Shown here one piece after another: positions 1 through 64,000 of a stretch of 64,000 nucleotides of DNA. Source of the DNA: Thermodesulfovibrio sp. (GTDB lineage: Bacteria > Nitrospirota > Thermodesulfovibrionia > Thermodesulfovibrionales > UBA6898). Location of the stretch: positions 1 to 64,000 of the forward strand of contig PNOC01000010.1 of assembly GCA_013824615.1 (NCBI GenBank). Reading direction: 5' to 3'. The translations under genes were made by a program, and so were the position numbers. The notes below the pieces were generated by a model. The model made no database searches. It was not told the DNA's origin and saw only the letters and a program-made list of their open reading frames with translations. Every line of letters starts with the position of its first letter. Position 1 is the first letter of the stretch.

Positions 1-29
1 CGACAATTTTCATTAATTTACAGAGCTGC

Positions 30-59
30 TTGACATTTCATGACATTCTGCATTATAAA
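30..59 (+). promoter_or_regulatory. sigma70-type promoter of the tRNA-Gly gene
   Basis: TTGACA at 30-35 and TATAAA at 54-59 are separated by 18 bases, and the tRNA begins 8 bases after the -10 element. The perfect -35 hexamer and the position directly before a stable RNA gene support the call. Confidence 0.75.
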
Positions 60-67
60 ATTCATGT

Positions 68-142
68 GCGGGCGTAACTCAGTGGTAGAGTGTTAGCTTC
101 CCAAGCTGAAAGTCGCGAGTTCGAATCTCGTCGCCCGCTCCA
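68..142 (+). tRNA. tRNA-Gly (anticodon CCC)
   Basis: The sequence folds as a full cloverleaf. The 7-bp acceptor stem is GCGGGCG with CGCCCGC, the anticodon stem TTAGC/GCTGA encloses a 7-base loop TTCCCAA with anticodon CCC (reads GGG), and the T arm carries GTTCGAATC. The 3' CCA is encoded in the DNA at 140-142. A good promoter sits just upstream. The corrinoid adenosyltransferase reading frame starts within 50 bases of its 3' end and may be cotranscribed. Confidence 0.95.
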
Positions 143-156
143 GTTCTTTTATTGTA

Positions 157-711
157 TTGCCATTCTTTGTTATAGCGAGCGAATCATTGACAAGAGGTTT
201 GGTACATATCTATACGGGCGACGGCAAGGGAAAAACCACCGCTGCCGTGGGCATCTCTGTCAGGGCCAGAGGTAGTGGACTAAGCGTTCTCTTTGCACAG
301 TTTTTCAAGGAGAAGACGGGGCATGGTGAGGTTCCTCTTATGCAGAGCATCGGGATCGATACCTTGGTCTTTGATTCAGTAAAATCTCCTCTTTTTAATC
401 CTGATATTGACAAGAAGTTCCTGACCTCTGAAGTGACCAGGGCTCTGACCGAGATTACAGGATATATTAGAAAAAAACACTATGATCTTCTGGTTCTGGA
501 TGAATTTATCTGCCTTATGACCGAAAATGTGTTGTCAGAGACTGACGCAATAATTTTTCTTGAGAATAAACCTGAAAATATTGAACTCGTTCTAACCGGA
601 AACGGCGCCAGGGAAAGCTTTATCGAGCATGCCGACTATGTAACCTTCATGAAAAATATAAAGCATCCGTTTGCCAGTCATACAGATGCCCGCCGGGGAA
701 TTGAGTTTTAA
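157..711 (+). CDS. cobO: corrinoid adenosyltransferase, CobO/BtuR type
   Basis: This cytoplasmic enzyme transfers the adenosyl group of ATP to cob(I)alamin or its precursors, giving the coenzyme B12 form. The protein has the Walker A motif GDGKGKTT near residues 21-28, preceded by the family-typical GLVHIYT strand, and a Walker B-like strand YDLLVLDEF near residue 110. Its 184 residues match the family. The start is uncertain: TTG157 gives an extra N-terminus, and TTG187 or TTG199 would place the start closer to the usual MxxGLVHxYTGDGKGKT beginning. No clear ribosome binding site decides it. The end overlaps the convergent phosphotransferase gene by 4 bases. Confidence 0.85.
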   Translation: MPFFVIASESLTRGLVHIYTGDGKGKTTAAVGISVRARGSGLSVLFAQFFKEKTGHGEVPLMQSIGIDTLVFDSVKSPLFNPDIDKKFLTSEVTRALTEITGYIRKKHYDLLVLDEFICLMTENVLSETDAIIFLENKPENIELVLTGNGARESFIEHADYVTFMKNIKHPFASHTDARRGIEF

Positions 712-1289
712 AACGATGATCTTTTGATGCCTGAAGCCTTTCGGACATGCAGAATCCTTTGCATGACAGTAACATGCGTCAGTACGGCGAGGATCCAAAG
801 GACAGGCATTACCAGACCGCTCAATGCACCGAAAACTATCAGAAGTATTCTTTCGGGCCTTTCCATGAGACCGACCTTGCAGTCGACACCCAACCCCTCT
901 GCCCTCGCCCGCACATAACTGACCAGCAGAGCTCCGACAAGTATACTGAGGGCCAAGGCAGCACCAGGCAGATTATTATCGAGGTATAGATTCAGTGATA
1001 CAGACAGGAAGATAAAGGCATCAGAGTAACGGTCCAGAACAGAATCCAGAAAAGCCCCATACAACGTAGCCTTGTTATTAACTCGGGCGACCACCCCGTC
1101 AAGAATATCGAAAAAAGCCCCAAGGAGGACCAGCATTCCACCCCAGCGCATATCAAAGACAAGTACAACAGATGCTGCAAAGGTAACAAAAAATCCGGCT
1201 ATCGTCAGAACATTCGGATTCAGGGTAATGCCTGCAGCTACTCCCCCTAACGGCTTGTCAAAGACATGGCCTAGTTTTTCACCAATCAT
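708..1289 (-). CDS. CDP-alcohol phosphatidyltransferase, probably phosphatidylinositol-phosphate synthase
   Basis: This integral membrane protein of 193 residues has the complete CDP-alcohol phosphotransferase signature: D61, D64-G65, A68-R69, G78, D82 and D86, followed by hydrophobic segments. The family joins a CDP-linked lipid to an alcohol. The gene lies 11 bases downstream of an inositol-3-phosphate synthase on the same strand, so the likely acceptor is inositol-1-phosphate (Pgs/PIS family), giving phosphatidylinositol phosphate. The pathway assignment is inferred from this pairing. A phosphatidylglycerophosphate synthase role is the main alternative, but the neighbour makes it less likely. 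Confidence 0.8.
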   Translation of the reverse strand: MIGEKLGHVFDKPLGGVAAGITLNPNVLTIAGFFVTFAASVVLVFDMRWGGMLVLLGAFFDILDGVVARVNNKATLYGAFLDSVLDRYSDAFIFLSVSLNLYLDNNLPGAALALSILVGALLVSYVRARAEGLGVDCKVGLMERPERILLIVFGALSGLVMPVLWILAVLTHVTVMQRILHVRKASGIKRSSF

Positions 1290-1300
1290 CAGGCGGCCGG

Positions 1301-2404
1301 TTAGCGCTCCCTCTTACCGTCAATAAATTCCTCAACCATGGTCTTAGCGGTATCATCAGGAAACTGTTTTAACGGATGCTTCATGAAATATGCAGAGGGT
1401 GACAGCAGAGACCCGCCGATCTTCCTGTCGCGCGCTAATTTGCAGCACCTGACTGCATCGATCACCACGCCGGCACTGTTCGGAGAGTCTTCGACCGAAA
1501 GGCGCATCTCAAGATGGAGGGGCACATTGCCGAACCCTCTTCCCTCGATTCTGAGAAAACAGACTTTGTTGTCATTGAGCCACGGGATATAATCCGACGG
1601 GCCTATGTGGATATGGTCGGGGTGCAGGGGGTGCTGCATCTGCGACTGAACAGCCTCTGTCTTCGAAATTTTCTTCATTTTCAGGCGGTTGCTGTTGAGC
1701 ATATTCATGAAATCGGTATTGCCACCCACATTCAGCTGATACGTACTGTCGATGGCCACTCCCCGATCTTCGAAGAGCTTTGTCAGGCAGCGGTGAATAA
1801 TCGTAGCGCCTATCTGGCTTTTTATGTCGTCCCCAATCGCAGGTATACCGCTGTCCTGAAATCTCTTAGCCCACTCCCGGTTCGATACAATAAATACCGG
1901 CACGCAGTTGACGAGGCTTACCCCTGCCTTCAGGCAGGCCTCAGCGTAGAAGGCGGTCGCCTTTGCAGAGCCTACCGGAAGGTAGTTGATCAGAATGTCA
2001 GCGCCGGAGTTCCTGAGGGCCTTTACCACATCCACCGGCTTTTTCTTGGCGATAACAAACCGGCGGTGCTGCGGATAGCCGGCCATATGGTCAGATACTC
2101 CGTCAAGTACTGTCCCCATGCCGACCTTAATATCACTGCCGGATACTACCTTATGAAACTTCATGGTGCAGTTGGGCTCACTGAATATCGCATCCCGGAC
2201 CGGCTTTCCGACTTTACGCGCATCGATATCAAAAGCTGCGACGACTTTTATATCCCCGGGCCGATAGCCTCCGAGACTGTAATGCATAAGCCCGGGGACC
2301 TGTTCATCCTTCTTCTGTTTATGGCGACTGTAGTAGTCAATGCCCTGTATCAAAGAACTCGCGCAATTGCCGACGCCGGCTATTGCTATTCTAATCTCTT
2401 TCAT
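1301..2404 (-). CDS. ino1: inositol-3-phosphate synthase (Ino1)
   Basis: This NAD-dependent enzyme converts glucose-6-phosphate to L-myo-inositol-1-phosphate. The 367-residue protein starts with a Rossmann motif GVGNCASSL, which is typical of the short actinobacterial and archaeal Ino1 class, followed by the conserved GYRPGDI segment, an NTDF-containing stretch and a KISKTEAV segment. The length fits that class rather than the ~500-residue eukaryotic class. It is the first gene of a two-gene unit with the downstream CDP-alcohol phosphotransferase, so inositol is most likely made for phospholipid head groups. The gene is divergent from mdh across a 157-base intergenic region. Confidence 0.93.
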   Translation of the reverse strand: MKEIRIAIAGVGNCASSLIQGIDYYSRHKQKKDEQVPGLMHYSLGGYRPGDIKVVAAFDIDARKVGKPVRDAIFSEPNCTMKFHKVVSGSDIKVGMGTVLDGVSDHMAGYPQHRRFVIAKKKPVDVVKALRNSGADILINYLPVGSAKATAFYAEACLKAGVSLVNCVPVFIVSNREWAKRFQDSGIPAIGDDIKSQIGATIIHRCLTKLFEDRGVAIDSTYQLNVGGNTDFMNMLNSNRLKMKKISKTEAVQSQMQHPLHPDHIHIGPSDYIPWLNDNKVCFLRIEGRGFGNVPLHLEMRLSVEDSPNSAGVVIDAVRCCKLARDRKIGGSLLSPSAYFMKHPLKQFPDDTAKTMVEEFIDGKRER

Positions 2405-2523
2405 TAAAGGTCCTTCCTGTAGAAAACTGAATCACAATCAAAATTTATATACCATTCTCCGGCCCTGTGTCAAGAAGTAATTGACTCCCGGCGTCATTAC
2501 TGAAGGCAATAGCCGATTTTTGC

Positions 2524-2553
2524 TTGCGATATTTTAGAACTTTTTTTTATAAT
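2524..2553 (+). promoter_or_regulatory. promoter of mdh, possibly leaderless transcript
   Basis: TTGCGA at 2524-2529 and a perfect TATAAT at 2548-2553 are spaced by 18 bases. The mdh ATG begins only 9 bases after the -10 hexamer ends, so transcription would start within about two bases of the start codon. There is no room for a normal ribosome binding site on such a transcript. Confidence 0.6.
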
Positions 2554-2561
2554 ACAGGCCG

Positions 2562-3497
2562 ATGAAGACAAAAGTATCAGTCATAGGTGCCGGAAATGTC
2601 GGTGCTACAACAGCTCATCTGGTCTATCAGTCAGGGATCGCGGACGTCGTACTCTTTGATATTGCAGAGGGAGTTCCCCAGGGCAAGGCCCTTGATCTTG
2701 CTGAGGCAGGCCCGCTCTGGAAGGTGGCAGCTTCAATCAAAGGAACAAACAGCTTTGCTGACACTGCCGGCTCTGATATTATTGTCGTGACTGCAGGGCT
2801 TCCAAGAAAGCCTGGCATGAGCCGGGACGACCTGCTCTACGCAAATGCAGAGGTCATGCGCAGCGTCATTTCCCAGACTGCCCCGCTCTCACCAGATGGA
2901 ATTTTTATAATCGTTACCAATCCTATGGATGTCATGACCCAGATTGCGTGGCAGGTATCCGGCTTCAAACCAAATCAGGTGATCGGCATGGGCGGAGTGC
3001 TTGACGCCTCGAGATTCAGAACATTTCTTTCTTTTGAGCTGGGTGTTGCCCCTGAAGATATTGAGACCCTCGTGCTGGGTGGCCATGGAGACCTGATGGT
3101 CCCCCTTCCCCGGCATACCTCTATAAAAGGGATTCCGGTCAGAGACCTGCTCTCCCCGGAACGCCTTGAGGCCCTTGTTGACCGGACGCGGACCGGAGGC
3201 GCCGAGATCGTTGCACTTCTCAAGACCGGCAGCGCTTACTATGCTCCTGCAGCCTCGGCATTCCAGATGGTGAAAGCAATTCTCCTGGATGAGCAACGTG
3301 TTCTTCCCTGCGCAGTCTATCTGAACGGGGAATACGGTATCAGGGACCTATTTGTGGGAGTTCCGGCAGTCCTTGGGAAAAATGGAGTTGAGAAAATAAT
3401 CGAACTGCAGCTGAATGATGACGAAAAAGCCCAGGTCGCCAAGTCGGCAGGCGCGGTCAGGGAACTGCTTAATACAGCACTGACGCAGAAGAAGTAG
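2562..3497 (+). CDS. mdh: malate dehydrogenase, LDH-like (type 3)
   Basis: The enzyme catalyses NAD-dependent interconversion of malate and oxaloacetate in the cytoplasm. The 311-residue protein has the N-terminal dinucleotide-binding motif GAGNVGAT, the substrate-loop motif GLPRKPGMSRDDL with the arginines typical of malate rather than lactate dehydrogenase, VTNPMD, the GMGGVLDASRFR segment and the catalytic GGHGD motif near residue 173. Length and motifs match the LDH-like MDH family. It is transcribed alone or with ndk, 67 bases downstream. Assignment to MDH over LDH rests on the Arg pattern in the substrate loop. Confidence 0.93.
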   Translation: MKTKVSVIGAGNVGATTAHLVYQSGIADVVLFDIAEGVPQGKALDLAEAGPLWKVAASIKGTNSFADTAGSDIIVVTAGLPRKPGMSRDDLLYANAEVMRSVISQTAPLSPDGIFIIVTNPMDVMTQIAWQVSGFKPNQVIGMGGVLDASRFRTFLSFELGVAPEDIETLVLGGHGDLMVPLPRHTSIKGIPVRDLLSPERLEALVDRTRTGGAEIVALLKTGSAYYAPAASAFQMVKAILLDEQRVLPCAVYLNGEYGIRDLFVGVPAVLGKNGVEKIIELQLNDDEKAQVAKSAGAVRELLNTALTQKK

Positions 3498-3564
3498 TCC
3501 CACCCTCTGACGTCTGAAGAGTTTTAATAATCCCATTAAATCAATAAAATCATTTGGAGGAATC

Positions 3565-3978
3565 ATGGAAAGAACGTTGTCTATTGTAAAGCCCGACGGG
3601 GTGAAGAAAAATGTGATCGGTGAAGTTATCAGAAGGTTTGAACAGAAAGGTCTGAGGGTCGCCGGTCTCAGGCTCATCCAGTTGTCAACTCAGGATGCAA
3701 AGAATTTTTATATTGTCCATAAAGAGAGACCTTTTTATGAGAGCCTTACCAGTTTCATGTCTGAAGGTCCGATAGCCGTGATGGTGCTTGAAGGCGATAA
3801 TGCCATAGCCACGGTCCGTGAAACCATGGGTGCTACCAATTTCAAGGATGCCGCCCCTGGAACCATCAGGGCTGATTTTGCCACCGACATTGAACGGAAT
3901 GTGGTCCATGGCTCTGACTCTGTAAAGTCAGCAGACTATGAAATCCCGTTCTTTTTCTCTTCTCTGGATCTGCATTAA
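3565..3978 (+). CDS. ndk: nucleoside diphosphate kinase
   Basis: This enzyme moves the gamma phosphate between nucleoside triphosphates and diphosphates through a phosphohistidine. The start MERTLSIVKPDGV is the conserved NDK beginning, and the catalytic histidine is H115 in the NVVHGSDS motif. The 137-residue length is standard. GGAGGA lies a few bases before the ATG. No residue expected in the active site is missing. Confidence 0.97.
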   Translation: MERTLSIVKPDGVKKNVIGEVIRRFEQKGLRVAGLRLIQLSTQDAKNFYIVHKERPFYESLTSFMSEGPIAVMVLEGDNAIATVRETMGATNFKDAAPGTIRADFATDIERNVVHGSDSVKSADYEIPFFFSSLDLH

Positions 3979-4138
3979 TATCTGCTTTTTCTCTTGCCGG
4001 CCCGGGGGTTCCCGGGCCGCTGCAGCCCCTGAAAAACGCCCTTTTGCCTGACCCCTCCTTTGACCATGCATTTGACAATGATCCTGAAAACGAAGTAATA
4101 TTGAGTAGAGTAACTACACGGATTCAAAGGAGTTACGG

Positions 4139-6580
4139 ATGTTCGAAAAATTTACTGAAAGAGGCCGCAAGGTCATTATTTATGCAAAGGAAGAGGCCGA
4201 AAAACGCCAGAATGATTATCTGGGAACCGAGCACCTTCTGCTGGCTTTACTGAGGGAGGATGACGGACTTCCTATAGCCATTCTGAAAAAAATGGGTCTC
4301 ACGGTTGAGGAACTCCGCATGGAGGTCGAGCGCAATCTGCCCGCCGGGATGAACCTGCTTACCTTTGGGGACATCCCCTTTACGCCCCGCGTCAAGAAGG
4401 TACTGGAACTGGCTGTTGAAGAGGCCAGACTTCTCGGTCACAATTATATCGGCAGCGAGCACCTTCTTCTCGGCCTGATCAGGGAAGACGAGGGTATTGC
4501 CGGCAGGATCCTTAGAAACCTTGGGGCAAATCTCCTTGGCGCCCGGCAGTTGACGATCAATCTCTCGATGAGGTCCTACTCCAATACAAGAGATAAAAGG
4601 AGTGCCACCCCTGCCCTTGACGAATTCGGCCGCGACCTGACTCTCCTTGCAAAAGAGAATAAGCTCGATCCCGTGATCGGCAGGGAAGATGAGATTGAGC
4701 GTATCCTGCAGGTCCTCGGCAGGCGGATAAAAAACAACCCGGCAATTATCGGGGAGCCTGGTGTTGGAAAGACTGCTGTTGTCGAAGGGCTCTGTCAAAA
4801 AATTATAGCGGGTGATGTACCCGAAAGCCTGATCGGCAAAAGGATAATATCCCTGGATCTGGGGGCGCTCATAGCCGGCACAAAATACCGGGGCCAGTTT
4901 GAGGAGCGGCTCAAGATAGTGATGAAGGAGATTGCCCAGTCAGACAATATTATCCTCTTTGTCGACGAGTTTCATGCACTGATCGGGGCCGGAGCCGCAG
5001 AGGGGTCGATCGATGCCTCCAGCATGCTGAAACCCGCCCTGTCGCGTGGGGAGATCCAGTGCATCGGGGCGACAACCCCCAACGAGTACCGTAAATATAT
5101 TGAGAAGGATCGTGCACTCGAAAGAAGATTTCAGCCGATTTTTATCCAGCCTCCGGATGTTGACACGACCATTCAGATTCTCTCCGGGCTTAAGCCCCGC
5201 TATGAATCCCACCACCGGGTGAAGATAAGCCCTGAGGCAGTAAACGCGTCGGCGAAACTCTCTGACCGCTACATTCCGGACCGTTTTCTGCCGGATAAGG
5301 CGATAGACGTCATTGATGAGACCGGATCGAGAATTAAACTCAAGCGGTTCACCCCTCCGGCCGAGCACAAAGATCTTGAATTACGCCTGAACAGGCTTTC
5401 CAAGGAAAAAAACCTTTACGTGAAACTGCATGACCTGGACAAGGCAACCGCTGTCCGCTCTGAAGAGGAAAGGATCCGCAAGGTGCTCGATCAGGAGCAG
5501 AAGAGATGGAAGGATGATCTCGGCAGAGAGATTCCGGTGGTTACTGAAGAGGATATTGCTTATACGGTAGCCAAGATGACCGGCATCCCGGTCTTCAAGA
5601 TTGAGGAAAAAGAGTCGGAAAAACTCCTCAGGATGGATGATGAACTGCACCGCAGAATTATTGCGCAGGATGAGGCAGTACGGAATGTCGCCAGGGCAAT
5701 CAAGCGTTCGCGTGCAGGTCTCAGGAACAGAAAGAAACCGATCGGTTCATTCTTTTTTCTCGGACCGACCGGTGTCGGAAAGACTGAGTTGGCCAAGGCT
5801 CTTGCGGAGCAGCTCTTCAACGATGAAAGTTCCCTGATTAAAATAGACATGTCTGAATATATGGAGAGATTTAATGTCTCGAAGCTTACCGGGGCGCCTC
5901 CGGGATATGTCGGCTATGAGGAAGGCGGTCAGCTTACGGAAAAGGTGAGAAAAAAACCTTATGCCGTGGTACTCTTCGATGAGATAGAAAAGGCGCATCC
6001 TGATGTCTTTAACATTCTTCTTCAGGTCCTGGATGAAGGCGTCCTGACCGACAGCTTTGGCAGGAAAGTAGACTTCCGCAACACCGTGATCATCATGACG
6101 TCGAATATCGGGGCCCGTATTATCGAGAAGTCCACTCCCCTGGGTTTCCAGCGGTCTGCGGGAGTCGAGGTTTACGACAAGATCAAGGAAAATGTGATGA
6201 ACGAACTCAGAAAGGCCTTTAATCCGGAGTTTCTGAACCGCGTTGATGAGATTGTCGTATTTCACCCGCTCGAAAAAGAGCACCTCATTTCGATTATTGA
6301 CCTGCTGATAGACGAGATGAACAGCCAGCTGATAGAGCAGGATATTGTTCTGGACGTGTCCGCCGAGGTAAAAGAATGGATTCTTGACCACTATTATAAA
6401 CCCTCATACGGAGCACGCCCCATGCGGCGGGCCATTCAGAAGGTGATTGAAGATCCTCTTTCAGAAGAGATCCTGAAAGGTCGGTTCAAGGGCTCGAATA
6501 GAATTAAAGTACTGCTGGAGGCCGAAACCCCGGTCTTTGTGGCCGAAGAAGAGACCCCGGTCCTCTCCGGCGTCAACTGA
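4139..6580 (+). CDS. clpC: ATP-dependent Clp protease ATP-binding subunit ClpC
   Basis: This Hsp100 unfoldase feeds proteins to ClpP in the cytoplasm. The 813-residue protein has two Clp_N repeats in the first ~150 residues (each with a GTEHLLL or GSEHLLLG motif), a first AAA+ domain with Walker A GEPGVGKT from residue 205, a middle region resembling a UVR motif near 425-450, a second AAA+ domain with GPTGVGKT from residue 542, and the Clp D2-small domain at the end. The UVR-like middle segment and the N-terminal repeats separate ClpC from ClpA and ClpB. AAAGGAG precedes the ATG. No mcsA or mcsB gene is adjacent. Confidence 0.93.
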
Positions 6581-6602
6581 CGGCCGGACAGGACAAAGGG
6601 AA

Positions 6603-7133
6603 ATGCAGAATAAAAAAATCATTCTGATTGCGCTTTGCGTCGTTGCAGCAGCTCTCTTCTTTTTTCTGGGCCGCTCGGGAAAGGAAGAGAATATCCCTTC
6701 AGGCGAGCTGAGCATTGCCCCAACGCTCCAGGTAGCGGATGCTGCAACAAAGGTGAAACTCCTGCCTGCCGAACTTCAGGGCAAGGTCCTCTTAATCAAT
6801 ATATGGGCGTCCTGGTGCCAGCCGTGCAAGGAGGAGATGCCTTCCCTTGAGGCCCTTTACCGCTCCATGTCCTCCACAGAAGGATTCAGGATGATTACGA
6901 TACTCTACAAGGATTCTCCTGAAGGTGCTCTGGATTATATGAAATCCCAGGGCTATACCTTCCCGGTCTATATTGATGCTGATGGTGTTTCGGCAAAAAA
7001 ATATGGTGTGACCGGTGTCCCTGAAACCTTTATCGTCGATAAGCAGGGGAAACTCGTCAAGAAGGTTATCGGGGGAATGGACTGGAATTCAGCCGAGGTA
7101 AAAGACTATCTGCAGGCACTGCTGAAGCAGTAG
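6603..7133 (+). CDS. TlpA/ResA-like membrane-anchored thioredoxin
   Basis: This is a thiol-disulphide reductase of the TlpA/ResA type, anchored facing the periplasm and usually involved in cytochrome c maturation or disulphide reduction. I chose ATG6603, which follows AAAGGG and gives a 176-residue protein with an N-terminal hydrophobic anchor (residues 6-22). The longer open frame begins inside clpC. The redox motif is W71-C72-Q-P-C75, and a cis-proline context (GVPETF) follows. The last base of its stop codon is the first base of the next gene's GTG start, indicating a coupled operon. The multihaem cytochrome at 24.9 kb is a possible client. Confidence 0.88.
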   Translation: MQNKKIILIALCVVAAALFFFLGRSGKEENIPSGELSIAPTLQVADAATKVKLLPAELQGKVLLINIWASWCQPCKEEMPSLEALYRSMSSTEGFRMITILYKDSPEGALDYMKSQGYTFPVYIDADGVSAKKYGVTGVPETFIVDKQGKLVKKVIGGMDWNSAEVKDYLQALLKQ

Positions 7134-7672
7134 TGAGCACCAAGAGACATCAGGAGCAAGCTCTCCTCTTTGTCGGTGTTCTCTACTCCTCCGCAGAAGT
7201 TTTTGAGCGCAACCTTCCGGAACTGGAAAACCTTTTTGGCAGAGTGCTTCTCCGCAGTCCTGTCATGGCATGGGACCATAGTCACTATTACCGCGATGAA
7301 CTGGGAGTGCCGATATTCAGAATATTTATTTTCTTTGAAAGGTGTATTGATGCGGCGCTCCTTCCCGACATTAAGGTGTCGACTGAAGAGCTTGAACTCA
7401 GGAACCTGAAAGACGGCAGAAGGCAGATCAATCTCGACCCGGGATACCTTACCGAAGCCAAGGTAATCCTGGCTTCGACAAAAAATTATTCACACCGCAT
7501 CTATCTCGGCCGCGGCATTTATGCAGAGCAGGAATATATATTCAGTAAAGGCAGGTATCTGCCGCTTGCACATACCTATACCGACTACCGAAAGCAGGAG
7601 TATCTCGATATTTTTCACCAGGCGCGCCGGCAGTTCAGAGAGCTGGTCGCAGACAGAAAAGCGACCGGCTAA
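7133..7672 (+). CDS. DUF4416 family protein
   Basis: The 179-residue soluble protein resembles the DUF4416 family, a group with no established function that is common in Nitrospirota and Deltaproteobacteria. The family-like features are the MAWDHSHYY stretch, a F(E)RC segment, NLDPGYLTEAKVILAS and a conserved aromatic C-terminal part (THTYTDYRKQEY-like). It starts with GTG overlapping the TAG of the thioredoxin gene, so the two are translationally coupled. The function is unknown, and I see no catalytic motif I can name. Confidence 0.8.
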   Translation: MSTKRHQEQALLFVGVLYSSAEVFERNLPELENLFGRVLLRSPVMAWDHSHYYRDELGVPIFRIFIFFERCIDAALLPDIKVSTEELELRNLKDGRRQINLDPGYLTEAKVILASTKNYSHRIYLGRGIYAEQEYIFSKGRYLPLAHTYTDYRKQEYLDIFHQARRQFRELVADRKATG

Positions 7673-7697
7673 GACGTTATCCTTACGATCACGGGTA

Positions 7698-8354
7698 TTA
7701 TGCTCCGGGGGAAGGCCAGATAAGCAGGGCGTCATCAGGAGCTGTTACTGTTTTGGTCATGACCTTGCGTCCCTTCACCTCAAGACGGCCTTCAGCAAAG
7801 AGGCGCACGGCTTCAGGATAGATCTTATGTTCGCAGCGCAGAATTCTGGCCGAGAGGGTCTCTTCCGTGTCCTCATCCAGAACCGGGACCGCTGCCTGAA
7901 TAATGACCGGTCCGGTGTCCATGCCCTCATCAACAAAATGGACCGTACACCCGGCCAGCTTGACTCCGTAATCTGCTGCATCTCTCTGCCCGTGAAGTCC
8001 CGGGAAGGACGGCAGGAGCGCAGGATGGATGTTCATGATCCTGTTCGGATATGCAGTAATGAGCGGCCTGCCGACAATTCGCATAAAGCCTGCCAGAACG
8101 ATCAGTCCGATATCCCTCTTCTGCATCTCTTCTGCTACACGAGCAAAGTACACATCCCGTGAACTGAATTGCTTTGGAGCCAGGGCCAGGGACTCAATGC
8201 CATGCTTCCCGGCACGCTCCAGGGCAAAGGCTCCGGGGTTATCGGTCAACAGAAGACGCAGGGCTGCATTTTTTATAATGCCTGATTCCACAGCGTCAAT
8301 AAGCGCCTGAAAATTTGAGCCCCGTCCTGAGGCAAGCACCCCTATATTCAGCAT
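7698..8354 (-). CDS. purN: phosphoribosylglycinamide formyltransferase
   Basis: The enzyme formylates GAR using 10-formyl-THF, the third step of purine synthesis. The N-terminus LASGRGSNFQALIDA is the conserved phosphoribosyl-binding loop, and the catalytic Asn-His-Asp set is present in the NIHPALLPSFPG and DEGMDTGPV segments. The 218-residue length is normal. It lies 24 bases downstream of the SurA-like gene on the same strand. Its one-carbon donor links it in function to the formate-THF ligase gene just beyond. Confidence 0.96.
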   Translation of the reverse strand: MLNIGVLASGRGSNFQALIDAVESGIIKNAALRLLLTDNPGAFALERAGKHGIESLALAPKQFSSRDVYFARVAEEMQKRDIGLIVLAGFMRIVGRPLITAYPNRIMNIHPALLPSFPGLHGQRDAADYGVKLAGCTVHFVDEGMDTGPVIIQAAVPVLDEDTEETLSARILRCEHKIYPEAVRLFAEGRLEVKGRKVMTKTVTAPDDALLIWPSPGA

Positions 8355-8378
8355 GTATCTGTTATCCGCCGCTGACCT

Positions 8379-9335
8379 CTACAGCCTTATCTCGATAAAG
8401 GCTTTTTCCCTTAAAGCCTTTACCCATTTCGTGTATTTGTCCATAAATATTCTGTTGCTGACTTCCTTCTGTGCCTCATCCCGTATCTGGGCCTGGTCTC
8501 TGGGCGCGATCTTCTCATCCAGTCGTATAATATGGAGGCCCCGTTCTGTCCAGAAAGGCCTGCTCACCTCGTCCTGTTTCAGTTCGACCAGGGCCTCTGC
8601 AAATTCCTTCAGCAACTGGTCCTTTCTGATAAGTCCAAGATCACCGCCCGTACTCCCCAACGGTTCTTCGGAATATTTCTTTGCAAGCTCAGGGAAAGCC
8701 TCTCCCCCTTTCAGCTTGCCGATAACCAGCGCGGCTTTTTCTTCCACAGCTTTTTTATCACCGGCCTTTTTCGGCATTTTAAAAAAGATCTGGCTGAGCC
8801 GATAACCCTCTCCACCCGATCTGAGATCCTTGCTCTCGGCAATAAAGCTGCTGACAGCCGCATCTGTGGCGATCACCTTGCCCTTGACCTGGTGATTCAC
8901 TATTTTGCTGATCAGTATCTGTTCCTGAAGTTTTTTCCGGTAATCGTCATAACTGAAGCCTTCTTTTTTCAGAGAGGTCTTGAAATCGTCATCCGACATG
9001 GCATACTTCTTCTTGATATTCTCAATGGCCTCCTTCAGCTCCTCTTCAGACACAGACATACCCAGACTTCTGGCCTCCTGGGCCTGGAGCCTGACATTGA
9101 TCAGCGTCTCCAGATATGCAGCCTCATTGCTCCTAAATACCCTGATTCTCTCGTCTTCGCTCAGTGCCTTCAGTTGCGGCGAGGCGTCAGACTCCATATT
9201 GCGGTATAATTCACTCCAGGTAATCACCTCCTGGTTTACCACGGCTACGACTTTGTCCAGCAGAACGGCAGCCTGCGCGCTGCACGTGACCGTCAACAGA
9301 ATAAACAGAACCAGCATTGCTCTTTTCAATCGCAT
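8379..9335 (-). CDS. SurA-like periplasmic peptidyl-prolyl isomerase
   Basis: This periplasmic chaperone helps fold outer membrane proteins. The protein of ~318 residues has an N-terminal signal peptide ending near CSAQA, a SurA-type N-terminal domain (VVAVVNQEVITWSEL), and a single parvulin rotamase domain around residues 170-270 (YRLSQIFF, AKKYSEEP, GGDLG, GLHIIRLDE). E. coli SurA has two parvulin domains; this one has one. I placed the start at the second ATG of an ATGATG pair because GGAGG lies 5 bases before it. An in-frame ATG at 9350 is upstream of that ribosome binding site. Confidence 0.88.
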   Translation of the reverse strand: MRLKRAMLVLFILLTVTCSAQAAVLLDKVVAVVNQEVITWSELYRNMESDASPQLKALSEDERIRVFRSNEAAYLETLINVRLQAQEARSLGMSVSEEELKEAIENIKKKYAMSDDDFKTSLKKEGFSYDDYRKKLQEQILISKIVNHQVKGKVIATDAAVSSFIAESKDLRSGGEGYRLSQIFFKMPKKAGDKKAVEEKAALVIGKLKGGEAFPELAKKYSEEPLGSTGGDLGLIRKDQLLKEFAEALVELKQDEVSRPFWTERGLHIIRLDEKIAPRDQAQIRDEAQKEVSNRIFMDKYTKWVKALREKAFIEIRL

Positions 9336-9580
9336 CATTTCCTCCGTCATGCATTATACTTCTGAATGATCTATAATAATAAATCGCTGCATAAAAATGC
9401 TTATCCTGACGATTGTGAACCGCTCGGCAGGGCTGCCTGCAGCATAGCTTCCGCATATAAATCTATTTAATAATCTTATAAAGATTACTGTTTACTTAAT
9501 AGCCTGTTTATATTTATAATTTGATACCTTATTAAACTGCAGATTTCCTGCAGTCATCATTACGGAACAAGGAGAAACAT

Positions 9581-11344
9581 ATGGCATTCGATGCAACGAA
9601 AATGGCCGACTGGCAGATTTCCGAAGAAGCGGAAAAGAATATGCCGACCCCTGAGGATTGGCGCGAGAAACTTGGACTTCAAAAAGACGAAATGCTCCCC
9701 ATGGGCCGTCTTGCCAAGCTCGACTTTCTTAAGATCTATAACCGCCTCAAGAATAACCCCGACGGGAAGTACATAGAGGTAACCGCCATAACCCCTACCC
9801 CCCTGGGTGAAGGCAAAAGCACCACCTCCTGCGGCCTGATGGAGGGCCTCGGGAAGCGCGGCGTCAATGTTGGCGGTGCACTGCGCCAGCCTTCGGGTGG
9901 CCCGACGATGAACGTAAAGGGCACTGCAGCAGGCGGCGGCAATTCACTGCTGATCCCGATGACCGAGTTTTCTCTCGGTCTCACCGGCGATATCAACGAC
10001 ATCATGAACGCCCACAATCTGGGCATGGTGGCTATGACCTCCCGCATGCAGCATGAGCGCAACTATAACGATGAGCAACTGGCGCGGCTTACCAAGATGA
10101 GGCGTCTGGATATAGACCCTACCCGTGTCGAAATGGGCTGGGTCATGGACTTCTGCGCACAGAGCCTCAGAAACATGATCATAGGTATCGGGGGAAGGAC
10201 TGACGGCTATATGATGCAGTCGAAGTTCGGCATCGCCGTCGGGTCTGAGTGCATGGCCATCCTCTCTATTGCCAACGACCTTGCAGACCTCAAGCAGCGC
10301 CTCAATAAAATTACGGTAGCCTTTGACAAGAACGGCAAACCGGTCACTACCGGCGACCTCGAAGTCGGCAATGCCATGGCCGCGTTTATGCGAAATACCA
10401 TCAACCCAACCCTGATGTGCACGGCTGAATACAATCCCTGCCTGGTGCATGCAGGGCCTTTTGCCAACATTGCCGTTGGTCAGTCCTCGATCATCGCCGA
10501 CAAGATCGGTCTGAAGATGTTCGATTACCATGTCACCGAATCAGGGTTTGCAGCTGATATCGGGTTTGAAAAGTTCTGGAACGTCAAGGCGCGCATCGGC
10601 GGTCTAAAGCCGCATGTCTCGGTTCTGACCACAACCGTACGCGCACTTAAGATGCATGGAGGCGGGCCGAAAGTCGTAGCCGGCAAGGCATTACCTGACG
10701 AGTACACCAAGGAGAATATAGGGCTGGTCGAAAAAGGCTGCGCCAACATGGTCCATATGATAAACGTTATTCGCAAATCCGGCATAAACCCGGTCGTCTG
10801 TGTAAACCGTTTTTACACTGACACTGATGCAGAAGTCGCGGTCATCAAGAAGGCTGCTGAAGCCGCCGGTGCACGCTGCGCTGAATCACAGCACTGGCTG
10901 AAGGGAGGCGACGGCGCACTTGAACTGGCCGACGCGGTTATCGATGCCTGCAAGGAAGAGAATGATTTCAAATTCCTCTATCCTCTTGAGATGAAGCTCC
11001 GCGACCGTGTTGCAACCATTGCAAAAGAAGTATACGGTGCTGACGGCGTATCCTGGACGGCCGAGGCAGAGGCCAAGGCCAAGATGCTTGAAGACGATCC
11101 TCAGTATGCCGACTATGCGACCATGATGGTCAAGACCCATCTCAGTCTATCCCACGATCCGACGCTCAAAGGCGTACCTAAGGGCTGGGTCCTGCCGATC
11201 AGGGATATCCTGATATACTCGGGTGCAAAGTTCCTCTGCCCCATAGCAGGGACCATCACCATGATGCCCGGAACGAGTTCGAATCCGGCATTCAGAAGGA
11301 TTGATGTCGATACGGACACTGGAAAGGTGAGCGGGTTGTTCTAA
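9581..11344 (+). CDS. fhs: formate-tetrahydrofolate ligase
   Basis: The enzyme makes 10-formyl-THF from formate, THF and ATP, feeding purine synthesis and the methyl branch of the Wood-Ljungdahl pathway. The 587-residue protein carries the nucleotide loop [12 protein letters not shown], a glycine-rich KGTAAGGG segment and the [10 protein letters not shown] stretch. It is ~30 residues longer than the classic acetogen enzyme. The region around residue 107 reads [13 protein letters not shown], where acetogen enzymes have an EPSLGPxFGxKGG type sequence, so it belongs to a divergent branch. AAGGAG precedes the ATG, and a strong terminator follows. Confidence 0.92.
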
Positions 11345-11369
11345 AAACTGATCAGCAACTACTGGCAAA

Positions 11370-11401
11370 GGGGCTGGGGACTATCACCAGCCCCTTTTTT
11401 T
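11370..11401 (+). terminator. rho-independent terminator of fhs
   Basis: An 8-bp stem GGGGCTGG (11370-11377) pairs with CCAGCCCC (11387-11394) across a 9-base loop and is followed by seven T residues. Confidence 0.92.
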
Positions 11402-11436
11402 GTTTATTTTGAACAATCACGTGGTACAATGGTCCT

Positions 11437-12357
11437 ATGAAAAAAGTCGGTTTTATTTACGATGACATTTTTCTCCGGCATGCAATGCCTGAAGGCCACC
11501 CTGAGTCAAAAGACCGACTGACCGCAATTACTGATGCCCTGAAAAAATCGTCGTATTGGGACAAGCTGGTACATATTAAACCACGCTGTGCTTCCAGTGA
11601 CGATATCCTGGCCGTGCATACGCCTGCCTATTACAGCAGAGTATTGAAGTTCACCGGATATTTCGATGCCGACACCTATGTATCGGAACATACGGTTGAG
11701 GCAGCTCATATGGCGGCCGGCGCTCTGCTCGAAGCCGTCGACAGATGCAGAGATAAAGCTATAGACCGGGCGTTTTGTGCCGTGAGACCTCCAGGCCACC
11801 ATGCCGAGGCCGATCGGGCCATGGGCTTCTGTATCTTTAATAACATTGCTATCGGGGCGCGCTATGCCCAGAAACAGGGCTACAAAAAGGTCTTTATCAT
11901 CGATTTTGATGTGCATCACGGGAACGGGACACAACATATATTTGAGGAAGATGACTCGGTCTTCTATTTCAGCACCCACGAGTATCCGCACTACCCGGGA
12001 ACCGGGGCAGACGGAGAACACGGAAGAGGCAAGGGCCAGGGCTTTACCTATAATATACCGATGCATTACGGTTCAGGAGATAAAGATTTCTTCTCGGCCT
12101 ATCACGACTATCTGCCTCTGCAGGTGAGAAAATTCCAGCCGGACATCATGCTGGTTTCAGCCGGCTATGACCTCCATGCCCGGGATCCTCTTGCCGGTCT
12201 CAGGGTGACGAATGAAGGCATCAGGAGTATTGTCAGATCCATATTGCAATCCTGTCCGGAAATCCCCAACATTTTCTGCCTGGAGGGCGGGTACAACCTT
12301 CTCGCGCTCAGTGAGTCGGTCGTCATAACCGTGACAGAACTTCTCAGCTGCGAATAG
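11437..12357 (+). CDS. histone deacetylase-family (AcuC-like) deacetylase
   Basis: This is a zinc-dependent amidohydrolase of the arginase/HDAC fold, acting on acetyl-lysine, acetylpolyamines or related amides. The active-site features are present: RPPGHHAE with the histidine pair H121/H122, the zinc ligands D158 and H160 in DFDVHHGNG, and the later SAGYDLHARDPL motif with the third ligand. The 306-residue length fits bacterial members. A TACAAT hexamer ends 6 bases before the ATG and no ribosome binding site is visible, so a leaderless message is possible. The substrate cannot be told from sequence. Confidence 0.88.
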   Translation: MKKVGFIYDDIFLRHAMPEGHPESKDRLTAITDALKKSSYWDKLVHIKPRCASSDDILAVHTPAYYSRVLKFTGYFDADTYVSEHTVEAAHMAAGALLEAVDRCRDKAIDRAFCAVRPPGHHAEADRAMGFCIFNNIAIGARYAQKQGYKKVFIIDFDVHHGNGTQHIFEEDDSVFYFSTHEYPHYPGTGADGEHGRGKGQGFTYNIPMHYGSGDKDFFSAYHDYLPLQVRKFQPDIMLVSAGYDLHARDPLAGLRVTNEGIRSIVRSILQSCPEIPNIFCLEGGYNLLALSESVVITVTELLSCE

Positions 12358-12378
12358 ACTTCTGCGGTTTCCGGTTTT

Positions 12379-12735
12379 TCATGTCTCTCCGTTTTTTATG
12401 CATCGCCCCTTGAATTCCTCAACTTCTCTTTTTAAGCGAACGTAATGAAACGGAAAAAGGAAGATGACCAGTTGCGTTGAGAGAAATTCAGGCATGCCGA
12501 CTTTGTTTCCAATAAAATCCTTCAGCCTCACCAGGGCATGTCTGCTGAGAGATGTGGCCCCTATCCAGAGAAAGCCCGACAGGAGGATTCCGAAGAGATA
12601 CCGGAGATCAGTCTGGTCCGCATCAAGATAGGACGTCGACAGAAACACAAAAAGCAGAAAAGCGCTCGTCGCTGCCATACCCCAGATGCAATATACCTTC
12701 AGGAGATGATCAGCTGTGCCAGCCCTATGATTCAA
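12379..12735 (-). CDS. small two-helix membrane protein, unknown function
   Basis: The 118-residue protein has two hydrophobic segments (about residues 20-35 and 45-60), a basic middle and a C-terminal charged tail. I do not recognise a family. The listed start is TTG without a clear ribosome binding site; an in-frame ATG at 12678 would give about 99 residues. The gene is convergent with the deacetylase gene, and its 5' end lies back-to-back with dus. The hydrophobic pattern and the good gap fit suggest it is real, but this is moderate evidence. Confidence 0.5.
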   Translation of the reverse strand: MNHRAGTADHLLKVYCIWGMAATSAFLLFVFLSTSYLDADQTDLRYLFGILLSGFLWIGATSLSRHALVRLKDFIGNKVGMPEFLSTQLVIFLFPFHYVRLKREVEEFKGRCIKNGET

Positions 12736-12764
12736 TTCGCACCATACGTTGTATAATATCAGCT

Positions 12765-13736
12765 GTGCTTTCTATCGGCAAGAACATCATTCCCTCTGCC
12801 TGTCTGCTGGCTCCCCTGGCCGGGATCAGCGACCTGCCCTTCCGGCTTATCAACCGGGAGCATGGCTGCGAGTTTGCCTTTACCGAAATGATCAGCGCTC
12901 GCTCGCTCGTTTATGACAGCCGGAAATCACTTGAGATGCTGACCAGGGCACCGGGCGATACTCCGCTGGGCCTGCAGCTGCTCGGCAGTGACCCTGAAGT
13001 GCTGGCCCGTGCCACTGAACTGGTGAATGAGATGAAGGATATAGCACTGATCGACTTTAACGCTGCATGTCCGGTGCATAAAGTCGTCAGCAAGGGAGAA
13101 GGTTCTGCTCTCATGAAAGAGCCGAAGCGTCTGAAGGAGATTCTGGAGGCGATTGTCAGGCATACCGGTCTGCCGGTTACCGTAAAGATCCGTGCCGGCT
13201 GGGACGATACCTCTGTTAATGCAGCTGCCGTAGCGTTATGCGCAGAGGATGCGGGTATCAGCGGCCTCACTATCCACGGAAGGACGAGGGAGCAGGGCTA
13301 TCAGGGCAGAGTCGACTACGACGTCATCGCGCAGGTAAAAAAGGCGCTCAGGATCCCGCTGATTGCCAGCGGCGATGCGCTGTCCCCGGTGCTCATAAAA
13401 AAGATGTTTGACGAGACAGCCTGTGACGGCGTAGCCATTGCACGCGGGGCACTTGGAAATCCGTGGATTTTCCGTGAGACAGAGCACTATCTCAAAACCG
13501 GCTGCATCCCTGAACGACCTTCTTTAATGGAATTACAGCGTGTCATGCTGCAGCATCTCGGGATGCAGTGTGAGCTGTTCGGTGAAATACGGGGAACGGT
13601 CATGTTCAGAAAGCTGTTCAGCTGGTACGTAAAATCTCTCTGGAATATCAAGAAGCTTCGCGAAAAAGCCTTCCACGCTCTGACAAAGACCCAGATGACC
13701 GCCATTATTCAGGAGCTTGAGAACCCACGTCATTAG
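12765..13736 (+). CDS. dus: tRNA-dihydrouridine synthase (DusB-like)
   Basis: This flavoenzyme reduces uridine to dihydrouridine in tRNA D-loops. The motifs are LAPLAGISDLPFR near the start, the catalytic cysteine in DFNAACPVHKVVSKGEGSAL, KIRAGWD, the FMN-phosphate segment (TIHGRTREQGY) and ASGDA/ARGALGNPWIF. I chose GTG12765; the open frame extends further upstream but the extra residues do not resemble the family. A perfect TATAAT lies at 12752-12757, 7 bases before the GTG, and no ribosome binding site is present. The 3' end overlaps the convergent MFS gene by 32 bases. Confidence 0.9.
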   Translation: MLSIGKNIIPSACLLAPLAGISDLPFRLINREHGCEFAFTEMISARSLVYDSRKSLEMLTRAPGDTPLGLQLLGSDPEVLARATELVNEMKDIALIDFNAACPVHKVVSKGEGSALMKEPKRLKEILEAIVRHTGLPVTVKIRAGWDDTSVNAAAVALCAEDAGISGLTIHGRTREQGYQGRVDYDVIAQVKKALRIPLIASGDALSPVLIKKMFDETACDGVAIARGALGNPWIFRETEHYLKTGCIPERPSLMELQRVMLQHLGMQCELFGEIRGTVMFRKLFSWYVKSLWNIKKLREKAFHALTKTQMTAIIQELENPRH

Positions 13737-14946
13737 GTCCGCCTCCGTCTACTCCCCTGATTATCAGAAGCCCCAGGGCAAAGAAGATCGAAATCGAGAG
13801 GATAGCCGGTCGCTGGCTATGAAACGTTGCCGACAGATACCCGAAGAGAAGCGGTCCGGCTACAGCTGAAGATTTTCCGACAAGCGAGTAGAGACCGAAG
13901 TATTCACTCTCCCTGCCCTCAGGGATAAAACGTGCATAAAAGGCCCGTCCTGCTGCCTGAACAGTCCCAAGTCCGGTTCCGGCAACCGAGGCCAGGACAA
14001 AATAGCTGAGCTTGTCAGGTATAAAATAGGCGGCGACGGCAACTCCGGTCCAGAGCAGCAGCGACATGCTCAATACTTTTTTTGGCCCAAGAGTATCGAT
14101 CGGCCTGGCCATGGCAAAGGCGCCAACCAGGGCCGTAATCTGAACAATAATATAGAGTCCGATCAGTTCCATTGCATTAAACCGAAGGGTTGTCGCAGCG
14201 AAGATGCTTGAAAACACGATAACGGTATTGACACCATCCTCATAAATCAAAAACCCGAGCAGAAATCTCCTGACCGGCCTGCGGTTCCATATCTCCCTGA
14301 CTGCCTGCCAGGAATATGCTATTCCTTTTACCGATGAATCCAATATGCCCGGTCCTGTCTTCCGGTCAGGAGGCAGATAAAGAAAGGCCGGGAGCGAAAA
14401 CAGCAGAAAGAAACCTGAAACCAGCAGCCAGGTTGCCTGAAAATTGCCACCCTTGACCAGGGGCAGTGCAAACAGAAGAGACAGGATTGAGCCTGCGTAG
14501 CCCACCCCAAAACCCCAGGCAGATACCCTTCCCTGCATCGTGGCGGGTGCGATACCGGTCAGGAAAGAATTATAAAATACCAGCCCGCCTTCCATACCGA
14601 TATTTGCAAGCACGATCAGCAGAAAGCCCTCCATGATCATCCCGGGCTTTAGTATTGAAAAACAGGCAACAGCCAGAACACAGAGAGTTGTATAGATAAA
14701 CAGCAGGCGCTTACGCCTGCCGCTGTAATCGGCGATGCCGCCCAGCAGAGGCGAGGTGAGCGCTACAATAGCCATGCTCGCCGAGATCGCCCTGCCCCAC
14801 CAGAGATCACCCTGGCCTGAGTCATTGCCGACGATCTTCGAGACATAGAAGACCGGAAAGATTACCGCCGCAATAACTGCCGAATAACTGGAGTTCGCAA
14901 AATCAAAAAAACACCAGCTCAGAATCTGTTTTGTCTGTGGACGCAC
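13705..14946 (-). CDS. MFS transporter, UMF1/Atg22-like
   Basis: This 413-residue inner membrane protein has about twelve hydrophobic segments. The N-terminus WCFFDFANSSYSAVI is characteristic of the Atg22/UMF1 branch of the major facilitator superfamily, and the first cytoplasmic loop has the GGIADYSGRRKRLL signature. Members have been linked to amino acid or metabolite efflux, but substrates of the bacterial proteins are largely unknown. It is transcribed alone and shares 32 bases of its 3' end with dus. Confidence 0.88.
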   Translation of the reverse strand: MRPQTKQILSWCFFDFANSSYSAVIAAVIFPVFYVSKIVGNDSGQGDLWWGRAISASMAIVALTSPLLGGIADYSGRRKRLLFIYTTLCVLAVACFSILKPGMIMEGFLLIVLANIGMEGGLVFYNSFLTGIAPATMQGRVSAWGFGVGYAGSILSLLFALPLVKGGNFQATWLLVSGFFLLFSLPAFLYLPPDRKTGPGILDSSVKGIAYSWQAVREIWNRRPVRRFLLGFLIYEDGVNTVIVFSSIFAATTLRFNAMELIGLYIIVQITALVGAFAMARPIDTLGPKKVLSMSLLLWTGVAVAAYFIPDKLSYFVLASVAGTGLGTVQAAGRAFYARFIPEGRESEYFGLYSLVGKSSAVAGPLLFGYLSATFHSQRPAILSISIFFALGLLIIRGVDGGGPNDVGSQAPE

Positions 14947-15094
14947 CCTATCTATATTTCTCCCATCGCCAGGTTTGCAGCCAGTAACTCCGCCTGCTTC
15001 ATTACCATATCTGTCGGTAAAGCTCTATATCGCTATCAGTAATATTGCTCAATTTGCTTTCCTGTTCATCCGCATAATCCTGTATAATATAAGC

Positions 15095-15292
15095 ATGAAA
15101 AAGAAGTCTTTGAAAGATACTAACCCGTATTTAAGGGACGGGGAACTCCGCGAGGCATTAGTCAATCTTTCTGTTTCATCCTCAACAGCGGTTGAAGGTG
15201 TCCGCACCAAATATCCAAGGCTTTCGAAGTCCGTTGAAAAAAAGCTGAAGGCTGTCATTGCTGTTCACGAGCCTTCAGCGTTTTACGAATAG
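15095..15292 (+). CDS. small Fic-antitoxin-like protein with S-x3-E-G motif
   Basis: From ATG15095 the frame encodes 65 residues, mostly polar, with NPYLRDGELREALVNLSVS followed by SSTAVEGVR. The segment S-TAV-E-G matches the [S/T]xxxE[G/N] motif whose glutamate blocks the ATP pocket of Fic enzymes (class I antitoxins such as VbhA supply it in a separate small protein). The gene runs convergently into a fic gene, overlapping it by 38 bases. TATAAT at 15083-15088 is only 6 bases before the ATG. That it is the antitoxin is my inference from the motif and position. Confidence 0.65.
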   Translation: MKKKSLKDTNPYLRDGELREALVNLSVSSSTAVEGVRTKYPRLSKSVEKKLKAVIAVHEPSAFYE

Positions 15293-15908
15293 CACTCTCG
15301 AATATCTTTTCCATCGGCGTGTAAATCCGCTCCATTCCAGCCTGCACAGCAACTAGATAGGCCTTTTTCCTTTTACCGACAATCCCGGTAAAATCAAGGG
15401 GAGGCAAACCAGCCTGCAATGCCATCAAGGTAGCCAGCAGACGAGCAACCCTTCCATTGCCCTCTCTGAACGGATGAATGAGTACCAGTTCCACGTGCAC
15501 TTCAGCTAATGCCTGTATGATCCGCTCCTTTGATTTAAATCTACAGGGCGTATGCTGGCGAAGAAGGCCTTTCGAAAAGTCTGCCATCAACTGAGGGATA
15601 TGCAGTGCAGCTGCAAAATGAAAATCGCCCTTGCTGACATTCACCTGTCGGTATTCGCCCGACCACTCGTATATCTCACCAAGCCAGATTTTGTGTATAC
15701 CTTGGATATCTTCAGCCGTAAAACAGTGGCCAGCATCGTACATTCCAAGGAGTTTATCCGTTGCTGTCTTCAGGGCTACTCGCTCGGCCTCATCCATTTT
15801 CCTTTTACTCTTGATGCCAACTTTGTTTCTGAGCACTCGACCCCGGGACCCTGGCTCGGCCTGGGCTTCGGGAAGGTCGGATATGTCGTAGCGGTTGGAG
15901 GGGTTCAT
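15255..15908 (-). CDS. fic: Fic/DOC family protein (AMPylator)
   Basis: Fic proteins transfer AMP or another nucleotide part onto target protein hydroxyls. The 217-residue protein has the full active-site motif HPFREGNGR at residues 145-153, including catalytic H145 and the phosphate-binding GNGR, and the flap segment GEYRQVNVSKGDFHFA before it. The N-terminus (RGRVLRNKVGI) is the usual beginning of this Fic subgroup. I see no [S/T]xxxE[G/N] inhibitory motif inside the protein, so it should need an external inhibitor. The convergent 65-residue neighbour carries that motif. Confidence 0.93.
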   Translation of the reverse strand: MNPSNRYDISDLPEAQAEPGSRGRVLRNKVGIKSKRKMDEAERVALKTATDKLLGMYDAGHCFTAEDIQGIHKIWLGEIYEWSGEYRQVNVSKGDFHFAAALHIPQLMADFSKGLLRQHTPCRFKSKERIIQALAEVHVELVLIHPFREGNGRVARLLATLMALQAGLPPLDFTGIVGKRKKAYLVAVQAGMERIYTPMEKIFESAIRKTLKAREQQ

Positions 15909-16107
15909 TGGTATCTTTTTGCCATGCCCTTATCTATTATTTCAAACACGATACTTGCAGGGATTGACTTGATTTCTCCACGCTCACCAGCATGTCCCCA
16001 TAGTGTTGAAATTGTTAATAATGATAATATGTTAGGGCTCTGAAAGACAAGGGCTATTTGTGTTAAGAGAAGGTATTTTTCAGGGGTCCAGATAGGGTCC
16101 AGATGTA

Positions 16108-16138
16108 GTGGATCCCCGGGTCAAGCCCGAGGATGACA
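16108..16138. repeat. dispersed palindromic repeat, single arm
   Basis: A stretch beginning GTGGATCCCCGGGTCAAG and ending GAGGATGACA matches almost exactly one arm of the element at 34873-34946. CGGGTCAAGCCCG is itself a small hairpin. It sits in the 253-base gap downstream of the V-ATPase operon and upstream of the fic gene. Only one arm is present here. Confidence 0.7.
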
Positions 16139-16161
16139 AACATTTAAAGACTTGAGCAAAT

Positions 16162-16680
16162 TTAAATGTACCGACAGAGCCGTGGTTCTGCTCCCAGCCT
16201 GTAAAGCAGGTTGGCCATAATGCAGAAGCCGGTGAAGGCAAAGGTGAGGGTTGCGGTCCCGACAAAACCGGTAAAATATAGCCAGTTCGAACTGTAGAAT
16301 ACTGAGAGCATGGAGCTGATCGAGAGGTTCACGCCTACGAACAAATAGATATATCTTTCAAGATACCAGTGGTCGGTCTGCATGAAATAGAGCGGCCTGC
16401 GCCATGCAGCCATGCCTTCGGTCTTCATCGGGATCATCGGCCTGGCACCGAGCAGACGGAGCACGTTTCCAACGATACAGAAACCGGTCAGGGCCACCAT
16501 GATCGAACAGACTCCGACAAAAAGTATCGAATACGCCCAGTACGGATGGTGAACCGCCGACAGGACAGAACTGAGCAGTACATCGCTCCCTGCAACCAGC
16601 CAGACGAGCCTCTCCAGATACCAGGTGTAGGTCTTGACGAGATATATACCTTTACGCTTTTCCATTACGGCTTCATTCAT
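16162..16680 (-). CDS. tandem DUF2892-like membrane protein
   Basis: The 172-residue protein is an internal duplication. Two ~80-residue halves share the order TW/HWYLER, a first hydrophobic helix, a S-x-LS-A/V-F/H segment, FVGxxS/T and LTGFCI-x-x-N-x-L-x-x-LGA-x-P. Each half resembles DUF2892, the two-helix unit also found in YgaP-type inner membrane proteins. It begins 15 bases after the V-ATPase subunit D gene on the same strand, so it is probably cotranscribed with the ATPase. The function is unknown; an ATPase-linked accessory role is speculation from position. Confidence 0.75.
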   Translation of the reverse strand: MNEAVMEKRKGIYLVKTYTWYLERLVWLVAGSDVLLSSVLSAVHHPYWAYSILFVGVCSIMVALTGFCIVGNVLRLLGARPMIPMKTEGMAAWRRPLYFMQTDHWYLERYIYLFVGVNLSISSMLSVFYSSNWLYFTGFVGTATLTFAFTGFCIMANLLYRLGAEPRLCRYI

Positions 16681-16695
16681 ATATACAATTTTCCG

Positions 16696-17355
16696 TCATT
16701 CCACTGGCTTTGTCAAAGATCTTTTAATCGTATCTTCCTGACCCCTTCTGCGTTTGAAGTGCTTCAGCCTGCAGTAGCTCTCTCGCTCCCTCTCTCCGAT
16801 ATGTTCAGCTATAGAACGAATCTGTGACATGAGTCCAGGCAACACCCTCTCTTCGAGGACCCGTACCCTTCTCGTTGTCTTGATTATCTCATCCCCGAGC
16901 CTCTTTAGTTTGCCTTCGAATTCTGCGATACTGATCATCGCCTCAAGTATCTTTTCGAACTGCAGCATGCATTCTTCAAGGTGGTTTGTTGTTGAAAGGT
17001 AGTCATATCCGCGTTCAGCCGGGTCTCGAACAGGGAGATCAAGGGCAGTAACCTCTTTATACTTCAGTCCCCATATGCTCCTGTCTGTAATTTCGATTCT
17101 GAAGTCTCTCTCTGTTGCCAGAGTAATGGACTCGATGAATGTTTTTCCCTCATGTCCCAGAGAAAGTGCAAGCCCGGCAAGAGCCTTTCCATAGCGTGCC
17201 CGAATATCCTCCCTCGAATTCAGAAAGGGCCTTGTGGTTTCAAGAAACTCTCTGGTGAGGGCCTGTTTTCTCGACTTCAGAATCCGTATGCTGTTGGCGA
17301 CTGAAACGCCCTTCTCCCTGATCATAAGCAGATTGGTCCTGGTGGGATGTATCAT
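16696..17355 (-). CDS. ntpD: V-type ATPase subunit D
   Basis: This is the central rotor stalk subunit that couples the A3B3 head to the membrane rotor. The 219-residue protein is largely helical with the family start (PTRTNLLMIREK) and a long C-terminal helix rich in Arg and Lys (RLGDEIIKTTRRVRVLEE), typical of subunit D. Its start overlaps the end of the subunit B gene by 4 bases. It is the last conserved ATPase gene in the operon. Confidence 0.93.
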   Translation of the reverse strand: MIHPTRTNLLMIREKGVSVANSIRILKSRKQALTREFLETTRPFLNSREDIRARYGKALAGLALSLGHEGKTFIESITLATERDFRIEITDRSIWGLKYKEVTALDLPVRDPAERGYDYLSTTNHLEECMLQFEKILEAMISIAEFEGKLKRLGDEIIKTTRRVRVLEERVLPGLMSQIRSIAEHIGERERESYCRLKHFKRRRGQEDTIKRSLTKPVE

Positions 17356-18680
17356 GTAAGCTCCAGCCCGAACTGCTGCATGAGGCTGATGCCTTTATCG
17401 AGCGTTTCTGCAATGGTTCTTCTGCTGTTGCCATGCCCCACAAACTCTTGCTCAAAGCGTTCTGCAAAGTCGAGCAGGCGTATGTCCTTATCCGGCATGC
17501 CCTCTCTGCCGACTATCGTAGCCAGACGGCGGAGGTCCCTGCCCCTGGCATAATATTTATAGAGATTGTTCGCAGTCCTGCGGTGATCTTCCCTGGTGCG
17601 GCCTTTTCCGATGCCTTTTTGCATCAACCGCGACAGGCTTGGCAGCACGTCCACGGGAGGAAAGATATTGAGTCGATGGAGTTCTCTGCTCAGCACAACC
17701 TGTCCCTCGGTTATATAGCCGGTGAGGTCAGGAATCGGGTGCGTAATATCGTCTTCAGGCATGGTGACGACCGGCAGCAGCGTGACAGATCCCTTCAGAC
17801 CCTTTATGCGGCCGGCGCGTTCATACAGCGAGGCAAGGTCTGAATACATATACCCGGGATAACCCCTCCTGCCGGGGAGTTCCTCTCTGGCCGTTGATAT
17901 CTCTCTGAGTGCATCGCAGTAATTTGTCATGTCAGTGATAATGACGAGCACGTCCATACCCATTTCAAACGCGAGATATTCAGCAGTCGTCAGAGCAAAG
18001 CGGGGTGCAAGAAGTCTCTCCATGACAGGTTCATCAGCACTGTTGATGAAGGCCACAAAACCTGTCTGCATCTCCTCCAGCACTGCCATATAGTAAGAGT
18101 ATTCATGGAAGCTCAGCCCCAGTGCGGCAAAGACTACCACAAACTCTGCCGACCCTGCTGAAAGCCGCGCATTCTTCAGCACTCCGGAGACCAGTTCCCT
18201 CGACGGGAGGCCGGAGCAGGAAAAAACCGGAAGTTTCTGTCCTTTCACCAGCGTGTTAAGACCATCGATTACCGAAAAGCCGGTCTCGATAAACTCCTCC
18301 GGCCGTGCCCGTGCAGCAGGATTCATGGCAGCGCCGGTTATTGCTGACCACTTTTCAGCAACGAACATCGGCATGTTGTCCGCGGGGAGAAAAGCACCGC
18401 TGAATATCCTTCCGATGATGTCAGGCGACAATGGAATCTTTCTGATCGAGTCAGAAAATGCGATCGAGGTATTTCCGATATCCAGGCCTCTCGTCTCTCC
18501 GAAGACCTCAATAAGCACGGTATCTCCCTCTATTTCAAGCACCTCGGCATCCATGCTGCGGCCGTCCGGGGCAATCACCCTGACCACCTCCCCTATCTGT
18601 GCGCTGAACACTCCCTGCACAAAAAGCAGCGGGCCGGCGATAGAGGAAATGGTCCGGTAAACATGTTCTGATAATCTCAT
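17352..18680 (-). CDS. ntpB: V-type ATPase subunit B
   Basis: This is the non-catalytic nucleotide-binding-fold subunit of the A3B3 head. The 442-residue protein has the family landmarks of subunit B: the N-terminal beta barrel, GFSVIDGLNTLVKGQKLPVFSCSG in the place of the P-loop (so no Walker A), the ALTTAEYLAFEMGMDVLVI segment and the GRRGYPGYMYSDLA motif. It overlaps the A and D genes by 4 bases at each end. Confidence 0.95.
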   Translation of the reverse strand: MRLSEHVYRTISSIAGPLLFVQGVFSAQIGEVVRVIAPDGRSMDAEVLEIEGDTVLIEVFGETRGLDIGNTSIAFSDSIRKIPLSPDIIGRIFSGAFLPADNMPMFVAEKWSAITGAAMNPAARARPEEFIETGFSVIDGLNTLVKGQKLPVFSCSGLPSRELVSGVLKNARLSAGSAEFVVVFAALGLSFHEYSYYMAVLEEMQTGFVAFINSADEPVMERLLAPRFALTTAEYLAFEMGMDVLVIITDMTNYCDALREISTAREELPGRRGYPGYMYSDLASLYERAGRIKGLKGSVTLLPVVTMPEDDITHPIPDLTGYITEGQVVLSRELHRLNIFPPVDVLPSLSRLMQKGIGKGRTREDHRRTANNLYKYYARGRDLRRLATIVGREGMPDKDIRLLDFAERFEQEFVGHGNSRRTIAETLDKGISLMQQFGLELT

Positions 18681-20335
18681 TGTCTGCTCTCCCCAGCTGA
18701 TGCTTCTGATGCCTCTGATACCGCATCCAGGGAAAGACCCTTTGCTATTTTTTCAAGTGCGTGGTCATAAAACCGGAAAATATTATTGATCTTCTCAAAG
18801 GTTTTCATTGGCGGAGAAAAGGCGTCCTCTCCGTAGGCATTCTGGGCAAGAAACCCGGTCCGTATCTTATCCGCCACCAACATCAGCAGTCTGTCGGCAT
18901 CCTGGAGTCCTTCTGCACCCACGATCTCCGAAACTTCCCGCAGGGTCTCCTCTTTCTGCAGCACCTCCCTGCAGCGGTGCTGCAGCGCTTCCCATTGAGG
19001 AGACACGGTATCCCTGAAATATCCTGCCAGTGAGGTCGCATAGAGTGAGTAGCTCTGGAACCAGTTTATGGCAGGAAAGTGTCTCCGGTGTGCCAGATTC
19101 GAATCGAGCATCAGCAGCGCCCCGGTTGTCCTGAGACAGGCCTGAGTGACCGGCTCGGTAAAATCACCGCCAGGGGGTGAGACCGAAAGTATCATGGTGA
19201 GTGACCCTGTCTGTCCGCTCAGTGTCTCAACAACGCCTGCCCTTTCGAGGAATCCTGACAGCCTGGAGGCCAGATAGGTGGGATACCCTTCTTCTCCGGG
19301 CATTTCCTCGAGCGATGAAGATATCTCCCTGAGCGCCTCTGCCCATCTCGAAAGACTGTCTGCAAGAAAGAGTACATGATACCCCATGTCACGATAGTAC
19401 TCTGCCATGGTCACTGCCGTATAGATGGATGCCTCACGAGCGGCAACCGGCATATTGGAGGTGTTCACGACGAGAACGGTCCTCTCCATCAACTGCCTGC
19501 CGGTCCAGGGATCTGTGAGGTCTTCGAATTCCTCGATCATCTCGGCCATTTCGTTGCCGCGCTCCCCGCAGCCGACATAGACGACCAGGTCTACATCCGC
19601 ATATTTTGCGATAGACTGTTCGAGAATCGTCTTTCCGGTTCCAAACCCGCCCGGGAAGATTGCCGTTCCCCCTTTGGCTATAGGGAAAAGAAAATCTATG
19701 CTCCGCTGCCCGGTCACCAGAGGACCAGAAGGCGGAAGCTTCCTCTTGTATGGCCTTGGACTTCTGACCGGCCAGGAGTGGCAGCCCATGATTGCCCTTC
19801 CGTCATCGTATTGGCCGAGGGCTTCTTCAAGACTGAAGGTCCCCTCGTGTATATGCGCAATCTTTCCGTAGCCGTCAGTTCCGGCTATAAGATAATGGCT
19901 GAAGGCCCCTTCCTGAACTGTCCCAAAGATATCACCGGCATGCATCACTGCCTGCTTTTTTGCAAGCGCCGAGAAGTTCCACGTTATCTGATAGTCCAGC
20001 CCGCAAATCTCCCTGCCGCAGGTGATGAATGGACCCATCTCCTCCCGCAGCCGCCGGAGCGGCCGCTGCAGGCCGTCAAACATTCCCGAGAGGAGCCCAG
20101 GGCCGAGCCTTACACTGAGAGGATATCCGGTGCCGGCAACAGGCTCACCAGACGCCAGTCCACGGGTTTCCTCATAAACCTGAATAACCGCACGGTCCTG
20201 GTCAAGACGCACTACCTCCCCCGTGAGCATGGCATGGCCGACATAGACACGCTCGTAAAGGCAGAGCCCCTTCAGGTCAGTGCTGACCGTAGGCCCTGAG
20301 ATGCTGAGGATTTTCCCGGTGACGCGGCCGGTCAT
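18677..20335 (-). CDS. ntpA: V-type ATPase catalytic subunit A
   Basis: This is the catalytic subunit of the head. The 552-residue protein has Walker A GGFGTGKT at residues 229-236, the preceding V/A-type insertion region, VGCGERGNEMAEMI with the catalytic glutamate, and SRWAEALREISSSLEEMPGEEGYP. At 552 residues it is ~30 shorter than most A subunits, with the C-terminal domain shortened. The start overlaps the subunit F gene and the end overlaps subunit B. Confidence 0.96.
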   Translation of the reverse strand: MTGRVTGKILSISGPTVSTDLKGLCLYERVYVGHAMLTGEVVRLDQDRAVIQVYEETRGLASGEPVAGTGYPLSVRLGPGLLSGMFDGLQRPLRRLREEMGPFITCGREICGLDYQITWNFSALAKKQAVMHAGDIFGTVQEGAFSHYLIAGTDGYGKIAHIHEGTFSLEEALGQYDDGRAIMGCHSWPVRSPRPYKRKLPPSGPLVTGQRSIDFLFPIAKGGTAIFPGGFGTGKTILEQSIAKYADVDLVVYVGCGERGNEMAEMIEEFEDLTDPWTGRQLMERTVLVVNTSNMPVAAREASIYTAVTMAEYYRDMGYHVLFLADSLSRWAEALREISSSLEEMPGEEGYPTYLASRLSGFLERAGVVETLSGQTGSLTMILSVSPPGGDFTEPVTQACLRTTGALLMLDSNLAHRRHFPAINWFQSYSLYATSLAGYFRDTVSPQWEALQHRCREVLQKEETLREVSEIVGAEGLQDADRLLMLVADKIRTGFLAQNAYGEDAFSPPMKTFEKINNIFRFYDHALEKIAKGLSLDAVSEASEASAGESRQ

Positions 20336-20652
20336 GGCTTAAGCCTCACATGGTAACCGATGGCCCTTCTGATAAGTCGCACGGCGTAGTCTTCAGTGTC
20401 TGCCAGCGGCTGACGGGGAGATGGCAGAGCCAGAATTATCCCCCGCCAGTGTGCCTCCAATGCACGCAGCTTCTGCTCGCTCACGGCCTGAAGCAGACGT
20501 TCATCCATAATAATCAGGCCCGGATCAGGTTCGGCCATTTTGGTTGTGAGCAGTTCCTCTGCTTCCTGCTCTGTGGCAATACAGTGTGTAAGCCCTGTAA
20601 GGCTGAAGCCGTACTCTGCCTCCGGTGACGTTATAAAGATAACCTTTTTCAA
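20332..20652 (-). CDS. ntpF: V-type ATPase subunit F
   Basis: The 106-residue protein is a small Rossmann-like subunit that binds the central stalk with D. The pattern (a start strand followed by a GFSLTGL segment, then LIIMDERLL and a late hydrophobic strand before PSPRQPL) matches subunit F. Its position between C and A, with 4-base overlaps to both, supports the call more than sequence alone. Confidence 0.88.
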   Translation of the reverse strand: MKKVIFITSPEAEYGFSLTGLTHCIATEQEAEELLTTKMAEPDPGLIIMDERLLQAVSEQKLRALEAHWRGIILALPSPRQPLADTEDYAVRLIRRAIGYHVRLKP

Positions 20653-21602
20653 TATACCAGTTCCCTTTCGATAATGTCTCTGTCCATGCCGTGAGCGTAC
20701 AACAGAGTGCTGAGGTTCATCACTTCGATCGAACTTCTCCAGAGATAATCAAATACAGGTCCGATTCCCAAGGGGTCCCGACCTGCTTTTTTGATAAAAA
20801 GCGTCATGCTCCGGTAAAGCGCCGGCTCAATATGCAGCGGTCCGGGTCCGTCCTCCTTTATGCCGGCAAGTCTCAGGAGGCCGGACATCTCTTTTTTTCG
20901 GACAATGGCGGTGAACTCCCGGGCGCTGATGTTTCCTGAGGGCAGCCAGGCCGGGGCAGTCCCTGGACGAAGCGTCAGAAACTTCAGGAGGGCAATGATA
21001 TTGCGCGAATCAATGATCCGCAAAAAAAAAGTCTTCATAAGCGGATGCAGGGGGCGGCCGGTCATCGCCACAAGATACCGGGATGTCAACGCTTGTTCAA
21101 AAGTGCTCAGGTCCTCTCCGGCGCATAGGTCTGACAGACCGGAAAAACTGTCAGAGAGAGTCAGAAAGGCTTTCTCTATTTTGGCTGCTGCATCGGAGAT
21201 ATCATGAGCTGCAAGCAGCCCATTTTTCAGACCTTCAGAGAGCAGACTGCCGGACAGCACTCCTGCGCGACCGGGACCTCTTCTCCTGATATGCCTCAGG
21301 CAGATAAAGATTGTCCGAAGTTCGGTATAGAGAATAAAAGGACTGATGATGCGCCGGGACTCCCTGTTCATCCTGGAGTAGATCCATTGATATTCATTTG
21401 TCAGGCTTCTCCAGATACCTTCAACGGATTTCTCGGTGAGAAACCCCCTGTAGGCCGATGACGTGATATAGGCAAGCGGGTCAGTAATAAGCCCGTCATG
21501 CAGCCAGTTGGATATCAGCCGGGCCCGCCTGCCCCTTACCCTTGCAAGCAGATAGTCGGCAGGGTATCCACGGTCTTTGATACTTCTGAGCAGGCCTGTC
21601 AT
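20649..21602 (-). CDS. ntpC: V-type ATPase subunit C (AC39-like)
   Basis: This subunit joins the central stalk to the membrane ring. I chose ATG21602 because it overlaps the TGA of the subunit E gene as ATGA, like the other junctions in this operon, giving 317 residues. An open extension upstream to 21668 lies inside subunit E and is not expected to be used. The protein is helical with the YLLARVRG segment at the start and LLRFLTLRPG-like helices later. The family is poorly conserved, so gene order is part of the evidence. Confidence 0.85.
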   Translation of the reverse strand: MTGLLRSIKDRGYPADYLLARVRGRRARLISNWLHDGLITDPLAYITSSAYRGFLTEKSVEGIWRSLTNEYQWIYSRMNRESRRIISPFILYTELRTIFICLRHIRRRGPGRAGVLSGSLLSEGLKNGLLAAHDISDAAAKIEKAFLTLSDSFSGLSDLCAGEDLSTFEQALTSRYLVAMTGRPLHPLMKTFFLRIIDSRNIIALLKFLTLRPGTAPAWLPSGNISAREFTAIVRKKEMSGLLRLAGIKEDGPGPLHIEPALYRSMTLFIKKAGRDPLGIGPVFDYLWRSSIEVMNLSTLLYAHGMDRDIIERELVY

Positions 21603-22174
21603 GCGGTATCCTTCTGCACTGCATTTCTGGTCAGATCTTTTAACAATCCGGGAAGCATCTGAGGCCACGCCCTCTCAAGCCGCTTCTCAAAACTGTTGAT
21701 AACTGATATGTCGCCCCCCTCATCCTCAACCACCAGCCCGCCGGTTATACTGCTGTCGGCAACAATCTTTGCCTGCGGAAAGAATTTTGCCGCAATTGAC
21801 TGGTCAGCAGGATTTACCCTTACCCGATACCATTGCGCAGGGGGGAGTTGAAGAACGAGCTTTTCAAAAACAGCCGCGTACTCCCGCTCTCTCAATAGAT
21901 GAAGAGACGCAGCAGCCACGTGATAAAGCCGTTGGGAAAGAGTGTCCTCAGAGGTCAGTCTGACATACCTGGCCTTTGTCCCTGCCTCCAGAAATATCCT
22001 TCGCAGCACGTCAACTCCACCCTGCTCGGGGAGACTCCGCATGCGAATCTCTTCAAGTCTGAGCAATATCTCCGCGCGTATCTTTCCGGCCTTTTCCTCA
22101 GCCTCTCTCCAGATGACAACGACTTTCTCCTCTCCCTCATTTCTAAGGGACTCTATCAGTTCTCCGCAGCCCAT
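21599..22174 (-). CDS. ntpE: V-type ATPase subunit E
   Basis: This is the peripheral stalk subunit. The 191-residue protein has a long charged N-terminal helix and a C-terminal domain with the GGLVVEDEGGDISVINSFEKRLE segment, characteristic of subunit E. It starts one base after the proteolipid stop codon and ends in an ATGA overlap with subunit C. Confidence 0.9.
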   Translation of the reverse strand: MGCGELIESLRNEGEEKVVVIWREAEEKAGKIRAEILLRLEEIRMRSLPEQGGVDVLRRIFLEAGTKARYVRLTSEDTLSQRLYHVAAASLHLLREREYAAVFEKLVLQLPPAQWYRVRVNPADQSIAAKFFPQAKIVADSSITGGLVVEDEGGDISVINSFEKRLERAWPQMLPGLLKDLTRNAVQKDTA

Positions 22175-22175
22175 C

Positions 22176-22394
22176 TCACTTTGTCGTGAAGAGTATCATG
22201 GTCGCGACCACAAACCCGAGAATAACCATCGTCTCCGGAATGGCCAGCAGGATAACAATGGTGCCGCTCAACTCGGGTTTTTCCGACAAAGTCCCTGCTC
22301 CTGCCGCTCCTATCCTCGACTGCGCCCACGCAGTTGCCAGTGCTGTCAGTCCTATAGCCAGTGCTGCTGCAAAGGCAATCAGTACTTTTTCCAT
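22176..22394 (-). CDS. ntpK: V-type ATPase subunit K (proteolipid, single hairpin)
   Basis: This is the membrane rotor subunit that carries the transported ion. The protein is only 72 residues, one helical hairpin, as in F-type c subunits and some A-type rings, rather than the four-helix form of Enterococcus NtpK. The ion-binding glutamate is E54 in AIPETMVILGF. Q25 in the first helix falls where sodium-binding rings have a glutamine, and T55 follows E54, so sodium use is possible but unproven. AGGAGG lies directly upstream of the ATG. Confidence 0.93.
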   Translation of the reverse strand: MEKVLIAFAAALAIGLTALATAWAQSRIGAAGAGTLSEKPELSGTIVILLAIPETMVILGFVVATMILFTTK

Positions 22395-22412
22395 TTTTTC
22401 CTCCTGCTCCGG

Positions 22413-24290
22413 TTATTTTTTATACGGTTCAAATCTCTTGCCGCCATGCTCAATAAATTTACTGAAGAACTCCACGTAATGCAGTCTCAGGGTATGTATA
22501 GTCGGGGAAAAAACCCCGAGAATAAGGTTCAGCAGGTGGAGCATACCCGCAACCAATACCCCCGTATACAGATCCCCGGTCAACCCGCCAAGCTGGTTTG
22601 CCACAAAGGCCAGAAGCACAGAGGTCAGGCCTATCGCCATAATTCTTACGTAGGAAATAATATTGCCGATGCTCTTGAGCAGTTCGAGCGGCGCCAGGAG
22701 TCCGCCGGCAAAAAAAAGCAGGGGGGCTAAAAAAAGTATTGCCAACATCCCCGGCCGCGTGAGTTCCGAGGGAAAGAGCCCCGCAAGAGACCCGACAATC
22801 GTAAGGGTGCAGAGTATAACGAGCATGCTGAGCAGCCGGTACAGGGCCTCTTTCTTCTCATGTCTCTTTACCGAACTGATCGCCCCGAGCAGGAGACCAA
22901 GAAATACATGTGCCACACCTACGGCAGCGGCAAAGCAGAGCATAGGAACTATCGCAGTCCGGCGTTCAATACAGAGAGGCTGCAGACCGAGCAGCCGCTC
23001 CGGAAGATCTCCAAAAAACTCTCCGAAGAGAATGCCGAAAAATATTGTGTAGAGAGATGAGGCAGCCATAATATGCGCAATGTCGGTAACTCCCTTTTTT
23101 CCGTTATACCGCCTGAGCAGTACTGCAGCTGTGATCCCCAGAACCAGCCCATAGCCGGCATCACCGAGTATCAGCCCGAAAAAAAGCGGGAAGAAAATAC
23201 CGATAAAAGGTGTCGGATCATAGGACGTGTAGGCAGGCAGCGGCAGGATGCGGGTAAAGAGTTCGAAGGGTTTGAAATAGGGAGGGTTCATCAGCATAAT
23301 CGGCACGCTGTCAAGGTCCTCGTCCTTCACCTCTTTTTCTTCAAGTACCACCCTGTTGCCGAAGGCCCCATCAAGGTTCTGACGAAGACTCCCGGTGTCC
23401 CGCGAAGGCATCCAGCCTTTTATAAAAAAACACATTCTGGTTTCGAACGCCAGGGCAGTAGCCGTAATGACGGATAATCTGTCCTGCACCCACTCTCTGA
23501 CTCTCAGGTAGAAGGGTGTCCACTGCATTGACAACCGCCCTGTTTCAGATTCGATCATATCGATATCGGTATTAAGCTCCCGGAGGCGGTTCTGCACCCA
23601 TGCGAGTTTTGCCGGGAAGCTGAGTTCTCCAAAGGCAGCCGGAAAACTCAGCTCAGGCAGTTGCTCCTCGCTGAGGGACTTTTTGACCTGTTCAGACACT
23701 GCCTTTTCAACCGTGATCAGTCCGACCAACGTACCATCTTCGGCAGCATTGGTCACGAATCCGAACTTCCAGTCGGTAATACGGGAGATAGCTTTCCTCA
23801 AACGTTCCACCGCCTCAGGGTTCTGTATGGTGAGGCCTATATAATCGAGATCCGGGGTGTCAGAAGAGTTCCTGATGAGACCTGCAAGTGCACTTAAAAA
23901 AACACGGTAATGCCCCATTTCCCCCTTTTCCTTCTGAAGGCTGTCAAGCCTCTCCTTCAGTGTTTTTATTCTTGTCAGATGCCGGTCTGCCATTCTGGCA
24001 ATCACATCAATCACCGGACGAGGATCAAGGTAGCTCGTCCTGCTCCCGGTTTGCGGCAACAGGGATATCAGTTCTCCGATTTTTATCAGGAACTCCTCAA
24101 GGAAAATCTTCTCTAAAGCAGTTTTCTTGTCAGGATAATAAGATCTGATACCCGCCTCAGAGGTCTGTTCGGGAAAGCTGATGATTGCCGGCTTAATCTG
24201 GAATATGCCCAGGCCCCTGAGAAGGACAAGGGTTTCCTGTAGCAGGTCCTTCGGCCCAACAATTTCAACCTTGGACATGCTGACGATCAT
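22413..24290 (-). CDS. ntpI: V-type ATPase subunit I (a subunit)
   Basis: This is the stator membrane subunit providing the ion half-channels. The 625-residue protein has a soluble, coiled-coil-containing N-terminal half (about residues 1-330) and a C-terminal half with about seven hydrophobic segments. The FGLILGDAGYGLVLG stretch and the later SYVRIMAIGLTSVLLAFVAN segment, with the essential arginine, are typical of V/A-ATPase subunit I. It sits between the G/H-like coiled coil and the proteolipid. Confidence 0.95.
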   Translation of the reverse strand: MIVSMSKVEIVGPKDLLQETLVLLRGLGIFQIKPAIISFPEQTSEAGIRSYYPDKKTALEKIFLEEFLIKIGELISLLPQTGSRTSYLDPRPVIDVIARMADRHLTRIKTLKERLDSLQKEKGEMGHYRVFLSALAGLIRNSSDTPDLDYIGLTIQNPEAVERLRKAISRITDWKFGFVTNAAEDGTLVGLITVEKAVSEQVKKSLSEEQLPELSFPAAFGELSFPAKLAWVQNRLRELNTDIDMIESETGRLSMQWTPFYLRVREWVQDRLSVITATALAFETRMCFFIKGWMPSRDTGSLRQNLDGAFGNRVVLEEKEVKDEDLDSVPIMLMNPPYFKPFELFTRILPLPAYTSYDPTPFIGIFFPLFFGLILGDAGYGLVLGITAAVLLRRYNGKKGVTDIAHIMAASSLYTIFFGILFGEFFGDLPERLLGLQPLCIERRTAIVPMLCFAAAVGVAHVFLGLLLGAISSVKRHEKKEALYRLLSMLVILCTLTIVGSLAGLFPSELTRPGMLAILFLAPLLFFAGGLLAPLELLKSIGNIISYVRIMAIGLTSVLLAFVANQLGGLTGDLYTGVLVAGMLHLLNLILGVFSPTIHTLRLHYVEFFSKFIEHGGKRFEPYKK

Positions 24291-24294
24291 GGGT

Positions 24295-24609
24295 TCATTC
24301 CTTTAGAATAATGTCGAGCCTGCCTGTGAGCGCTCTACTGAGAGCATCGTCGTCAAGCCTGAGGAGTCCCTTTGCCAGCTCTTCTGCCTCTGCAAGGTCC
24401 ACCCGTGCCCTTTCCTCAGCTTCTGCTCTCGCCTGCTCTGCTGTACGGGTCAGGGAAATCCGAAGAAGGGCTGCAGCCCTCTCAAAATCAGCTTCTGCGT
24501 CTCTTCGTACCTGCTCAAGCCATTCTTCGGCCTGGTGCCGCTCCAGTTCCAGCCGTGACTGAATCTCTTTTTCTACAAGGATTACCTTGCTGAGGACATC
24601 TTCTTCCAT
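24295..24609 (-). CDS. ntpH: V-type ATPase subunit G/H-like coiled coil
   Basis: From ATG24609 the frame encodes 104 residues, almost entirely a charged helix rich in Glu, Arg and Ala with heptad-like spacing, ending in a short hydrophobic tail (LTGRLDIILKE). This is the form and position of the second peripheral stalk subunit (G/H), which pairs with E. An in-frame TTG at 24624 could add five residues. It is the first gene of the operon and lies 4 bases before subunit I. Sequence similarity in this subunit is low, so function rests on composition and place. Confidence 0.78.
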   Translation of the reverse strand: MEEDVLSKVILVEKEIQSRLELERHQAEEWLEQVRRDAEADFERAAALLRISLTRTAEQARAEAEERARVDLAEAEELAKGLLRLDDDALSRALTGRLDIILKE

Positions 24610-24707
24610 AGCCCATTCTATCAAATATGAGCCGGCATTATAAGAACAAATATGATGCTGGTTCTGAGTAACCCTTCTGTGAAGAGTGAATTAACGAACA
24701 AAAAACG

Positions 24708-24799
24708 ACCCACCCCTTTCTCCCCTCCCAAGAGGGGACTTCAAACAGTGCAATGCCGTGCCCAAGGGTCCCCTCCCTGGAGGGGTGCAGGGGTGGGTT
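24708..24799. repeat. long imperfect inverted repeat in the gap before the cytochrome gene
   Basis: The 316-base gap between the V-ATPase operon and the cytochrome operon holds this 92-base element. The left arm ACCCACCCC...TCCCCTCCC...GAGGGGAC and the right arm GTCCCCTCCC...GAGGGGTGC...GGGGTGGGTT are near reverse complements, with smaller hairpins (CCCTCCCAAGAGGGG) in each arm. It could be a miniature mobile or REP-like element or a bidirectional terminator. I see no gene in the rest of the gap. Confidence 0.7.
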
Positions 24800-24925
24800 C
24801 CCCGCTTTACTGAATGGTCATTCTTCTGAATATTTTCGAATTGAAGTTGCCGGCGAATAGTGATAAGGTGGAAGCAGTAGGTGCCGCCGGTAATGTAAAA
24901 TGCCCCGGCGCAGGGAGGATGCCGA

Positions 24926-26674
24926 GTGAGAACTAGATTATGGAATGGAAAAACCGTTAAAAGGGGCCTGCGGTATCTCCTCTGCGTGCTGGCATTTATC
25001 ATGGCGACTGACGGTATTATGCTGCTACGGAAGTCCGCTGCTGATCCGGCTCCCCTGATAATAAAAGCAGGAAACTGCATGGGGTGCCACGCAGTCAAAG
25101 ACAGCACGAAGCTCTTCACCAATAAAGAGACTATGTCTGTTTTCATTGATCAGAAGGACTTCCAGAAAACGGTTCACGCCAGTCTGCAGTGCACTGATTG
25201 TCATCGACGGGTATTTCTCGATAATCACCCCGGCAGAGATATAGAAAGCAAAAAAAACTTTATCGAAGAGTCTGCTGCTGCCTGCAGGAATTGTCACCGG
25301 GATGAGCAGCTCAAAAAAAAGACCGCGCACGCCTCCATCATAGAAAAGCCCGGAGCACCGCTATGCACTGATTGCCATGGGTCACACCGGGTGCTGCGGG
25401 TGGCCGAATGGAAATTGTCTTTACCAGGCAAGGAATACTGCATGACCTGCCACCGTCAGACCATGGACACGACGCTGCGGTCTGGTGAAAAGCTGTCCCT
25501 GCGCATAGATCCGGCCAACCTGGCTTCCTCTGTCCATAACAAGCATGACTGCAGCGATTGCCACACAGAATATACAAGAGAAGCGCACCCGGTAAAGACC
25601 TTTGCCTCCGGCAGGGAGCACTCCATCGCTGTTGCCGGAGTATGCAGAAAGTGCCATGAGGGGAAGGCTGCCCAGCTCAGGGGAAGCACGCACTATAACC
25701 TGTCTTTTCAGGTCGGGGAGACTCTTGTAACAAAAGGCAATGTAAAGGCCCCGGTCTGTACAGATTGTCACGGCTTCCATGCCGTGGGACCAAAAACAAC
25801 CTACGAGATATTAAGCGGCGTCCCCTGCCGGAAGTGCCACGAGGACATTTTCAGAGTATACGCAAAGAGTGTCCATGGCAAGGCAAAGGAAAAAGGCGAA
25901 CATCGCGCACCTCTCTGCGCCTCCTGCCATTTCGCCCATGAGATTAACTTTACCGCAATGACCGACAAGATAAAGGGGGCCTGCCTCGGATGCCACAAGG
26001 GTATTGAAAGTGTCCACCAAAAATGGCTACCCAATGCTGAACTCCATCTGAATGCCATTTCCTGCGCCGCCTGCCATGTGCCGGCTTCTGAAAAGGGAAT
26101 CTCGCTTCAATTGGTCGACCAGGAGACGGGAAAGCCCGTTACGAGGGAGCAGATCCTCCGGTTGCTGGGTAATACCGGGGAGGAACTCACTGAACTGCTC
26201 GACGCCCATGGGGAGGGCCTTAATTCTTTTGAGCTATCCTACCTGGTCAGAAGGCTCAATGCTAAAGGCGCAGGGGCAAAGGTTGCCTATATCGGTAAGA
26301 TGGATATCATGAAATACTCTGATGCGCACCAGCTTTCGCTGAAAACAAACGCAGTCAAAGAGTGTGAGAGTTGTCACAGCAAAGACTCGAAGTTTCTAAA
26401 GAAAGTCACCCTCGCCGTCCTCAAAACCGACGGAGGCTCTGACCGTTACAGCGCCCAGCCCGGAGCCTTGTCTTCAATTTTTACCATGTTCTCATCAAAA
26501 CAGTTTTATTTGGTCGGCGGCACCAGATTCGAATTTCTGGACTGGGCAGGTCTTCTGGTGGTGCTGGGAGGCATCCTCCTGCCGGTTCTGCATATTACGG
26601 CACGGGTGCTGACTGCACCGCTGCGAAAACAGCAGGGCAAGGCGAAAGGTCCTTCAGAGGGAGGTTCGAAATGA
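24926..26674 (+). CDS. membrane-anchored 13-haem cytochrome c
   Basis: The 582-residue protein has 13 CXXCH motifs, from CMGCH near residue 51 to CESCH near residue 478, so it should bind 13 c-type haems outside the cytoplasm. An N-terminal hydrophobic segment acts as signal or anchor, and a C-terminal transmembrane helix (about residues 535-558, LLVVLGGILLPVLH) ties it to the membrane. The start is GTG with GGGAGG upstream; a nearby ATG is out of frame. It overlaps the cytochrome b gene as ATGA. It probably passes electrons between the quinone pool and a periplasmic partner, but the partner is unknown. Confidence 0.9.
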   Translation: MRTRLWNGKTVKRGLRYLLCVLAFIMATDGIMLLRKSAADPAPLIIKAGNCMGCHAVKDSTKLFTNKETMSVFIDQKDFQKTVHASLQCTDCHRRVFLDNHPGRDIESKKNFIEESAAACRNCHRDEQLKKKTAHASIIEKPGAPLCTDCHGSHRVLRVAEWKLSLPGKEYCMTCHRQTMDTTLRSGEKLSLRIDPANLASSVHNKHDCSDCHTEYTREAHPVKTFASGREHSIAVAGVCRKCHEGKAAQLRGSTHYNLSFQVGETLVTKGNVKAPVCTDCHGFHAVGPKTTYEILSGVPCRKCHEDIFRVYAKSVHGKAKEKGEHRAPLCASCHFAHEINFTAMTDKIKGACLGCHKGIESVHQKWLPNAELHLNAISCAACHVPASEKGISLQLVDQETGKPVTREQILRLLGNTGEELTELLDAHGEGLNSFELSYLVRRLNAKGAGAKVAYIGKMDIMKYSDAHQLSLKTNAVKECESCHSKDSKFLKKVTLAVLKTDGGSDRYSAQPGALSSIFTMFSSKQFYLVGGTRFEFLDWAGLLVVLGGILLPVLHITARVLTAPLRKQQGKAKGPSEGGSK

Positions 26675-27297
26675 AAATGGTATTCCTGCACCCCTTAATC
26701 GTACGGGTATGGCACTGGGTAAACATGACAGCCTTCCTTGTCCTTATTGTTACCGGTTTACAGCTGCGCTACAGTGAGCTGCCGACCCTTACGAAATTCA
26801 GGACAGCAGTGGATGTCCATAATCTCTTTGGTTTTCTCCTGATAGCTGATTTTCTGCTCTGGTGCGGCTATTACATGTTCACCGGCAAGATTAAACTGTA
26901 TATTCCCCTGAATCCGGTAAAGTTTGTGAAAGGTGCTATCCTGCAGGCTAGATATTATGGGTATGGTCTCTTTATCGGGGAGAAAAATCCGCACCATGCC
27001 ACAGCTGACAATAAATTCAACCCTCTTCAGCAGTCCGCCTACTTCATGATCATGCTGCTGCTCATGCCCATCCAGATTATCACCGGCCTTCTGCTCTGGG
27101 ACATCAAGAAGTTCGCCGTCTGGATTTCTTTACTGGGCGGTTTGAGGATGGTTGATATCGCACACGTGGCAGTATTCTTCTGCCTGACGGCCTTTCTCTT
27201 TGTCCACGTGTATCTGACAACCCTCGGCAGGACACCCCTGGAGCATATCAAGGCAATGTTTACCGGTTATGAAGAAGTTGACGAAGAGGGGAAATAG
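26671..27297 (+). CDS. cytochrome b/b561-type membrane subunit
   Basis: The 208-residue protein has four hydrophobic helices with histidines placed as in the di-haem cytochrome b subunits of hydrogenases and formate dehydrogenases: HPLIVRVWHW at the start, DVHNLFGFLL in helix 2 and the late DIAHVAVFF and FVHVYLTT segments. The family oxidises or reduces quinone. Translational coupling with the 13-haem cytochrome (4-base overlap) implies one complex, a quinone-to-periplasm electron conduit. The direction of electron flow is not visible. Confidence 0.87.
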   Translation: MKMVFLHPLIVRVWHWVNMTAFLVLIVTGLQLRYSELPTLTKFRTAVDVHNLFGFLLIADFLLWCGYYMFTGKIKLYIPLNPVKFVKGAILQARYYGYGLFIGEKNPHHATADNKFNPLQQSAYFMIMLLLMPIQIITGLLLWDIKKFAVWISLLGGLRMVDIAHVAVFFCLTAFLFVHVYLTTLGRTPLEHIKAMFTGYEEVDEEGK

Positions 27298-27419
27298 ACA
27301 GGAGCAGATTCTACCGGCTGGCTCTATGAGTTTGAACTAACAGGAGTCACAAAGATAACTTGCAGCAGGTTAGAGTACACACCAGTCTGACATGTCCTGC
27401 CTGGTCATAGTTCTTGGGG

Positions 27420-27932
27420 TTAATTTGGTTCAGCCAGAATGGAGCGCACTGTTGCCAAAGTCATCATAAGCGTCATCGGCTGAAACGGTGACTCTACGAA
27501 ACCTCGCGAAAGATAGAAACGCCTGGCCTGTTCCGACAACGCATGAACCATGAGTGCGAATATGCCCGCATCGCCGGAGACTTTGACGGCGCGAATCATG
27601 GCATCGCGGAGCAGCGCGCTGCCAAGGCCTTGGTTGTGATAACGCCGGTCAATCGCCAACCTGCCAAGCACCAGCACCGGCAGTGGATCAGGCATATTGC
27701 GCCTCAGTGCCTTAGTGACCAATTCATGTCTGATTGCCCCTGCCGACAAGCTGTAATAGCCGGCAACATCCGCACCGTGGCAAATGACAAAGCACCGTGA
27801 GGCTCCTGAAGCATGGTTCTTGAGCGCCCGCTTTTTCAGCCATTCATCCAGTGACGGCTCCCCGCATTCAAAACCTTCAAGGACATGATCGGCTGAAATT
27901 GGTGACGGGCGCGTTAGAACAAAGGCTGTCAT
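27420..27932 (-). CDS. GNAT acetyltransferase toxin (TacT-like)
   Basis: TacT-type toxins acetylate the amino group of aminoacyl-tRNA and stop translation. The 170-residue protein begins with the family-typical FECGEPSLDEWLKKRA and has SGASRCFV, LGRLAIDRRYHNQGLGSALLRDA (the acetyl-CoA loop, with the Q/R-x-x-G-x-G/A motif) and FYLSRGFVESP at the end. It overlaps its antitoxin gene by 4 bases. Active-site residues appear intact. Confidence 0.9.
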   Translation of the reverse strand: MTAFVLTRPSPISADHVLEGFECGEPSLDEWLKKRALKNHASGASRCFVICHGADVAGYYSLSAGAIRHELVTKALRRNMPDPLPVLVLGRLAIDRRYHNQGLGSALLRDAMIRAVKVSGDAGIFALMVHALSEQARRFYLSRGFVESPFQPMTLMMTLATVRSILAEPN

Positions 27933-28210
27933 TTGTCCCAGGGAGCTTTCGTTTTGAGCAACCGGCGCAGCTTGTCGGTCGGCGGCAACGGCTGGTCAAG
28001 CATCGCCTGAAACTTGGCGAAGGTTCCAGCATTGACCGTGAAAAAGGCCTGGTCAAGCAGCACATCTTCTGCTTCACGACAGGCAGCGCCGAGCATAAAA
28101 TCTGACCGGCTGCGGCCAAGCCGTTCGGCGGCCTGGTCGATGAGATCGCGTTGTTCCGCTTTGGCGCGTATGTTGATGGATACAGATTCCTTCCTTTGTG
28201 CGTGTGCCAT
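27929..28210 (-). CDS. DUF1778 ribbon-helix-helix antitoxin (TacA-like)
   Basis: The 93-residue protein begins with a ribbon-helix-helix DNA-binding part (ESVSINIRAKAEQRDLIDQAAERLGRSRSDFM) and ends with a C-terminal tail that would wrap the GNAT toxin. Gene order antitoxin-toxin with a 4-base overlap is standard for TacA/TacT modules. GGAGG-like sequence (AGGAGGTGTCC) precedes the ATG. It should repress its own promoter through the palindromes just upstream. Confidence 0.9.
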   Translation of the reverse strand: MAHAQRKESVSINIRAKAEQRDLIDQAAERLGRSRSDFMLGAACREAEDVLLDQAFFTVNAGTFAKFQAMLDQPLPPTDKLRRLLKTKAPWDK

Positions 28211-28232
28211 AGGACACCTCCTTATACACTTT

Positions 28233-28267
28233 TACAATACATTGTTGTATAGAATACTTCAATACAA
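28233..28267 (-). promoter_or_regulatory. operator palindromes of the TacA/TacT module
   Basis: TACAA (28233-28237) and TTGTA (28245-28249) form one inverted repeat, and TTGTAT (28245-28250) pairs with ATACAA (28262-28267) as a second, sharing the middle arm. Overlapping short palindromes directly upstream of a ribbon-helix-helix antitoxin gene are the usual operator arrangement. Confidence 0.6.
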
Positions 28268-28718
28268 AGGTTAAGACTACCAAACCCTTGCGCTCCCTGC
28301 TGGAAGCCCGGTCATAGATAAGGGGGACGATGCACACTGCCCTGCGACAGACCAGAGAGGCGTGCCACACCCACAAGGCATCCATTGCGACATTGGAGCG
28401 CATGAGTTCGTGTCGCCGGTAACCGTTCTTTTGAGACGCAGCGTGAAATGCGCTTTTCGGAACGAAACTTGTCATTTTAAGGGAGGCCCCGGCGGCGTTC
28501 ACTATAATAGGAGGGAGTAATTCGCAAAGCCGGCAGAAAGGGTTTGTCGCGGCTTCGAGGTTTATCTTATCGCGAATTTAGAATTAATTGAAATGACGAC
28601 CTGAAGCCGTATTGCGTAAAAGGATGTTTCTTTCGGAGGGTACGTTGTCGTATTTATTTGGACACGCCATGATATAGGGAATCCCTACTTACCACAACAA
28701 CTTTTTTGTGAATAGGTG
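28268..28718. other. 451-base region without a recognisable gene
   Basis: Between the TA operator and the hypC stop codon I find no supported gene. The longest minus-strand frame (to 28502) has no ribosome binding site, runs through the operator and shows no familiar motif. GC-rich sequence (28280-28500) differs from the AT-rich part near 28560-28720. It may be remnant or imported DNA. Confidence 0.4.
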
Positions 28719-29012
28719 CTATATATTCCGAATTCTTTGGTTACCCGTACTATCCTGACAGGAATAGCCCTCTGCTGAATCGTCCTCTTTCTCGACATCC
28801 TCGATGATCTTTGATATCATCTGCAGCGCTTCCTGTGCAGCTTCCTGCTCGACCTTCTGGAGGGCAAAGCCTGCATGCACGAGGACATAATCGCCGATCC
28901 CGACTTCCTCGGGCATCAGCATGAGGTTAATCTCACGCCGGGCACCATAGACGTCCACCACCGCCCTGAGGTCATCGATCTGAACTATTCTTGAGGGTAT
29001 TGCAAGGCACAT
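28719..29012 (-). CDS. hypC: hydrogenase maturation chaperone HypC/HybG
   Basis: This small chaperone carries the Fe(CN)2CO unit with HypD and delivers it to the hydrogenase large subunit. The 97-residue protein starts MCLAIPSRI, with the essential Cys2, then has GARREINLMLMPE and GDYVLVHAGFALQKV, the HypC signature. A ~20-residue acidic tail extends past the usual end. It is the last gene of the hydrogenase operon, 13 bases after the maturation protease. hypABDEF are not in this window. Confidence 0.95.
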   Translation of the reverse strand: MCLAIPSRIVQIDDLRAVVDVYGARREINLMLMPEEVGIGDYVLVHAGFALQKVEQEAAQEALQMISKIIEDVEKEDDSAEGYSCQDSTGNQRIRNI

Positions 29013-29025
29013 GAATTAGTATAAC

Positions 29026-29544
29026 CTAAATTTTTCCCCAGATGCTCTCGGCCGCATCCGGATTATGCTCCCGTGGCGTCAGCGTCACGCCTATGCCTTC
29101 GAGGTCCGCCACGACTACCTCCAGGAGGTGCTCAAACCCTGCCCTCACTTCATCCGAGAACCCTATGCCCATCTGGATGGTCTTCGGCTCAATACCATAG
29201 AGGACCAGCTGCTTCGGCAGCTCTCCGGTGAGACAGGCAGAGGCAAGGAGGTCTGCAATGCCTATCTGATGAGGTGAAATGCGCGTCCTGAATTTAACAT
29301 GCACGTCCTCACCTTCCACTTTCAAAACCGTGCCCGGAGGCATACCCCCCTTAATGGCATCAATGATGAGCAGGTAATCCTTTCCTGATATATACGAGAG
29401 CAGCTCAATACCGGAGGTGCCCCCGTCCAGCAGTTCAACATTGTCCGGAAAGATATAGCGTTTCTGCAGTTCCTCAATGGCGCGGATACCGATACCCTCG
29501 TCCATCATCAGGATACTGCCTACACCAAGCACCATGATATTCAA
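29026..29544 (-). CDS. hybD: hydrogenase maturation protease (HybD/HyaD type)
   Basis: This endopeptidase removes the C-terminal peptide of the large subunit after nickel insertion. The 172-residue protein has GVGSILMMDEGIGIRAIEEL with the metal-binding Glu, DGGTSGIELL and IDAIKGG with the second acidic ligand, and SPHQIGIADLL with the histidine. It lies downstream of the large subunit but is separated from it by a strong terminator hairpin, so its expression is likely reduced relative to the structural genes. Confidence 0.95.
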   Translation of the reverse strand: MNIMVLGVGSILMMDEGIGIRAIEELQKRYIFPDNVELLDGGTSGIELLSYISGKDYLLIIDAIKGGMPPGTVLKVEGEDVHVKFRTRISPHQIGIADLLASACLTGELPKQLVLYGIEPKTIQMGIGFSDEVRAGFEHLLEVVVADLEGIGVTLTPREHNPDAAESIWGKI

Positions 29545-29587
29545 TACATCACCTCAACTGTTCTTTAAATTTACCAGTGAAAGATAA

Positions 29588-29621
29588 AAGGCCCCTCACC
29601 GGTTAAAAAGTGAGGGGCCTT
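29588..29621 (-). terminator. intrinsic terminator between large subunit and protease genes
   Basis: A 12-bp perfect stem, AAGGCCCCTCAC (29588-29599) with GTGAGGGGCCTT (29610-29621), encloses a 10-base loop. Read on the minus strand the hairpin is followed by a T-rich run (TTTTATCTTT). It sits inside the hydrogenase operon and would attenuate transcription into hybD and hypC. Confidence 0.88.
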
Positions 29622-29638
29622 CAGATAACCAGAAATAC

Positions 29639-31339
29639 TTATACTGCCTTTACTTTCACAATTTCGTTCTTGTCCTTGTCGATCACATGGATTGCGCAGG
29701 CAAGACACGGATCAAAGGAATGGACGGTACGCAACACTTCAAGCGGCTTCTCAGGATCATTGACCGGAGTGCCTATAAGTGAAGCCTCATAAGGCCCAAG
29801 GGCATCCTGGCTGTTTCTCGGCCCGGCATTCCATGTAGAGGGAACCACAGCCTGATAATTCTTTATCTTGCCGTCCTTGATCACGATCCAGTGAGACAGA
29901 ATACCACGCGGCGCCTCATGGAACCCAAAACCTCTCTGCTCGCCTGACGGAAACGTCGGCGGGTTGAATGTGGTCACATCTCCCTTGGCTATGTTTTCGA
30001 CCAGGGCCTGCCACTGGTTCTTCAGCGTGTCATAAAGAACGGCAGCCCTTATCGAACGGGCCCCGATTCTTCCGATCGTTGAATGCAGTGCAGAAATTCC
30101 GACCTTGGTCCCGGCCAGAGCGCTTATGGTATCGAGCATCTTCGTGGCATACTTTTTTGTAGGCTCGTGTCCGGCGGCGAACATGCAGAGCACGTTAGCC
30201 AGAGGTCCCACCTGTGCCGGTTTCCCCTTGAAAGTCGGAGACTTGACCCAGGAGTATTTACCTTTGTCCTGGAAATCGGTATATTTCGGTACGGTCTCCC
30301 CTTCCCAGGGATGCCTGTCCCAGTCGCCGTCATACCAGGAATGTTTGATGCTCTCTTTGACATTGTCCTTGAAAAAAGCATCCTGATAACTCTTGATCGG
30401 CTGGAACTTGCTGACATCGCCGTCAGGGATATAGCCGCCAGGCAGGGCAAAGGTAGTCCCTTTGGTATCCAGAGGCATATCCGGCGCGGAAAGGTAATTG
30501 GTCACGCCTTTGCCATGTCCGGTCCAGTCAGCATAAAACGCCGCAACCGCTGCAGTATCAACCAGCAGAACATTTTCCACAAAATCTCCGGCCTTGTCGA
30601 TGAGTGTCTTGATGTAATAGAGCCTCTCCATGTTCAGGGTCGACTGGCTGTCGAGGTTAATGGCATTGGCAACACCGCCGACCGCCACATTCTGTATGTG
30701 AGGGGTCTTGGAGCCGAGGATGGCCACCACCTTGTTGATTTCGCGCTGCTGTTCGAGCGCCTGCAGGTAGTGGTGAGCTGCCAGCATATTGACTTCAGGC
30801 GCCAGCTTCATAGCCGGATGTCCCCAGTACCCGCTCCCGTAGATGCCGAGCTGGCCTGAGCCGACAAAGGTCTTCAGCCTCTCCTGTGAGGCCTTCACCG
30901 CATCATAACTATTGCCGTGCCATGAAGAGAGCTTCTGGCCAAGATTTGCCGTAGCACGCGGGTCAGCCTTAAGTGCAGAAACAATATCTACCCAGTCGAG
31001 AGCTGCCAGGTGATAGAAGTGAACAATATGGTCATGAGTCGCGTGTGCACCCATCATCAGATTCCTGATGTACTGAGCGTTAAGCGGGATCTCCATGTTG
31101 AGAGCATTTTCTACCGAACGCACTGAAGCCAGTGCGTGGACGGTCGTTCAGACCCCGCAGAAGCGCTGCGTGAAGATCCAGGCATCCCTCGGGTCGCGGC
31201 CCTTCAGGATCGTCTCGATGCCACGCCACATCTGGCCCGATGACCAGGCGTTGGTGACCTTGCCCCCTTCTATCTCACAGTCTATCCGGAGGTGTCCCTC
31301 TATTCTGGTAATCGGATCAATTGTAATTCTTTTTGCCAT
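29639..31339 (-). CDS. hybC: [NiFe] hydrogenase large subunit with predicted selenocysteine (UGA at codon 64)
   Basis: This is the catalytic subunit of a periplasmic group 1, Hyb-type uptake hydrogenase, 566 residues if TGA at 31150-31148 is read as selenocysteine. The first 63 codons and the rest lie in the same frame with no shift. The N-terminal signature RGIE-x15-QR-x-CGV is complete, and TGA falls exactly at the second Cys of CGVC, followed by [10 protein letters not shown] as in homologues. The C-terminal motif DPCLACAIH keeps both cysteines, with a 15-residue tail for cleavage after His. A SECIS-like hairpin follows the TGA. Alternatives are a point-mutated gene or a base error. Neighbours are the small subunit, HybA and HybB. 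Confidence 0.85.
31113..31144 (-). promoter_or_regulatory. putative bacterial SECIS element for the hybC UGA
   Basis: On the minus-strand mRNA, ACGCACUG and CAGUGCGU form a perfect 8-bp stem with tetraloop GCUU, extended by an outer ACCG/CGGU stem across a small internal loop (UCC opposite U). The loop begins 18 bases after the UGA with G as its first base, within the 16-37 base distance and G-in-loop rule described for bacterial SECIS elements. The stem is built from the conserved HALASVR codons. Confidence 0.75.
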
Positions 31340-31358
31340 TCTGTCCTCCTCCTGTCAT

Positions 31359-32495
31359 TTATGCGTGCCGCATGCCCGAAAGCACTGGCATCTTTTTAAC
31401 GAATATCATATAGGCCATAATTTCGAGAGAGATCACACCAAGAGTGATCATGATCTCTGAAAACGACGGAAAATACTGCCAGCCTGCCCCAGGGTCAAAT
31501 CCTATCAGGAAGGCATTAAAGCGATAGACCGAGCCTGCCAGCAGGAGGCATCCGGCAGAAATAAAGAGCTGCCGGTTCCTGCTCCTGTTTTCCGGAGAAA
31601 ACAGGATTACTGCAGGTATGATATAAAGAATATTTTCGATGATAAACATTATTGCCTTGAGGTCAAAAGCAAATACAAGTCCGATTTTGCCCCCGATAAG
31701 GATATCGGCAAAGCGTACAACAAGATAGATCGCAATAAGCACCGGAATAAGACCAGCGAGCTTCGAAAGTATAGGGGTCTCTATCTCGCGTCTGAAGCCG
31801 ACAGAGGATATGATTGACTCAAAAATAACAATCGCAAAGCCCATCGTAATGGCAGAAATGAGAAACAACAGCGGCAGAAAACCGGTATGCCATAGCGGGG
31901 AGACCTTCTTCCCGGCTATGAGAAGCAGTGAGCCGAGAGAAGACTGATGCATCGTCGGCAGCAGAATCCCGATTGCGATGAAGATGAACATTACCCTGTT
32001 TAGTGCTTTCTTCAGCCCCTTTGCCTGGATCCACTCGGCCAGGGTCGGGGAAAACTCCATCCATAGGACGCCGATATAGAGTGAAACGCAGAGGGCGACC
32101 TCGAACATGACCGAATTTAACTGAAAATATTTAGGCAGAAACAGGTTGTATGCCTGCCAGTACCGGCCGATATCAAACATGACCGAAAAGCCTGCCAGAG
32201 TATACCCGAACATACTGGCGAGCAGGGCAGGTTTCACCAGGGGGTGATACTCCCCCTTGTTGAAGATATAGACCAGGAGTGCCATGGAGTATCCTCCGCA
32301 GGCAATTGCAGTCCCGGTCACCACGTCATACGCAATCCAGATGCCCCATGGATATCCGTCGCTCAAATTCGAGACTGCGCCTATGCCGTAGATAAAGCGC
32401 TTCACCAGCAGCACCGCGGCGATAGCAAAAAAGAAGGCGCAGACCAGGAACGGTTTGGTGATTATCTTGCCACCTAAGGGTTTGCTTTCTGTCAT
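31359..32495 (-). CDS. hybB: HybB-like membrane subunit of the hydrogenase (NrfD family)
   Basis: This integral membrane subunit passes electrons from the HybA ferredoxin to quinone. The 378-residue protein (from ATG32495, preceded by GAGGGAGACG) has about ten hydrophobic helices and NrfD/PsrC-family sequence such as GYPWGIWIAYDVVTGTAIACGG near the start and LPTMHQSSLGSLLL in the middle. An 18-residue upstream extension is open but lacks a ribosome binding site. It lies between hybA and hybC, in hyb operon order. Confidence 0.93.
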   Translation of the reverse strand: MTESKPLGGKIITKPFLVCAFFFAIAAVLLVKRFIYGIGAVSNLSDGYPWGIWIAYDVVTGTAIACGGYSMALLVYIFNKGEYHPLVKPALLASMFGYTLAGFSVMFDIGRYWQAYNLFLPKYFQLNSVMFEVALCVSLYIGVLWMEFSPTLAEWIQAKGLKKALNRVMFIFIAIGILLPTMHQSSLGSLLLIAGKKVSPLWHTGFLPLLFLISAITMGFAIVIFESIISSVGFRREIETPILSKLAGLIPVLIAIYLVVRFADILIGGKIGLVFAFDLKAIMFIIENILYIIPAVILFSPENRSRNRQLFISAGCLLLAGSVYRFNAFLIGFDPGAGWQYFPSFSEIMITLGVISLEIMAYMIFVKKMPVLSGMRHA

Positions 32496-32511
32496 ATCGT
32501 CTCCCTCATAG

Positions 32512-33465
32512 TTATTCGTCACTCTTGTTCGTATTTTTATATGCAGCAAAAAGGAGTCCTGCCAGAAGGACGCCTGGTCCGATCATGCCCTTGTATACCG
32601 TATGCTGAATGTTCTCGGAAAAAGCGGCGTCAGATTTTTCATCAAGGGCAGGCATACCCAGTTTTTCGAAGGGCACGGCAGCAAGCATCAGCACCTGGCT
32701 TCCGCCACCCTCTTTCTCCCCGTAAATCCTCGGCAGATATTTCGCCACCGGCCGGTAAGAGACCTGAGCAGACTTGATATGTGCAACCGGATAGTTATAG
32801 TATTCGCCCGGCTTGAGCGTCAGCCGCTTCTGCGCCTCAGCCAGCAGATCAGAAACCTTGCCAAAGACCGAGGCCCCGGTAGGACAGAACTCGCAGCAGG
32901 CCGAATACTTATTGTCCTTGAAACGGTGATCGCAGAGCTGACATTTCCGTATCTGAGGGAATGGCTTGTCGAACTCGAACTTCGGGATATTGTAGGGACA
33001 GGCAAGCTGGCAGTAACGGCAGCCGATACAGGCACCCTTATCGTAGGAAACAACTCCGGTCTGTGCGTGCTTCTTCAAGGCAGACACCGGACAGGCCGAA
33101 ACGCAGGCAGGATCAACACAGTGCATGCAGTGCCTCTTGATAAAAGAGTACCCGTCAGTTTCGCTGTCCTTGTTAAGAGCAGTTCCGGTGGCATATACCT
33201 TAATTATATTGAGCGTCTTCGACGAAAGATCAACCGGGTCGTCCCAGACAGAATTCGGCGTGGAATGTTCAACCGGCATTTCATTATGCTGTTTGCAGGC
33301 TGTCTGGCAGGCCCTGCAGCCGATGCAGGCCGTCGCATCGTAGAGCATTCCGACAGCCTCAGGAGAAAGCTTTTTGGGCTCCCGGGCCATCGCGGGCACA
33401 CCTCCTGCCAGCAGCAGCCCTCCCCCGGCAGCAATCTTAAGGAAATTTCTTCTTTTTATGTCCAT
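32512..33465 (-). CDS. hybA: HybA-like periplasmic ferredoxin subunit
   Basis: This iron-sulphur protein carries electrons from the small subunit to HybB. The N-terminus KRRNFLK followed by a hydrophobic glycine-rich stretch is a twin-arginine signal. Sixteen cysteines fall in four groups (CIGCRACQTAC, CMHCVDPACVSACP, CIGCRYCQLACP and CQLC...CCEFCP), enough for four [4Fe-4S] clusters. A C-terminal hydrophobic helix (about residues 293-308) anchors it. The length of 317 residues matches HybA. Confidence 0.93.
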   Translation of the reverse strand: MDIKRRNFLKIAAGGGLLLAGGVPAMAREPKKLSPEAVGMLYDATACIGCRACQTACKQHNEMPVEHSTPNSVWDDPVDLSSKTLNIIKVYATGTALNKDSETDGYSFIKRHCMHCVDPACVSACPVSALKKHAQTGVVSYDKGACIGCRYCQLACPYNIPKFEFDKPFPQIRKCQLCDHRFKDNKYSACCEFCPTGASVFGKVSDLLAEAQKRLTLKPGEYYNYPVAHIKSAQVSYRPVAKYLPRIYGEKEGGGSQVLMLAAVPFEKLGMPALDEKSDAAFSENIQHTVYKGMIGPGVLLAGLLFAAYKNTNKSDE

Positions 33466-33468
33466 GGC

Positions 33469-34608
33469 CTATTTCTCCCTGGATCCTGATTTTCCCTGTT
33501 CTTCGTCCTCTTTTCCCAGTTTTTTGGAAGTTACCGCGCTGGCCCCCAGGGCAGCTCCGGCAATACCTGCAGCAACAGCCACACCCGCAATGGTAAGACC
33601 ATGGCCCCTCTTTTCGTCAACTCTGGGCAGGATACTCGGCGGGGTGAAATATTTCGGGCTTGCCGGTGAATGCAGAGGTTTTGTAAACCCGACGCCCTTC
33701 TCCGTGCAACCGAAACAGGGGTGGCCGGTACCGACCGGCCAGGCTCCTGAGCCGACATCATTAAAAAGCTGTGTCGGGCAGTTCGCAAATGTTTCAGGCC
33801 CCTTGCAGCCGAGTTTATAAAGACAATATCCCTTTCTGTGGCCATCATCACCGAACTGAAGGGCAAACCTGCCTGCGTCGAAGTGGGGTCTGCGTTCGCA
33901 GTTTTCATGGATCAGGCGGCCGTAGGCAAATTTCGGCCGGGCCTGTTCATCCAGCTCAGGCAGCTTCTTGAAGGTAAGAAAATAGAGTACGGTTGAGAGA
34001 AAATTATAAGGATTTGGCGGGCAGCCAGGGATATTCACGCAGGGGGTCTTGATCCCTTTGCTCTTGAATATTTCATGAACCGCGGTAGCGCCTGTAGGAT
34101 TGGGATCAGCCGAAGGAAGTCCGCCCCAGGAAGCGCAGGATCCGATTGCTATAACAGCTGCCGCCTGCGTGCTCATCTCCTCGAGAAGTGCAAGCGCTGT
34201 CTTGCCGCCGATCTTGCAGTAGATGCCATTGTCCTTAACCGGGATAGATCCATCGACCACAAGGATATATTTCCCCTTGTTTTCTTTCATCGACTTCTGA
34301 CGCCATTCCTCAGCCTGCTTCCCGGAACCGGCAAGCAGCGTTTCATGATATTCAAGAGATATAAGCTCCAGAATCAGTTTTTCGAGGGAGGGATGGCTTG
34401 TTCTGAGCAGAGATTCCGTGCAGCCGGTGCACTCCTGGGCAGAAAGCCATAAAACGGGAGGTCTCTTCTGGGTAACGACTGCCTCGGCAATCTGGTCGCC
34501 CATGCCCGGCATACCCAGGGTTGCTGCCACCGCGCTGCAGAATTTGATAAAGTCCCTTCGCGATACCCCCGAAACAGGACTGCCATCAGTAATTTCTTCT
34601 AGTTGCAT
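33469..34608 (-). CDS. hybO: [NiFe] hydrogenase small subunit (HybO type)
   Basis: This is the electron-transfer subunit with three iron-sulphur clusters. The twin-arginine motif SRRDFIKFC is near residue 17. The proximal cluster ligands are in ECTGCTESLL, GSCASWGG and PGCPPNP; the distal set includes HENCERR, GYCLYKLGC and ANCPTQ, and the medial set includes GHPCFGCTE. The extra cysteines of oxygen-tolerant enzymes are absent from the proximal site (CTGCTE). A C-terminal transmembrane helix (about residues 340-358) is present. It is the first gene of the operon, with GGGAGG upstream of its ATG. Confidence 0.95.
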   Translation of the reverse strand: MQLEEITDGSPVSGVSRRDFIKFCSAVAATLGMPGMGDQIAEAVVTQKRPPVLWLSAQECTGCTESLLRTSHPSLEKLILELISLEYHETLLAGSGKQAEEWRQKSMKENKGKYILVVDGSIPVKDNGIYCKIGGKTALALLEEMSTQAAAVIAIGSCASWGGLPSADPNPTGATAVHEIFKSKGIKTPCVNIPGCPPNPYNFLSTVLYFLTFKKLPELDEQARPKFAYGRLIHENCERRPHFDAGRFALQFGDDGHRKGYCLYKLGCKGPETFANCPTQLFNDVGSGAWPVGTGHPCFGCTEKGVGFTKPLHSPASPKYFTPPSILPRVDEKRGHGLTIAGVAVAAGIAGAALGASAVTSKKLGKEDEEQGKSGSREK

Positions 34609-34872
34609 ACTTACCTCCCTGGCTTTAAATTAATAGCGTTAAATTATTTATGAATAAAATAAACTTATAAATATATAAAATAATATGAAACTGAGGTCGA
34701 AATGTCAAGCTATATTTTTATTCATAAGTATCTATTTAATCAGAATTATCAGGGCGTTTTGCCCATGCTCTCACCCCTGACCAGAGATTGGCATCAACGC
34801 TAAAGTTTTATACCAGAACAGCCGATAATAAACTAAATAGAGTCTATGTATAAACTGCCATTTTAGTTTTGG
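34609..34872. other. AT-rich upstream region of the hydrogenase operon
   Basis: This is the first part of the 380-base gap between the hydrogenase small subunit gene and the YjfB-like gene; the rest is the repeat at 34873-34946 and a short spacer. It is strongly AT-rich near 34640-34740 and should contain the hydrogenase promoter on the minus strand, but I cannot place -35/-10 hexamers or a regulator box with confidence. The string TTTTATACCAGAAC near 34806 recurs near 40545. Confidence 0.4.
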
Positions 34873-34946
34873 CTGTCATTCTCGCGAAGGCGGGAATCCA
34901 TTGTTTTCAAGAAGTACTGGATCCCCGGGTCAAGCCCGAGGATGAC
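34873..34946. repeat. dispersed two-arm palindromic repeat
   Basis: One arm, CTGTCATTCTCGCGAAGG continuing to GGAATCCA, is followed by a spacer and a second arm, CTGGATCCCCGGGTCAAG continuing to GAGGATGACG. The arms have opposite orientation (GTCATTC...GGAATCCA versus TGGATCC...GATGAC), so the unit is roughly palindromic. Related copies are at 16108-16138 (one arm) and 38446-38522 (both arms, diverged). Confidence 0.75.
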
Positions 34947-34988
34947 GACTTCTTAATTTATACACAGACACTAAGTCAGGGTTATACT

Positions 34989-35183
34989 ATGAACGAAATA
35001 AGCATGATAACAGCAGCCTTAAGCGCCCAACAATCAGCCACGCAGACTAAAATCGCCATGGCAGTGCTGAAAAATGCCCTGCAGGCAGACCAGGCAATCG
35101 CCCAAATCCTTATGGAAAGCATTAAGGCCGGAGAGACCGTAATAAATTCCTCCGGGTCAGGCAGTATCGATCTCTACGTATAA
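34989..35183 (+). CDS. YjfB-like small protein
   Basis: From ATG34989 the frame encodes 64 residues resembling the YjfB family (putative motility protein): a short helix-forming sequence with ALSAQQSATQTKIAMAVLKNAL and ending GSGSIDLYV. The longer open frame upstream is translated repeat sequence and not part of the gene. No strong ribosome binding site is seen. YjfB members have no proven biochemical role, and no flagellar gene is adjacent. Confidence 0.7.
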   Translation: MNEISMITAALSAQQSATQTKIAMAVLKNALQADQAIAQILMESIKAGETVINSSGSGSIDLYV

Positions 35184-35250
35184 TATATTCTTTAACAACA
35201 AATAGCTAGCATACGTGTATTAATGTATTACTTTATGTTCAAAGGACTAT

Positions 35251-35856
35251 TCATACGGAAAATCTTCTCTTCTTTAACAGCATCCTTATAGCCAATCCAC
35301 TGTCGCGCTTTATCCATACCAGACAAAAAAGGGCCGAGGCCAGGACTACCCAGGAAAGAACCTGCTCACCCCTTCGAAACATTGCAATGGCGCCGGACAG
35401 CAGAAAAATCAAAAACCCCCCCGGGATAAATATTCTCGACATGATCTCTCTGAGGACTGCTATACTTCGAAAGCTTTTGGCGGCCTCATCCTTGTTGCCG
35501 AGTCTCTCATACAAAAGTCCCCGCTGATAATGCATATAATTATTGCCGGGGTCGTGAGCAAGGACCCTGTCAAAATATAAGCGTGCCCGTTCAGGATCTT
35601 TCTCCTGCAACTGCAGGGCAAGCCTTACCATAAGCGTATGGGCGTTGCTCGATTTTACAAAGCATTCTTCCGCCTGTTCCGCCCTTCCCGTCTCCTCCAG
35701 GATAATGCCCTTCAGGAACCAGCCCCGGTGAAAATCAGGCGCTGCCTCAAGAAGCTCAGCCACTGCCCTTTCCGCAGACGGATATTCCTTTCGTTCGTAG
35801 TAAAAGAGGGCTTTTTCAAGCAGTTTATCAATCGTTGCTATAGAAGGTTGCGTCAC
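35251..35856 (-). CDS. TPR-repeat membrane protein
   Basis: The 201-residue protein has about three tetratricopeptide repeats in residues 10-130 (ALFYYERKEYPSAERAVAEL, GWFLKGIILEETGRAEQAEE, and HYQRGLLYERLGNKDEAAKS), then two closely spaced hydrophobic helices (about 143-180) and a short basic tail. This suggests an inner membrane protein holding a cytoplasmic protein-binding domain. I do not recognise a specific function. It lies downstream of the acetate-type symporter gene on the same strand, separated by a strong hairpin. Confidence 0.75.
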   Translation of the reverse strand: MTQPSIATIDKLLEKALFYYERKEYPSAERAVAELLEAAPDFHRGWFLKGIILEETGRAEQAEECFVKSSNAHTLMVRLALQLQEKDPERARLYFDRVLAHDPGNNYMHYQRGLLYERLGNKDEAAKSFRSIAVLREIMSRIFIPGGFLIFLLSGAIAMFRRGEQVLSWVVLASALFCLVWIKRDSGLAIRMLLKKRRFSV

Positions 35857-35889
35857 TATATAAGTTTTCCTCCAGCACTAGTAACTTTC

Positions 35890-35935
35890 AGCCGGAAGAC
35901 CTGTAGGCCGATTACGGTCACCAGGTCTTCCGGCT
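35890..35935 (-). terminator. strong hairpin downstream of the symporter gene
   Basis: A perfect 14-bp stem, AGCCGGAAGACCTG (35890-35903) with CAGGTCTTCCGGCT (35922-35935), has an inner smaller stem in the loop. No T-run follows on either strand, so it is not a classic intrinsic terminator; it may end or stabilise the symporter mRNA. Confidence 0.5.
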
Positions 35936-35959
35936 GTTCACAACGGAATCAATAAATGT

Positions 35960-37867
35960 CTAGTCTTCTGCTCCTACCCCAATATATTCCCTGAGTTTTT
36001 CCGCATCAAATTTCTTCTCAGCTTCCCTGTCAGGAGACATGAGTGAGGCGAGAATGCCGATGAGAAAGGCTCCGGCCATTGAATATATGCCAGGGTTTTT
36101 GAGCGGGAATATCGGCTTCGGCATCGCTGAACTCGCTTCCTTCTTTTCAGCTTCATACTTGGGCTTTGCGTCAGCAAGCAGTTTATCGGCTGCCGCAGTA
36201 TCAATAATTGCAAGGCCCTGAAGCACTTCAACAGTCTTTGCCGTACTGCCTTCAGCCGCCTTGATCTGAGCTGCGCGGTCTTTCTCATCCTTCAGCTCTG
36301 CAAGTGCAACCTTCTTCTTCTCAAGACCGGTCTGCTCATCAGCAATTGCCTTGTCGATTTCGGCCTTGTTGCCGGCAATCACTTTGTACTTGCCGAGCGC
36401 CTCGGTGGAGCTCTTGAACGAGGCATCCAGCGCCTTAACCTTGGCATCAACAGCGGCCTTCTCGGACTTATGTACGATATCAACCCATACGGTAGGGCTG
36501 AGGATCAACAGGATTGTCGCAATTGCAAGTCCGGTATAGATGCTCAGTACAGCACCGGCAGTAGTGAATTTCTTCCACATAAGAGACATAAGCAGGGCAG
36601 GGAAGTTTGCACTGGCGGCAATAGCAAAGGTAAGACCGACGAGAAAGGCGACATTCTGCCCTTTAAAAAGTATTCCGAGGGCAATTGCGGTAACGCCAAG
36701 ACCGACCGTCGCCATCTTTGCGACCCTCACCTCGTCCTTTTCAGAGGCCTGACCGTGCCTGATAACACCAACATACAGGTCATGCGAAAAAGCAGATGCT
36801 CCGGCAAGCGTCAGCCCGGAGACAACAGCAAGAATCGTTGCAAAGGCAACCGCAGAAAGGAATCCAAGAAAAAGATTGCCTCCGAGGGCCTCGGCCAGAA
36901 GAGGACCTGCCATGTTGCCACCTGCATCAACACCCATAATAATCTTCTGCCCGACAATCACTGCCGCACCAAACCCGATAGTAACTGTAAGGATATAGAA
37001 ATAGCCGATAAAGCCGGTAGCATAGAAAACAGACTTTCTGGCTGCCTTGACATCAGGCACGGTGAAGAACCTCATAAGGATATGTGGCAGGCCGGCAGTA
37101 CCAAACATAAGGGCCAGTCCGAGTGAAAAGGCATCCATGGGACTGGTTACAAGACCGCCCGGCTCAAGGAACTTCTGCCCGAGAGGCGTTGCTGTTGAGG
37201 CCTGCTTAAAGAGCTCGCCGTAACTGAACCCGAACTTGTTGAGAGTCATAAAAACAAGAACCGTCGCTCCGCTCAGAAGAAGAACTGCCTTGATGATCTG
37301 GACCCAGGTCGTGGCAATCATCCCGCCGAAGATAACATAGGATATCATCAGTGCCCCGGTGACGACAATCGCCACTTCAAACGGCAGGCCGAACATCAAC
37401 TTGATCAGAGTCCCCGCGCCCACCATCTGGGCAATGAGGTAGGTGAGAACAACGACCAGCGAACCGGCGGCGGCGGCGGCCCGGATCGGCCTCTGATTAA
37501 GCCGGTAGGAGACAACGTCGGCAAAGGTATACTTGCCGAGATTCCTCAGGGGTTCAGAAAGGAGGAACATGACTATCGGCCAGCCGACCAGCCAGCCGAC
37601 AGAATAGATGAGACCGTCATAGCCTTTTGTTGCCACAAGTCCGGCAATACCCAGGAAGGAGGCAGCACTCATATAATCGCCTGCCAGCGCCAGCCCGTTC
37701 TGGAAACCGGTGACACTTCTGCCTGCTGCATAAAAATCCTTTGTGGTCTTCGTTCTCTTTGCGGCCCAGTACGTTATAGCAAGGGTGCTGACCACGAAGG
37801 CGAGAAAAAACATGATCGCAGTCGGGTTGGCCTGTCCTATCATTGTTTGTGTAGCAGCTGTTGGCAT
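35960..37867 (-). CDS. sodium:solute symporter, ActP-like, with coiled-coil insertion
   Basis: The protein resembles the acetate/cation symporter ActP (SSS family), which imports short carboxylates with sodium. The sequence follows ActP through about twelve helices ([25 protein letters not shown], then [18 protein letters not shown]). It is 635 residues, against ~550 for ActP. About 120 extra residues (463-584) rich in Lys, Glu and Ala, probably coiled coil, are inserted after SPTVWVDIV and before the last helix. The small DUF485 partner gene precedes it by 3 bases. The substrate is inferred; other monocarboxylates are possible. Confidence 0.85.
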
Positions 37868-37870
37868 CTA

Positions 37871-38185
37871 TTAACCCCCCATCTTATCTTTAATTTTCTG
37901 TACTTCTTTATCGTAGACAGTATTGGCCCAGAATATATAACCTGCCGTAAGGACCCAGGACAGAACAATGGTCATCACCGCGATCGGAATGCCAATTGTC
38001 GTTGCACTGTCTTCGCTTATCTTCTGGGCAAGAAAAGGCTTGTTATACGCAATCAGCCCCACAAACCCGAAATAGAGGACGAGTTCCACGATAGTGAGAA
38101 TGATCGAAATAGTGTTCTTCTTTGACACCAGCGCCTTGAAATCCGGATCATCCAGAATTTGAAGGGCCGTCTTGTTCGTAGCCAT
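37871..38185 (-). CDS. DUF485 small membrane protein, symporter partner
   Basis: The 104-residue protein has two transmembrane helices and belongs to the DUF485 (YjcH) type commonly encoded directly upstream of ActP-like symporters. The family pattern is visible in the DFKALVSKKNTISIILTIVELVLYFGFVGLIAY stretch and the second helix GIPIAVMTIVLSWVLTAGYIFWAN. GGGAGGT precedes the ATG. Its stop codon is 3 bases before the symporter start. Confidence 0.88.
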   Translation of the reverse strand: MATNKTALQILDDPDFKALVSKKNTISIILTIVELVLYFGFVGLIAYNKPFLAQKISEDSATTIGIPIAVMTIVLSWVLTAGYIFWANTVYDKEVQKIKDKMGG

Positions 38186-38407
38186 TACATGTACCTCCCT
38201 GAGTATAATCGGACTGCATACACGGTCCGCACATCAGAAATTAGAAGCCTTGAGATATTGCCTGACTCCCACCTCCCTTTATATGCCGGCATAATTTCAT
38301 CAGATCACACAATAATTAATACAGCAACATACCTGTCAGTGCATTACTCATATCAATACCACAAAATCTGTCAAGGTCATACCAATAATTATTCATTGCC
38401 GTCCTTT

Positions 38408-38553
38408 TATTAACCTGGCAAATAAATACATGTAACTTTCTGCTCTGTCATTCCACGACTTGATCGGGGAATCCAGGTATTTCAATAGGTTCTGGATTGT
38501 CCGGTCAAGCCGGACAATGACAATATTGCTCTTTATTGCTTGCCAGGTTAATA
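38408..38553. mobile_element. MITE-like element with 14-bp terminal inverted repeats
   Basis: TATTAACCTGGCAA (38408-38421) recurs as its exact reverse complement TTGCCAGGTTAATA at 38540-38553. The ~118 bases between include a diverged copy of the dispersed repeat (TGTCATTCC...GGAATCCAGG and TTCTGGATTGTCC...GACAATGACA, 38446-38522). It fills most of the 388-base gap between the DUF485 and cNMP/CBS genes and encodes no protein. Mobility is inferred from the terminal repeats only. Confidence 0.6.
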
Positions 38554-38573
38554 CATATCTCATGCCCACCCCC

Positions 38574-40484
38574 TTACCATATAAGCGGTTTATACCGCTC
38601 TATCAGGATATCCTGTAACTTCGAGATCAGGCTGAAGGCATTCCTCATTGTCTTCTTCTCGAGATTGCTGAGGGTATTAGGGTTGATGAAATTATCAGGT
38701 TCCAGGCCGGCCTCTATCTGTTCGAACTGATGGCGGATCCTCAAAAGCATGATAAACTCGAAGGCCTGCTCAAGCTCATCAGCGTAGTCGTTGAGAATGG
38801 TATGACGGGAGCGCAGCGCAGCTATGCGTTCAAGCGTTGAGGTCTCCGGTATACCTTTTTCAAGGGCAAAAAGTCTCACCATATCCACAAACAAGGCAAG
38901 ACCTTTAATCTTAAGGTTCAGTTGATCCTTGTGTTCTCCGTTCTTCTCTACAATGAAAGAACGGAAAAATCCGACAGGAGGGGTATTCTTGATTATGGTG
39001 TTTGCCATATACCCAAGGAATATCATCTGCCCCTCAAGTATGCCGTTCAGGGACTCGCGCACCTCCCCGGCCAGACTGAAGTCGCCGTGCAGCGGTCTGA
39101 AATCAAAAAATATAAGAGACTTCAGCACCGCGTCCGGCGTCGGGGTATATATCCAGGTCGAAAAGTATTTTTTCCAGGCCCTGACCGGCTGGCACCACTG
39201 CGGGTTGCTCGCCATGTAGTCAGCGGGACAGACAGGAAAGCCACAGCGAACAAGGCCGTCCCTCACTGCAGAGGCAAACTCTTTGAAATATTCTGCAATC
39301 CCTGGTTCATCCTCTTCAACAGAGGGGTTGGCATAGATAATGGCATTGTCCTGATCAGTCTTGAAGGTCTGCTCTTTTCTGCCTTCACTGCCGAAGATTA
39401 TCCAGCAATAGGCAACAGGTGGATCCCCCAAGCTCCTCTCGGTGATTTCGAGAATCTTGCGCTGGAGACGGTCGTTGAGTTCGCTGATGATCCGCGTAAT
39501 ATTCCCCGCCCTTGCCCCCTCCTTCATCAGCAGGCCGATTACGCTGTTGATCTTCTTTGCCGTCAGGACCAGGCCATCAATCGTCTGCTGGCTTTCAATC
39601 TCCCTGGCAAGTGAGATCGGCGAAGTCCCCTGCAGAATCATCAGGTCATGATTTGTTACAACACCCCTGAGTTTTCCGTCCCCGAGGACCAGAAGATGGT
39701 GCAGATCGTAACGGATCATCCGCAACAGTGCTTCGAAGCAATATTCCCGGGCATCAACAGTAATCAGATCAGCACTCATGACGGTCTGTATGCTGTCTGC
39801 CGGGTTTCTTCCTGTTGCCAAAACTTTGTCCCGGAGGTCCCTGTCAGTTACAATGCCCACCGGAATATCGCCAGCATCAAGTAGGACCAGTGAACTGACC
39901 GCGTTGCGCGACATAATTTCTGCCGCATCCTTTATGGATATATCCGGTGAGGCGGTAATCGCCTCCCTGGCGACAATGTCTCCTACAACCGTAGCAGCAA
40001 GCCGTCGGTCGCCTCCACCGTAAAGCAGGCTGGCCTTATGGATTTCGTTGTAGGTCTTGTCAATATATAAATTGAGATAGGACGACAGGAAGTATTCAGC
40101 AAACGGAGGGTGCAACTCCAGCAGCTTGACAACAGCTGCCTTGGCAATGAGGTAGCAGGTGGTCTCCTCGGTTGCCACAACATTGGCCCGCGACTTGTCG
40201 CCGCTGACCAACGACAGAAATCCGAATGTATCGTATTCCGACCTGGTGCCGAGCGAAACTTCTTCATTATCTGCTGATCTTCTGAAAACCCTGACGGAAC
40301 CTGTAACGATCACCCGGAGATATTCGCTGGCCGGCCCATCCTGGTGCAGAACAATGGACCCCTTCGGATAAATCTCTATAGAAACATAACCGGCCAGCTC
40401 ATTGAGGGCGGTTTCGTCGAGGTCCTGAAACGGCGAAACGCCTCTGAGGAATTCTACGACTTCTGCTGTTGATGCACTCTTCAA
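38574..40484 (-). CDS. cNMP-binding / CBS pair / DUF294 nucleotidyltransferase-like sensor protein
   Basis: The 636-residue cytoplasmic protein has a cyclic-nucleotide-binding-like domain (about 10-140), two CBS domains (about 168-295, with ASPDISIKDAAEIMSRNAVSSL and VTDRDLRDK), a nucleotidyltransferase-like domain with FGSEGRKEQTFKTDQDNA near residues 363-380, and a C-terminal DUF294-type helical domain. Proteins of this form are often encoded beside ActP-like symporters, as here. They probably sense a nucleotide or ligand and modify or regulate a partner; the reaction is unknown. Confidence 0.87.
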   Translation of the reverse strand: MKSASTAEVVEFLRGVSPFQDLDETALNELAGYVSIEIYPKGSIVLHQDGPASEYLRVIVTGSVRVFRRSADNEEVSLGTRSEYDTFGFLSLVSGDKSRANVVATEETTCYLIAKAAVVKLLELHPPFAEYFLSSYLNLYIDKTYNEIHKASLLYGGGDRRLAATVVGDIVAREAITASPDISIKDAAEIMSRNAVSSLVLLDAGDIPVGIVTDRDLRDKVLATGRNPADSIQTVMSADLITVDAREYCFEALLRMIRYDLHHLLVLGDGKLRGVVTNHDLMILQGTSPISLAREIESQQTIDGLVLTAKKINSVIGLLMKEGARAGNITRIISELNDRLQRKILEITERSLGDPPVAYCWIIFGSEGRKEQTFKTDQDNAIIYANPSVEEDEPGIAEYFKEFASAVRDGLVRCGFPVCPADYMASNPQWCQPVRAWKKYFSTWIYTPTPDAVLKSLIFFDFRPLHGDFSLAGEVRESLNGILEGQMIFLGYMANTIIKNTPPVGFFRSFIVEKNGEHKDQLNLKIKGLALFVDMVRLFALEKGIPETSTLERIAALRSRHTILNDYADELEQAFEFIMLLRIRHQFEQIEAGLEPDNFINPNTLSNLEKKTMRNAFSLISKLQDILIERYKPLIW

Positions 40485-40937
40485 GATTTGTCGCTCTTCA
40501 GCATTTAATGCAGCTCACTAAAAAGGAGAGAGGCCTTGAACCCAGCTTTTATACCAGAACCAAACATTTCTTCCTTTCTGACAGTCTCCACCCAGAGTGA
40601 ACCCAACTATGTAAGAGTCAAGTTATAATATATAGAAATATCGCAAATTTGGTGCCATAATGAACATCTCAAAAGACATAGCGATAATATTCAATAAAAT
40701 CAATGGTATTTAGCATATTAAGGGAAAGGATAGTTGGGATTTCCTGAGGATTTATTCATGATCTATGCTACTAATGGTAACCTATCTCATGGCAAGTGTC
40801 AAAATATAATTATTAATCAACTAGATAATAGAACTTACATATTGTTGCATAGGAGAGGCGCTCTGCTACAAAACGTTACGCATAATAGATTAACAAACTG
40901 TTTTTCAATGCAGATGAATAGAAAAGAATTTTGTTCG
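40485..40937. other. 453-base AT-rich region without a supported gene
   Basis: Between the cNMP/CBS gene and the small membrane protein I see no supported gene. The plus-strand frame from 40734 has no ribosome binding site or recognisable sequence and runs into the next gene antisense. TTATAATATA near 40624 resembles a -10 element. The motif TTTTATACCAGAAC near 40545 is shared with position ~34806. Confidence 0.4.
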
Positions 40938-41363
40938 TCACCCCTTGCTGCGCTTTGTTTCGAGAAATTCGAACACCTTCTCAACATCAGCAGGGTCTAA
41001 ATCTTTCAGCCAGATGATAACATCCTTTTTCCATTTGTCATCCCTGAGAGTAATCACAATGCGATTTTTATCAGGACGGGACACTCTTACGATATTCCGA
41101 TACCGGACAAGCTCCTTTGTGCGGGACTGGCTCAGTTCCAGGAAATCTTCTCTGAGAAAAATCTGGGGCTTTCTGCTTTTGACAAGAGTCATGATAAACA
41201 TGCCAAGACCGAAGATGATCATAAACCCGGCAGCGTTCGATGCGATCTGGTTCCGCAGGACCGCCTGAACAATCAGAGCGATCCCTCCCAGGGCTAATAC
41301 GCCATACATGACGAGAAAAAAAAGGGCCTGTGATTTCTTCTGATAGATTTTAGTGCCGATCAT
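40938..41363 (-). CDS. membrane protein with two helices and a PH-like C-terminal domain
   Basis: The 141-residue protein has two hydrophobic helices (about 12-32 and 43-60) followed by a basic, beta-rich domain (QIFLREDFLELSQSRTKELVRYRNIVRV, IVITLRDDKWKKDVIIWLKDLD). That layout resembles bacterial PH-like or YdbT/YcxB-type membrane proteins. I cannot name the function. It has its own gap on both sides, 42 bases before the isochorismatase gene. Confidence 0.65.
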   Translation of the reverse strand: MIGTKIYQKKSQALFFLVMYGVLALGGIALIVQAVLRNQIASNAAGFMIIFGLGMFIMTLVKSRKPQIFLREDFLELSQSRTKELVRYRNIVRVSRPDKNRIVITLRDDKWKKDVIIWLKDLDPADVEKVFEFLETKRSKG

Positions 41364-41405
41364 ACGCTATTCAGTTTAATAATAAGCGCTCCAAAAACTC
41401 AACGC

Positions 41406-41957
41406 CTATTTTATCCTCCTTGATATGATTTTGAATTCTTCGGTGCCTGCCTTTTCGAGCAGCTGGAAAAGCACGGTTTCGGTGCAGGTGATAACTGCGC
41501 CTGCGTCCCGCATATATTCGAGGGCTGTTTTATAATTATCCTTTGTCCGCGAGCAGATAGCATCACTGACCGAATGTACTGCATAACCCTCCGCCAGGAG
41601 GTCGACGCAGGTCTGAAGCACGCAGACATGTGTCTCCATACCGCAAAGTATGACTTTCTTTCTTCCCGTTGCCCTGAGTGTTTCGGCAAAGGACCCCATA
41701 CTGCAGCAACTGAAGGTCAGCTTCTCGTGTGGCTGGTATGGCTGCAGTGCCTCTTTCAGTTCAGCAACTGTAGGCCCAAGCCCTTTCGGGTACTGCTCAT
41801 TGAGGATCAGCGGAATTTTCAGCAGCCTGGCAAGTTCTATCAGATGCAGGCAGTTGTCCAGGACCTTCTTACGGTCATCCATGACAACAGCCAATCTCTC
41901 CTGGATATCAACAAGTACCAACACTGCATCATCTTTTTTCAGCATAAATTTATCCAC
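41406..41957 (-). CDS. isochorismatase-family cysteine hydrolase
   Basis: The 183-residue cytoplasmic enzyme has the Asp-Lys-Cys triad of the family: Asp in VLVDIQERL near residue 17, Lys in PHEKLTFSC, and the nucleophile Cys in GMETHVCVLQT, preceded by the usual cis-peptide region. Members hydrolyse small amides such as nicotinamide, ureidoacrylate or N-carbamoyl compounds. The substrate here is not evident, and no neighbour suggests a pathway. Confidence 0.87.
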   Translation of the reverse strand: MDKFMLKKDDAVLVLVDIQERLAVVMDDRKKVLDNCLHLIELARLLKIPLILNEQYPKGLGPTVAELKEALQPYQPHEKLTFSCCSMGSFAETLRATGRKKVILCGMETHVCVLQTCVDLLAEGYAVHSVSDAICSRTKDNYKTALEYMRDAGAVITCTETVLFQLLEKAGTEEFKIISRRIK

Positions 41958-42168
41958 TATTTTAACCTCCCACAGGGCCGAACAGGATCACAGGCTAAAC
42001 ATCCCAAAAGCGCCATAATGCAATATTTTAAAATGTAGTATAACTTATTGACCCTTGATTGTGAATGTTATTGACCTGTTCGCATAGTCGGGAAGGACCA
42101 TATCACGGGGCACCTGACTACTGCGCTACATGTGGCATAATTGTTGGAGCAGTTCACTTCATCTATTT

Positions 42169-42861
42169 TCAGCCCGCAAGTATCATGGTTCTCCCTTGCT
42201 GAATAATTTTTCCCGAGTCCCGCAAGTTTTTCATGGCTCTCGTGATGCTTACTCTGTGGGCGCCTACGAGAAAGCTGAGCTCCTCATGGGTGAGAGGAAA
42301 TTGGATAGCCGTTCCTTTCAAACTTTTCACCCCATGTTCACGGGCAACGGTGATAAGCACACGGTAAAGACGTTCCTCAAGGTTAGAGGTAGTCATCGTT
42401 TCCGCCCGACTTGTCAGAAACTCGATGCGTCGTGATAGATTCTTAATCACCTGAAGACCGATGTTCGGGACGTCGAGAATCAGCTTTTCAAACCCCTGCC
42501 GCGAGAATCCACAGGCCAGGGATTCTTCGAGGCAGGTGGCGGTGAGAGGATAATCAAACTCTTCATTCAGCACCTGCTCCCCAAGGAAGTCACCTGCCTT
42601 GCGTATGTCCAAGGTTAGCTCCGTGCCCTCCTCGTTGAGCTTGCTCAGCTTTACCCGACCGGCCTTAATCAGAAACATTTCGACGCCTGGAAAGCCTTGC
42701 ATAAAAACAGTCTGCCCCTTCTTGAACTGCTTCCGTTGGGCAGCAGCAACAAGGGCTTCCAGTTCGGATGGCTGCAGGTTCTCGAACATCCATAGATGGC
42801 CAACGCAGGTTGCTGAAAGCGCAATATCCTTACCAGCAATCTCATTACAGATACATCCCAC
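42169..42861 (-). CDS. Crp/Fnr family regulator with N-terminal cysteines
   Basis: The 230-residue protein has a cyclic-nucleotide-type effector domain (about 25-140, FKKGQTVFMQGFPGVEMFLIKAGRVKL), a dimer helix and a C-terminal winged helix with recognition region LTHEELSFLVGAHRVSITRAMKNL. The N-terminus has C3, C5 and C19, with more cysteines in ATCLEESLACGF. FNR also uses N-terminal cysteines for an oxygen-sensitive cluster, but the spacing here is different, so redox sensing is only a possibility. It is close to two small Cys-rich genes and a flavodoxin gene. Confidence 0.87.
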   Translation of the reverse strand: MGCICNEIAGKDIALSATCVGHLWMFENLQPSELEALVAAAQRKQFKKGQTVFMQGFPGVEMFLIKAGRVKLSKLNEEGTELTLDIRKAGDFLGEQVLNEEFDYPLTATCLEESLACGFSRQGFEKLILDVPNIGLQVIKNLSRRIEFLTSRAETMTTSNLEERLYRVLITVAREHGVKSLKGTAIQFPLTHEELSFLVGAHRVSITRAMKNLRDSGKIIQQGRTMILAG

Positions 42862-42924
42862 TAGTCTGCATCGCCTCCTTGTGGCATTATTGTGCGGATG
42901 AACAGAAATCAGACCGAAATCTGG

Positions 42925-43122
42925 TCAACATCTGCAAAGTTTCTCCATTTGAGAATCAAGCGTGACTTTTTTATCCTTCCAGCATGAAGGACACATAAAT
43001 TTTGATTCAAAGAATCTCTCCGGGCCGGCATAGCGGGGCACTAAATCACTTGAGGAGACAGTAGCCGTACAGTTGGGGCATTTCAATTCCACAGGACTAT
43101 TGCACTGACTGGTAGTTGTCAT
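42925..43122 (-). CDS. small zinc-ribbon-like protein
   Basis: The 65-residue protein has two CxxC pairs, KCPNC at residues 14-18 and MCPSC near 43-47, plus a C-terminal CRC. This pattern fits a small zinc ribbon or rubredoxin-like fold. GGGAGG lies upstream of the ATG. It lies between the Crp/Fnr regulator and the smaller CxxC protein and may be cotranscribed with them. The function is unknown. Confidence 0.65.
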   Translation of the reverse strand: MTTTSQCNSPVELKCPNCTATVSSSDLVPRYAGPERFFESKFMCPSCWKDKKVTLDSQMEKLCRC

Positions 43123-43148
43123 CGTTTCCTCCCTGTTTATTTACAGTA

Positions 43149-43265
43149 CTACTTTTTCTTTTCCTCTGCAAGGGTGACCTTCTTGTCGCACAGATCGCAT
43201 TTCCCTTCTTCTGTGATACAAGGCTGCTTCGGTGCTTCTCCTCCGCATATTCCGCATTTTGGCAT
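43149..43265 (-). CDS. 38-residue zinc-ribbon microprotein
   Basis: This short frame encodes 38 residues: MPKCGICGGEAPKQPC at the start, then KCDLCDKKVTLAEEKKK. Two CxxC pairs (C4/C7 and C23/C26) make a minimal zinc or iron site. A good ribosome binding site (GGGAGGTG) lies 6 bases before the ATG. The same strand, close spacing and shared CxxC style with the 65-residue neighbour suggest a real gene and perhaps a paralogue. The function is unknown. Confidence 0.7.
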   Translation of the reverse strand: MPKCGICGGEAPKQPCITEEGKCDLCDKKVTLAEEKKK

Positions 43266-43318
43266 GTTCTTCACCTCCCTTCCTAATACATAATTAACTG
43301 CACGTATGTTTCAGTAGA

Positions 43319-43975
43319 TCACTGCTTTCCAAGAAGGTTTCGAGCTATTTTCTTTCCGAGTTCTGCAGCTTCAGCCATGGCATCAGGCTGGGTTTCAAAG
43401 ACATTTACTCCGATACTCGCGGCCGTGGCATCAGCGCCATAGAGCATTTTTATGCCACTCATATCGCATAAGTCTCCATGTCCGCATTTGACACATGGTA
43501 CATTACCCTTAACCTTGACTGCGCCCTCAAAGCTCATCCCCTCTTCCATCATGTAAAATATGATCGCATTCTTGCCCATATCAAAAGCAGGAGGTAATCC
43601 TTCGGCATTATCCGGAACTGCACAGGTTACTATGGCACCGCCCGGTTTTCCTCTCATGAAACCATTGATATGGCGAAGAGGATACAAGCGCTCAATGAAA
43701 GACTTAGTTCTGGCATCAATACTCGAATAGCTCGTGTAACAGCCGATGACCAGTGCATCAGCCTCCTTTGCTATTTCGGCCAGCATAATGCCATCGTCTT
43801 CGATAACACAACGGTTTGTCTTGAGACAGCCGAGGCAGGCTTTGCACGGGGCAATGGAATAGTCGCTCAGCTTAAGGAACTCCGTATCCAATCCTGTCGC
43901 TTCAAGAGCGAACTTTACAGCCCGGTCAGTGTTGCTATTTGGGATGGGAGAACCAGAGACGCCTAATACTTTCAT
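43319..43975 (-). CDS. flavodoxin-family NAD(P)H oxidoreductase
   Basis: The 218-residue protein starts with the flavodoxin-like fold signature KVLGVSGSPIPNSNTDRAVK (FMN phosphate loop), followed by CKACLGCLKTNRC, a cysteine cluster typical of the iron-sulphur flavoprotein or multimeric flavodoxin group, then GCYTSYSSIDARTKSFIER and further cysteines in PCVKCGHGDLCDMSG. It is probably an FMN-containing electron-transfer or reductase protein, possibly with an iron-sulphur cluster. A GGAGG precedes the start. The partner is unknown. Confidence 0.85.
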   Translation of the reverse strand: MKVLGVSGSPIPNSNTDRAVKFALEATGLDTEFLKLSDYSIAPCKACLGCLKTNRCVIEDDGIMLAEIAKEADALVIGCYTSYSSIDARTKSFIERLYPLRHINGFMRGKPGGAIVTCAVPDNAEGLPPAFDMGKNAIIFYMMEEGMSFEGAVKVKGNVPCVKCGHGDLCDMSGIKMLYGADATAASIGVNVFETQPDAMAEAAELGKKIARNLLGKQ

Positions 43976-44126
43976 TAATCAACCTCCTTTATGCTCTTTC
44001 TGTTTCACTATAGCAAATTAGGCGGAGTCTGTCGGTAGCATATGCTACAAAGCTGCTCATGAATAGTTATTTAATTGCTGAATGCTGAATTCGCAATCAA
44101 TACAAACTTTTCCAAAATTATAGGGT

Positions 44127-45023
44127 ATGATAGGTATCATAAATTATGAGGTCCGCACGTATAGAACGGAAGACAATAACTGGGATGATCAAATGAGCGT
44201 CATCGAATATCTGGGCAAAAGGTCTAATGGTGTGCTGGTAGTCTATGGAATGCTTCTTATTTCTGGCATCGGCGTTCTTGATTATCTCTCTGGCCCTGAG
44301 CTTGGTGTTTCCCTATTCTACCTGCTTCCTATTTCTCTGATAACATGGTTTGTCGGTTTACGGGTCGGTCTTTCAGCCTCTTTTGTATCTGCATTCATAT
44401 GGCTTGCTGTTGCCATTTTAAACAGAGACCCCCAGCGCACTGTTTTTGTCCCATACTGGAACGCCTTAGTAAGACTTGGTTTTTTTATTGTAGTTGTGTT
44501 TTTGCAGGATTCATTAAAAAAAGAGCAGAGGCGAGCGCGTATTGATCCGCTTACGCGGATTGGCAATAGACGGCATTTCTTTCAGATAGCAAATAGTGAG
44601 CTGGAGAGGTCCCGTCGCTATAACCGGCCTTTTACTGTTGCCTATATGGATTTGGACAACTTCAAAACGGTCAACGACACGCTTGGCCATAAGGCGGGCG
44701 ACTCCCTTTTAAAGGCAGTCGCCGCAACCATCAAAGAACATATACGATCAACGGATACAGCAGCACGGCTTGGCGGCGATGAATTTGCGCTGTTTCTGCC
44801 GGAGACAGAAGCTGAAGCTGCCCGAATATTCTTCGACAAACTGAACCGGCAGCTTCTTGAGGCAATGCAGAAGAAAAACTGGCCTGTTACCTTCAGCATT
44901 GGCGTTATAACGTTTACCACTTCTCCGGATTCGGTTGATGACATGGTGGCAGGGGTAGACGCCCTTATGTATTCGGCAAAAACTGATGACAAAAATTTTA
45001 TAAAATACGAGCTTTTTGAGTAA
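44127..45023 (+). CDS. membrane-bound diguanylate cyclase (GGDEF)
   Basis: The enzyme makes cyclic di-GMP from two GTP. The 298-residue protein has about four hydrophobic helices in residues 35-125 and a GGDEF domain with the intact active-site motif RLGGDEFALF. An RSTD sequence five residues before the motif is an inhibitory (I) site, so product feedback is likely. The N-terminus may start at ATG44127 or ATG44193; the second gives 276 residues and neither has a clear ribosome binding site. Confidence 0.92.
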   Translation: MIGIINYEVRTYRTEDNNWDDQMSVIEYLGKRSNGVLVVYGMLLISGIGVLDYLSGPELGVSLFYLLPISLITWFVGLRVGLSASFVSAFIWLAVAILNRDPQRTVFVPYWNALVRLGFFIVVVFLQDSLKKEQRRARIDPLTRIGNRRHFFQIANSELERSRRYNRPFTVAYMDLDNFKTVNDTLGHKAGDSLLKAVAATIKEHIRSTDTAARLGGDEFALFLPETEAEAARIFFDKLNRQLLEAMQKKNWPVTFSIGVITFTTSPDSVDDMVAGVDALMYSAKTDDKNFIKYELFE

Positions 45024-45033
45024 AGTGGGCTGC

Positions 45034-45197
45034 ATGAAATCTGATAAAAAGAATAGTCACCGACTTAAGAACCTAAGGGAGATATGCATAGGAGCAAGAC
45101 CCATGTTCTCGTCATGATATACGGAAACCCGGACCCTGATGCGCTTGCAAGTGTTGACCCTGTTTTTCTTCCCATACATAAATCTATCAGGGCATAG
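45034..45197 (+). pseudogene. N-terminal remnant of a DHH-family phosphoesterase
   Basis: ATG45034 opens MKSDKKNSHRLKNLREI in one frame, and after a shift near 45081 the other frame continues HRSKTHVLVMIYGNPDPDALAS, the first strand and loop of DHH-type (NrnA/RecJ-like) phosphoesterases. After DALAS the similarity stops and a stop codon follows at 45195-45197. The fragment is only ~50 residues, with a frameshift and no C-terminal part, so I call it a decayed gene. It sits between the diguanylate cyclase and a LapA-like gene. Confidence 0.6.
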
Positions 45198-45268
45198 CCC
45201 ATTTCTATACTCCACGCCGCTCGAACCGGTTGTGATATAATGACTTCAATACTCCTTAAGGAGGTCGT

Positions 45269-45565
45269 ATGCAATTATTTCTGATTCTTGCACTTCTGAT
45301 CGCAGTCGCACTGGTTCTTTTCGCCGCCCAGAACGCAACGGTTATTACCTTGAGTTTCCTTGGTTTTAATTTTGAGGGATCCTTGGCTTTTATTCTCGTC
45401 ATAGTCTTTGCCTCTGGGCTTATATCCGGAATTCTCATGTCTATGCCCTCTCTCATGAGGAAAGGGTCAGCCCTGAAGGAGCAGAAAAGAAAGGTTAAAC
45501 AGCTTGAAGAAGGCATGAAAACGACTCCTTCGCACCAGCAGGGCAACAATCAGCCGCCCCTGTGA
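45269..45565 (+). CDS. LapA/DUF1049-like small membrane protein
   Basis: The 98-residue protein has two hydrophobic helices (about 3-20 and 38-58) and a basic coiled tail, with AAQNATVITLSFLGF between, as in the LapA (DUF1049) family. In E. coli, LapA and LapB have a role in lipopolysaccharide assembly, but LapB is not next to it here. A perfect TAAGGAGG precedes the ATG. The next gene overlaps its end at GTGA. Confidence 0.8.
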   Translation: MQLFLILALLIAVALVLFAAQNATVITLSFLGFNFEGSLAFILVIVFASGLISGILMSMPSLMRKGSALKEQKRKVKQLEEGMKTTPSHQQGNNQPPL

Positions 45566-46395
45566 CGGCATTTGACTCATTGAAATTGGTTTTCAGGAGT
45601 TTCATCGCGTTCTTTAGAGACGGAGGACCGCTCCTCGCCGGGTCCATCGCCTATTTTTTTCTTATGTCCTTCGTTCCTTTCAGTCTTCTGCTTATTTCCC
45701 TTCTCGGATATTTCCTCGGAGAAAACAGGGCGTTGTACGAGTTCTTCTCAGCAAGACTGATCAGGTTTTTTCCAGCCGCGACCACCGAGATATCCAGACA
45801 ACTTACCGCTCTTGTGGTACACGGACAGATCGGTATTTTCACCACCGTTGTATACGCCTACTTTTCATATCAGCTCTATATGGCACTGGCAGTCGGAGTC
45901 CGCACCATTTTCAGGCAGAGGGAGACGCCTTCTTTTTTCGCCTCGGTCGCCATCTCTTTCTTTATCGTAACCCTGATTGCCTCGCTCATTGTAGTTTCCT
46001 TCGTAGCAACCTCGGCTGTACAGATGATTCAATCATTTCTGGAAGTTTTTCCGGCCCTGATAATCGGCAATATTACAGGTTTTCTCGTCAGGTTCGTCAT
46101 ACCGGTCCTTATGGTCCTCGTTGTGACTGCCTTCCTTTATAAGCTCCTACCCGCTAAAAAGATATCTCTGCGTCACGCCTTTCGGGGGGCTGTTTTTACC
46201 ACCGTCTTCCTGGAAGTAGCGAGACATATCTTCACCTTGTACGTTCTCACGGCGAAGGTTCAGTTCGGAACGATATACGGATCTCTCTCGACGTTTGTTA
46301 TCTTCCTGATGTGGGTCTTTTACTCGGCGTGCATTTTTCTCATAGGCGCCGAAATCGTCAGGAGCCTCGACGAAGGCGGCCGTACCAATCTATGA
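45562..46395 (+). CDS. YihY/BrkB family membrane protein
   Basis: The 277-residue inner membrane protein has about six hydrophobic helices and YihY/BrkB features: an early GPLLAGSIAYFFLMSFVPF, the YGSLSTFVIFLMWVFYSACIFLIGAEI near the end. The start is GTG45562 overlapping the TGA of the LapA-like gene. The family was once called ribonuclease BN in error; its transport role remains uncertain. Confidence 0.87.
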   Translation: MTAFDSLKLVFRSFIAFFRDGGPLLAGSIAYFFLMSFVPFSLLLISLLGYFLGENRALYEFFSARLIRFFPAATTEISRQLTALVVHGQIGIFTTVVYAYFSYQLYMALAVGVRTIFRQRETPSFFASVAISFFIVTLIASLIVVSFVATSAVQMIQSFLEVFPALIIGNITGFLVRFVIPVLMVLVVTAFLYKLLPAKKISLRHAFRGAVFTTVFLEVARHIFTLYVLTAKVQFGTIYGSLSTFVIFLMWVFYSACIFLIGAEIVRSLDEGGRTNL

Positions 46396-46401
46396 TCCTG
46401 C

Positions 46402-46560
46402 TTACTTCAGCATATACAGCAATAGCAAATTGGCTATAAAGACCATGAAAATACCAAGGGAATCCCAGGCAACAAAATGCTGGTGCACAGCTTTAATGAT
46501 TTTTTCAGTGCCATGACCACAGGCATCAGGCGCGAAATGTTTTACTAAAAGCGTGCTTGA
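46402..46560 (-). pseudogene. chimeric remnant: ClC channel fragment joined to exchanger C-terminus
   Basis: On the minus strand 46557-46480 translates STLLVKHFAPDACGHGTEK and then IIKAVHQ, nearly the same as residues 58-83 of the ClC channel at 61560-62906. It is followed in frame by FVAWDSLGIFMVFIANLLLL and YMLK with a stop, nearly the same as the last residues of the cation exchanger at 50325-51323. Both pieces are short, neither is a whole domain and no start is plausible. This is the scar of a deletion between paralogous copies of the two genes. Confidence 0.8.
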
Positions 46561-46576
46561 ACGAACCCCAGATGGG

Positions 46577-47653
46577 CTACCATGCAGTGTTTTTCGTGGG
46601 GGGTGCTGGACTGACCTTATCACGTTCAGCGGTGAATATCTTCATGACCAGCAACCATATCAGCATCGGAGCGATGAATGATGACATAACAATGCACCAG
46701 ATGAGCACAGAGTGAATGTCAGGCCCCGCAGTGACCTCCAGCAACCAATCGAGAGCTATGATCAGCATATGCTGGAGCCCCAGTATAACAGTTGCGGCGG
46801 TTAACCGTTTCAGGAATATCTTCACCTGCGAGCGGACAAAAGTTATTGATGCAATGGGGAGGATCAGAGCTGCGTTCAATATATAAAAGGTTGTCTTGCT
46901 ATAGATCACACTGTTACCAACCACATACCCGATGAGCCTGCCCTCGGATATAACCTGCTCAGGCACGTTAATAATAGGTGAAAGTATCCGGAACATAGCA
47001 TTCGAAAGGGCTGCCAGCAGAGAAACATAGGCTGCGAAAAATGTCACCATGAGCCAGAATGACAACGAGGCAGTTGCCGCAATGACCAGAATATGGATGA
47101 ACAGCTTTCTGTTAAATATCCTCCTGCCGTTGACCCAGATAATCCAGAGCAGCAATACTAAGAGTGCAAACAGCCCCTGCCAGAGATAGTTATGTACGAA
47201 GTCGAATAAGGTAGTGAAATATCTGCCAATGAATCCTATTGCGCCGATCCTGAGAATATTCAGCAGGAATATCGCCAGCGTGCCGATGATAATGCCGGCA
47301 GCCCGATACGACAGGCTATGGCTGCGAAAAGCCAGCACGCCGGCAACAAAGATGATCGTGTAGTGCAGTGCCGTGCATTCGAGGACTATTTCCATGGGGA
47401 AGCCGATAAAGGTCAACTTCGTGCCTGAGCAGACAACCGGAACTGAAAAGAAACCCCAAAAAGCGGTAATGGCAGTAGCGATGAACATTCGCAATACCAG
47501 CATAAAGCCCGATCCTATCTCGGCAATGCCGACGAATATGCTGACGTACAACAGAAAAAGACCGAGGAAGCCCCACTCAATGCTTACAGGTTTATTCTCA
47601 GCGAGCTGCACGATATCCTCGTGGTTGAGAAGTTGACCGGGGCCCTGCACCAC
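46577..47653 (-). CDS. exosortase/archaeosortase-family transpeptidase, XrtH-like, with extra membrane domain
   Basis: Exosortases cut and reanchor exported proteins carrying a C-terminal sorting signal. The 358-residue protein has the Cys-Arg-His triad: C93 in MEIVLECTALHYT, R135 in LLNILRIGAIG, and H154 in FDFVHNYLWQ, the arrangement of the XrtH/archaeosortase group. About 190 residues after the catalytic part hold several more helices, so it is about twice the size of simple XrtH proteins. The start is GTG. The next gene upstream encodes a surface protein with a sorting-like C-terminus, its likely substrate. Confidence 0.83.
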   Translation of the reverse strand: MVQGPGQLLNHEDIVQLAENKPVSIEWGFLGLFLLYVSIFVGIAEIGSGFMLVLRMFIATAITAFWGFFSVPVVCSGTKLTFIGFPMEIVLECTALHYTIIFVAGVLAFRSHSLSYRAAGIIIGTLAIFLLNILRIGAIGFIGRYFTTLFDFVHNYLWQGLFALLVLLLWIIWVNGRRIFNRKLFIHILVIAATASLSFWLMVTFFAAYVSLLAALSNAMFRILSPIINVPEQVISEGRLIGYVVGNSVIYSKTTFYILNAALILPIASITFVRSQVKIFLKRLTAATVILGLQHMLIIALDWLLEVTAGPDIHSVLIWCIVMSSFIAPMLIWLLVMKIFTAERDKVSPAPPTKNTAW

Positions 47654-47803
47654 TTATCCTGCCTGAGCTCATAATTATGCGGTTATTACAGCCACGAGAC
47701 ACCAGCCGTCGGCGCAGCAGCGCCTTGGGTCCTGCTGCGCAGACGACGAATATCTCGCACTGCATGGCTGCTGAATGATTCAATGTGTCCCCTGTTGCTC
47801 AGC

Positions 47804-49447
47804 TCAGGAAATCTTTTTATCCTGCCTCTTTCGCCATACCATACCGTAGGAAATCATACCAGCCACTACTATTATGAACAAAGGCCAGTTGCCGACCGGA
47901 ACAGGCGGGGGCGCACCGTCATTGTCCATATTGGTAACGGCCACATCGGATGCATTCAATCCGTTATAGTTTCCATCTGTCGATGTTGCTGCGGCAGTGA
48001 TAATAGAGTACGCAATGTTTCCGTCCACAATTGCATCATCCACACCGGTTACGGTCACTGTTTGTGACGTGCTCCAGTTGCCGCTGGTGAAGGTGACTGA
48101 TGTTGGGGCTACAGTGCCTTCGCTGGTGATCGAGCTGCTGAGGTTGATGGTCACATTGTTGGTTGGCGCAGAGTCGAGTACGATCGTAAACTGCGCTGTG
48201 CCGCCTGCCTCTGTTGTTGTCAGTCCACTTGTGGGATTGACTGTGATTCCGGGGGAGCCTGCTACGTCATCATCAGTATTCGTGACAGATACATCGGATG
48301 CATTCAGCCCGCTATAGTTGCTATCCGCCGAAGATGCTGCAGCAGTGATAATAGTGTACGCGATATTTCCGTCCACAACTGCATCATCCACGCCGGTTAC
48401 GGTCACTGTTTGTGCTGTGCTCCAGTTGCCGCTGGTGAAGGTGACAGAGGCAGGAGAAACAGTTCCCTCTGAGGTGTCAGAGCTGCTGAGGTTGATGCTT
48501 ACATTGTTGGTTGGCGCCGAATCGAGCACGATCGTGAACTGAGCGGTGCCACCTGCTTCCGTTGTTGTCAGCCCGCTTGTCGGATTGACCGTGATGCCGG
48601 GGGTAGAAGCTGATGCCGGGTTCAGCACACCGGCCACGACAGCGGCCCTATTTCTTACTGTGGCACCTGAGAAGGTTATAACATCTGTGCTTGGATAGGT
48701 GCCGGATGATGCGTTTGCGGCATCAGCGATAAAAGGGCTTTGAAGGGTATTTGCACCTTGCAACTGCTGTGTAAAGTTCGGTGCAGTTTTGGTCACTGTT
48801 GTCAGAGCAGTCCCACCGTTGGCAGTGACAAAAAGCGTAACTGAATCCGCTGTGTATGCAACATTGGACCCCAGCGTAATGGTGGCTGTATTGGCATTAC
48901 TCGCTGCAGTACTATTAACCGTTGAAGTCTGGGCCACTCCTTGATAAGAACCGGTCATGACAGACAATCCGGAACAATTGGTCGTTGTTGTTGTCGCAGC
49001 CCAACTTACATAAATAGCATGTGTCCCTGATGTGAACTGAGCTTCTGGCAGATATCCTGCATAACAGTGCTCTGCCCCTGCTACGGAAGTAAGCCCGATC
49101 TGCGTGAACTGTGCGCCTGTGGAAGTATCGAGCCTTACATCCAAGGTCGCTCCATTAATTAACATGGTGCCGGTCGTGCCAAATTCCCAGCATATACCTA
49201 CGGCAAGAAGTTTATTTGATCCAGTGGCCGAAACAGTAAAATTATTGGACGTAAGCGTTCCTGTTGTGGCACCAGGGTTTGCTGAATAGACTTCACTCCA
49301 GGCGTCCAGAGCTGTAACCGCTGCTTCTGTCCGCCCGGGGCTGTAAAGCCCTGCAAATATGCCTATACTTAATACCACAATCATGACCATCCCAAGGCTG
49401 ATTCGGCTTCTGGATGCTGCTGCTGGCATATGGTCGTTCTTCTTCAT
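47804..49447 (-). CDS. secreted Calx-beta repeat protein with exosortase-type C-terminal signal
   Basis: The 547-residue protein has an N-terminal signal peptide (hydrophobic stretch near residues 18-35), a ~230-residue beta-rich region rich in Thr, Ser, Asn and Ala, and two tandem ~115-residue Calx-beta-like domains (ITVNPTSGLTTTEAGGTAQF, TVTVTGVDDAVVDGNIAYTI). The end is PVPVGNWPLF, then a hydrophobic helix and KRQDKK, the three-part form of a PEP-CTERM-like sorting signal, though the motif resembles but does not equal IPTLxxWG. The exosortase gene downstream is its probable processing enzyme. The protein is probably displayed on the cell surface. Confidence 0.8.
   Translation of the reverse strand: MKKNDHMPAAASRSRISLGMVMIVVLSIGIFAGLYSPGRTEAAVTALDAWSEVYSANPGATTGTLTSNNFTVSATGSNKLLAVGICWEFGTTGTMLINGATLDVRLDTSTGAQFTQIGLTSVAGAEHCYAGYLPEAQFTSGTHAIYVSWAATTTTTNCSGLSVMTGSYQGVAQTSTVNSTAASNANTATITLGSNVAYTADSVTLFVTANGGTALTTVTKTAPNFTQQLQGANTLQSPFIADAANASSGTYPSTDVITFSGATVRNRAAVVAGVLNPASASTPGITVNPTSGLTTTEAGGTAQFTIVLDSAPTNNVSINLSSSDTSEGTVSPASVTFTSGNWSTAQTVTVTGVDDAVVDGNIAYTIITAAASSADSNYSGLNASDVSVTNTDDDVAGSPGITVNPTSGLTTTEAGGTAQFTIVLDSAPTNNVTINLSSSITSEGTVAPTSVTFTSGNWSTSQTVTVTGVDDAIVDGNIAYSIITAAATSTDGNYNGLNASDVAVTNMDNDGAPPPVPVGNWPLFIIVVAGMISYGMVWRKRQDKKIS
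47921..48605 (-). repeat. tandem ~345-bp repeat encoding two Calx-beta domains
   Basis: Two direct copies, about 47921-48265 and 48266-48605, are highly similar at the DNA level (for example GGATTGAC-GTGAT-CCGGGGG at each junction and TCCAGTTGCCGCTGGTGAAG in both). The close nucleotide match indicates a recent duplication or homogenisation by gene conversion. Confidence 0.75.
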
Positions 49448-49593
49448 TTTATATCCTCCTTAGTCTTAACCCTCTCTTGCATAGAGAGATTAGAATCAGG
49501 GCTTATCCGGGAATGTCCTGACAGCCGCGCACAAGCGAAACAGTGCGCGAAGATGCAGTGAAAATCCTTGATTAGATAAGCCTGTAGTGAGTG

Positions 49594-50265
49594 TTAAGCG
49601 AGAAGAGAAGGAGGGGAAAGGCCTGAATGAGGCGAAAGATATACTTCGGAAACAGTGACATGTTCTGAACTTCGGGAAAAGCGGAAACGACGGGGGTCTA
49701 TTATGAGGTTGCTGCCCAGATATAATTTTGCTGAGACATGGGCCGCAATTGCCATCAACAGAAGAAAGAAAAGGGTGAAGGACCGTAATAAGGCGCGCTT
49801 CTTTTTGACCATTACCTCTACGTCAGCATCGTCAGAGCTGATCAATCCTTCCGCAGTCAATCTGTCACTCATTAAACTTAGAATTCTTTCGACCATCACG
49901 ATCCTTATCGATGCGGCCTCAGAATTCTGCTGCAGGCCCTTGAGAAAGCTGTCCGAAGTCATTCTCAGGGGCGACATGGAATATACGGCAAAAAATAACA
50001 AGAACATAATATAGTGCAGGCGGAATTTCAGAAAGGGGGTATGGGCTTCAGAAGGGGAGAAGAAATATTTTATGCAAAACTGAGGTATTTCGCGCAGATG
50101 TTTTATATGCCCCTTACAACTCCTCAGGGAAATGCTGCTTCTTTTACCTTGTAATAATTTCATTTTCATTCCCAGGTTTATCTTAGCATATCCCATGCCA
50201 ATCATAACAGATAATATCAGGACAAAAAGAGGTCGCTCAATAAAGACCACCCTGTTAAAGTTCAT
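49594..50265 (-). CDS. hypothetical protein with HSGLSPPS C-terminal tail
   Basis: The open frame gives 223 residues with three hydrophobic segments, but only the last part is well supported: ATG49812 after AGAGGT would give a 72-residue protein with a signal-like helix (SFTLFFLLLMAIAAHVSA) and the tail SPHSGLSPPSLLA. The same tail, HSGLSPPSFL, ends the 143-residue protein at 54245-54676. I do not recognise the family. The true start is uncertain. Confidence 0.5.
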   Translation of the reverse strand: MNFNRVVFIERPLFVLILSVMIGMGYAKINLGMKMKLLQGKRSSISLRSCKGHIKHLREIPQFCIKYFFSPSEAHTPFLKFRLHYIMFLLFFAVYSMSPLRMTSDSFLKGLQQNSEAASIRIVMVERILSLMSDRLTAEGLISSDDADVEVMVKKKRALLRSFTLFFLLLMAIAAHVSAKLYLGSNLIIDPRRFRFSRSSEHVTVSEVYLSPHSGLSPPSLLA

Positions 50266-50324
50266 TTATTGTGGAGGACAGGAATATCTAAAGACCATAT
50301 ATGAAATAATTTCAGGAAATCTTG

Positions 50325-51323
50325 CTACTTCAACACATACAGCAACAGCAAATTGGCTATAAAGACCATGATAATTCCCAGGGAATCCCATGCGACAAAC
50401 AATCTCTTTTTCTCTGCCCGGTAGGTCAGTCCAATAATCGCAATGGTTGTCATTGCCATGGCAGATAATGCTGAAATTATGTGGTTGGGGCTTGCATATG
50501 AGAGCAGAGGGCCTTTGAGGAAGAAAATGTCGTCAAGTGCAAGTATAAAGATGTTGAAGATATTGCTTCCAAAAAGATTGCCGATCGCGAGATCAACAGC
50601 ACCCATCCTGACGGCAGCGATAGAGACAACTACTTCCGGCAGTGATGTAGAAACAGCAATAAAAATATTGCCCACGAAGGTCTGCCCCAATCCAGTTGCC
50701 TCTGCAATCCCTTCCCCGATTTTCGGAAGAAATATGGCTGCAATGATCACGATAAGTGCATTCATCCCATAGTGAAGCACGGCAGTTTTCATGCTGACAT
50801 CTTTGTATTGCAGCTCATCAGCTATTTCTTTCAGGAATTCCGCTATCTTCCGTTTCTCATACGTAAATACCAGTCGGATGGCGATAAGATATATAACAAT
50901 AAACAGAACGCTGAATGGATCTAACCAGCCTAAGGGAGATATATTTCCCCTGAGAAACATGCTGAGGCATACAATGCTCAAAAGAAGAAGGCCAAAACCT
51001 GCTGAAAGCACATGCCCCTGATGCGCTTTCGTAGATATTGGCGTGGGGCGATACATGGTGTCAAGAATCGCAAGAATGAGCATATTAAAAACGCAGCTTC
51101 CCAGCACGTCACCGACGGCGATATCGGGTACATCTGCAAATGTCACCGAGCCTATGCCCGTCACAAGTTCCGGGAGAGAAGTAACAGAGGCCATGAGGAC
51201 AATGCCAATCCATGCCCTGCCAAGCCCCGTCTTTTCAGCGATGATATCGCCGTATTTGGACAGTCTTGTGCCAGAATAGACGATTGCAGCCGTACAGATT
51301 AAAAATCCGAACCAGAGGAGCAT
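50325..51323 (-). CDS. calcium/sodium:cation antiporter (CaCA family)
   Basis: The 332-residue inner membrane protein has about ten helices in two inverted halves, each with the family alpha repeat: TSLPELVTGIGSV with DVLGSCVFNMLIL in the first, and STSLPEVVVSIAAVR with GNLFGSNIFNIFIL in the second. This matches YrbG-type exchangers. The protein exports calcium or another cation in exchange for sodium or protons. Its last residues (FVAWDSLGIIMVFIANLLLL and on) are also found as a fragment in the chimera at 46402-46560. Confidence 0.92.
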   Translation of the reverse strand: MLLWFGFLICTAAIVYSGTRLSKYGDIIAEKTGLGRAWIGIVLMASVTSLPELVTGIGSVTFADVPDIAVGDVLGSCVFNMLILAILDTMYRPTPISTKAHQGHVLSAGFGLLLLSIVCLSMFLRGNISPLGWLDPFSVLFIVIYLIAIRLVFTYEKRKIAEFLKEIADELQYKDVSMKTAVLHYGMNALIVIIAAIFLPKIGEGIAEATGLGQTFVGNIFIAVSTSLPEVVVSIAAVRMGAVDLAIGNLFGSNIFNIFILALDDIFFLKGPLLSYASPNHIISALSAMAMTTIAIIGLTYRAEKKRLFVAWDSLGIIMVFIANLLLLYVLK

Positions 51324-51349
51324 TGTTTTTTAATTGCCACCTTTACAAG

Positions 51350-52195
51350 TCATTGCTCATTATACCGTATTTCTGTAACTTTCAATTTCGCATATTGAAA
51401 AGCCCCCTTCGGTAGATTCCATTCAACTTCAACTTCTGATGGAATCTGCACGCCATTCAGTTCCTGATAATTCTTATAATAAGCCGTCCAGCCTATCCTT
51501 TCCTTTTTTCCATTTACATTCCTGTGTCTGTCTTCTGATGTCACCTTTGTGATCTCTCCATCATCACCGAAGGTGAAAACGGCAGAAACGCTGTAGCCGG
51601 CATCGTTTATCACAGCCTTAGCAGAGTGAGAGTCAATAGCTTGCCATACAAGATTCTTGCCCGGAAGCAATGCTGTTGGGTACCATGGTGCTTCTGAAAG
51701 GAATCGAGCCAGAGAAGAGAGTTCCATCTCCCTTCCGGAATCAAACACAAGCGGAAATGCGGAAAGCAATTTGCCTTCCATGAATCCTATGCCCTTATGA
51801 TATATATCCCGAGATTCAATCCATGTATAGGGGGTGGGCTTCAACCGCGCATGCCATACAAAAGACGGACTTTTTGTTGCATAATATTGCACAGCTTCGA
51901 GGGGAACCCATTGATCGGATTCTTTTGCCCTGAATTCACCAGTCTGTTTCAGTCTGACGGTTCTGATATATTCCTGACCATCTTTCAGAACATGCCTGAA
52001 ATATCTCTGGACCGGCTCAGGCAAAATCTTGAGCTGATTGTATGTGAGCTTTTGTGCAGGTGCAGAAGCCGTTCCTTCTGTAATTTGACGAACTTCCCTT
52101 TGAACTTTTTCCTCGAACTTATTGCCGCTTACATTAATAAAAAGTATCACGGTCACAATTAACCCTGCAATAATAAGCAATGTTCTTTTCATCAT
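51350..52195 (-). CDS. DUF6544-like membrane-anchored protein
   Basis: The 281-residue protein has an N-terminal helix (LLIIAGLIVTVILFINV) and a soluble domain with LPEPVQRYFRHVL, QTGEFR and later WYPTALLPGKNLVWQAID and GWTAYYKNYQELNGVQIPSEVEVEW. This matches the pattern of the DUF6544 family, whose function is not known. Its start region is AT-rich; AGGAGGATAAAG precedes the ATG. It is 26 bases upstream of the exchanger gene on the same strand. Confidence 0.7.
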   Translation of the reverse strand: MMKRTLLIIAGLIVTVILFINVSGNKFEEKVQREVRQITEGTASAPAQKLTYNQLKILPEPVQRYFRHVLKDGQEYIRTVRLKQTGEFRAKESDQWVPLEAVQYYATKSPSFVWHARLKPTPYTWIESRDIYHKGIGFMEGKLLSAFPLVFDSGREMELSSLARFLSEAPWYPTALLPGKNLVWQAIDSHSAKAVINDAGYSVSAVFTFGDDGEITKVTSEDRHRNVNGKKERIGWTAYYKNYQELNGVQIPSEVEVEWNLPKGAFQYAKLKVTEIRYNEQ

Positions 52196-52222
52196 CTTTA
52201 TCCTCCCTTTCTGTTTTGCATT

Positions 52223-53593
52223 TTATATTCCAAGAACGTAGTATCTCAGCCATATATAAACAGATGAGATCATTACGGTTATGATCATGATTGGCATCCC
52301 ATATGCCATAAATTTGAAGAATGAAATTCGCCTGCCGGCTTTCTCGGACATGCCTACAACAATCACATTGGCAGACGCTCCGATGGCCGAGCCGTTTCCT
52401 CCGAGACATGCCCCAAGGGCTAATGACCACCAAAGAGGCATCAAATCAGGATGTTGCAGTAGCTGAACACCGGAAAGGTCCGGCCAAAGCTGTCTTGCCA
52501 TATCTACGATCAGCGGATTCATTGTTGCTACATAGGGGATGTTGTCAACGATGGCAGAGGCAAAGGCTGAAAACCACATTACAACCATTGAGGTAGCGAA
52601 CATATTGCCCTGAGTTAAATCGAGAATCTGAAGTGACATCCATTTGATAAGCCCTACTTTTACAACACCACCGACGATGATAAACAACCCCATGAAGAAG
52701 AAAATTGTCGGCCATTCAACCTCCGCTAGTACATGATGCGGTTCGTGAGTTCTGGACAACAGTAGTAAAAGTCCGGCACCAAAAAGAGCAACAGTTGCTG
52801 GTTGGAAGTGAAGCATGCCATGGAAAATAAAACCGGTTAAAACGATTCCAAGAACAACTATGGATTTTGTGAGCATTACCGGGTCTTTTATCGCCTCTTT
52901 CTCGTTCATGTTCATGATACGCTGTTTCAACTCATCCCTTGTTAAGAGCTTTTTCCCCCAGATAAGTTTAATGATGACGATGTAGGTGACCATCAAAACG
53001 ATCACAATGGGGGTCAAGTTATATATAAAATCCATGAAGCTGAGTTGTGCCTTCGAAGCTATCATTATGTTCGGCGGGTCGCCTATTAGCGTCGCTGTTC
53101 CTCCGATATTTGAGGCAAAGGCGCATGACAGGAGATACGGAACAGGATCGACATCGAGGGCATCTGCTATGAGCAGTGTCACGGGTGTGATTAAAAGCAC
53201 TGTGGTCACGTTATCAAGTAACGCACTCAGCACAGCAGTAACAATAGCGAATATAACCATTATTCTGAAGGGCTTACCCTTGCCTAATTTTGCACTCTTG
53301 ATCGCTATATATTCGAAGACGCCGGTTGGTCGCATCAGGTTGATGATGACCATCATGGAAATAAGCAGGATGATGACATTCCAGTCCACACCGAATTCCT
53401 CAACATGAAATGCCTCGTTCTGCTCAAGGACTTTCAGAACGAGCATTAACCCGGCAGCAAAAAGGGCTACGACCGTTTTATGTATTTTCTCGGACACGAT
53501 CAATGCATAAGCGGCAATGAATATGGCCGTTGCTATCCAGAATGGCAAATTAAGGAAAAACACCTCTGCTTTCGTTACTGTTTCAAGGGTCAT
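52223..53593 (-). CDS. ArsB/NhaD-type ion transporter
   Basis: The 456-residue protein has about twelve hydrophobic segments and the ArsB/NhaD (IT superfamily) features: DNVTTVLLITPVTL in the first half and DNIPYVATMNPLI in the second, and SNIGGTATLIGDPPNIMIAS. NhaD members are Na+/H+ antiporters, ArsB members pump arsenite. No ars genes are near, and the ionic-stress neighbours favour Na+/H+ exchange. The gene overlaps the CBS-pair gene by 4 bases, so the two probably work together. Confidence 0.87.
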   Translation of the reverse strand: MTLETVTKAEVFFLNLPFWIATAIFIAAYALIVSEKIHKTVVALFAAGLMLVLKVLEQNEAFHVEEFGVDWNVIILLISMMVIINLMRPTGVFEYIAIKSAKLGKGKPFRIMVIFAIVTAVLSALLDNVTTVLLITPVTLLIADALDVDPVPYLLSCAFASNIGGTATLIGDPPNIMIASKAQLSFMDFIYNLTPIVIVLMVTYIVIIKLIWGKKLLTRDELKQRIMNMNEKEAIKDPVMLTKSIVVLGIVLTGFIFHGMLHFQPATVALFGAGLLLLLSRTHEPHHVLAEVEWPTIFFFMGLFIIVGGVVKVGLIKWMSLQILDLTQGNMFATSMVVMWFSAFASAIVDNIPYVATMNPLIVDMARQLWPDLSGVQLLQHPDLMPLWWSLALGACLGGNGSAIGASANVIVVGMSEKAGRRISFFKFMAYGMPIMIITVMISSVYIWLRYYVLGI

Positions 53594-54069
53594 GGTTTCT
53601 CCATATTAAACATGGCCCTGGTTATTTCATAGAAAATGTCCTTCTCATAGAGCATGCCTGTCACCGAATTCTCATTATTCAATACAGGGACTCGCTTTAC
53701 ATTGTTCTTCAGCATATGATCCACGCATTCCATGAGTGTTGAATCTTCCCTTACCGTAATGACCTCTGTGGTCATGAGCTCCTTTACTTTCTTGTCCGCA
53801 GCTTTTTTGGCAAGGACCTCGACCATTCCATCCCATGCAAATTCACCGAGTTCCATCAGATACATGTAGGGCGGATAGACTGACTTCAGAATATCTCCTA
53901 TGGAGAGTATGCCCAAAAGTTCCTTGTTTTCATCGAGAACTGGCAACGCCTTCACCCCGATCCTCTCTTCGTCCCGACGTGCAGTTCTGAGCAGATTTGC
54001 AGCCTCTTTGATTGTGTTCCCAGGATTCAGATATTCGACCAATGGGACCATTAAGTTTATTGCCCTCAT
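53590..54069 (-). CDS. CBS-domain pair protein
   Basis: The 159-residue protein consists of two CBS domains (about 10-60 and 90-150), with LPVLDENKELLGILSIGDIL and LMTTEVITVREDSTLMECVDHML plus VKRVPVLNNENSVTGMLYEKDI. CBS pairs bind adenosine nucleotides. Its gene overlaps the ArsB/NhaD gene by 4 bases, so it probably gates or regulates that transporter in response to energy charge or ionic strength. This role is an inference. Confidence 0.88.
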   Translation of the reverse strand: MRAINLMVPLVEYLNPGNTIKEAANLLRTARRDEERIGVKALPVLDENKELLGILSIGDILKSVYPPYMYLMELGEFAWDGMVEVLAKKAADKKVKELMTTEVITVREDSTLMECVDHMLKNNVKRVPVLNNENSVTGMLYEKDIFYEITRAMFNMEKP

Positions 54070-54244
54070 AGTGCCTCCCTAAAAGACAAGTGAACCAAAT
54101 ACCGAGTAGTGTTTATTGGAAAATCAGGATTCCCTCAGGATTATCGGCATGCTACGCGGAATAGCACCATTACGAAACGTCAGCACAAAAAAGCGAACGT
54201 TTCAGATCACGCCGATTATGGTTGTACTGCTGTCCCTGCGGGAA

Positions 54245-54676
54245 TTAAGAAAAGATGTTAAGAAAAGAGGGGGGGGAAAGCCCGGAATGCGTTAAACGAG
54301 GTGTTGTATCCACTGATAAGAGACTTATAGTGCGAAATCGAGTTAACTCCGAATATAAGAATAAGTCTTGTGTATCCTCCGTCGCACCATCGATTATTAT
54401 TGAACCAATAGTTTTTGCTGGCTCATCGTTCTTTTCTGAAGAAATAATATATGCAGAATTATCGGAAGAACATTTTGCCTTCTTGAGGATTTCCCAGAGA
54501 GCGAGATCAAAGAAAAAGAGATCGGCCTGCGTTTTTTGCTTACTAAAAATATCCTTTTGCTCACTATGATCAAGCTGCTCCGGAGGAAATATCGCAGACA
54601 CTGGCGATACTGCAAATCCCACGAAATACAGAAGAAGAAGCAAGGCAAATATCTTATTCGATTTGATCAGGCTCAT
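54245..54676 (-). CDS. secreted hypothetical protein with HSGLSPPS tail
   Basis: The 143-residue protein starts with a clear signal peptide (NKIFALLLLLYFVGFAVSPVSA) and has a charged, Lys/Glu-rich middle without a known domain, ending RLTHSGLSPPSFLNIFS. The HSGLSPPS tail also ends the frame at 49594. Family and function are not known. The gene lies alone between the CBS gene and the glycosyltransferase gene. Confidence 0.6.
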   Translation of the reverse strand: MSLIKSNKIFALLLLLYFVGFAVSPVSAIFPPEQLDHSEQKDIFSKQKTQADLFFFDLALWEILKKAKCSSDNSAYIISSEKNDEPAKTIGSIIIDGATEDTQDLFLYSELTRFRTISLLSVDTTPRLTHSGLSPPSFLNIFS

Positions 54677-54732
54677 GACTCATTATCACATAACATCAAT
54701 ACAGATGTAAACAGAAACCGTGTCCGCAAGCC

Positions 54733-55941
54733 TCACCTATTGTCCTCATCTACGGCCTTCTTGAGCATATCCAATATGCCGGGGATTGCCGACGTAACCC
54801 TGTTCCAGTTTGGAATGAGGGCTGAGCCCATGGGGTTTTCAAAAAATGCCTGGGCTGCCATCCCTATTCCATTTGTAAAGGCCTCTACTGCCTTTGCCTC
54901 CTCATGCCTGTCGAAGGTCAAGCCGTTAATGGCAGCATCCGCTTCAAACTTCATTATAGTGTCTTCCGCCATTCTGAGATATGCCACCTGAAGTGTTTTG
55001 AAGAAGCCATCGGAGAAAACGACCCCCTCCGAGGCCAGGGTCCTGAATATCGACTTGCATATATCAACAGTCATCTTCATCAGCCCTTTTGCCGGGTCTT
55101 CGGCTGATAGTATCTGATGCTTGTGCTCGTAAGTATCCATAATATCCGCCTGGCAAATTCTTCTGGGTGAGTAATTCCTGTAAACCTCTGCAAGGGCTCC
55201 CACTTCAAGCCCCCAGTCCCATGGTATCCTGTTGACTCTTGCCATGTCAGTTGTCATGCAGAACTCTCCGGCCAGAGGGTACCTGAAGCTGTCAAGAAAT
55301 ACCAAAAAGGGGTGATTTTCAGTCAGAGTCCGTAGGCACCTCACCAAAGGGGTTATGAGCAGTCTCGTTACCCTTCCGTGCATCTTGTCGGTAACCCTGC
55401 TGTAAAATCCCTTGCAGAAAACATAATCCAAGTTAGGGTGTACTACCGGATAGCATAGTCTTGCCAACATTTCCCTGCTATAGGTGAGTATGTCGCAATC
55501 ATGCAGTGCTATAACATCGCAAACTCCATCGGCTATGACATAACCGTAGGCCAGCCATGCAGACCGCCCCTTACCATCCGCGCCGGGATCAAGGTCGTTC
55601 CGGCTGAATGTGTTGTATATTTCCTTTATCCTTTTTCCATCATTATGAACTACTTTGACATCGTACGGTATAGGGGACATGAGTTCCTTGACCCTCACAA
55701 ATTCCTTCTCTGAGGCCTTTGCAAGGACAAGTATAATTTTGTTTATATACGTTACCTTTGCAAGCTCTTCAATGATCTTAGGCATCGCCTTCCCCTCAAA
55801 CTCCGAATACAATGCAGGGAGGACAAGGGCAACCGGCCTTGTCTTTGAATACTCGTTAAGTTCAGCCTCTATTCTCTCCAGTGAAGGTTTCCCGAGCCTG
55901 TGCAGTGTCGTAATAGTACCTGTCTGATAAAAGTCTGCCAT
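54733..55941 (-). CDS. gpgS: GT81-like glycosyl-3-phosphoglycerate synthase
   Basis: The enzyme transfers a sugar (glucose or mannose) from a nucleotide donor to 3-phosphoglycerate, the first step of glucosyl- or mannosylglycerate synthesis. The 402-residue protein has the GT-A fold pattern: VALVLPALYSEFEGKAMPKII at the start, GKGRSAWLAYGYVIADGVCD, the metal-binding DCD in ALHDCDIL, RLCYPVV, AGEFCMT and WDWGLEVGALAEVYR. This fits the GpgS family. Donor preference cannot be told. It is the first glycosyltransferase gene of the solute cluster by coordinate but transcribed last. Confidence 0.8.
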   Translation of the reverse strand: MADFYQTGTITTLHRLGKPSLERIEAELNEYSKTRPVALVLPALYSEFEGKAMPKIIEELAKVTYINKIILVLAKASEKEFVRVKELMSPIPYDVKVVHNDGKRIKEIYNTFSRNDLDPGADGKGRSAWLAYGYVIADGVCDVIALHDCDILTYSREMLARLCYPVVHPNLDYVFCKGFYSRVTDKMHGRVTRLLITPLVRCLRTLTENHPFLVFLDSFRYPLAGEFCMTTDMARVNRIPWDWGLEVGALAEVYRNYSPRRICQADIMDTYEHKHQILSAEDPAKGLMKMTVDICKSIFRTLASEGVVFSDGFFKTLQVAYLRMAEDTIMKFEADAAINGLTFDRHEEAKAVEAFTNGIGMAAQAFFENPMGSALIPNWNRVTSAIPGILDMLKKAVDEDNR

Positions 55942-55977
55942 AATGGCCTCCTGTCTTATTCGTGAATTTAAAAATTA

Positions 55978-56679
55978 CTATATATGCTCGACATCCCCTT
56001 TTTTATCATTCCCGGGTTCAGCTTCTTTCCCTTCGATTATTTTCTTTGCAGTTTCTATTCCCGCTATCCCGAATGATATGGCAAGCGCTATGACTATCCC
56101 GCCAAAGATTATGGTGAATGCTGAAACTACTATATTGGGCGCTACATTAAGCTGTTCCAAGGCCATGGCAAAGAAGAGGACTGCAAGAAGTAGCCTTACG
56201 GCATTTGCAAGAAACTTTGCATAACTCAGTCCGCCGTTGACAGCGGCTATAAGGGCTGCCCGGCTCAGGAAGCCGGATACCATATAACCGATCAACAGGA
56301 TCAGCACAGCAGAGAGGGCGCTCGGCAGGTAAAGGAAAAACTGGGTTACGAGGTTATTTATGGCATGAATGTTCAGGGCACTGAAACCGACCATTACTGA
56401 AACTATCGTAAAGAGCCAAAAAATAGCTGACACCAGGACATCCGAAGGTTTTGTCCATATGTCCCCCTTTCTCATCATCGCTGTTATGCTTGTCTTGTCG
56501 CACCAGCTGTCGAACCTGAGGACATTAAGAACTTTACTCAAAATCTTCTTGGTTATCCAGGCCAGAAACAGGCCCAGGACAACAATCGTGAGCATGGCGA
56601 GAAAGTTCGGCAGAAATAATCTGAATTTAATGAATACCTCCTTTATTGGTTCCATGACTAGATCGATAAATCCTTCCAT
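55978..56679 (-). CDS. mechanosensitive-channel-like TM helix protein
   Basis: The 233-residue protein has an N-terminal helix and the repeated TM-helix pattern of small MscS-related proteins: FLPNFLAMLTIVVLGLFLAW, then LYLPSALSAVLILLIGYMVSGF and the amphipathic SFGIAGIETAKKII end. It lacks the MscS beta domain. GGGAGG precedes the ATG, 12 bases from the neighbouring glycosyltransferase gene. The context (compatible-solute synthesis) suggests osmotic release or sensing of the solute. Confidence 0.8.
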   Translation of the reverse strand: MEGFIDLVMEPIKEVFIKFRLFLPNFLAMLTIVVLGLFLAWITKKILSKVLNVLRFDSWCDKTSITAMMRKGDIWTKPSDVLVSAIFWLFTIVSVMVGFSALNIHAINNLVTQFFLYLPSALSAVLILLIGYMVSGFLSRAALIAAVNGGLSYAKFLANAVRLLLAVLFFAMALEQLNVAPNIVVSAFTIIFGGIVIALAISFGIAGIETAKKIIEGKEAEPGNDKKGDVEHI

Positions 56680-56691
56680 ATCACACCTCCC

Positions 56692-57906
56692 TTATTTCCA
56701 TCCATTTGCAAGATGGTACTTCGTTTTCTCAAATTGCAAGCAAAGCTTTTCTATCTCAGCCTCAGCCTCTGTCTGGCTTTTATCGTCCACGTCCATTACA
56801 AAGGAGGCGGTTTTGCCGAGGTACAGAGGCATAAGTGATTTAATGAGCTGCTGAGGCGGCAGTTTTCGTTTTTTGTAAGCCAGGGCAAAGTCATAAACTA
56901 TTCGTGCCCATAGCTCCGGTGAAAACCTGAATTCAGCATCAGCAGCGGCACTCTGCATGCGGAGCTCGTTGAAATCCCCGCTCCCTATGATCTCGATCCA
57001 TATCTCCTGGAGATTCTTCAATCCCTCTCTGAACGTCCGAAGCATCCGGCTCACATCTACCTTAATGTGATCCAGTGCAACATAGTATTTGAATCCGAAT
57101 GTCTCAACCTCCTCAACACTATTGATGGTTTTCCAGACATCATAATGCCTTTCAGTGAGTTCAAACAGGGAGCCCACCACCTGCACAAGCATATCGCTGA
57201 GATCAGAACCGGGATCCTTCGGGTCGTGGATTTTTGCTCCGAGAAATGCTTGGCAGATATTGAATCCATTGGCAATGGCCTCGGTAGTCATCCATATGTC
57301 TATACCGAATCTGGCCACGTCAGTCCCCCATACATCCTGATTCAGGTAATGCTCCATCAGTCTCCTCGAAAACCCGAATTCTCCGCCAATGGGTTGCCTG
57401 ATCTTTTTCCCGTAAAGTGCCCTTGTCATCGGGTACACGATAGAATTGGTTATGGTCCCGTCAAACTTGTGCCTGGCGTAAAGTGGTGCAACAAAGTCAA
57501 AGGTCCCGCTCAGCACCGGCTTAAGCAGAAGCTCAATCCATTCGGGGGTGATGCTTCGCAAGTCCGAGTCCACAATAGCACACGCATCTGCCCCCATATC
57601 AACGGCGTTTGTAAATATTGTCCTGATTGCGCTTCCCTTCCCGGGAATGCCGTGATATGGCGTCGTTATCCGGTGAGCCATGGATAAAGGGTGCTTCAGC
57701 AATAGTGCATTTCGGTCAATAACAGCGTTTTTTACAATTTCGGAGGTTCCGTCTTTTGATCCACCGTCCGAATTTACGATAACGGCTTTCTTATCGGGAA
57801 AGTATTTAGCCAAGCCGGCGTCAACAGCGCTTACAACATGGCCTATTGTCCTGGCGTTGTTATAGCTTGGGATGCCGACTACGATATCTATTTCGCTGCT
57901 ATTCAT
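56692..57906 (-). CDS. family 2 glycosyltransferase, candidate glycosylglycerate-chain enzyme
   Basis: The 404-residue protein has a GT-A fold: IDIVVGIPSYNNARTIGHVV at the start, NSDGGSKDGT, the metal-binding DSD in CAIVDSDLRSITPEWI, and GGEFGFSRRLMEHYL. I chose ATG57906, which overlaps the glycerate kinase stop and gives 404 residues; an upstream extension lies inside that gene. Its place in the operon with a glycosyl-3-phosphoglycerate synthase and a phosphatase suggests it adds a second sugar or uses a phosphoglycerate glycoside, as in mannosylglucosylglycerate pathways of Petrotoga. This is inferred. Confidence 0.75.
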   Translation of the reverse strand: MNSSEIDIVVGIPSYNNARTIGHVVSAVDAGLAKYFPDKKAVIVNSDGGSKDGTSEIVKNAVIDRNALLLKHPLSMAHRITTPYHGIPGKGSAIRTIFTNAVDMGADACAIVDSDLRSITPEWIELLLKPVLSGTFDFVAPLYARHKFDGTITNSIVYPMTRALYGKKIRQPIGGEFGFSRRLMEHYLNQDVWGTDVARFGIDIWMTTEAIANGFNICQAFLGAKIHDPKDPGSDLSDMLVQVVGSLFELTERHYDVWKTINSVEEVETFGFKYYVALDHIKVDVSRMLRTFREGLKNLQEIWIEIIGSGDFNELRMQSAAADAEFRFSPELWARIVYDFALAYKKRKLPPQQLIKSLMPLYLGKTASFVMDVDDKSQTEAEAEIEKLCLQFEKTKYHLANGWK

Positions 57907-59296
57907 TCGTTGCCATTTCGGTTTTATTACCAACAGGAACACTATGCCCACAGACAGTGGAGTCCGACACAAGAATCAACTGAATATCCATCACATTGGT
58001 CCCGGTTGGACCTGTCTTGATATGATGGTCGCTGCCAGTTAAAGCATCGAGTTTCTCAAAATAAACATACGAATTGTTATCTGCTAGGTACGTTTGGGGG
58101 TCGAGCCCGACTCTGTTGGCCAGATTCACCGTATTGCCGTCGACAACTGCGCCCGTGGCGTCTGTGGGGCCGTCTGTCCCGTCTGTTCCTGCCGAGAGCA
58201 TGGTGATGCCTTCACTCCCGCTAATCTCAATCGCAAAGGCCAGCGCCATTTCCTGATTTCTTCCACCCTTCCCCGTGCCTTTTACCATTACAGTAGTCTC
58301 TCCTCCGGAAATAAGGCAGTGAGGCTTTCCCGGCTTTTTATCTCTCTTTACTCTCCTTGCGATATCAGCCAGATACCTGGCTGCGTTCCTTGCCTCTCCC
58401 TGAAGCTTATCAGTTATGATCTCCGTGTCAAAACCCATTTCTTCCGCAATCTCCTTTGCCGCGGCAATAGCCTGCCTCAAACTACCCACGATGAACGCTG
58501 ACGCATTATTGAAACATGGCTCCCCTTCTTTAGGTGTCTCGGGCACCGTTCCGTTAACCCCTGCCCTCAGGTGGTTAAGAACCTTTTCAGGGAACCTGTC
58601 CTCCACGTTGTGTGTTGTGACAATATTCAATGCATCTGCGAAAGTAGAGCGGTCCGGGACAGTCGGACCAGAGGCTATGACATCGAGCCGGTCACCAATC
58701 ACGTCAGAAAGAATCAAAGTTACCACAGTTGCCGGACTCGCCATCCCGGCAAGCTGCCCGCCTTTAACCTTTGACAGGTGCTTCCTTACAGTATTCAACT
58801 CGTCAATTGTGGCGCCTGACTTAAGAAGGAGGTCGGTCGTTATTTGCTTGTCTTCAAGAGTCAGCCCATTGGCCGGCGAAACCAGCAAGGCAGAACCGCC
58901 TCCGGATAGCAAGCAGATTATCAGTGTCTTATCATCAACCTTCCTGAGCATCTCAAGAATTTCACCGGTTCCTCTGACACCTGCCAGATCCGGCAGAGGA
59001 TGTGAAGCTTCTACCTGCCTTATTCTATCGAGATGTGTCGTGTGGCCATATTTTACGATTATGACCCCTTTGTCAACCCGCTCTCCCATCACATCCTCAA
59101 CCGCCCGAGCCATGAGTGCTGTCCCTTTGCCTGCGCCTATCACCATGACCCTGTTGAAATTGCTTAAGTCATAGAGCGTTCCACCGACCATCAGGCGGTT
59201 TTCTTCGAGGTAAACAGCCTTTTTTACAGCAATATATGGGTCAGATGCTATTAACGCTGAACGGTATATCTTAATACCAGAATCTCTTTCCATCAT
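57899..59296 (-). CDS. gck: glycerate 2-kinase (MOFRL/GckA family)
   Basis: The enzyme phosphorylates glycerate, giving 2-phosphoglycerate in this family. From ATG59296 the protein has 465 residues, with an N-terminal DUF4147 domain (GAGKGTALMARAVE, SGGGSALL with the glycine loop, DVIGDRLDVIASGPT) and a C-terminal MOFRL domain (GGETTVMVKGTGKGGRNQEMAL, AGTDGTDGPT). The ATG overlaps the stop of the phosphatase gene as ATGA. An extension to 59335 lies inside that gene. In this cluster it probably recycles glycerate from the solute. Confidence 0.9.
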   Translation of the reverse strand: MMERDSGIKIYRSALIASDPYIAVKKAVYLEENRLMVGGTLYDLSNFNRVMVIGAGKGTALMARAVEDVMGERVDKGVIIVKYGHTTHLDRIRQVEASHPLPDLAGVRGTGEILEMLRKVDDKTLIICLLSGGGSALLVSPANGLTLEDKQITTDLLLKSGATIDELNTVRKHLSKVKGGQLAGMASPATVVTLILSDVIGDRLDVIASGPTVPDRSTFADALNIVTTHNVEDRFPEKVLNHLRAGVNGTVPETPKEGEPCFNNASAFIVGSLRQAIAAAKEIAEEMGFDTEIITDKLQGEARNAARYLADIARRVKRDKKPGKPHCLISGGETTVMVKGTGKGGRNQEMALAFAIEISGSEGITMLSAGTDGTDGPTDATGAVVDGNTVNLANRVGLDPQTYLADNNSYVYFEKLDALTGSDHHIKTGPTGTNVMDIQLILVSDSTVCGHSVPVGNKTEMATNE

Positions 59297-60096
59297 AGCA
59301 TCCTTCGCAAAAGTTCCATTATCGCCCTGTTCCATCCATTTGGCCCAATTCCTTCTGCCCTTATCAGGGTTGGTAAATTTACCCTGGTATCATAACTCCC
59401 GTCTTCCTTCTGAATAAGAACGGCCTGGTCTACAGCCCGCAGCATCGGAAGATCATTAAATCCGTCGCCAAGCCCAATGGTAAAGATTTCCTGGTGCTTT
59501 TTTTTGTAAAGACCCTTCAGGATGTCTACGGCCTTCCCTTTGTCGTGATCACCCATAACATGATAGAATTCCCCCTGAGTCCAGTGAAGGCCGGCGGCGT
59601 CTATCGTTTCCAGAAAAGCCTCGTCGGGATTCCCCTCAAACACAAACGGCTCATCAAAATCTCTCATCCCTGCAAGCTTTGCCTCTTCAGCGTTCAGGCC
59701 GGTAAGTTCCGAAATAGCTTCGGCCGTCATATCGCCAAACCCTTTCACCTTGCTGTGGAGTTGGTCTCTTAAGGCTGAAAAGGTATTTCTTAGCTCAGCA
59801 TATGGCTTGCCGAGAAAAACAACATGATACAATCCATCTACCTTAAATAGCGGATTATGCATAAAATACTCAGCCGGTATAAATATTCCCCCTCCGTTTT
59901 CAGATATGAAAGGGTGAATATTGTGTAGTCTTCCTCTGTAAACTTCAATCTCTGCCCTTGTCTTACTGGAGCAGAGAATAAGGGGTATCTTGTTTTCATT
60001 TATCACGGTTAAGGCCTGAAGGCCTGCTTCATAGGAGTAGGTCCTTGGGTGAAGCAGTGTGCCGTCCAGATCAGTAAATATGACTATCTGTTTCAC
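59293..60096 (-). CDS. HAD-IIB phosphoglycerate glycoside phosphatase (MpgP-like)
   Basis: This phosphatase removes the phosphate from mannosyl- or glucosyl-3-phosphoglycerate. The 267-residue protein has HAD motif 1 FTDLDGTLL, motif 2 CSSKT, a lysine in GDHDKGKAVDIL and motif 4 GLGDGFNDLPML, with the FISENGGGIF segment typical of MpgP-type enzymes. It lies 1 base after the M23 peptidase gene. Together with the synthase it completes the two-step glycosylglycerate route. Confidence 0.88.
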   Translation of the reverse strand: MKQIVIFTDLDGTLLHPRTYSYEAGLQALTVINENKIPLILCSSKTRAEIEVYRGRLHNIHPFISENGGGIFIPAEYFMHNPLFKVDGLYHVVFLGKPYAELRNTFSALRDQLHSKVKGFGDMTAEAISELTGLNAEEAKLAGMRDFDEPFVFEGNPDEAFLETIDAAGLHWTQGEFYHVMGDHDKGKAVDILKGLYKKKHQEIFTIGLGDGFNDLPMLRAVDQAVLIQKEDGSYDTRVNLPTLIRAEGIGPNGWNRAIMELLRRML

Positions 60097-61347
60097 CTAC
60101 CTATCACTCCTTTCACCTGAGGCCACGATTGGTAACCCAATAAGAGCAAGCCGCGTGTCCATCGTCTTCCTGTAGCTGCTGAAATCAGCCAAAAGTGTCT
60201 TCGGTATTGCTTCCCCTGCGGGCATTTTTATTTTGAGCGGGTTCATCGTTTTATTGTTAACCAGCATTTCATAATGCAGATGCGGTCCTGTCGACATGCC
60301 TGTGCTGCCCACATAGCCGACAACCTGCCCCTGTTCTACTTTTTTCCCGCTGCTTATTCCTTCGCCAAATTTCGACAGATGGCCATAGCATGTTCTGTAG
60401 CCGTTGGGATGGCTTAGTATTACTAACTTGCCGTAACCGTTCTTATAGCCTGCGAAACTGACTGTTCCCCCGCCCGAAGCAGAGACCGGAGTGCCGGCAG
60501 GAGCTGAATAATCGATCCCGTGATGGGGACGATAGATCTTGAGTATCGGATGCAGGCGGGAACCGGAATAGTGTGAGCTGATTTTTCTGAAGTTCAAAGG
60601 CGCCTTGAGAAAGGCTTTTCGAAGGGATCTGCCTGTTTCATCGTAATAATGAGCATCTCCATTCTGCTCAAATCTATAGGCCGCATAGAGACTGCCATTA
60701 TTGATAAACTGGGCTGAAAGTATTTTGCCGAATTTCCTGAATTCGTTATCCAAATAGAGACCCTCAACCACAATCCTGAACGAATCTCCGCTTCTCAGGC
60801 CAGTTGAAAAGTCGATGTCCCATGCGAGGATATCAGAAAGGTCGAGCCCCAGAAGGAGGTGTTCCCTGTCTTCGCCGATCGAGTCTATAAGATTATTCCT
60901 GATCACCCCGCCCACGCTCAAAATTCTTTTTTCGTAGGCAATGACCTTCTTTTCTGCCCGATATCCTGAATCAGTGTTTATTACGGTCACAACCGAGTCA
61001 TCATCTATACCGTAGGTAAAAGACTCTAACTTCCTGTCAGGGCCGACCACTATTTTGTAGGGCTTGAAACTACCCAGACTGCTCAGTTTATGCACATTAG
61101 CCGATGCTTCACTCACCATAAGGCTTTCTTTCAGTCTCAACTTGTGTTTTTTAAATATATTGACTAAATTTTCTCCTGATCTGACAAAACCTGTTATGAC
61201 TGTTTGAGCGGTCTTCTCCTGCGTAAAGTCCTTTTGATCAACGGCAAAGTCCAGGTTGTAATAATATTCAGCAACTCCAATAACCAGGCACGCAATAAAT
61301 AAAAGGCACAGCACATATTTAGCCGTTTTTTCTTCAATCTCTATCAT
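60097..61347 (-). CDS. M23 family metallopeptidase
   Basis: This is a periplasmic peptidoglycan endopeptidase or its inactive activator. The 416-residue protein has an N-terminal membrane anchor (about residues 10-28), a middle domain with LysM-like or opacity-associated fold features, and a C-terminal LytM domain with the zinc ligands in SRLHPILKIYRPHHGIDYSAPAG and HLHYEM. The motif histidines are present, so it should be active. It is followed at once by the phosphatase gene. GGAGG lies before the ATG. Its place in an osmotic-stress cluster suggests cell-wall remodelling. Confidence 0.87.
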   Translation of the reverse strand: MIEIEEKTAKYVLCLLFIACLVIGVAEYYYNLDFAVDQKDFTQEKTAQTVITGFVRSGENLVNIFKKHKLRLKESLMVSEASANVHKLSSLGSFKPYKIVVGPDRKLESFTYGIDDDSVVTVINTDSGYRAEKKVIAYEKRILSVGGVIRNNLIDSIGEDREHLLLGLDLSDILAWDIDFSTGLRSGDSFRIVVEGLYLDNEFRKFGKILSAQFINNGSLYAAYRFEQNGDAHYYDETGRSLRKAFLKAPLNFRKISSHYSGSRLHPILKIYRPHHGIDYSAPAGTPVSASGGGTVSFAGYKNGYGKLVILSHPNGYRTCYGHLSKFGEGISSGKKVEQGQVVGYVGSTGMSTGPHLHYEMLVNNKTMNPLKIKMPAGEAIPKTLLADFSSYRKTMDTRLALIGLPIVASGERSDR

Positions 61348-61556
61348 AAGAGCCTCCAGCTAAAATAGTTATGAAGTACATACCGGTAAGCAAAATGAGA
61401 AAATGGTGGAACTGTCGAACTAGGCAATAGGGCAAGATAAATCGGGAATGTGGCATGAAAAATGAATATAAGGGATAACAGAGTGCGAAGGCAATATCTC
61501 ACCGGTGTCGTGAAAGGAATTTCATTGTCTTTCATTCTCTGTATTAGATTTATCAT
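61344..61556 (-). CDS. possible 70-residue membrane protein
   Basis: The frame lies between the ClC gene and the M23 gene, overlapping the latter as ATGA. It encodes 70 residues with one hydrophobic segment (LRTLLSLIFIFHATFPIYLALL) and no known motif. There is no clear ribosome binding site before its ATG. The overlap with the next gene speaks for it; the lack of translation signals speaks against. Confidence 0.25.
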   Translation of the reverse strand: MINLIQRMKDNEIPFTTPVRYCLRTLLSLIFIFHATFPIYLALLPSSTVPPFSHFAYRYVLHNYFSWRLL

Positions 61557-61559
61557 ATC

Positions 61560-62906
61560 TCAGCGCTTGACCGATTTCTTGTTGATTTTTCTCGAAATAG
61601 CCCCTGAGATACTTTTCTCTCCCGGTTCGTAATCGACCCCTTTAATATTTCCCATCTCCTGCCCGTGCTTTACGGTTAACGATGATGACTTAGACATGGA
61701 AAGTATCTGGCTGGGGTAGACACTACGGTGGCCTGTCATCAGGAAACTAATGACACACGATACCGCAGCGTATGGCGCCAGTTCCGGGCCAAAAAACTCC
61801 ATTGCCATGATGCTCGCTGATATAGGCGTATTAGCCGCGCCTGCCAGTAGACTCACCATCCCAATTGCAGAAAATACCGACACATGAAAACCCGGTAGAT
61901 GCCCGAGAAGATTTCCTGCTGTCGAACCCACAAAGAAGATTGGAGTAATAATACCACCGCTCCCTCCGAAGCTCAGTGTTACGGAGGTCGAAAACATTTT
62001 AAGTGCAGACGCGTACCACGGCACAGTATTGCCTTCCACGGCACTCCTGATTGTTTCAAGTCCGAGGCCCAGATATATGGGTGACAGGAAATATGTCAGC
62101 GCAACAAGCGATAACCCGCCCAGTAAAACCGCCCATTCCTCCCTGATGCGAATTTTCTCACGCAGCTTTTCGAATAACTTCAGCATCTCTATAAACAGAA
62201 GGGAAATTAATCCGAAAAATATTCCCGCCACACAGACCTTCACAAAAAACAGACTACTGAAAACCGGAATAAAGGTAAGAGTCTGGTGGAAATAGGCTAC
62301 CCCAAGCGCAGAGGACACCTGGTAGCCAATAATACCGGCAACAAAAGACGGCAGAAGGACGTCGTAAAGAAGACCTCCGACAAACAGCACTTCAACTCCG
62401 AATATGGCTCCGGCAATAGGAGTGCCAAAGACTGCTGCAAAACCCGCACTGATACCACAGATAACAAGCTTTCTGCGATCTCTGTTGCTAAAGCTGAAAA
62501 GATCTGCAAACCCTGAACAAAGAGCAGCCCCGATTTGTGCTGCCGGGCCTTCTTTCCCTGCCGAACCTCCACAGGATATAGTGATTATAGTCGCAAGAAG
62601 TTTGACCGGCACCACGGAAAGTTTGATCCTTCCGGAGTTTTGGTGCACGGCCTCAATAATTTTTTCTGTTCCGTGGCCGCGAGCATCAGGAGCAAAATAT
62701 TTCACGAGCAACGTGCTTGCGAGAAGACCAGGCGGGATTAGCAGATAATAGTAAGGCATACCCGTTGTAAGCTCAATCCCCTTGTGCAGCAGACCAAGGA
62801 ATATAGCCGTGGAAAGGCCGACAATAATCCCTACACCTGTAGCAAGAAAGAGCCACTTAAGGATGCTGACAAAGAGAACTGACTCCTCAATAACATGCCT
62901 TTTCAT
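61560..62906 (-). CDS. ClC-family chloride channel/transporter
   Basis: The 448-residue protein has the full ClC membrane domain: the selectivity filter GGSAGKEGPAAQIG with the gating glutamate in GKEGP, the GTPIAGAIFGVEVL segment, and GGSGGIITPIFFVGSTAGNLLGH near residue 320. No C-terminal CBS domains are present. ClC proteins are Cl-/H+ exchangers or channels. Residues 58-83 are also found in the chimeric remnant at 46480-46557, so a second copy once existed. It is the first gene of the minus-strand run toward the M23 peptidase. Confidence 0.93.
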   Translation of the reverse strand: MKRHVIEESVLFVSILKWLFLATGVGIIVGLSTAIFLGLLHKGIELTTGMPYYYLLIPPGLLASTLLVKYFAPDARGHGTEKIIEAVHQNSGRIKLSVVPVKLLATIITISCGGSAGKEGPAAQIGAALCSGFADLFSFSNRDRRKLVICGISAGFAAVFGTPIAGAIFGVEVLFVGGLLYDVLLPSFVAGIIGYQVSSALGVAYFHQTLTFIPVFSSLFFVKVCVAGIFFGLISLLFIEMLKLFEKLREKIRIREEWAVLLGGLSLVALTYFLSPIYLGLGLETIRSAVEGNTVPWYASALKMFSTSVTLSFGGSGGIITPIFFVGSTAGNLLGHLPGFHVSVFSAIGMVSLLAGAANTPISASIMAMEFFGPELAPYAAVSCVISFLMTGHRSVYPSQILSMSKSSSLTVKHGQEMGNIKGVDYEPGEKSISGAISRKINKKSVKR

Positions 62907-62975
62907 TTAGTATTTCCGCTTCTATCCCAGAAAATATTGCTTGTAGACATCAGACAAAACGGATTCATTGCGCCA

Positions 62976-63404
62976 TCATGTTGGGAAGACCAGGACTTTT
63001 AAGCCTTCGATTTCCGCAGCCCTGCAGAGTTCGGCATCTGTTGAAGAGAAAGCAACAATGACACCGTCTCCAGAAGATTGTATAATTTTTGCCGCCGATA
63101 AATGCATAGCTGCCAATCTGTTTAATCCATGTTTTTTTATGAGCTGTCCTGAGTCAAAGTCGTTAAAGTCTATGACAGCGATGTCAGCCCAGTCGCTTGT
63201 GAAAGCCTCGTAGACACGGTTATAAGCCGTGGAAGATAAATCGCCACTTTTGTGGCGCTTATCAAGTGCCGCAATTACCTCAGTATATGCAACTCTGCAG
63301 GTCGCAACTATTTCAGCTTCATTAACCCATTGATGCACAATTGGCGTCTGCCGGTCCTCAATGTACAACTCAATGAGACTGGTCGTACCCAGATAGAGTA
63401 TCAC
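62976..63404 (-). CDS. PIN-domain VapC-like protein lacking catalytic acids
   Basis: VapC toxins are magnesium-dependent ribonucleases with four acidic residues. This 142-residue protein begins MILYLGTTSLIELYIED, where the usual sequence is LYLDTSALVKLY, so the first Asp is Gly6 (GGT instead of GAT). The third acid site reads RLAAMHLSAA instead of the usual ADALHLAAA, so that Asp is also missing. The second (YTEVIAAL) and fourth (FSSTDAEL) sites keep Glu and Asp. The start is GTG overlapping the antitoxin stop. The protein is probably inactive or altered. Confidence 0.82.
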   Translation of the reverse strand: MILYLGTTSLIELYIEDRQTPIVHQWVNEAEIVATCRVAYTEVIAALDKRHKSGDLSSTAYNRVYEAFTSDWADIAVIDFNDFDSGQLIKKHGLNRLAAMHLSAAKIIQSSGDGVIVAFSSTDAELCRAAEIEGLKVLVFPT

Positions 63405-63661
63405 TGCCTTTCCTCCATTACGGTTTCAGCTATTGATTTTCCTTTAATCTTCACTCCATCACATCCCTTGGGTTTATTGCCAGACCATTCCGCTCGGCCA
63501 TCTTTCACCAGGGATAGCATGGCACGTCTCTCAGGTGATACCGGAGTGATTATAGCTACTTCTACTCCGTGATCAGTCACGATTATGCGTTCTCCCTTTT
63601 GCACTCTGCTAAGGCAGCTGCTAAGCTTATTTTTCAGATCCCGAATTCCTATATGTTCCAT
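63401..63661 (-). CDS. Phd/YefM-type antitoxin
   Basis: The 86-residue protein has the Phd/YefM DNA-binding domain: GIRDLKNKLSSCLSRVQKGERIIVTDHGVEVAIITP. The C-terminal part (about residues 50-86) is the toxin-binding tail. It is immediately upstream of the PIN gene with a 4-base overlap, the usual order of such modules. Confidence 0.9.
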   Translation of the reverse strand: MEHIGIRDLKNKLSSCLSRVQKGERIIVTDHGVEVAIITPVSPERRAMLSLVKDGRAEWSGNKPKGCDGVKIKGKSIAETVMEERQ

Positions 63662-63901
63662 TGAGCCCTCTTCCTTGTGATCTTGTAGCTACATTTTACA
63701 TTAATAGTTGTTTTTTTGCAAGTCTCTTGTGGTATCATAAAATTCATGAATCATCAGTTACATTTATTGGGGTGCTCAGGTCATTCCTCTAAGGAGTCTA
63801 TGTAATGAGCGGCCATCTTGCTAATCCACCGTAGCCTGACCTTTCTGAGTGCTAATCACACAACCTAACGTTCTGAATCCTAATTGAAATTGGAGGAATA
63901 C

Positions 63902-64000
63902 ATGAAAAAAATATTAGCCTTATGCTGCGCTGTACTTATCATGGTTGCAGGATGCAGTCAAAAGACAACAACAAAACCCGATACACAGGAGAATTTAGCG
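63902..64000 (+). CDS. pal: Pal-like lipoprotein, 5' part (cut by window end)
   Basis: From ATG63902, preceded by GGAGGA, the frame encodes 33 residues before the window ends. They are a lipoprotein signal peptide (KKILALCCAVLIMVAGC) with the lipobox VAGC followed by a polar Ser, Gln, Lys and Thr-rich linker. The start resembles peptidoglycan-associated lipoprotein (Pal) of Gram-negative bacteria, but the OmpA-like domain lies outside the window, so the identity is tentative. Confidence 0.6.
   Translation, partial: MKKILALCCAVLIMVAGCSQKTTTKPDTQENLA

Follow-up and report, generated by a model that had tools for sequence, protein, structure and literature searches.

Does an enlarged exosortase encoded beside a single surface protein with an unusual C-terminal tail form a sorting system of its own? 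The question is raised by two adjoining minus-strand genes in a 64,000-nucleotide stretch of a Thermodesulfovibrio sp. genome (contig PNOC01000010.1; hereafter the window), for which a preliminary description, made from the letters alone, had proposed a variant sorting signal served by a dedicated, enlarged exosortase. We compared the locus with its relatives and with known sorting families, and the proposal gained support from ten loci, from the presence of one tag per enzyme copy, from a separate clade of enzymes and from the lack of any NCBIfam family of this length. As far as sequence comparison can tell, the pair is very likely a one-target ('dedicated') sorting system, with an exosortase of an unnamed subfamily at its centre.

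The long exosortase, its neighbour and their relatives

The enzyme gene (46577..47653, minus strand; GTG start) encodes 358 residues. Its N-terminal half matched the superfamily model TIGR04178 (exo_archaeo) with 51.4 bits in the NCBIfam scan, above the cut-off of 23. This catalytic domain (residues 27–176; 47126..47575, minus strand) has the signature LECTALHY and contains Cys93, Arg135 and His154. The open reading frame and the three residues are where the preliminary description placed them, and the residues are invariant in all nine of the long enzymes that we aligned. The catalytic role of the triad comes from archaeosortase A work cited in PMC11980579. Beyond the superfamily, the best named NCBIfam model was XrtH (TIGR04177), with 70.7 bits against a cut-off of 86; eight of the nine long enzymes also fall below this cut-off, the exception being that of G103 (87.2 bits). 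Archaeosortase B (TIGR04144) was the second-best named match (56.2 bits, cut-off 150), and exosortase X (NF046081), which ranks with the top named models for every member, gave 46.4 bits (cut-off 170). The suggested profile search against known Xrt families therefore left the window enzyme under the cut-offs of all three, and no NCBIfam family matched its length. The remainder of the protein is a C-terminal membrane domain (residues 178–345; 46619..47122, minus strand), predicted with low confidence to consist of helices around a short beta-rich loop. It comprises about 170 residues, rather than the roughly 190 first estimated, and is conserved in all long members of the nine-enzyme alignment.

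The gene directly upstream (47804..49447, minus strand) encodes a putative substrate, a predicted secreted surface protein of 547 residues with a signal peptide and a sorting tail. The tail (residues 516–547; 47804..47902, minus strand) has the three parts that were first read in it, namely the motif VPVGNWP, a helix and a basic end, WRKRQDKK, and the C terminus of the protein is PPVPVGNWPLFIIVVAGMISYGMVWRKRQDKKIS. A tail profile that was built with this protein included found it in its own genome with E = 2.3e-25, as the sole strong match; the next best place had an E value of 0.35, and the search for other proteins of the genome with the same motif thus gave none below this value. The protein had also been named a Calx-beta substrate. 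Pfam found no Calx-beta domain (PF03160, cut-off 27 bits) and nothing else named in the window protein, but the label does hold for the partners in G008 and G064; one G012 copy has a bacterial Ig-like body.

Further long exosortases occur within the genus and the family of the window genome, and in one other family of Nitrospirota. The single protein, used as a query against the genome collection, gave no match; an alignment used in the same way returned Nitrospirota records only. No relative was found on plasmids or among solved structures. The relatives are few, all from Nitrospirota and mostly in fragmented draft assemblies, and ten loci could be read in eight genomes: the window (G000), G008, G025, G002, G012 (two), G064, G082 (two) and G103. 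In all ten, the long exosortase adjoins a gene ending in a P-x-G-[NSD] tail. The motifs read VPVGNWP in G000, VPIGNWP in G008, VPVGNWP in G025, VPAGSIP in G002, VPAGNWP and VPVGSIP in contigs C35 and C8 of G012, VPAGNLL in G064, TPAGNRI and SPAGNAY in contigs C150 and C129 of G082, and VPAGDLF in G103. P-x-G-[NSD] is the core common to the relatives, usually together with Y-G in the helix. The preliminary description had set the tail apart from IPTLxxWG by the three residues, instead of four, between P and W. That count is right for the window tail, but because the W is not conserved in the relatives, where it is replaced in, for example, SIP, NLL, NRI, NAY and DLF, and the spacing varies with it, the gap is not the key feature of the tag.

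Two of the loci depart from the usual arrangement. In G103 the tail, which was spotted by eye, lies on a 73-residue protein composed of a signal peptide, a proline linker and the tail (L081, 4849–5070, minus strand), and a tail-less body protein of 730 residues adjoins it (L081, 2586–4778, minus strand), as if the substrate were split into two genes. The second long exosortase of G012, on C8, is interrupted after its catalytic half (L045, around 996–1532, minus strand) beside a substrate gene that looks intact.

Origin of the C-terminal half

Neither NCBIfam nor Pfam gave a significant match for the C-terminal half. Whether it occurs alone elsewhere had been posed as a check; among 390 genomes of the phylum Nitrospirota, it was not found by itself at E values up to 0.01, and the remaining hits were a fragment at the end of a contig in G024 and two very weak matches to frames of about 790 residues that look unrelated. 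The model NF041730 for the XrtH-associated protein (cut-off 35 bits) did not match the half at E values up to 10, or anything at the locus at E values up to 1. These results are consistent with an unrelated new domain that has a role of its own, such as acceptor binding or transfer. Such a domain would be compatible with a dedicated pair, and we regard it as possible but doubtful, for reasons that come from the canonical systems.

Canonical systems encode XrtH_assoc, a separate membrane protein of similar length to the C-terminal half, beside the XrtH gene, and its place just after XrtH is the same order as that of the two halves of the long enzyme. A profile of 23 XrtH_assoc proteins aligned collinearly with the half over 139 columns; the match was weak (P = 0.0023). 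When the columns were trimmed, the comparison gave P = 0.0051 and a score of 24.7, exceeding all 60 local shuffles (maximum 21.8) and the reversed control. Landmarks also agree by eye, namely N-A-x-L at a helix start, a histidine in the next helix and a proline in the last helix. Direct HMM scores can be read both ways: those of XrtH_assoc members are low, at up to 9.7 bits, which would suit a new domain, but five unrelated membrane proteins of the window scored −0.7 bits or less. A low-confidence structure model (four sequences, mean pLDDT 49), of which we used only the order of elements, has a helix, three strands and then three helices, an order that fits this kinship but does not decide the matter. 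Because of its weak resemblance to the separate XrtH-associated membrane protein, the C-terminal half may be a fused partner of that kind rather than a wholly new domain, and the profile comparison is suggestive in this respect.

Tags, enzymes and a canonical XrtH beside the long enzyme

The genome that contains the window also encodes a canonical XrtH of 201 residues (93.4 bits, over the cut-off), followed by a gene for an XrtH-associated membrane protein. We further found nine VPTxxEWG-like tails with a helix and basic residues, one of which reads VPTLSTWS. Many standard IPTL tails in the genome had been expected to speak against a dedicated enzyme. Taken literally, such tails are present, but the canonical XrtH is available for them, and the two systems therefore appear to run in parallel.

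This arrangement bears on a rival reading, in which the long enzyme is no more than an XrtH that has diverged and handles the IPTL-like tails as well, the tail of its neighbour being a drifted IPTL tail. XrtH is indeed its best named match, the G103 relative lies just over the XrtH cut-off and the tails resemble each other (VPTISEWG and VPVGNWP). However, the genome has its own XrtH with the associated gene, and the IPTL-CTERM model TIGR04174 gave 11 matches in the genome at E values up to 10 without the window substrate tail among them; the NCBIfam scan likewise gave no match for this tail. A maximum-likelihood tree built on the catalytic domains splits canonical XrtH, with a support of 100, from the long enzymes, which are joined there by a second type of fused enzyme and by one stand-alone enzyme from G277. 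The nine long enzymes do not group with canonical XrtH but make up a clade of their own (support 89). The context of the cysteine also differs, being GCNG in most canonical enzymes and ECTA in the long ones. Together with tags that come one per enzyme and track the enzyme type, as set out below, this makes a divergent XrtH with a drifted tail quite unlikely.

The second fused type, of about 350 residues with ECTP or DCTP at the cysteine, is encoded at L046 (5492–6517), L082 (6108–7181) and L083 (5399–6427), and in G042 and G372 proteins whose tails resemble PEP-CTERM are encoded nearby. Another arrangement is seen in G277 (L164, 4399–5503, minus strand), where a gene for a short exosortase of the ECTA type overlaps the beginning of one for a membrane protein of 190 residues that ends in a C2H2-like zinc motif. 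These two genes may represent the unfused form of the long enzyme.

With respect to the tags, a profile of nine tails, searched over the eight genomes, gave nine matches with E values no higher than 4e-15, each next to a long exosortase; the next value was 0.017. Seven of the eight genomes have one such tail for each enzyme copy. Because the profile was built from those nine tails themselves, strongly diverged tails are missed, as was the 73-residue protein of G103. Across the ten pairs, enzyme identity and tail identity were correlated (Mantel r = 0.69, p = 0.0002), a relation that shared species history could explain in part. The two pairs of G012 match by enzyme type: the enzyme that is 82% identical to that of G002 is paired with a tail that is 81% identical to the G002 tail, and for the other pair the values are only 42% and 44%. 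History alone is therefore disfavoured as an explanation of the correlation. Dedicated one-target sorting systems are a named kind (PMC3237569, the rhombosortase paper of 2011), recognized there by a single genomic target whose gene adjoins that of the enzyme, and the long-exosortase loci have both features. A decaying or incidental pair, brought together by chance and with a tail that serves as a plain membrane anchor, is very improbable. The C8 copy in G012 is indeed interrupted, but adjacency with matching tails persists in all ten loci, whose enzymes are as little as about 30% identical and whose substrate bodies differ, and the catalytic residues are invariant.

A bolder reading of the dedicated system is that it represents a new exosortase class, in which the enzyme and its accessory partner are one polypeptide that co-evolves one to one with a single tag type, so that the two copies in G012 and the canonical XrtH would be orthogonal. 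We hold this tentatively, with chances approaching even. If true, it would mean that tag specificity could be mapped by swapping parts.

Intergenic hairpin, proposed sorting route and known systems

Between the substrate and enzyme genes lies a strong stem-loop without a T-run (47688..47758, minus strand). Its intergenic region has a folding-energy z-score of −3.6 in the window, and the corresponding values are −2.7 to −6.9 in G008, G025, G002 and the C35 locus of G012 and weaker in G064 (−1.95). Five loci besides that of the window thus have hairpins between these two genes, with sequences that differ between distant loci. When three sequences of close relatives were folded together, much of the stem was kept and two pairs had changes on both sides; the covariation term was not favourable. 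Rfam had no family that matched the hairpin. We also considered a dispersed repeat and rejected it, as the element occurs once in the genome.

Upstream of the substrate gene, the window encodes a small, predicted secreted or membrane protein that ends in SGLSPPSLLA (49594..50265, minus strand; start codon uncertain). It is a frequent third gene: in G008, G025, G064, G082, G103 and G012, a homologue is encoded close to the substrate or the enzyme. The SGLSPP motif is also found outside these loci, for example at 54245–54676 (minus strand) in the window. Small proteins of this type, for which Pfam has no family, occur several times per genome, some upstream of surface-protein genes (L165, 4671–5144, with GMAPP; L166, 4503–4976). 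In G002 and one G012 locus, genes resembling those for a LuxR-type response regulator and a histidine kinase lie upstream of the substrate in place of the SGLSPP protein (L043, 10106–12825; L045, 3911–6900).

If the long exosortase acts as a dedicated enzyme, the substrate would be exported by means of its N-terminal signal peptide and held in the inner membrane by its C-terminal helix and basic end. Cys93, aided by Arg135 and His154, would then cut at or near P-x-G-[NSD], and the new C terminus would be passed to an acceptor in the membrane or at the surface, bringing the body of the substrate to the cell surface. The fused C-terminal domain probably takes the place of the separate XrtH-associated protein, for example by docking the substrate or the acceptor, and the intergenic hairpin probably allows much more substrate than enzyme to be made. 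Some Nitrospirota would accordingly have a general sorting enzyme and a second, larger one, apparently for one surface protein that is encoded by the adjacent gene and bears its own tag. To our knowledge, the exosortase acceptor and the determinants of tail choice by each enzyme are largely open questions. A one-enzyme, one-target pair beside a canonical XrtH with many targets offers a clean setting for tests of tag specificity and, if the fused half is an XrtH-associated protein, this would suggest that this unexplained partner acts in physical contact with the enzyme.

Among known systems, the closest is XrtH/IPTL-CTERM (TIGR04177, TIGR04174 and NF041730), which shares the superfamily, the Cys–Arg–His residues, a tripartite tail starting from V/I-P and a second, multi-helix membrane partner. 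The long enzyme differs in its length (about 350 residues, against about 190 for XrtH), in ECTA instead of GCNG, in a P-x-G-[NSD] tag instead of PTxxEWG, in having one target instead of about nine and in the fusion of the partner-like half. Archaeosortase B recognizes VPXXXP-CTERM tags (TIGR04144), which likewise start with VP and have a later P, but this P is not conserved in the long-exosortase tags and the score is far under the cut-off. Exosortase X (NF046081) belongs to the same superfamily, with 46 bits against a cut-off of 170. The dedicated systems of PMC3237569 also have one genomic target encoded next to the sorting enzyme; those cases involve rhombosortase and sortase, whereas the long enzymes are exosortases, in a clade apart and with a tag of their own. 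Dedicated sorting as a kind is thus already known; the novelty appears to lie in the clade and its tag, in the larger enzyme with its possible fusion, and in the matching of tag to enzyme.
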